Positions 1 to 20,707 of a stretch of 20,707 nucleotides of DNA are shown in pieces. Under the pieces are notes generated by a model. That model was not told the DNA's origin and searched no databases. It was given only the letters and a program-made list of their open reading frames with translations. A program made the position numbers and the translations under genes. The first letter of the stretch is position 1, and each line of letters opens with the position of its first letter. This DNA comes from a virus. Where the stretch lies: positions 1-20,707 of the IMG/VR virus record IMGVR_UViG_3300011116_000196; one strand, 5' to 3'.

Positions 1-243
1 TAGGCGGACGGCCGCGGCGGCTATGGTTGCGTGCGCGGCTGGGTCGTCACGGTCGGCAAGCCATTCGGCCACATAAGCAAGCTCGGCAAGCTCCACGATT
101 TGCGGGCTGACATAACGGCCGAGTCCGGCGGCATAGGCGCAGGCTGCCCAGCGTAGGTTTTCGGCCGTTGGGTTGTCGTGAAGCTTGCGAGCGATACGGC
201 GAAGCTCGGCGGCTGGCATGAGTGAGTCGAAGCGGTGGTGCAT
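1..243 (-). CDS. Hypothetical protein, partial (cut by left window edge)
   Basis: Open frame on the - strand with ATG at 243-241 and no stop before the window edge, so only the first 81 codons are visible. It begins MHHRFDSLMPAAELRRIARK and is rich in Ala, Leu and Arg, consistent with a helical cytoplasmic protein. I see no signal peptide, membrane segment or recognised motif. The start lies 2 bp after the TAA stop of the - strand gene at 246-671, so the two are almost certainly cotranscribed. Base composition is GC-rich like its neighbour. I do not recognise the family. It may be an early or accessory phage gene at the module boundary. Confidence 0.6.
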   Translation of the reverse strand, partial: MHHRFDSLMPAAELRRIARKLHDNPTAENLRWAACAYAAGLGRYVSPQIVELAELAYVAEWLADRDDPAAHATIAAAAVRL

Positions 244-245
244 GA

Positions 246-671
246 TTAAACGTCCGCAAGCTTGGCGCGGGCGTGGTCGTGGGCTTCGTCTTCAGACAAG
301 CCACAAGCGCGAGCATCAAAATAAGCGTCTGCCCAGACCCGGCGGCGATGGTTCTCGGCATCGGCAAGTATCGCGTCGAAGTCGAAGGGCTCGCCATCGG
401 GAAGTTCAATTAAGGCATCGGGCGGAAAGCATGGATTGCATTCGCGCTCGGCGTAAAGGGCGGAAGCTAAGCGAATGCGTTTCTTTTGAAGCTCGGCGAA
501 GCTGCCAACAAGCGGCCATGCGAAGGTATCAATATCGCCGGCGGCATAGCGGTAGATGAGCAAGGAAGGGATAGACGAGTCGTCATAGACTCCGCCGCCT
601 TCCCAAGTGTCATGCCCGCCATGAGGAAAGCATAAGTTGCCTTGGTCGATTACTAGTCGGAAGGTTTGCAT
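246..671 (-). CDS. Hypothetical protein, 141 aa
   Basis: A - strand frame starting at ATG 671-669 with a GGAG ribosome binding site about 8 nt upstream. The protein begins MQTFRLVIDQGNLCFPHGG, is acidic, and has a His-rich Glu/Asp-rich end (GLSEDEAHDHARAKL). No signal peptide, membrane helix or catalytic signature is visible, and I do not recognise the family. It is followed after 2 bp by the next - strand gene, and it diverges from the terminase operon. Codon choice is strongly GC-rich and coherent over the whole frame. A + strand frame over the same bases lacks a ribosome binding site and looks like a shadow. Confidence 0.65.
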   Translation of the reverse strand: MQTFRLVIDQGNLCFPHGGHDTWEGGGVYDDSSIPSLLIYRYAAGDIDTFAWPLVGSFAELQKKRIRLASALYAERECNPCFPPDALIELPDGEPFDFDAILADAENHRRRVWADAYFDARACGLSEDEAHDHARAKLADV

Positions 672-694
672 GTCGTGCTCCAGGTAGTTAGGGG

Positions 695-709
695 GTTCGG
701 TACTGCTTC
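695..709. promoter_or_regulatory. Candidate operator half of a divergent pair (GTTC-N7-CTTC)
   Basis: GTTCGGTACTGCTTC differs at three of 15 positions from the site at 837-851 and has one mismatch to GTTC-N7-GTTC. It lies 24 bp upstream of the - strand start codon at 671, about where a transcript from the weak - strand promoter candidate would begin. That a LexA-like protein binds it is inferred. Confidence 0.35.
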
Positions 710-712
710 GCT

Positions 713-741
713 AGTGTGAGTGACAATACATCGGCTGTCAA
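713..741 (-). promoter_or_regulatory. Weak candidate promoter for the - strand genes
   Basis: On the - strand a perfect TTGACA lies at 741-736, followed after 17 nt by CACACT (718-713), which matches only three of six -10 positions. Placement suits transcription of the gene starting at 671, but the -10 element is poor, so this is tentative. Confidence 0.22.
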
Positions 742-754
742 TAGCCAATTGTCA
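721..754. repeat. Nested inverted repeat in the divergent control region
   Basis: TGACAAT at 721-727 is the exact reverse complement of ATTGTCA at 748-754. Between them GGCT (733-736) and AGCC (743-746) form a second, inner inverted repeat. The element lies between the two divergent operons and upstream of the + strand promoter, as expected for an operator or cruciform. No binding protein can be named. Confidence 0.4.
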
Positions 755-802
755 GTTACAATCCACCATTCGTCGGCGACAAGCGGCCTTTCGGACGAGC
801 GG

Positions 803-830
803 TTGACTGCGGCAGATAAACGGTTATCAT
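803..830 (+). promoter_or_regulatory. Sigma70-type promoter for the terminase operon
   Basis: TTGACT (803-808, five of six matches) and TATCAT (825-830, five of six) are separated by 16 nt. Initiation would fall near 837, about 30 nt before the ATG at 866. This argues that the small-terminase gene starts at 866 rather than at the GTG at 716, which would lie upstream of the promoter. Confidence 0.55.
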
Positions 831-836
831 CGGGAC

Positions 837-851
837 GTTCGGTAATCGTTC
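837..851. promoter_or_regulatory. LexA-box-like operator, GTTC-N7-GTTC
   Basis: GTTCGGTAATCGTTC fits the direct-repeat consensus GTTC-N7-GTTC known for LexA of Alphaproteobacteria. It covers the predicted transcription start of the promoter at 803-830, an ideal place for repression. It is the only perfect match I found by eye in the window. Chance predicts a little under one match per 20 kb on both strands, so its position carries most of the weight. Confidence 0.45.
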
Positions 852-865
852 ACAAAGGGGAAAGC

Positions 866-1795
866 ATGGCAGGCAATGCGCCAGATATGCCAGCGGCGGC
901 AGTGCGAGCAATAGGGCGGGGCATACCGGCGGATCGGGTTCTCATGCCACATGTAGAGCTGTCACCGAGGGAGCGGCAGTTCGTGCAGCGCATGGCGGAG
1001 GGCGCAGGAAAGCGCGAAGCGTTCATCGAAGCGTTCGAGCCTGGCGGCACTTCGCGCTCGGTTAGCACAGCGGCTTGGAAGGTGGGCAAGCGGCCGGAAG
1101 TGCAGCAAGCACTCGCGCAACAGCAAGCGGTCGAAAGGTTGCGTTATTCGCAGAACCCCCTCGATATCCGGGGTTTCGTGGTCGATAGCCTGCAACACGA
1201 GGCACGCACAGCTCAGCGGCCGGCGGATCGGTTGCGAGCGCTGGAGCTGCTCGGCCGGCTGGCGGATGTCGGCGCATTCGAGCATCGCACGGTGGTCGAG
1301 CATCGGTCGGGTGATACAGCGGCAAGGTTGCGTGACAAGCTTGCCAGGCTCGCGGGTGTCGTCGATGTCGAGGCGCACGCGCCCACGCACGCAGGCACGC
1401 ACGCGGGCGTACCCGCACACGCGCACGCGCACGAGGGCGACCCCACCCCAGGGGGGGAGGGCCAAACAGGGCGGGGGGTCGGGGGCAGCGCAAGGTCCAA
1501 TAATCCACACATACCATCCGATAACTCTCCGGAGTCCGCCAGCCAGACGGGGTACCCCCAAGCGAGTGATTTAACTCCGCCAATTGGCGGAGTTAATGCG
1601 GGTGATACCCCTTTAGAAGGGGAAAAGGGTACCCATACGGGGGGTAGTAAAAAAAAGGAAAAGCCGATTTGGCAAGATCCGAAGCGGTGGTATGCGGCGA
1701 CGATGGGGGAGGTGCCGAAGATAGAGTGGGCACCGAGGGAGGGTGCTAGGGATGAGATACAGAAGAGGTTGAGGGATGACGAAGGCGGAGGCTAA
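866..1795 (+). CDS. terS: Terminase small subunit-like protein, 309 aa
   Basis: The likely DNA-recognition subunit of the packaging motor. Residues 31-85 contain an LSPRERQFVQRMAEGAGKREAF helix-turn-helix region and a KVGKRPEVQQAL segment, the pattern of phage small terminases of the terminase_2 type. Residues 100-140 (RALELLGRLADVGAF) look like the helical oligomerisation part. Residues 170-260 are a His/Ala/Thr/Gly/Pro low-complexity linker encoded by alternating purine-pyrimidine DNA and palindromes. A charged tail (about 265-309) follows. I chose ATG 866 because it has an AAAGGGGA ribosome binding site and lies just downstream of a promoter; an in-frame GTG at 716 is the alternative. It overlaps the next gene by 20 bp, two genes before the large subunit. 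The family call is by pattern only. Confidence 0.62.
   Translation: MAGNAPDMPAAAVRAIGRGIPADRVLMPHVELSPRERQFVQRMAEGAGKREAFIEAFEPGGTSRSVSTAAWKVGKRPEVQQALAQQQAVERLRYSQNPLDIRGFVVDSLQHEARTAQRPADRLRALELLGRLADVGAFEHRTVVEHRSGDTAARLRDKLARLAGVVDVEAHAPTHAGTHAGVPAHAHAHEGDPTPGGEGQTGRGVGGSARSNNPHIPSDNSPESASQTGYPQASDLTPPIGGVNAGDTPLEGEKGTHTGGSKKKEKPIWQDPKRWYAATMGEVPKIEWAPREGARDEIQKRLRDDEGGG
1537..1634. repeat. Palindrome cluster inside the small-terminase gene, candidate packaging site
   Basis: Five symmetrical elements lie within 98 bp: CTCCGGAG (1537-1544), GGGGTACCCC (1549-1558), a perfect 26-bp palindrome (1571-1596, arm TTAACTCCGCCAA), a hairpin CCCCTT-TAG-AAGGGG (1608-1622) and GGGTACCC (1627-1634). 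They sit in the part encoding the low-complexity linker, where protein constraint is weak. Phage pac sites are often inside terS (P22 is the classic case), so a packaging role is plausible but inferred. Confidence 0.5.
1571..1596. repeat. Perfect 26-bp palindrome, copy 1
   Basis: The arm TTAACTCCGCCAA is followed directly by its reverse complement TTGGCGGAGTTAA. The central 24 bp recur exactly at 11149-11172. Here it is translated in frame (LTPPIGGVN). Confidence 0.85.
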
Positions 1796-1994
1796 GGTAT
1801 TGTTGGCGGTGAAGACTTGGTGGGAGTTGTATCACTTTGGTCCGTCGTATGACGATATACGGTTTGTGTTATTGCAGGATAGTAAGAGTAATGTGCATAG
1901 GCTTGTGGAGAGTTTGTGTAAGCAGGGGTATTTGAAGAAGACGCCTGGGAAGAGTAGGAGTGTGAGGGTAGTGAGGAGGAAGGATGGATCTTAG
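1776..1994 (+). CDS. Stand-alone LexA-type winged-helix DNA-binding protein, 72 aa
   Basis: The whole 72-residue protein matches the N-terminal DNA-binding domain of LexA. PSYDDI at 23-28 ends the first part, SKSNVHRLVESLCKQG at 36-51 is the recognition helix, and GYLKKTPGKSRSVRVV at 51-66 is the wing. The SKS-x-(I/V)HRL signature resembles LexA of Alphaproteobacteria rather than the E. coli form. There is no room for the C-terminal Ser-Lys autoprotease and dimerisation domain, so RecA-stimulated self-cleavage is not expected. The start overlaps the small-terminase gene by 20 bp and the end overlaps the large-terminase gene by 11 bp. It could be a repressor or competitor at LexA boxes (see 837-851), or a packaging-site binding protein. 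Confidence 0.7.
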   Translation: MTKAEAKVLLAVKTWWELYHFGPSYDDIRFVLLQDSKSNVHRLVESLCKQGYLKKTPGKSRSVRVVRRKDGS

Positions 1995-3483
1995 GGAGCT
2001 AGCGAAGGCTGCGGCTGCGAAGATTCATCTATTGACGGAGGATGAGAGAAGGTTTTTGTTGGAAGAGATTGAGCGGTTGGAGGCGGAAGAGGGGAAGGTT
2101 TTAGCGCAGAATGATTTTATGGCGTTTGTGAAACGGATGTGGCCTGGGTTTGTGGGTGGTAGGCATCATGAGATTGTGGCTAAAGCGTTTGAGGAGGTGG
2201 TGACGGGGAAGAAAAAGCGGTTGATTATTAATATGGCGCCTCGTCATACGAAGTCTGAGTTTGCGAGTTACTTACTGCCGGCTTGGTTTTTGGGTAGGAA
2301 CCCGGAAAAGAAGGTGATTCAGACCTCGCATACGGCTGAATTGGCCGTGGGGTTTGGTAGGAAGGTAAGGAATTTGATTGATTCGGATGAGTATCACGCT
2401 GTTTTTGAGGGTGTGAAGCTCAAAGCGGATAACAAGAGTGCGGGTAGGTGGGCAACGAACAAGGGTGGTGAGTATTTTTCGATTGGTGTGGGTGGATCGG
2501 TAACGGGTAAGGGGGCGGATTTACTGATTATTGATGATCCGCACTCGGAGCAAGAGGCAAAACTGGCGGCTCATAAGCCTGATGTGTTTGATTCGGTGTA
2601 TGAGTGGTATACGTCGGGGCCGAGGCAGCGTCTTCAGCCTGGCGGAGCGATCATTATTGTGATGACGAGGTGGTCATTACGTGATTTGACGGGTCAGGTG
2701 CTGAAAGCAAGCCAGACTCGGGGCGGTGATGAGTGGGAAGTGATTGAGTTGCCGGCGATTTTGCCCTCTGGCAGGCCGATGTGGCCTCAGTTTTGGAAGT
2801 TAGAGGAGTTATTGGCGCTCAAAGAGGAGCTTCCGGTTGGTAAGTGGAATGCTCAGTACCAGCAGCAGCCGACTGCTGAAGAGGGGGCGATAGTAAAGCG
2901 GGAGTGGTGGCAGCGATGGCCTGGTGACCGGCCGCCTGCGGTGGATTTTATTATTCAGAGCTGGGATACTGCGTTTTTAAAGAGCAACCGGGCGGATTAT
3001 TCGGCCTGTACAACGTGGGGTGTGTGGACCACGGAGGATGGGGACAGCAATATTATTTTGCTAGATGCGTTTAAGGACCGATATGAGTTCCCTGAGTTAA
3101 AGCAGAAGGCTTATGAAACGTATTTGGAGTGGAATCCAGATGTGTTTTTGGTGGAGGCCAAGGCAGCGGGTAGTCCATTGATCTTTGAGCTACGGCGCAT
3201 GGGTATACCGGTGAGTGAATATAGCCCGACCAAGGGGAATGACAAGATTGTGAGGCTCAATGCGGTATCGGATTTGTTTGCCAGTGGCAGAATCTGGGTT
3301 CCTGAGCGAAAATTCGCAGACGAATTGATTGAAGAAGTGGCGGCTTTCCCTTCTGGGGAGCATGATGACTTGGTGGATTCGATGACGCAGGCGTTGTTGA
3401 GGTTCCGCCAGGGTGGCTTCTTGAGTCTACGGTCCGATGAGAAGGATGAACCCATTTACCACCGGAAGGTGGCTTATTACTAG
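1984..3483 (+). CDS. terL: Terminase large subunit, ATPase and nuclease, 499 aa
   Basis: The motor that cuts phage DNA and pumps it into the prohead. The ATPase domain has a Walker A-like MAPRHTKS at 84-91 (Thr where many relatives have Gly), Walker B LLIIDD at 180-185 with the following DPHSEQEA, and a coupling-type VMTRWS at 226-231. The RNase H-fold nuclease domain has Asp328 (QSWDTA), Glu391 (LVEAKAAG) and the HDDLVDS cluster at 460-466, so all acidic metal ligands appear present. Length is normal for the family. The ATG lies 11 bp inside the preceding gene, after a GAGGAGGAAG ribosome binding site. The first part is very C-poor on the coding strand. Confidence 0.95.
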   Translation: MDLRELAKAAAAKIHLLTEDERRFLLEEIERLEAEEGKVLAQNDFMAFVKRMWPGFVGGRHHEIVAKAFEEVVTGKKKRLIINMAPRHTKSEFASYLLPAWFLGRNPEKKVIQTSHTAELAVGFGRKVRNLIDSDEYHAVFEGVKLKADNKSAGRWATNKGGEYFSIGVGGSVTGKGADLLIIDDPHSEQEAKLAAHKPDVFDSVYEWYTSGPRQRLQPGGAIIIVMTRWSLRDLTGQVLKASQTRGGDEWEVIELPAILPSGRPMWPQFWKLEELLALKEELPVGKWNAQYQQQPTAEEGAIVKREWWQRWPGDRPPAVDFIIQSWDTAFLKSNRADYSACTTWGVWTTEDGDSNIILLDAFKDRYEFPELKQKAYETYLEWNPDVFLVEAKAAGSPLIFELRRMGIPVSEYSPTKGNDKIVRLNAVSDLFASGRIWVPERKFADELIEEVAAFPSGEHDDLVDSMTQALLRFRQGGFLSLRSDEKDEPIYHRKVAYY

Positions 3484-3491
3484 GAGCCGAT

Positions 3492-5888
3492 ATGGCGATT
3501 GAATCCTCCCTTTATCCAGCGCCCTTGGGACTTGATGCGGCCATGGAAGAACCCACGGAAGTGGAAATTGAGATCGAAGATCCTGAATCAGTAAGCATCT
3601 CAGCCGGTGGCGTAGAAGTAACCTTGGAGCCAGAACGAGAGCAGCCAGAAGATCATGACGCAAATCTGGCTGAATACATGGATGACAGGGACTTAGCATC
3701 GATTGCTAATGAACTACTTCAGGATTATGAGACTGATCAATCCGCCAGGAAGGAGTGGGTCGATACCTATGTTGATGGGTTGAAGCTACTAGGACTAAAG
3801 TATGAGGACCGGACGGAGCCTTGGCCTGGGGCGTGCGGTGTGTTTTACCCGTTATTGTCAGAAGCTGCGGTGCGATTCCAGGCCGAATCGATTATGGAAA
3901 CATTTCCAGCGTCGGGGCCGGTTAAAACCCAGATTATTGGGTCATTAAATAAAGAAAAGGAAGATGCGGCTGAGCGGGTTAAGGACGATATGAATTATCG
4001 ATTAACCGAGCAAATGCCTGAATATAGACCGGAGCACGAGAAAATGCTTTGGTCACTGGCTTTGGCGGGATCGGCATTTAAAAAGGTTTATTACGACCCT
4101 TCATTGGGAAGGCCGGTAGCGATATTTATTCCGGCTGAAGATATTGTGGTTCCGTTTGGTGCAACAGATTTACGTGATGCCGAGCGGATTACGCACATTA
4201 TGCGTAAGACACAGAATGAGGTTAAGAAATTACAGCACGCAGGATTATGGCGTGATGTGGATTTAGGTGAGCCATCAACGGCGCTGGATGATATTGAAAA
4301 GCGCAAGGCTGAAGAGCAGGGCATGACAGCCACGATGGATGATCGTTATCGCATTCTTGAGATGTGCGTAGACCTGGATCTGCCTGGGTTCGAGGATAGT
4401 GATAAGGACGGCCCGACAGGGATTGCGCTGCCTTATGTGGTGACGATTGATAAAAGCACGAGCCAGATCTTGGCTATCCGAAGGAATTGGTATTCGGATG
4501 ATCCGTTGAAATTAAAGCGGATGCATTACACCCACTATATTTATATACCTGGATTTGGTTTCTACGGGTTTGGGTTGATTCACTTGGTCGGTGCTTTTGC
4601 CAAGTCGGGTACCTCATTGATTAGACAGTTGGTGGATGCGGGGACGTTATCCAATCTGCCAGGCGGCTTGAAGTCCAGGGGTCTTCGTGTGAAAGGTGAT
4701 GACACACCGATTAGCCCGGGGGAGTTCCGGGATGTGGACGTGCCATCGGGTTCGATCAGGGACAACATCCTTCCGCTTCCCTACAAAGAGCCAAGTGAGG
4801 TTCTTTATAAATTGCTGCAAACCATTGTGGCTGAAGGAAGAAGATTTGCAGCCACGGCGGATATGCAGATCTCTGATTTATCTGCGAACACACCGGTAGG
4901 TACAACGCTTGCTGTATTGGAGCGAACGCTCAAGGTGATGTCTGCGGTGCAGGCAAGGCTGCATTACTCGATGCGCCAAGAGTTCAAGTTGCTTGCTGCC
5001 ATCATCCGTGATTACACGCCGACGGAATATAGCTACGACGTTGATGCGCCTGGCGGACGGATGGTCAAGCAAGCTGACTATGACATGGTGGATGTAATCC
5101 CTGTGTCTGATCCTAATGCAACGACCCTGGCCCAGCGGGTTACGCAGTATCAGGCAGTGCTACAGCTTGCAGCCCAAGCACCTCAGATCTATGACATGCC
5201 AGAGTTGCATAAGCGCATGTTAGAGGTATTGGGTATCAAGAACATTGATAAGTTAATACCTGCTGCCAAGGCAGAGCAGCCACGAGATCCGGTATCGGAG
5301 AACATGGCGATACTGAACATGCAGCCTGTGAAGGCGTTTATCTATCAGGATCATGAGGCGCATTTGACGGTCCACATGTCGGCCATACAAGATCCGATGC
5401 TCAGACAGCAAGTGCAGCAAAACCCACAAGGTGGAGCGATGATGGCCGCGGCCATGGCGCATGTGAATGAGCACATGGCATTTCTGTACCGCAAGCAATT
5501 GGAGCAGCAACTGGGTGTTCCGCTGCCACCGCCTGATCAGCCGTTGCCTGAAGACTTCGAGGTGGAGTTATCCAGACTTGCAGCCATGGGGGCTCAGCAA
5601 TTGTTGCAGCAGCACATGGCAGAGGCCCAGCAGCAGCAGGCTCAGCAACAAGCGCAAGATCCTTTGGTGCAGATGCAGCAAGCTGAGTTGGCGCTCAAGC
5701 AGCAGAAAGAGCAGCGAGAAGCGGCCATGGATCAGGCTGAGTTGATGCTCAAAGCGAAGGCGCAGCAAGAGAAGTCTGACATTGAACGAGAACGCATTCG
5801 TGCGATGCAGCAAACGGCCCAGCAGCAGATTGCTGCAAAGATGGTTGAAAAGGCCGCTGATATCCAACGTGAAAGGCAGCGTTCATGA
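3492..5888 (+). CDS. Portal protein, 798 aa
   Basis: Forms the dodecameric ring at the capsid vertex through which DNA enters and leaves. Identification rests on position directly after the large terminase, the large size, and a portal-like core: WPGACGVFYPLLSEAAVRFQ at about 111-130, then ESIMETFPASGPVK, and a helical stem region. The N-terminal 60 residues are acidic. From about residue 676 there is a PLPPPDQPLP hinge and then a long Gln-rich coiled coil to the C-terminus, a feature of portals with an extended barrel. It follows the terminase by 8 bp and overlaps the next gene by 4 bp (ATGA). Such large portals are seen in podovirus-like phages, but tail type is not proven here. Confidence 0.85.
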   Translation: MAIESSLYPAPLGLDAAMEEPTEVEIEIEDPESVSISAGGVEVTLEPEREQPEDHDANLAEYMDDRDLASIANELLQDYETDQSARKEWVDTYVDGLKLLGLKYEDRTEPWPGACGVFYPLLSEAAVRFQAESIMETFPASGPVKTQIIGSLNKEKEDAAERVKDDMNYRLTEQMPEYRPEHEKMLWSLALAGSAFKKVYYDPSLGRPVAIFIPAEDIVVPFGATDLRDAERITHIMRKTQNEVKKLQHAGLWRDVDLGEPSTALDDIEKRKAEEQGMTATMDDRYRILEMCVDLDLPGFEDSDKDGPTGIALPYVVTIDKSTSQILAIRRNWYSDDPLKLKRMHYTHYIYIPGFGFYGFGLIHLVGAFAKSGTSLIRQLVDAGTLSNLPGGLKSRGLRVKGDDTPISPGEFRDVDVPSGSIRDNILPLPYKEPSEVLYKLLQTIVAEGRRFAATADMQISDLSANTPVGTTLAVLERTLKVMSAVQARLHYSMRQEFKLLAAIIRDYTPTEYSYDVDAPGGRMVKQADYDMVDVIPVSDPNATTLAQRVTQYQAVLQLAAQAPQIYDMPELHKRMLEVLGIKNIDKLIPAAKAEQPRDPVSENMAILNMQPVKAFIYQDHEAHLTVHMSAIQDPMLRQQVQQNPQGGAMMAAAMAHVNEHMAFLYRKQLEQQLGVPLPPPDQPLPEDFEVELSRLAAMGAQQLLQQHMAEAQQQQAQQQAQDPLVQMQQAELALKQQKEQREAAMDQAELMLKAKAQQEKSDIERERIRAMQQTAQQQIAAKMVEKAADIQRERQRS

Positions 5889-6073
5889 CCTACGCTGAAG
5901 CGATCACGCTCGAAATTGATAAGCAAATTAAGTACCTCGAAGAGCAGCTTTCGCAAGGGAGCATGAAGTCCTTTGAGGAATACAAGTACGTATGCGGCCA
6001 GATTCAAGGTCTTTTGGTCAGCAGACGCATCAACCTAGACCTTGCCCAACGATTGAAGGATCACGATGACTGA
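5885..6073 (+). CDS. Conserved small phage protein, 62 aa
   Basis: The start codon overlaps the portal stop by 4 bp. The protein begins MTYAEAITLEIDKQIKYLEE and contains KSFEEYKYVCGQIQGLL (about 28-44), a pattern I know from short proteins that follow the portal in many phages, usually annotated hypothetical. It is predicted to be entirely helical, without signal or membrane segments. Its 8-bp overlap with the co-chaperonin gene suggests coupled translation. A virion assembly role is inferred from position only. Confidence 0.75.
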   Translation: MTYAEAITLEIDKQIKYLEEQLSQGSMKSFEEYKYVCGQIQGLLVSRRINLDLAQRLKDHDD

Positions 6074-6434
6074 CCTGTCAGAAGTAAAGGAAGAAGTGAA
6101 GGCAACGCAACTTCCTAAGCCCTCGGGCTATCGCATGTTATGCGCCCTACCGCAAGTGGAAGACAAATTCGCTAACGGTTTATTGAAGCCTGATTCACTG
6201 ACCAAGATTGAGGAGTTCAGCACGGTTGTGCTGTTGGTATTGAAGATGGGACCGGATTGCTACAAGGACCAGGCGAAGTTTCCGACGGGTCCATGGTGCA
6301 AGGAAGGTGACTTCATATTAGTACGTGCTTATGCAGGCACGCGATTCAAAATCCACGGAACCGAGTTCCGGCTAATCAACGACGACATGATTGAAGGTGT
6401 TGTTGAAGATCCTCGCGGGTACAGCCGCGCTTAA
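6066..6434 (+). CDS. GroES-like co-chaperonin, 122 aa
   Basis: The layout matches the GroES (Cpn10) fold: GYRMLCALPQVEDKFANG at 21-38 aligns with the start of the first beta strands, LLKPDSLTKIEEFS at 39-52 corresponds to the mobile loop that binds GroEL, VVLLVLKMGP at 54-63 matches the strand EVLAVGNG, and CKEGDFILVRAYAGTRFKI at 78-96 matches the KVGDIVIF segment, with a final DDMIEGVVED like SESDILAIVE. Phage T4 gp31 is the known precedent for a phage co-chaperonin that lets host GroEL fold the capsid protein. Its place between portal and scaffold genes suggests the same job. No GroEL gene is in the window, so host GroEL would be the partner. Confidence 0.72.
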   Translation: MTDLSEVKEEVKATQLPKPSGYRMLCALPQVEDKFANGLLKPDSLTKIEEFSTVVLLVLKMGPDCYKDQAKFPTGPWCKEGDFILVRAYAGTRFKIHGTEFRLINDDMIEGVVEDPRGYSRA

Positions 6435-6444
6435 AGGAGTAGTT

Positions 6445-7395
6445 ATGGCAGCAGAGCAAGAAGGCAAGATCGAAGTTGAAGTCGAGGGTGAAGGCCCAAC
6501 GGAAGTAGAGATTGTTGATGACCGTCCTGAAGAGGATAAGACTGCAAAGGCACTGAAGTACGACCCGGCAGATATCCCCGAGGACGAAGTCAGTCAGTAT
6601 TCAGACAATGTCAAGAAACGTATTGACAAGCTTACGCACGCTCGAAATGACGAGCGCCGTGCCAAGGAAGAGGCGCAGCGGGAGCGAGAAGCTGCTATTG
6701 CTTACGCAAAACAAATTGCGGAAGAAAATAATAAGCTGAAAGAAAAATTAACGACAGGAGAATCGACGTTAATAAAAACCATGCAATTCGCAACGGAAAA
6801 AGAATTATCTGAAGCGGAGCGTGAATATAAGGAAGCATTAGATAGTGCCGACTCGGATCGAATATTAAATGCTCAAAAAGCATTAAATATTGCGATGATG
6901 AAATCGGAGCGTGTTAAAAACTTTAAACCACAAGTTGCAGAAGTTCCGCAGCAACAGTTGCCACAGCAACAAACACCTGCTTATAATGAGCAAAATACTT
7001 ATCAAGACCGCAAGGCTGAACGCTGGAAGTCCGAAAATCCATGGTTCGGGCAGTCAGGTGAACCTGGGGTTGACGATGAGATGACATTTTTCGCAATGGG
7101 CCTGCACAAAAAGCTTACCCGGGAACATGGCGAACAATATGCTCTCACCGACGAGTATTACGAGAGGATCAACTCTCGCATAAGGGAGAAATTCCCTGAG
7201 AAGTTTGGCATTCAGGAAGAGCCAAGGGAAGTAACCAAACGTCCTGCTTCGGTGGTCGCCCCGGCAACGCGCAGTTCACCACCTAAAAAATTGAAACTGA
7301 CGGCCTCGGAAGCTGCTGCTGCCCGACGGATCGGAGTTCCGCTTGAAACTTACGCCAGAGAATTGGCAAAACTACGTATGGAAGGAAAGCTATGA
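6445..7395 (+). CDS. Scaffold-like head assembly protein, 316 aa
   Basis: A probable internal scaffold on which capsid protein assembles. ATG 6445 is preceded by an AAAGGAGT ribosome binding site at 6433-6440; an upstream in-frame start lacks one. The order is an acidic N-terminus (about 1-35), a strongly charged coiled coil (about 55-102), a Gln/Pro-rich linker, a conserved-looking WFGQ...MTFFAMGLHKKL...YYERINSRIREKFPEKF block, and a basic C-terminus with TASEAAAARRIGVPLETYARE that looks helix-turn-helix-like. Acidic coiled coils with a short basic C-terminal capsid-binding segment are typical of phage scaffolds, and the position just before the capsid genes agrees. No protease motif is seen. 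Confidence 0.68.
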   Translation: MAAEQEGKIEVEVEGEGPTEVEIVDDRPEEDKTAKALKYDPADIPEDEVSQYSDNVKKRIDKLTHARNDERRAKEEAQREREAAIAYAKQIAEENNKLKEKLTTGESTLIKTMQFATEKELSEAEREYKEALDSADSDRILNAQKALNIAMMKSERVKNFKPQVAEVPQQQLPQQQTPAYNEQNTYQDRKAERWKSENPWFGQSGEPGVDDEMTFFAMGLHKKLTREHGEQYALTDEYYERINSRIREKFPEKFGIQEEPREVTKRPASVVAPATRSSPPKKLKLTASEAAAARRIGVPLETYARELAKLRMEGKL

Positions 7396-7832
7396 GCCGC
7401 GAATCCCGTGAAGTACAGACCCGTGAAAACACGGAACGTCCGAAACAGTGGAGGCCGCCAAGCTCACTGCCTGATCCCACGCCCCGTGACGGGTGGCGAC
7501 ATCGTTGGGTAAGAACTGCGCTTAACGGCGTGGCTGACGCAAGGAATGTTGCGACACGACACCAAGATGGCTTCGAGCCATGTAAGTGGGAGGACTATCC
7601 AGAAGTAGCCCAAGCTCTGCTATCGACCGGTGCGAAGACCGGCAACATCGAAATTGGTGGATTAATGCTGTGTCGCGCTCCGATGGAAATGGTCGAGCAA
7701 CGTAATGGTTATTACCAGAAGCAAGCTCGGGAATGGATGCAGAGTGTGGACAGTAACTTTATGCGCGAAAATGATCCGAGGATGCCACTCTTTAATGAGA
7801 AGCGTTCAGAGGTCAGTTTCGGTAAGAGATAA
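7392..7832 (+). CDS. Conserved hypothetical phage protein, 146 aa
   Basis: Overlaps the scaffold-like gene by 4 bp (ATGA). The first 50 residues are polar, Arg/Pro-rich and probably disordered. The rest contains ARNVATRHQDGFEPCKWEDYPEV and a GNIEIGGLMLCRAPMEMVEQR segment that looks folded, ending in a charged tail. I do not recognise a named domain. Proteins with the GG-L-x-LC-R-x-P pattern occur in this position in related phages as far as I recall, so it is probably a head protein or assembly factor. No signal peptide or membrane segment is visible. Confidence 0.72.
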   Translation: MSRESREVQTRENTERPKQWRPPSSLPDPTPRDGWRHRWVRTALNGVADARNVATRHQDGFEPCKWEDYPEVAQALLSTGAKTGNIEIGGLMLCRAPMEMVEQRNGYYQKQAREWMQSVDSNFMRENDPRMPLFNEKRSEVSFGKR

Positions 7833-7852
7833 CCTCATTTGGAGTAAAGCAA

Positions 7853-8530
7853 ATGGCTTACCCGACTATTTCAGGCCCATATGGTCTGCGTCCGGTCAAT
7901 TTGATCGGCGGTCAGGTTTTTGCCGGAGCCACTCGCCAGCGCCGCATTTATGCATCAAGTGCTGAGAGCATTGGTTTTGGTGACCCTGTAAAGTTTGACA
8001 GCAACGGATGTATTGTTGTTTGTGACGAAACGACGGCTGCCCCTGTCACTGGTTTTGCCGGTGTGTTCATGGGCTGTACGTTTGTTTCTGCTGTGACTGG
8101 TCAGCCGACCTTCTCGCAGGCATGGATCAAAAACACATCAATTGCAAGCAACACAAACATCATTGCTTACATCTGTGAAGATCCAGATCAGTTGTTCCAG
8201 GTTTGCGGCGTAAGTGGCACGACGGTTGTTTCGACCACATCTGGTTTTACTTACTCAGATGTAGGCTTGAACGTCCAGATGGTTGCAAACACGCTGAATA
8301 CCACGACCAAAGACTCACGTTACGCAGTGAATATTGCATCCGGTGCAGTAACGGCAACTTATCCGTTGCGAGTTGTTGATGTGGTGCCTGATACGGCATT
8401 TACCTATAGCGGTACTCTGTACTATCCAGAAATTATTGTGAAGTTCAATGCTCCGTATGTTGCATCTAGCGGCGGCATTACATCCACAGTAACTGGCGGT
8501 CACGCGTACTACAACCCAGTTGGTCTGTAA
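7853..8530 (+). CDS. Probable capsid decoration or minor head protein, 225 aa
   Basis: Begins MAYPTISGPYGLRPVNLIGG and is rich in Thr, Ser, Val and Gly with short alternating hydrophobic stretches, indicating a beta-rich secreted-free structural protein. A TTGGAG ribosome binding site lies 20 bp after the previous stop. It directly precedes the capsid gene, the usual place for a head decoration protein. The GDPVKFDSNGCIVVCDETTAAPVTGFAGV region resembles the small beta barrels of decoration proteins, but I cannot name a family with certainty. It could also be a minor capsid or head-closure protein. Confidence 0.65.
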   Translation: MAYPTISGPYGLRPVNLIGGQVFAGATRQRRIYASSAESIGFGDPVKFDSNGCIVVCDETTAAPVTGFAGVFMGCTFVSAVTGQPTFSQAWIKNTSIASNTNIIAYICEDPDQLFQVCGVSGTTVVSTTSGFTYSDVGLNVQMVANTLNTTTKDSRYAVNIASGAVTATYPLRVVDVVPDTAFTYSGTLYYPEIIVKFNAPYVASSGGITSTVTGGHAYYNPVGL

Positions 8531-8541
8531 GGGGAACATAA

Positions 8542-9450
8542 ATGGCTATTTCACGCGCACAACTACTGAAAGAGCTGCTCCCCGGCCTGAACGCACTGTT
8601 CGGTCTTGAGTACGCTCGCTATGGCGAAGAACACAAAGAGATCTACGAAACCGAGACCTCTGAGCGTTCGTTTGAAGAGGAAACCAAGCTGTCTGGATTC
8701 TCGGCCGCACCGGTCAAGAACGAAGGCTCTGCGATTGCTTATGACAACGCGCAGGAAGCTTGGACGGCTCGCTACACCCATGAGACCATCGCTATGGGTT
8801 TCTCGATTACCGAAGAGGCAATCGAAGACAACCTGTACGATTCGCTCAGCTCACGTTATACCAAGGCGCTTGCTCGTGCCATGGCCTATACGAAGCAGGT
8901 GAAAGCCGCAGCAGTATTGAACAATGGATGGTCTTCGACCGTAACTTACGGTGACGGACAGCCTTTGTTCTCTATATCGCATCCTCTTGTATCGGGTGGT
9001 GTAAACAGCAATACGCCAGCAGTCCAGTCTGACTTGAATGAAACATCGTTGGAAAACGCTGTCATTCAAATCGCAGCATGGACGGATGAACGTGGTCTGT
9101 TGATCGCAGCTCGCCCACGCAAGCTGATTGTTCCTCCCAACCTCCAGTTCGTTGCAACTCGTTTATTGGAAACCGAACTCCGTGTCGGAACCAACGACAA
9201 CGATATCAACGCAATCAAGAACAATGGTTCGATCCCCGAGGGATACACCATTAACCACTTCTTGACTGATACCAACGGCTGGTTCCTTACCACCGACGTC
9301 CCTAATGGATTGAAGCACTTTGTGCGGACACCCATGCAGACAGGGATGGACGGGGACTTTGATACCGGCAACGTCCGTTACAAAGCCCGTGAGCGTTACA
9401 GCTTCGGCGTATCAGATCCTCTGGGCATCTTTGGAAGCCAAGGCGCCTAA
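8542..9450 (+). CDS. Major capsid protein, HK97-fold type, 302 aa
   Basis: The main head shell subunit. It has the features of the Mu gpT-like branch of HK97-fold capsid proteins: an N-terminal helix (RAQLLKELLPGLNALF), an extended charged E-loop-like region at about 30-60 (HKEIYETETSERSFEEETK), a long spine helix in ITEEAIEDNLYDSLSSRYTKALARAM, then LIVPPNLQFVATRLL in the peripheral domain and a final KARERYSFGVSDPLGIFGS. The length fits. It has an AGGGGAA ribosome binding site, follows the decoration-like gene by 11 bp and is followed by the only clear intrinsic terminator in the window, consistent with high expression of a gene cassette that ends here. Confidence 0.85.
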   Translation: MAISRAQLLKELLPGLNALFGLEYARYGEEHKEIYETETSERSFEEETKLSGFSAAPVKNEGSAIAYDNAQEAWTARYTHETIAMGFSITEEAIEDNLYDSLSSRYTKALARAMAYTKQVKAAAVLNNGWSSTVTYGDGQPLFSISHPLVSGGVNSNTPAVQSDLNETSLENAVIQIAAWTDERGLLIAARPRKLIVPPNLQFVATRLLETELRVGTNDNDINAIKNNGSIPEGYTINHFLTDTNGWFLTTDVPNGLKHFVRTPMQTGMDGDFDTGNVRYKARERYSFGVSDPLGIFGSQGA

Positions 9451-9467
9451 TTAGGTCGCTTGAGGAG

Positions 9468-9494
9468 AAAGGGGGTTGCAAAGCCCCCTTTTTT
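9468..9494 (+). terminator. Intrinsic (Rho-independent) terminator after the capsid gene
   Basis: Stem AAAGGGGG (9468-9475) pairs with CCCCCTTT (9484-9491) around an 8-nt loop, and the T-run continues to 9494. It lies 17 bp after the capsid stop codon. Confidence 0.9.
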
Positions 9495-9503
9495 ATTTAT
9501 ACT
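9476..9503 (+). promoter_or_regulatory. Candidate promoter overlapping the terminator
   Basis: TATACT (9498-9503, five of six -10 matches) is preceded after 16 nt by TTGCAA (9476-9481, four of six -35 matches), which lies in the terminator loop. Initiation near 9510 would give a transcript starting at the structured leader. The -35 match is modest. Confidence 0.4.
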
Positions 9504-9509
9504 CTTGGT

Positions 9510-9588
9510 ATCTGGGAAACCCAGCTTGTCAGACTGTCCCAGCAGACGATGCACCGATTGGCAAGCTACTTGTGCATAAGGATTTATC
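9510..9588 (+). promoter_or_regulatory. Structured 5' leader with predicted pseudoknot (riboswitch- or thermometer-like)
   Basis: Stem 1 pairs AGCTTGTCAG (9523-9532) with TTGGCAAGCT (9558-9567), ten pairs including two G-U. Its loop contains ATGCAC (9549-9554), perfectly complementary to GTGCAT (9572-9577), which directly precedes the AAGGA ribosome binding site (9578-9582). Together these make an H-type pseudoknot. An upstream hairpin CTGGG-AAA-CCCAG (9512-9524) competes with an alternative pairing of CTGGGA (9512-9517) to TCCCAG (9537-9542). The layout resembles translation-controlling leaders; the ligand or signal is unknown and I match it to no named family. Confidence 0.5.
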
Positions 9589-10071
9589 ATGGCTTTAGCT
9601 ACTACCTCAGCCGTCTGGCGTTCGACCGGCGGTGACTCCACACGTACCGCTTATGCTGGCTCCATGAAGATGGTTGCCCAGTTTTACGCATCTTGCGCTT
9701 CCAATCCTGGAACAAAACTTACCAAGTCTTCTGTAGACACCGGCAATGTCATTCTTCCTGCAAACGCAGTGGTAACTGACATCATCATCGTTGACGGCAC
9801 TGGCGCAAGCACGGCTCAGTTTGATATGGGCTACATCCGCTACAACGACACGACGGTTGGCGATGCAGATTGCTTGCTCAACAACGCTAAGGCAAATAGC
9901 GTTGGAGCGTTCAATATCATCTCTGCAACGTCTGGTGACTCAATTGGTGATGTGCTGTATTCCACTGGGTTGGTTTATCTAACCGGCGGTGCAGGTGACA
10001 CCATTGGCGGAGGTGCTGTTTCGGGCTATGTCGAGTATTTTGTCCGCGATAACGGCGCTGAAAACGTCTAA
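9589..10071 (+). CDS. Hypothetical virion-type protein, 160 aa
   Basis: First gene after the capsid terminator, preceded by the structured leader and an AAGGA ribosome binding site. The protein is rich in Gly, Ala, Thr and Ser with beta-strand patterns (NVILPANAVVTDIIIVDGTG, then GAGDTIGGGAVSGYVEYFV) and no charged core, typical of phage structural proteins. Neither a signal peptide nor a membrane helix is evident. I do not recognise a named family. Its separate promoter and leader suggest that its dose relative to capsid protein matters, for example as a decoration or head-fibre protein. Confidence 0.7.
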   Translation: MALATTSAVWRSTGGDSTRTAYAGSMKMVAQFYASCASNPGTKLTKSSVDTGNVILPANAVVTDIIIVDGTGASTAQFDMGYIRYNDTTVGDADCLLNNAKANSVGAFNIISATSGDSIGDVLYSTGLVYLTGGAGDTIGGGAVSGYVEYFVRDNGAENV

Positions 10072-10083
10072 TAGGAGCGCATC

Positions 10084-10392
10084 ATGGGGATGCAAACCGA
10101 TGTTCTTGCCAGTAAAGCAAGGACGAACGATGGGCAGTTGGTTGATCAAAATGACAACAATTTAGGAGCCGTTCGTGTCAAGGCTGTCTATATTGTTCCA
10201 ACACCATCATCTGGCGGATCAGTAGCTTTTATTGATGGTGGTGCATCTGGCACAACCAAAATGACGCTTAATGTTCCGAACAACACAACGGGCGGTTCTT
10301 ACTTCCTGTTGCCAGGTGAAGGCATGTTATTCCGTACCAATGTCTACGTAGACATTACAACGGTTGCTTCTGTCATGGTGTTCTATGGCTAA
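10084..10392 (+). CDS. Hypothetical small beta-rich phage protein, 102 aa
   Basis: Starts 12 bp after the preceding gene with an AGGAG ribosome binding site. It begins MGMQTDVLASKARTNDGQLV and contains VKAVYIVPTPSSGGSVAFIDGG and GSYFLLPGEGMLFRTNVYVDI, alternating hydrophobic beta strands that suggest a compact beta-sandwich. Similar short proteins next to capsid genes are common in tailed phages and usually unnamed. The last 8 bp overlap the following gene. A virion role is inferred from composition and position. Confidence 0.7.
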   Translation: MGMQTDVLASKARTNDGQLVDQNDNNLGAVRVKAVYIVPTPSSGGSVAFIDGGASGTTKMTLNVPNNTTGGSYFLLPGEGMLFRTNVYVDITTVASVMVFYG

Positions 10393-10639
10393 GACGCCAG
10401 CCTGGCAAAGGAAAGAAGGTAAAAACCCGTCCGGAGGTTTAAACGCCAAGGGACGGGCTTCTTATAACGCCGCCAATCCTGGCAAGCCTGGACTTAAACC
10501 TCCCCAGCCGGAAGGCGGATCGAGGAAGAAATCCTTTTGCAGCAGGATGGAAGGCATGAAGAAGAAGCTTACTTCTGCCAAAACCGCCAATGATCCCAAC
10601 AGCCGTATCAATAAAAGTCTCCGTGCATGGAAGTGCTAA
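10385..10639 (+). CDS. DUF6321-like phage protein, 84 aa
   Basis: ATG 10385 overlaps the preceding stop codon region by 8 bp; an upstream in-frame start at 10364 would overlap further and gives a less typical N-terminus. The sequence begins MAKTPAWQRKEGKNPSGGLN, followed by AKGRASYN and a Lys-rich SRKKSFCSRMEGMKKKL stretch ending in SLRAWKC, which I recognise as the pattern of DUF6321, a family of small basic phage proteins without assigned function. It is strongly basic, so nucleic-acid contact or packaging inside the virion is possible. The next gene starts immediately after its stop. Confidence 0.75.
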   Translation: MAKTPAWQRKEGKNPSGGLNAKGRASYNAANPGKPGLKPPQPEGGSRKKSFCSRMEGMKKKLTSAKTANDPNSRINKSLRAWKC

Positions 10640-10894
10640 ATGGAAACAGGTACGTTAGTTTGGAACTTAGTAACTTCCTTCTTTGTGGCGCTAGTCATGT
10701 TCATGATTAAGATGAACCACGATGAGCAGAAGCGGATTCAGATTCTGCTGAATCGAACTCGGGAGGAGATTGCCCGTGATCACATCACTCGTGCAGAAGT
10801 TAGACAGGATTTGGAAAAGATTATGGAACGCTTTGACTCAGGCATTGGAAGGCTTGAAGCAAAGATTGATGCACTTTCGGAAAGGAAAGCATGA
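10640..10894 (+). CDS. Small membrane-anchored coiled-coil protein, 84 aa
   Basis: Residues about 7-23 (VWNLVTSFFVALVMFMI) form a single membrane helix at the N-terminus. The remainder is a charged coiled coil (NRTREEIARDHITRAEVRQD and RLEAKIDALSERKA). The architecture fits a small inner-membrane phage protein, such as a holin-associated or spanin-like protein, but no lysis enzyme gene lies nearby to support that. It follows the DUF6321-like gene without a gap and overlaps the next start by 4 bp. The function is unassigned. Confidence 0.7.
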   Translation: METGTLVWNLVTSFFVALVMFMIKMNHDEQKRIQILLNRTREEIARDHITRAEVRQDLEKIMERFDSGIGRLEAKIDALSERKA

Positions 10895-11151
10895 TGGCCC
10901 GAATGAACAAAGATGATCCAAGGCAAGGTCGCGGCTATCACGGCGACTCTCCCTACAACCCAAACTTTGACATGGTGCCGACCATGAAAGAGCGTGGTGC
11001 AATGCAGCAAGAAGCGGAAGATGCAAAGCTACGCAAGATGGATAAGCGCCCCGAGCTTGGAAAGATGTTTAAGAATGGCGGCTATGTTCGTGCAGCAGAT
11101 GGCTGTGCCAAGCGTGGAAAAACCAAAGGAACAATGGTTGTAATGAAATAA
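10891..11151 (+). CDS. Small basic protein with C-terminal DGCAKRGKTKG tag, 86 aa
   Basis: Start ATG overlaps the previous stop by 4 bp, with an AAAGGA ribosome binding site. The N-terminal half (NKDDPRQGRGYHGDSPYNPN) is polar and probably disordered. Residues 63-86 contain GGYVRAADGCAKRGKTKG and then TMVVMK, a basic tag shared with three other proteins in this window. Its TAA stop is the first three bases of the 24-bp palindrome at 11149-11172. No enzyme motif is visible. The tag suggests a shared partner or location, perhaps nucleic acid or the virion interior, which is inference. Confidence 0.72.
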   Translation: MMARMNKDDPRQGRGYHGDSPYNPNFDMVPTMKERGAMQQEAEDAKLRKMDKRPELGKMFKNGGYVRAADGCAKRGKTKGTMVVMK

Positions 11152-11172
11152 CTCCGCCAATTGGCGGAGTTA
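11149..11172. repeat. Perfect 24-bp palindrome, copy 2
   Basis: Arm TAACTCCGCCAA plus its reverse complement, identical to bases 1572-1595. Here it is intergenic, starting with the stop codon of the upstream gene and ending 16 bp before the next start. It could form a stable hairpin in the mRNA, but no T-run follows, so it is not a classical terminator. Confidence 0.85.
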
Positions 11173-11188
11173 ACCTGTGGAGCAGGCT

Positions 11189-11764
11189 ATGAAACGCAAA
11201 ACAAAGAAGTACGCAGGGGGTGAACTTATAGATTCCTTCTCTGAGTTTCAGGGATTCGGCCAGATGGGTCCAAGGACGATCCAAGAGGATATCAATGCCC
11301 AGGCTGAAGAAGAAAAACGCCGACCAAAAAAGGAAAGCGTCTCACTGGCGGAGTTTGAAGAGCCTGCAACTGCTGGATTTAGCAGGACCGCCACGAAGGT
11401 GGAAACACCTAAGCCTGAAAAAGCACCGATTGTTACCAAAGAGCAGATGCAAAAAGCTGGCTTTGACAATCTGCGTGACTACCTGAATGCTCAGAAAGGG
11501 TTGACCCGACGAGGTGAGACAAAGCCCGCCAGCCAGACGAAATCGTCTGGTCCATCTCTGTCATCGTACGATCCAGACCCGCGGGCTGCTCGATCAACCA
11601 ACGTCAGTTACCTACGCAAAGATCGCTTTGGCATGGAGCCTGACATGTATATTGCTCGCCGCCGGATGAAAGAAGGTTTCAAGTCGGGTGGTAAAGTAGG
11701 ATCAGCATCAAGCCGCGGTGACGGGATTGCCAAGCGTGGTAAAACCAAGGGCAGGATTATCTGA
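11189..11764 (+). CDS. Basic protein with C-terminal DGIAKRGKTKG tag, 191 aa
   Basis: I chose ATG 11189 because GGAG lies at 11179-11182; the GTG at 11177 is an alternative only 17 bp from the palindrome centre. The protein begins MKRKTKKYAGGELIDSFSEF. It is polar and charged, with a Lys/Pro/Glu-rich middle (about 35-120) that is probably disordered and a more structured DRFGMEPDMYIARRRMKEGF at about 146-165. Residues 167-191 carry the tag (GGKVGSASSRGDGIAKRGKT, then KGRII). The stop overlaps the next start (TGATG). I do not recognise a named family beyond the tag. Confidence 0.72.
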   Translation: MKRKTKKYAGGELIDSFSEFQGFGQMGPRTIQEDINAQAEEEKRRPKKESVSLAEFEEPATAGFSRTATKVETPKPEKAPIVTKEQMQKAGFDNLRDYLNAQKGLTRRGETKPASQTKSSGPSLSSYDPDPRAARSTNVSYLRKDRFGMEPDMYIARRRMKEGFKSGGKVGSASSRGDGIAKRGKTKGRII

Positions 11765-12135
11765 TGGATAAGGTAGGCCGAGTCATGCGAGAGTTCAAGG
11801 AAGGCAAGCTTAAGTCTTCCTCGGGCCAGAAAGTTACCAACCCCAAGCAAGCGATTGCTATTGGATTATCGGAGCAGAGAGCTATGAAAGGTTACAAAGC
11901 AGGTGGCGAATCAAAAGCCATGGTAAAGAAAGAGATCTCTTTCATGAAAGAGAAGGGCGCCCCCAAGCCCATGATCAAGCACGAAAAGGCTGAGATGAAG
12001 GGCATGAAGGAAGGCGGATTTATGGCGAGCAAGATGGGCTCGGTGAAAACCGCTGCTCCTAGCCGCGATGGTGTTGCAGCCAAGGGTAAAACCAAAGGCA
12101 CCATGGTGAAGATGCGTAAAGGTGGTTGCGCTTAA
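11764..12135 (+). CDS. DUF6496-like basic protein with tag, 123 aa
   Basis: Begins MDKVGRVMREFKEGKLKSSS and continues GQKVTNPKQAIAIGLSEQRA, the signature of DUF6496, a family found in phages and bacteria with no known reaction. The middle is Lys/Met-rich (FMKEKGAPKPMIKHEKAEMK) and the C-terminal part (about 91-123) holds the shared tag as RDGVAAKGKTKG, followed by a further basic TMVKMRKGGCA. It is highly basic throughout. Its start overlaps the previous stop by 1 bp. A DNA- or RNA-binding or internal virion role is inferred from charge. Confidence 0.78.
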   Translation: MDKVGRVMREFKEGKLKSSSGQKVTNPKQAIAIGLSEQRAMKGYKAGGESKAMVKKEISFMKEKGAPKPMIKHEKAEMKGMKEGGFMASKMGSVKTAAPSRDGVAAKGKTKGTMVKMRKGGCA

Positions 12136-12141
12136 TTCGAC

Positions 12142-15100
12142 ATGTCAACCAGTGCTGATGCAAACGCAGCTCAGATTACTGAGCTGTACCGGACAGTCCT
12201 GGGTCGGAATCCTGATCCAGGATCGGTCGATTATTGGGATAGCACCGGATTAAGCGTTGACCAAGTCAAGGCAGAGTTAGAAGGCGCCAGGGATGCGCCA
12301 GGCTCTGCGGAAAACCTACTGTTTTCCAAGAACCAAGCAATACTGAAAGACATTAATGGTCTAGCCAAAGATAAGCAGGTATCTTTTGCTGACATCATTA
12401 ATTATGCAAAAACCAAAAACATTCCATACGCCAATATAGTAACGGCGCTGGAAGTTGCTATCCCAGACGTAACGATACCTGCTTTACAGTACGAACAAGA
12501 CAGGCAAGCCTTATCAAAGTATGCCGACGCCAAAGGCCAAGTTAATTTGGTTGACGCGATACGTGCCGCCTCAGAAGCTAGCGTTAGCACACAAAATCTT
12601 TCTAAATTTTTTGGCCTCACGCCGGAAAAGCTTGCAGAGACTATTGAAAATAATGCTTTGTCATTAGCGGACGCAAAGCTATTTGATACGGTTTCTACAG
12701 ATGCTGTATCAAGTCTTACGGGTGCAAAGCTAGCTCTACTTAATCAAAGTAAGACTGACTCCAGTATTTACGCGGACCTGCGAACTGCGAAAGGTAACGC
12801 AGACAATATCACCTACCCACAGGCGTTTGGCGTTGCAGAAAAGTATGGACTTACTGATGATCAGCTAGCTCCTTACATCGGCGTTAAGCCAGCCGACATA
12901 GCAAAATATAGAACAACGACAACGATACAAAACAAGTTGTCGGATGCAAAGCAATCAGGCGATAAATTGACGCTTGATGAAATACTAGGCATCCAGAAAG
13001 AAACGTCATACACAATTGAAGACTTTGTGAACAGTTTCTTTAGCGATACGCCTGAACAGAAGACAGCTTTGTTGCAGCGTCTTGCCGCCAGGGATTCACT
13101 GACGCCTGCCTTGAAGGGAGCACAGGATGCTATTGAAGGCATGGTCGATACCAAGACCAATGCTATTGATCCAAATAAATTGTATGACTACGCCAAAGCA
13201 AATAACTTAACGGCGGCACAAATTGCTGGGCTGGTAAATCAGACACCAGAAGGGTTAGGCAATCTGTTTAACGAAGTATCGCAGCGACGCACATTAAACA
13301 CTTTAGCAAGCGACGGGTTGTCTTATGAAGAAGTGTTGGGCGAGATAGGCAAATCAAACCTATCAATAGATGATTTTGTAACCAAGTATCTATCGCCAAC
13401 AAACAAAGAACAATACATTAACGAGTTAAAAACCGAGAGTTCTTTTACGCCTGCTGAGAGGCAGATACGTGAGGCGTATAGAGGTGCTGGTGTAAAGACG
13501 CTGGACGCAGCGCTTGGATTTGCAAGCGAGCAAGGACTATCCGATGCAGACGCCATACGAATTCTTGGTTTAAATACAGATGACGTTAGTGGGTTGCGAC
13601 GCAATCAATTCATCACACAGGGTCTGAACCAAGCCAAAGGGACAGACAATTTGTTGACTTATGACGAGGTGTACAACTACGCCAAAGCAAATAACATATC
13701 TACTGACGAGCTTATGAATTACATAAGCACGCCAGAAAATCGGGCAGATCAGCGAAAGAGCTACGAAGCATACGTCACAGAAATTGAAGCGGACGCCAAA
13801 CGCACGCCAGCAGAAAGAATTAGTACACAGTTGACTGACCTAACAAGCGGTGGCACTAAGTTTGGAACCTGGGATCGTAACAGTGGTTGGAACCATCATC
13901 TGCAAAAGATGACTGATTACCTGACAGGTCTTGGCGTCACAGATTTACGCAACATAGCTACCAGGGTAGAAAACCGTAAATTTACAGACTTTGTGGAAAA
14001 AGTAAGTGGCGATAATGTAATACAGGAAGAAGAAGAGGTATCAAGACCAGCAACCATTTACTTCGACAAAGTAACAGGTAAAGAATTACAAACTGTTCGT
14101 GGTGCTAATGCGCCATGGGAGTTTGGTTCTGAAGGTTCTGGCAAAGGGAGTACCGGTTATTTCTTGGCTCCAGCCCAGGGTGGGGTGGGTGTAACAAGCC
14201 AGTGGCGTGAGAAGTACGGAGTAAAGGAATACGCTTTACCGGTAGCCATGATTGCAGCTTTTGCTGCTCCATATTTATTACCTGAACTCATAGGGACGGC
14301 GACCGGATTAACAGCGGCAGAGGCTGCTTCATTGGGATTATCTGGAGGAACAGGTTTAGCAGGGGCGTTAAACGCAGCAGGGCTTTCGGTATCGGCAGCC
14401 AATCTTACGGCGGCAGCAATTGTGAATGGAGTTTATAACGGCACCGTAACGGAAGCGGCAGGTGGTGATTTTGAGAAAGGTTTTATATCGGGCGTTGCTC
14501 CAGTTGTAGGATCAATAGCGGCCGACTACGCTATATCAAATGGATTTTCAAATATGACTGCACGGGCTGTAGGTAGTGCAGTCTCACAGTTAGTAGCTAA
14601 CGGGTCTATCAATTTAAATACATTAACGGTACAAACATTAAGTCCCGAGGTAACAAAACAAATTGTCGAAGCCACGAATGGGGCTATAACGGCAAATCAA
14701 GCTAAGTTTCTGCTTACAACGGCATTAACGGGCGGCGATAATATTCCATCGCTAGCTAAGTTAACGTCAAATCCTGGAGCGGTATTCAACTTTGTTAATG
14801 ACAACCGAGGGCTCATTGATGAGATTGCATCCGGCAAAGTAGGAAGCCAGTTATCAGGCAAACTCAATGTTGGGTCATTGACCGACGATCAGCAGACATT
14901 CTTTGCAAACTTGGCTAACAACGACAATATCCAAGTTGCTGGATTACGTGTAGACCCAGAGCTTATGGAAGCTCAGGCAAAGCTGGAGGCTATGTCGGCT
15001 GCGGCAGAAGTGATTGGCGAAAAGATGAAAACGATGGATGATGCCGCCATCCGCCAGATTGCAGAAGCAGGTGGTTTGAAGCTTTCAGATGAAATAACGG

Positions 15101-16668
15101 ATGCAGAGCGAACTCAGGTTGCTTGGCTACAAGTGCTCCCTGTGGCCGCTAGGGTTGGTGCATGGGCTGTCGGAACACCAGTGGGGCAGCGAGTTACAGC
15201 GGCTGCTGCGGATTTAATCATCCACGGCTTGGGGTACTTGGGCCTTAGTGATGCCATGCCGACAGAGCAAGAGATTCTGGAAAAAATATATAAAGGAAAA
15301 ACAAACCCGAATTTCAAATTCCCAGATCAAGTGGTCATGACAAATGTGCCTCAACAGCAGGCAGACGCACAGGTCACGGTTACATCACAGAAAATACAAG
15401 AGTTTAAAGACTGGACGCCGTACAACGATTTTGTTCAACAAATTAAGACGCAACAATCTCAACAGGCGCAGCAGTCACAACAGGCGCAGGCGTCTCAAGT
15501 ATCGGCCGCTGTGTCTGCGGCATCGGGACAAACTGGCGTTGTTGCACAAATCAACGCAGCTAATAACGTTGCTTATGTTGTCACTAACAGTGGTCAACTT
15601 GTGCAAGTTCCTGCAACAAATGCTGCCGGAGCGCAATTAACTATCGGGTCGCAAGTTGTTGTGTCAAAACCTGCGGCACCAAGCGGATCGCCAGCGACTT
15701 CACCAGCAGCGGGACCAAGTACATCTGGTTTAGCATCACTAGGCGTTGCGGGAGGCCCGAGCCCAGCTATTGCTACGGTTGGTCCGGGCGCAGGAATTAC
15801 GGCTGGCGGTGGACCTGGAGCCACTATTGGAACACCAGGTACACCAACAGGAACTGTAGGCCCAAGTGGCGGCGGCGGTCCTGGTGCAACGATAGGTACG
15901 CCGGGAACGCCAGGAGATATTGTAGGTCCAGGCGGTGGTGTTGGGCCAAGTGCAACTGTAGGTCCAGGCGGTGGTGGACCAGGAGTTACTGTAGGTCCAG
16001 GCGGTGGTGTGGGGCCGGGCATCGGGGTTTCGCCAGGTGGTGGCGGCCCAGGGTTAGTGGTTGGGCCAGGTGACGGTACACCTGTGGGGCCAGGCGGTAT
16101 TACCGGCCCTGCTACTTTCGTAGTAACTCCATCAGGCGGAGTCGGACCTGGAGTATTAGTTAGCCCAAGCGGTGGTCCGGGCGGTGTTACTCCAGGCGGT
16201 GACGTTGGCCCGGGAGTTTATGTATCACCTGGTGGTGGACCAGGCGTCCCGGTTGGTGGTGGACCAGGCGTGACTATAGGCCCAGGTGAGGGTGGCCCTG
16301 GAGTTACTGTAGGGCCGGGCGTTACAACACCGACAGCCACACCTGTTACGCCAGCAGCAACGCCATCAGCACCCGGGGGATCTCCGGTTGGGCCAGGCGG
16401 CGTAACACGGCCATCGATACCAGGATTCTTCTTGCCGACGGGAGGATCACAGCAAACGCAATATATTGACTATGATCAACCGACTGTTGGAGCGCCGTTA
16501 CTTCCAGAGTATTATGGGCTGGCGGCGCCTGATTATCTGCGGCCCACAGACATTGGACCGTTTGGCCTCGAAGCAATTATAGGAGCCTTAAATGCTACGC
16601 AGCAGGGGAATGGGGGCAATCAATCCCAGCAAAATGCCGCAGGCCAAGGTCAAGCGGCGAAGGGATAA
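12142..16668 (+). CDS. Giant virion-associated protein, DUF4214-like with repeats and Gly-Pro tail, 1508 aa
   Basis: Residues about 11-45 (ITELYRTVLGRNPDPGSVDY, then WDSTGLS) match DUF4214, a domain of secreted or surface proteins. About eight degenerate repeats begin near residues 80, 135, 222, 276, 342, 392, 452 and 504, with a pattern like (S/T)-YDEVYNYAKANN(I/L)S-x-DEL. Residues 699-770 are hydrophobic and rich in Gly/Ala, possibly membrane-inserting. After a Gln/Ala-rich stretch, residues about 1205-1420 are Gly-Pro repeats (VGPGGG-x-GPG), followed by a Tyr/Pro-rich end. The start lacks a good ribosome binding site but matches the domain boundary. Position and design suggest a tail, ejection or host-contact protein. 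The function is not established. Confidence 0.72.
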   Translation: MSTSADANAAQITELYRTVLGRNPDPGSVDYWDSTGLSVDQVKAELEGARDAPGSAENLLFSKNQAILKDINGLAKDKQVSFADIINYAKTKNIPYANIVTALEVAIPDVTIPALQYEQDRQALSKYADAKGQVNLVDAIRAASEASVSTQNLSKFFGLTPEKLAETIENNALSLADAKLFDTVSTDAVSSLTGAKLALLNQSKTDSSIYADLRTAKGNADNITYPQAFGVAEKYGLTDDQLAPYIGVKPADIAKYRTTTTIQNKLSDAKQSGDKLTLDEILGIQKETSYTIEDFVNSFFSDTPEQKTALLQRLAARDSLTPALKGAQDAIEGMVDTKTNAIDPNKLYDYAKANNLTAAQIAGLVNQTPEGLGNLFNEVSQRRTLNTLASDGLSYEEVLGEIGKSNLSIDDFVTKYLSPTNKEQYINELKTESSFTPAERQIREAYRGAGVKTLDAALGFASEQGLSDADAIRILGLNTDDVSGLRRNQFITQGLNQAKGTDNLLTYDEVYNYAKANNISTDELMNYISTPENRADQRKSYEAYVTEIEADAKRTPAERISTQLTDLTSGGTKFGTWDRNSGWNHHLQKMTDYLTGLGVTDLRNIATRVENRKFTDFVEKVSGDNVIQEEEEVSRPATIYFDKVTGKELQTVRGANAPWEFGSEGSGKGSTGYFLAPAQGGVGVTSQWREKYGVKEYALPVAMIAAFAAPYLLPELIGTATGLTAAEAASLGLSGGTGLAGALNAAGLSVSAANLTAAAIVNGVYNGTVTEAAGGDFEKGFISGVAPVVGSIAADYAISNGFSNMTARAVGSAVSQLVANGSINLNTLTVQTLSPEVTKQIVEATNGAITANQAKFLLTTALTGGDNIPSLAKLTSNPGAVFNFVNDNRGLIDEIASGKVGSQLSGKLNVGSLTDDQQTFFANLANNDNIQVAGLRVDPELMEAQAKLEAMSAAAEVIGEKMKTMDDAAIRQIAEAGGLKLSDEITDAERTQVAWLQVLPVAARVGAWAVGTPVGQRVTAAAADLIIHGLGYLGLSDAMPTEQEILEKIYKGKTNPNFKFPDQVVMTNVPQQQADAQVTVTSQKIQEFKDWTPYNDFVQQIKTQQSQQAQQSQQAQASQVSAAVSAASGQTGVVAQINAANNVAYVVTNSGQLVQVPATNAAGAQLTIGSQVVVSKPAAPSGSPATSPAAGPSTSGLASLGVAGGPSPAIATVGPGAGITAGGGPGATIGTPGTPTGTVGPSGGGGPGATIGTPGTPGDIVGPGGGVGPSATVGPGGGGPGVTVGPGGGVGPGIGVSPGGGGPGLVVGPGDGTPVGPGGITGPATFVVTPSGGVGPGVLVSPSGGPGGVTPGGDVGPGVYVSPGGGPGVPVGGGPGVTIGPGEGGPGVTVGPGVTTPTATPVTPAATPSAPGGSPVGPGGVTRPSIPGFFLPTGGSQQTQYIDYDQPTVGAPLLPEYYGLAAPDYLRPTDIGPFGLEAIIGALNATQQGNGGNQSQQNAAGQGQAAKG
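15922..16008 (+). repeat. Three direct copies of an 18-bp unit in the Gly-Pro coding tract
   Basis: GTAGGTCCAGGCGGTGGT occurs exactly at 15922-15939, 15958-15975 and 15991-16008, spaced 36 and 33 bp, encoding VGPGGG. Wider, less exact repeats extend over about 15760-16330. Such DNA is prone to recombination and copy-number change. Confidence 0.85.
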
Positions 16669-16876
16669 TACGGACTTTCTGCAATTTGCAGAAGGCGGTA
16701 AAGTCTCGAAAGTAAATGAAGCTGGCAACTATACAAAGCCCAGTATGAGAAAACGCTTGTTTAATCAGATCAAGGGTGCGGCTGTGCAAGGCACGGCGGC
16801 AGGCCAGTGGTCCGCGAGAAAAAGTCAATTGTTAGCCAAGCGGTATAAGGCCGCAGGAGGCGGGTATCGTGACTAA
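16592..16876 (+). CDS. Small basic phage protein with QWSARK motif, 94 aa
   Basis: ATG 16592 has an AGGAG ribosome binding site at 16580-16584, so translation starts 77 bp inside the 3' end of the giant gene. A second ATG at 16610 is less likely, because MLRSRGMGAINPSKMP matches the beginnings of such proteins as I know them. The C-terminal half reads KPSMRKRLFNQIK, GQWSARKSQLLAKRYKAAGG and GYRD, a conserved block of small phage proteins that I associate with DUF5872-type sequences, with some doubt. It is strongly basic with a GGKV element. The 3' end overlaps the next gene by 8 bp. The function is unknown. Confidence 0.72.
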   Translation: MLRSRGMGAINPSKMPQAKVKRRRDNTDFLQFAEGGKVSKVNEAGNYTKPSMRKRLFNQIKGAAVQGTAAGQWSARKSQLLAKRYKAAGGGYRD

Positions 16877-17186
16877 CGCCTACGAAACAGACGAAGAAGA
16901 AAAAAAGCGGCTTTCAGCACAACTTACCAATGTAGATATTGGCAAGGGCGGGATGGGTGCGACTGGCCGTGTAAGTTACAAGTTGCCTGTTGATAAACAG
17001 TCAGAGATTGAAGCCTATGCCGATATAGAAGCACGAAAGCGCAAAGGTGAAAATATGACGTTAGCGGCCCCCATGTTTGGCGTAGGATATACCCGTCGGT
17101 TCAAACAAGGCGGGAAGGTAAAGTCAGCATCGGCCCGTGCGGATGGTATAGCTCAACGCGGGAAGACCAAAGGTCGGATGGTATGA
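16869..17186 (+). CDS. Small protein with C-terminal DGIAQRGKTKG tag, 105 aa
   Basis: GTG start at 16869 with a full AGGAGG ribosome binding site at 16855-16860, 8 nt upstream, overlapping the previous gene by 8 bp. Residues 25-75 (GKGGMGATGRVSYKLPVD, then AYADIEARKRKGENMTLAAP and MFGVGYTRRFKQ) look like a short beta-rich domain. Residues 81-105 carry the shared tag (GGKVKSASARADGIAQRGKT, then KGRMV), here on the far side of the giant gene from its three other carriers. The next gene overlaps by 4 bp. No named function. Confidence 0.72.
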   Translation: MTNAYETDEEEKKRLSAQLTNVDIGKGGMGATGRVSYKLPVDKQSEIEAYADIEARKRKGENMTLAAPMFGVGYTRRFKQGGKVKSASARADGIAQRGKTKGRMV

Positions 17187-17428
17187 AAGCCCCGCAACAA
17201 TCTCTGAAAGCTTGGACTCAACAAAAGTGGAGAACTAAAAGTGGCAAGAGGTCATCAGATACTGGGGAACGCTATCTCCCAGAGGCGGCGATTAAATCTC
17301 TTTCATCAGCAGAGTATGCAGCAACCACCCGAGCCAAAAGGGCGGGAAAATCAAAAGGGCTTCAGTTTGTTTCACAGCCAAAAGGCATTGCCAAAAAGGT
17401 GGCCCCATTTCGGAAGGTAGGTAAATGA
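17183..17428 (+). CDS. DUF5872-like small basic phage protein, 81 aa
   Basis: Begins MKAPQQSLKAWTQQKWRTKS and continues GERYLPEAAIKSLSSAEYAA, TTRAKRAGKSKG and LQFVSQPKGIAKKVAPFRK. This is the pattern I know from DUF5872-type proteins of phages and large viruses, all without assigned function; the family number is given with some doubt. It is very basic and compact. It overlaps both neighbours by 4 bp, so it is translated with them. It may work together with the QWSARK protein two genes upstream, since the two blocks seem to occur fused elsewhere as I recall. Confidence 0.7.
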   Translation: MKAPQQSLKAWTQQKWRTKSGKRSSDTGERYLPEAAIKSLSSAEYAATTRAKRAGKSKGLQFVSQPKGIAKKVAPFRKVGK

Positions 17429-18399
17429 GTACCACAGGCGTAACCACATTTGATCCCAACCTTAATGATTTGGTTGAGGAAGCTTACGAGCGGTGCGGTC
17501 GAGAGCTGCGCTCGGGCTATGACCTGCGTACTGCACGGCGAAGCCTGAACTTGCTTATCACTGAATGGGCAAACCAGGGCATCAATCTTTGGACGGTTGA
17601 ACAAGGTGCGATACCTATGTACGCCAGCCAGATTACTTACCCTTTGCCCATCAATACAGTTGATCTGATGGAGACGGTTATCCGTACAGGTGTTGGTCCA
17701 AACCAGACAGATATCAACATCAGCAGGATCTCGGTAAGCACCTACTCAACCATCCCTAATAAGCTGGCTACCGGACGGCCGATACAGATTTATATCGACC
17801 GCCAAGGTGGGCAGACCTATACATTTACTGGAACACTTGCGGCAAATATAAATGCGTCAGTCACAACCATCCCCATGTCAACCCTTGCCGGCGTACCATA
17901 TGCGGGATATGCAAACATTGGAACGGAAACGGTTTATTACTACGGTACTAGCACCCAAGCCGAGAATGTGGCTACGGGTGTTTCGGCTTATGCAACGCTT
18001 AATAACGTGGTTCGCGGCCAGAACAATACAACGGCGGCGTCGCACAGTTCGGGTGCTGCGGTAAGTAATACCAAGTTCCCAAATATCACCGTCTGGCCGG
18101 CGCCCGATCAGGGTTCGATAAGTGACCCTTACTATACTTTAGTCTACTGGCGGTTGCGTCGGATGCAGGACGCAGGCAATGGCGTGAACGTCGAAGATAT
18201 TCCGTTCAGGTTCCAAGAGGCGTTGATTGCTGGTTTGGCTTACAAACTTTCGATGAAAGTCGAAGGTGGCCTAGAGCGGATGCCCATGTTGAAGGCTCAG
18301 TATGATCAAGCCTGGGAGTTAGCCTCGACAGAAGATCGTGAGAAGGCGCCCATCAGGTTTGTGCCACGGCAGAGTTTCTTAGGTACAAGCGGGTTCTGA
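17425..18399 (+). CDS. Head-tail connector / adaptor-like protein, 324 aa
   Basis: The N-terminal region DLVEEAYERCGRELRSGYDL (about 11-30), RTARRSLNLLITEWANQGIN and LWTVEQ (about 31-56) is the helical pattern of phage adaptor or tail-accessory proteins that dock under the portal (P22 gp4 and T7 gp11 are functional counterparts). The middle (about 110-215) is beta-rich, Thr/Gly-rich and looks like an inserted domain. The C-terminal part VEDIPFRFQEALIAGLAYKL and SMKVEG returns to helices that fit the adaptor fold. It overlaps the previous gene by 4 bp (ATGA). A connector role is well supported by position, but the exact family is not certain. Confidence 0.68.
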   Translation: MSTTGVTTFDPNLNDLVEEAYERCGRELRSGYDLRTARRSLNLLITEWANQGINLWTVEQGAIPMYASQITYPLPINTVDLMETVIRTGVGPNQTDINISRISVSTYSTIPNKLATGRPIQIYIDRQGGQTYTFTGTLAANINASVTTIPMSTLAGVPYAGYANIGTETVYYYGTSTQAENVATGVSAYATLNNVVRGQNNTTAASHSSGAAVSNTKFPNITVWPAPDQGSISDPYYTLVYWRLRRMQDAGNGVNVEDIPFRFQEALIAGLAYKLSMKVEGGLERMPMLKAQYDQAWELASTEDREKAPIRFVPRQSFLGTSGF

Positions 18400-18400
18400 G

Positions 18401-18829
18401 ATGCCTAATCAGTTTGCATCCGGTAAGTTTGCAATCGCGCAATGCGACCGGTGTAACTTTCGCTACAAACTTAAGCAGCTTAAACCGCTGACAATTAAGA
18501 CAAAAAATGTCAATATACTGGTATGTCCAGAGTGCTGGGAACCTGATCAGCCGCAGTTACAACTGGGTATGTATCCGGTCAATGATCCGCAAGCGGTAAG
18601 GAATCCCAGAACAGACTCAAATTCGTATTACCAATCGGGTTTGAATGGCCTCCAAACAAATCCTTATTTGACAGGGGTTGGGCAGTTGTTAACGGGTGTA
18701 CCGCTTGAAGGAAGTCGAGTGATTGAGTGGGGATGGAACCCGGTAGGCGGAGCAAGATCGTATGACACAGGCATGACCCCAAACAACTTGATTGGTCAGG
18801 CCGAGTTAGGTTCAGTAACGGTATCTTAG
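18401..18829 (+). CDS. Zinc-ribbon phage protein, 142 aa
   Basis: Cys15 and Cys18 (QCDRCNFRYKL) with Cys42 and Cys45 (VCPECWEPD) form a complete C-x2-C...C-x2-C zinc site. After residue 46 come QPQLQLGMYPVNDPQAVRNP and a polar, less structured C-terminus. I recognise the ASGKFAIAQCDRC...KLKQLK...CPECW pattern as a conserved unnamed phage protein next to connector genes. It starts 1 bp after the connector stop. The ribosome binding site is weak, so translation may be coupled. The zinc domain may hold a virion or assembly protein together or bind nucleic acid; both are inference. Confidence 0.75.
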   Translation: MPNQFASGKFAIAQCDRCNFRYKLKQLKPLTIKTKNVNILVCPECWEPDQPQLQLGMYPVNDPQAVRNPRTDSNSYYQSGLNGLQTNPYLTGVGQLLTGVPLEGSRVIEWGWNPVGGARSYDTGMTPNNLIGQAELGSVTVS

Positions 18830-18838
18830 GAGTCAAAG

Positions 18839-18997
18839 ATGGATATGAAAGAAGCACTCAAGAAGCACATGCAAAAAGGCAAAGGGGCTCACCCGGATGC
18901 CAATGTCAAGAAGCTTCGCAAAGGCGGCCCAACATCCGAGATGATGCGTAAAATGGGACGCAACATGGCACGGGTACGTAACCAGGGGTCCAAGTGA
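18839..18997 (+). CDS. Tiny basic phage protein, 52 aa
   Basis: A short frame starting at ATG 18839 with AGGAGT at 18828-18833 overlapping the previous stop. It begins MDMKEALKKHMQKGKGAHPD and ends with KGGPTSEMMRKMGRNMARVR and NQGSK. The GPTS-x2-M-x-K-x-GRNMARV-x-NQG pattern is one I know from tiny phage proteins in connector modules. It is Lys/Arg/Met-rich and strongly basic, probably a single helix plus disordered ends. The stop overlaps the next start by 1 bp (TGATG), supporting a real coupled gene. The function is unknown. Confidence 0.72.
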   Translation: MDMKEALKKHMQKGKGAHPDANVKKLRKGGPTSEMMRKMGRNMARVRNQGSK

Positions 18998-19257
18998 TGG
19001 CTAAATACTCCATGAAGATGGGCGGCAAAGAAGTTGGACCGGCCTCTGTCTATGCAGAACCGCATACGATGGAAGGCGCCAAGGTTGTTGCTTCTCCTGA
19101 GCCAGGCAAAAGAATGCCGTACAACATGATCCCTGATTGGCAGCCAACCTGTGGGGTAGCTAGCAATCCCAATCTTGGCGTTAAGACGACCGGGATTAAA
19201 ATGCGTGGGTCAGGCGCTGCGACCAAGGGCGTCATGTGCAGGGGACCGATGGCGTGA
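18997..19257 (+). CDS. Small protein with C-terminal RGSGAATKG-x4-RGPMA tag, 86 aa
   Basis: ATG 18997 overlaps the upstream stop; the GTG at 18994 is a less likely start. It begins MAKYSMKMGGKEVGPASVYA, has a Pro-rich middle (EPGKRMPYNMIPDWQPTC), and ends GIKMRGSGAATKGVMCRGPM A. This ending is a second recurrent tag of phage basic proteins as I recall, and its R-G-x-ATKG-x-M core is reminiscent of the RGKTKG tag elsewhere in the window. The stop overlaps the next start (GTGA). No enzyme motif is visible, and the role is unknown. Confidence 0.72.
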   Translation: MAKYSMKMGGKEVGPASVYAEPHTMEGAKVVASPEPGKRMPYNMIPDWQPTCGVASNPNLGVKTTGIKMRGSGAATKGVMCRGPMA

Positions 19258-19925
19258 ACTGGGGCGAACTCAAGGACGAGATTAATAACTACTGCGAGAA
19301 CGTTTTTACAGACACGCAGTTAGCGACCTTTGCCGAGCAGGCAGAGCAGCGCATCTTTAATTCCGTCCAGTTCCCCAGCCTTCGTAAGAATGTGACAGGC
19401 TTTACGTCGGCCAACAACCGCTACCTCCAATGCCCATCTGACTTCTTGGCGCCATACTCCATGGCGGCTATCGACGCAGACGGTTCGTATCACTACTTGT
19501 TAAACAAGGATGTGAACTTCATTCGTGAAGCGTTTCCTATTCCAACAGGGGCGAATAATACGGGCCGGCCTTATTGTTATGCGCTCTTCGGTCCTGATTA
19601 CTCGGCACCCAATGAATTGACGTTTTTGTTAGGGCCAACGCCAGATGCAGCATACGAAATGGAGTTGCATTACTTCTTCTATCCAACATCCATTTCCAAC
19701 GGTAATGTGGATTCAACAACCACCTGGCTGAGTGATAACTTTGATACCGTCCTGTTATATGGATCGCTGGTCGAAGCGTATACCTTCCTGAAGGGCGAGC
19801 CGGACATGGTAGGTTTGGTGACAAACCGGTACAAGGAAGCGTTGACGTTAGCCAAGCGCCTTGGTGATGGTATGGAGCGGATGGATGCGTATCGTTCGGG
19901 CCAGGTTCGAGATAGGGTTGTTTGA
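19254..19925 (+). CDS. Tail adaptor-like / connector protein, 223 aa
   Basis: I chose GTG 19254, which gives VNWGELKDEINNYCENVFTD and has AGGGG at 19240-19244; the GTG at 19236 would add six residues. The helical start ELKDEINNYCENVFTDTQLA and TFAEQAEQRIFNSVQ, a beta-rich middle, and the final helical DNFDTVLLYGSLVEAYTFLK and GEPDMVG region follow the pattern of phage adaptor proteins of the T7 gp11 / P22 gp4 functional class. With the 324-residue protein upstream, this would be the second connector in the module. It overlaps the previous gene by 4 bp and the next start by 1 bp. Confidence 0.65.
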   Translation: MNWGELKDEINNYCENVFTDTQLATFAEQAEQRIFNSVQFPSLRKNVTGFTSANNRYLQCPSDFLAPYSMAAIDADGSYHYLLNKDVNFIREAFPIPTGANNTGRPYCYALFGPDYSAPNELTFLLGPTPDAAYEMELHYFFYPTSISNGNVDSTTTWLSDNFDTVLLYGSLVEAYTFLKGEPDMVGLVTNRYKEALTLAKRLGDGMERMDAYRSGQVRDRVV

Positions 19926-20353
19926 TGGCAATCATTCAAACACTGACGACCAGCTTCAAGGTCGAGCTACCGCAGGCATTGCACAACTTTACCGCGGGAA
20001 CGGGCGATGTCTTTAAGATGGCCTTATACACAGCAAACGCCAACATCGGTGCTGACACCACCGCCTACACGACGGCTGGTGAATGCAGTGGAACCAATTA
20101 CACGGCCGGCGGCATCACGCTCACAAACGTTACGCCAACCTTTTCTGGAACAACTGCATACTGGACTTTTGACGATGCAGTCTTTACGAATGTCACGTTG
20201 ACGACCAATGGGGCTTTGATTTACAACAGCACCAATGGCGATAGATCGGTATGTGTTTTAAACTTCGGTCAGAACATTACCAAGACGGCAGCAAATTTAA
20301 CGGTAACCTTTCCACCAGCGTCAGCAACCGACGCCATCCTTCGTATTGAGTAG
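19925..20353 (+). CDS. Hypothetical beta-rich structural protein, 142 aa
   Basis: ATG 19925 overlaps the upstream stop by 1 bp (TGATG). It begins MAIIQTLTTSFKVELPQALH and contains FKMALYTANANIGADTTAYT, then a series of Thr/Gly-rich strands ending LTVTFPPASATDAILRIE. The composition (Thr, Ala, Asn, few charges) is typical of phage tail or fibre-associated domains. Small phage proteins with the F-K-x-ALYT pattern are common and generally unnamed. No signal peptide or membrane helix is apparent. A tail or virion surface role is inferred. Confidence 0.7.
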   Translation: MAIIQTLTTSFKVELPQALHNFTAGTGDVFKMALYTANANIGADTTAYTTAGECSGTNYTAGGITLTNVTPTFSGTTAYWTFDDAVFTNVTLTTNGALIYNSTNGDRSVCVLNFGQNITKTAANLTVTFPPASATDAILRIE

Positions 20354-20361
20354 AGGCTATT

Positions 20362-20707
20362 ATGAAAGACGGATCAGCAAAGAAAGATCAATTTGAGGCT
20401 ACCGTATCCATGGGTAGTGACAACGTCGATGACTTGCGTGTCGGTGGGCATTTCACGGTGGAGTGCTACGACAGCCTGGGAGACATTAAATGGGAAGACG
20501 GGTTCGACAATCTTGTGGTGAACCAAGGTCTTGCCGACATGAACGCTAAGTATTTTAGTGGAACGTCTTACAGCGCTGCGTGGTTCATGGGCTTGATTGA
20601 TAACAGTCCTGCGCCGACGCTTGCCGCTGCTGATTCGATGTCCTCACATGCGGGATGGACAGAGTCTGCAAACTACTCAGGCGCACGCAAGCAGTTGACT
20701 TTTGGTA
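20362..20707 (+). CDS. Hypothetical phage protein, partial (cut by right edge)
   Basis: Starts at ATG 20362, 8 bp after the previous stop, and remains open for 115 codons to the window end. It begins MKDGSAKKDQFEATVSMGSD and contains GGHFTVECYDSLGDIKWEDG, FDNLVVNQGLADMNAKYF and then AAWFMGLIDNSPAPTLAAAD. I know the W-x-DGFDNLVVNQGL-x-DMNAKYF pattern from unnamed proteins of tail-connector modules in tailed phages. A purine-rich TAGAGG precedes the start. It looks like a structural protein, but the missing C-terminus prevents a better call. Confidence 0.7.
   Translation, partial: MKDGSAKKDQFEATVSMGSDNVDDLRVGGHFTVECYDSLGDIKWEDGFDNLVVNQGLADMNAKYFSGTSYSAAWFMGLIDNSPAPTLAAADSMSSHAGWTESANYSGARKQLTFG

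Follow-up and report, generated by a model that had tools for sequence, protein, structure and literature searches.

A leader RNA with two interlocking pseudoknots behind the gpT-like capsid genes of aquatic phages

What does a structured RNA do in front of a phage virion gene, and is it an RNA that is already known? The question is raised by a short gap between two genes in a 20,707-base virus record (IMGVR_UViG_3300011116_000196), probably a fragment, from a tailed phage whose capsid gene is Mu-gpT-like; the whole of this stretch is called the window below. A sequence-only reading had proposed that the gap encodes a pseudoknotted, cis-acting leader of a virion gene, a proposal that covariation among relatives supports.

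The locus and the fold of its leader

The genes, signals and helices of this locus all lie on the plus strand. Directly upstream of the leader is the major capsid gene (8542-9450; 302 aa, Mu gpT-like / Phage_capsid_4), which matches PHROG 371 (E 6.8e-24) as well as the Pfam families PF25209 (E 8.8e-15) and PF10124 (E 4.2e-11). Its stop codon is followed by a rho-independent terminator-like hairpin for the capsid transcript (9465-9494), and an equivalent GC hairpin with a U run is visible ahead of many relatives' leaders. A predicted sigma-70 promoter (9476-9503) places the transcript start at about 9510; it consists of TTGCAA (9476-9481), which falls within the terminator loop, a 16-nt spacer and TATACT (9498-9503). 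This promoter match alone is not rarer than chance; its position relative to the first helix of the leader is conserved. The leader itself (about 9510-9588) fills the space between the predicted promoter and the start codon at 9589, with the Shine-Dalgarno (SD) sequence AAGGA at 9578-9582.

The gene that follows (9589-10071) encodes a 160-aa, predicted all-beta, cement/decoration-like virion protein that belongs to no Pfam or PHROG family. Its AF2 model is all beta (pLDDT 81), and a fold search with it gave no PDB match at E<=0.001, returning only weak jelly-roll/cement-like ones such as the cyanophage Pam1 capsid unit (7eel_H) and KHP30 (7dn2_1). In phage DSL-LC04 the gene at the corresponding position carries the annotation 'cement protein', and the 160-aa protein is a probable capsid cement protein. 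We also observed that several different small ORFs nearby in the window (10891-11151, 11177-11764, 11764-12135, 16869-17186 and 18994-19257) end in a similar lysine-rich C-terminal motif resembling ADGxAxRGKTKGxxV.

The leader consists of four helices, H1-H4, in two interlocking pseudoknots, with the strands arranged in the order H1a, H2a, H3a, H1b, H3b, H4a, H2b, H4b and SD. H2, identified by RNAalifold and pair counts, joins 9523-9532 (AGCUUGUCAG) to 9558-9567 (UUGGCAAGCU) in ten pairs that include G-U, its 3' strand being immediately preceded by an invariant A9557. Inside its loop, AUGCAC (9549-9554), usually 3 nt past H3, pairs perfectly with GUGCAU (9572-9577), which abuts the SD on its 5' side; this is H4. 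Also within the H2 loop, H3 pairs CUG (9534-9536), preceded by the invariant A9533, with CAG (9543-9545), followed by the near-invariant A9546. The second pseudoknot arises from H1, in which CUGGG (9512-9516) near the 5' end pairs with CCCAG (9538-9542) of the H3 loop. The sequence-only reading had described the ten-pair stem and the exact pairing of its loop with the bases directly before AAGGA, and both are present as described; H1 and H3 had escaped it.

A ten-pair stem combined with a six-pair pseudoknot from its loop to the SD flank turned up in just 1 of 20,000 dinucleotide shuffles of 9510-9577. Plain minimum-free-energy folding of the leader finds no unusual stability (z 0.15); because such folding is blind to pseudoknots, thermodynamics alone would miss this RNA. 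Two mutually exclusive upstream hairpins had also been suggested. One of them, predicted at 9499-9511 in the centroid fold, overlaps the -10 box and is located, in essence, ahead of the predicted start site. The other, CUGGG-AAA-CCCAG at 9512-9524, does compete with H1. A competing local hairpin of at least four pairs occurs in 40% of 96 relatives, which is above swapped controls, and we therefore regard it as an optional feature and not as core; it would suit a switch in those roughly 40% of relatives, the window included.

Covariation and occurrence among relatives

Leaders of relatives were gathered beside homologous genes by protein-based scans; false matches of the descriptor scans inside genes were weeded out by hand and by demanding both H2 and H4. 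When 56 leaders were aligned with MAFFT, blind to structure, RNAalifold found H2 and the three-pair H3 unaided, with double changes in 10 of 12 pairs. In this alignment 97.2% of the H2 and H3 cells are paired, compared with 73.4% after shuffling and at most 46% in slid controls. Alignment of 96 distinct sequences to a covariance model, R1, gave similar values: 95.4% paired against 66.1% shuffled and at most 40% in slid controls, and 379 cells with double changes where shuffles predict 98. (One relative, L117, was misaligned in alignment A1 and excluded from the model, which matches it weakly, E 0.44.) H3 is paired in 100% of the 96 relatives, its middle pair varying among U-A, A-U, C-G and G-C.

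The two pseudoknot helices were tested by swapping strand partners between sequences. H1 forms at least five Watson-Crick pairs in 96 of 96 relatives, as does H4, a result that 0 of 2,000 permutations reach for either helix; the sums of own pairs exceed every permutation for both, and control segment pairs are unremarkable. Relatedness is not taken into account in these permutation controls, but the diversity of the helix sequences and the negative control pairs make inheritance without structure implausible. The compensatory changes in homologous leaders, whose absence the sequence-only reading had named as a refutation, are thus strongly present, in both alignments and in the strand swaps. 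Among the 96 relatives, the only unpaired bases that are invariant or nearly so are A9533, A9546 and A9557, with C9547 and G9556 each at 91%.

The fold is also coupled to the ribosome-binding site. The SD core begins exactly where H4 ends in 56 of 96 relatives and within -2 to +5 nt of that point in 94, and three relatives (L112, L117 and L120) have the SD contained in the H4 strand itself. At the other end, 62 of 88 loci have their best -10 hexamer 7-10 nt before H1, so that the RNA probably starts 1-4 nt ahead of this helix; taking a consensus prediction of the start site, H1 begins at +2 to +5 in most loci. With a conserved structure, compensatory changes and a coupling to the ribosome-binding site just downstream, the RNA has the features that define a cis-regulatory leader.

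How widespread is this RNA? Two scans that used its letters alone, and no gene, each returned at least 120 stretches. A gpT-like capsid gene lies upstream of 113 and 112 of the 120 listed matches of the respective scans (225 of 240 together), and the other 8 listed in the second scan are all at most 870 nt from a contig end. An SD and a start codon follow each of the 120 matches listed in that second scan. Searched with R1, 26 of 28 records hold a single leader; one lacks it and one has a second copy. This second copy, in a 65-kb record, is accompanied by a second copy of the capsid gene, and we rejected it as an assembly-end duplicate. We likewise set aside an assignment of hosts from genome contigs, as the 20 matches fell in bins of unrelated phyla and are probably mis-binned phage.

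Isolates were located via the capsid protein, as a DNA search of the phage collection for close relatives gave chance or terminator matches only. A related capsid occurs in 21 phage records; among the eight of these that were read, the leader is present in phage DSL-LC04 (E 3e-9) and in Pelagibacter phage HTVC023P (E 5.7e-13). The control of a phage virion gene by such an RNA had been called unusual; instead, the leader is the rule in this phage group, which spans lake and ocean phages and includes cultured SAR11 phages. Separately, three records deposited with three different cyanobacterial hosts (OQ594354.1, OL906435.1 and PP438419.1) have an equal length of 65,014 bases and an identical capsid match.

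By eye, from translated starts, genes resembling HNH- or GIY-YIG-type homing endonucleases have repeatedly been inserted between the capsid terminator and the promoter and leader of the cement gene (loci L083, L088, L091, L102, L103, L105-L107, L122, L133, L134, L136, L147, L148, L150 and L161). In another contig, L153, a 23-aa ORF between the capsid gene and the leader (1706-1777) is PqqA, the pyrroloquinoline quinone precursor peptide (NCBIfam TIGR02107, E 1.8e-10, 40.4 bits against a cut-off of 20), so that a phage contig carries pqqA; adjoining it are an Rfam abiF RNA (1798-1835; RF03085, 45.5 bits) and, near that RNA, an HNH-like ORF on the opposite strand (1838-2206).

The gene after the leader is short, its product usually 130-300 aa, and falls into several families, including WRSTGGD, ATHLGPWLLGT, TTFxGPVRSLGG and STFEGPILSG types. 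Profile comparison relates families A4 and A7 (99%) and leaves A3 and A4 borderline (58%), and A5 and A6 share at most a short N-terminal motif. Over the body of the protein, no profile similarity is detectable between A3 and A5 (1.2% probability), A4 and A5 (0.2%) or A3 and A6 (0.3%). The leader thus outlives replacement of the body of its downstream gene.

What the leader may do

The leader probably controls when, or how much of, the downstream protein is made. We favour, at a probability of roughly 60%, a 5'-terminal cis element in which H4 gates ribosome access to the SD and H1 and H3 lock the core. A dedicated sigma-70 promoter past the capsid terminator would start the leader transcript at the predicted site, and the first nucleotides of the transcript (H1) would be tied into a compact core of H1 and H3 within the H2 loop. 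The same loop would also capture the bases just before the SD or, in some subtypes, the SD itself (H4). With H4 closed, the 30S subunit would be hindered at the SD of the cement/decoration-like gene; with H4 open, translation would start. The leader would thereby allow a high-copy capsid surface protein to be set in timing or amount independently of the capsid gene. As H4 stops at the SD in most sequences and does not cover it, the gating would be steric, a step that we infer, as we do the start site and the protein's cement role; equally, H4 could assist initiation by stacking on the SD-antiSD helix. We count in favour of gating that structured leaders of other kinds, likewise linked to the SD, occupy this place in sister phages, namely Mu-gpT-DE and, by eye, those of HTVC027P/023Pt_psg01 and Pag-Yong1. 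At least two, perhaps four, unrelated folds would then occupy one spot, and we tentatively suggest, as a possibility that we hold with less than even confidence, a switch that couples cement translation to the state of infection or of capsid assembly.

Some of the same observations would fit an RNA that never switches. In this main rival reading, a double pseudoknot could simply hide the transcript's 5' end, in the manner of a stabiliser or an exonuclease-resistant fold, and keep other pairing away from the SD region, which would give a high-copy virion protein a long-lived and well-translated mRNA: H1 sits 1-4 nt from the predicted 5' end, few unpaired bases are invariant (A9533, A9546 and A9557), H4 usually ends just before the SD and leaves it free, and the leader is retained when the downstream gene changes. 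Yet simple hairpins would suffice for such protection, which explains neither the paired SD flank nor the subtypes L112, L117 and L120 that include the SD in H4, and we think constitutive protection rather unlikely. A translational operator bound by the cement or the major capsid protein, which would keep the two in proportion, has its models in T4 gp32 and ribosomal protein S15, and a pseudoknot beside the ribosome-binding site of a virion gene, nearly always adjoining a capsid gene, is what such an operator would look like. However, the same RNA precedes families without detectable profile similarity (A3/A5, A4/A5 and A3/A6), and proteins that are homologous stand behind two distinct RNA folds (68 of 68, see below). 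The downstream product is therefore unlikely to be the specific ligand, and an operator of this kind is improbable. The protein repressor envisaged by the sequence-only reading thus loses its product-specific form, and regulation by the capsid protein or by a host factor is possible.

That reading had also named a metabolite or temperature as the signal, and we found nothing that points to either. Compact multi-pseudoknot folds that end at the SD are common among translational riboswitches, and phages that infect streamlined marine bacteria are known to carry riboswitches (PMC9004378). A metabolite or ion riboswitch controlling this virion gene is nevertheless very unlikely: Rfam offers no riboswitch match, in sister phages the same gene has a different fold in front of it, and three invariant or near-invariant unpaired adenines may be thin material for a ligand pocket. 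Least credible of all is a trans-acting RNA, or a DNA site for packaging or recombination. Rfam does file Mu-gpT-DE as 'Gene; sRNA', and insertions of homing endonuclease-like genes are frequent just upstream, but the covariation of the helices is that of an RNA, the orientation and the distance to the SD are constant, and an SD and a start codon come after every listed match of the second RNA-only scan.

Comparison with sister and known RNAs

No Rfam 15 family scores above its gathering threshold at the leader, and loose thresholds added chance matches only. We had first suspected Mu-gpT-DE (RF03012) itself, an RNA that reportedly originates from Weinberg 2017, and reciprocal model searches rule this out. 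RF03012, with a cut-off of 49 bits, has no match at the window's leader or in 72 related records; as a positive control, it places 12 of 12 true Mu-gpT-DE loci above the cut-off. Conversely, R1 does not find Mu-gpT-DE loci (marine examples were fetched with a pattern from the Rfam consensus), its one match being at chance level (E 0.98). In the part of the literature on this phage group and on phage RNAs that was covered, the leader is not described.

The two RNAs are alike in their setting. Mu-gpT-DE, too, follows a Mu-gpT-like capsid gene and terminator and runs up to the SD and AUG of the gene behind it; all 68 of 68 proteins downstream of it have homologues downstream of the present leader, and Roseobacter phage CRP-902 has Mu-gpT-DE (72 bits) in the same spot. 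They differ in structure: Mu-gpT-DE is 53 nt long and, by eye, forms one hairpin within a short stem between its 5' end and the SD (CCU:AGG in the Rfam structure line). It has no H1/H3/H4 pseudoknots, whereas the present leader joins its 5' strand to the H3 loop and its SD flank to the H2 loop.

Inspected by eye, HTVC027P, 023Pt_psg01 and Planktothrix phage Pag-Yong1 seem to form H-type pseudoknots of their own, in which a loop pairs with the SD region, at about the same point of the genome (L284:5480-5555, L287:5430-5530 and L283:4945-5012). They resemble the present leader in that a stem loop pairs with the SD region and the gene follows a comparable capsid gene, but the H1/H3 core is not seen, and HTVC027P/023Pt_psg01 and Pag-Yong1 are each represented by one or two independent sequences.

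The leader adds a well-supported structured RNA class, absent from Rfam, that is very common in aquatic phages, and as HTVC023P grows on cultured Candidatus Pelagibacter HTCC1062 (SAR11), it can be tested. Together with Mu-gpT-DE, it presents different RNA folds at apparently one job, the control of a capsid surface protein, pointing to a general and unexplained need for post-transcriptional control of cement-protein synthesis.

Among well-known leaders, the operators of T4 gene 32, rpsO/S15 and the alpha operon/S4 are 5' UTR pseudoknots that adjoin or lie near the ribosome-binding site and bind their own product; the present RNA, by contrast, is kept across dissimilar products. The preQ1-II, SAM-II and SAM-V riboswitches are H-type pseudoknots in which a hairpin loop pairs with the SD region, and the present leader differs from them in sequence and topology, having a second pseudoknot through H1 and H3. 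Its most fitting place is among the known 'structured leaders behind gpT-like capsid genes', as a new RNA class and not as a member of Mu-gpT-DE.
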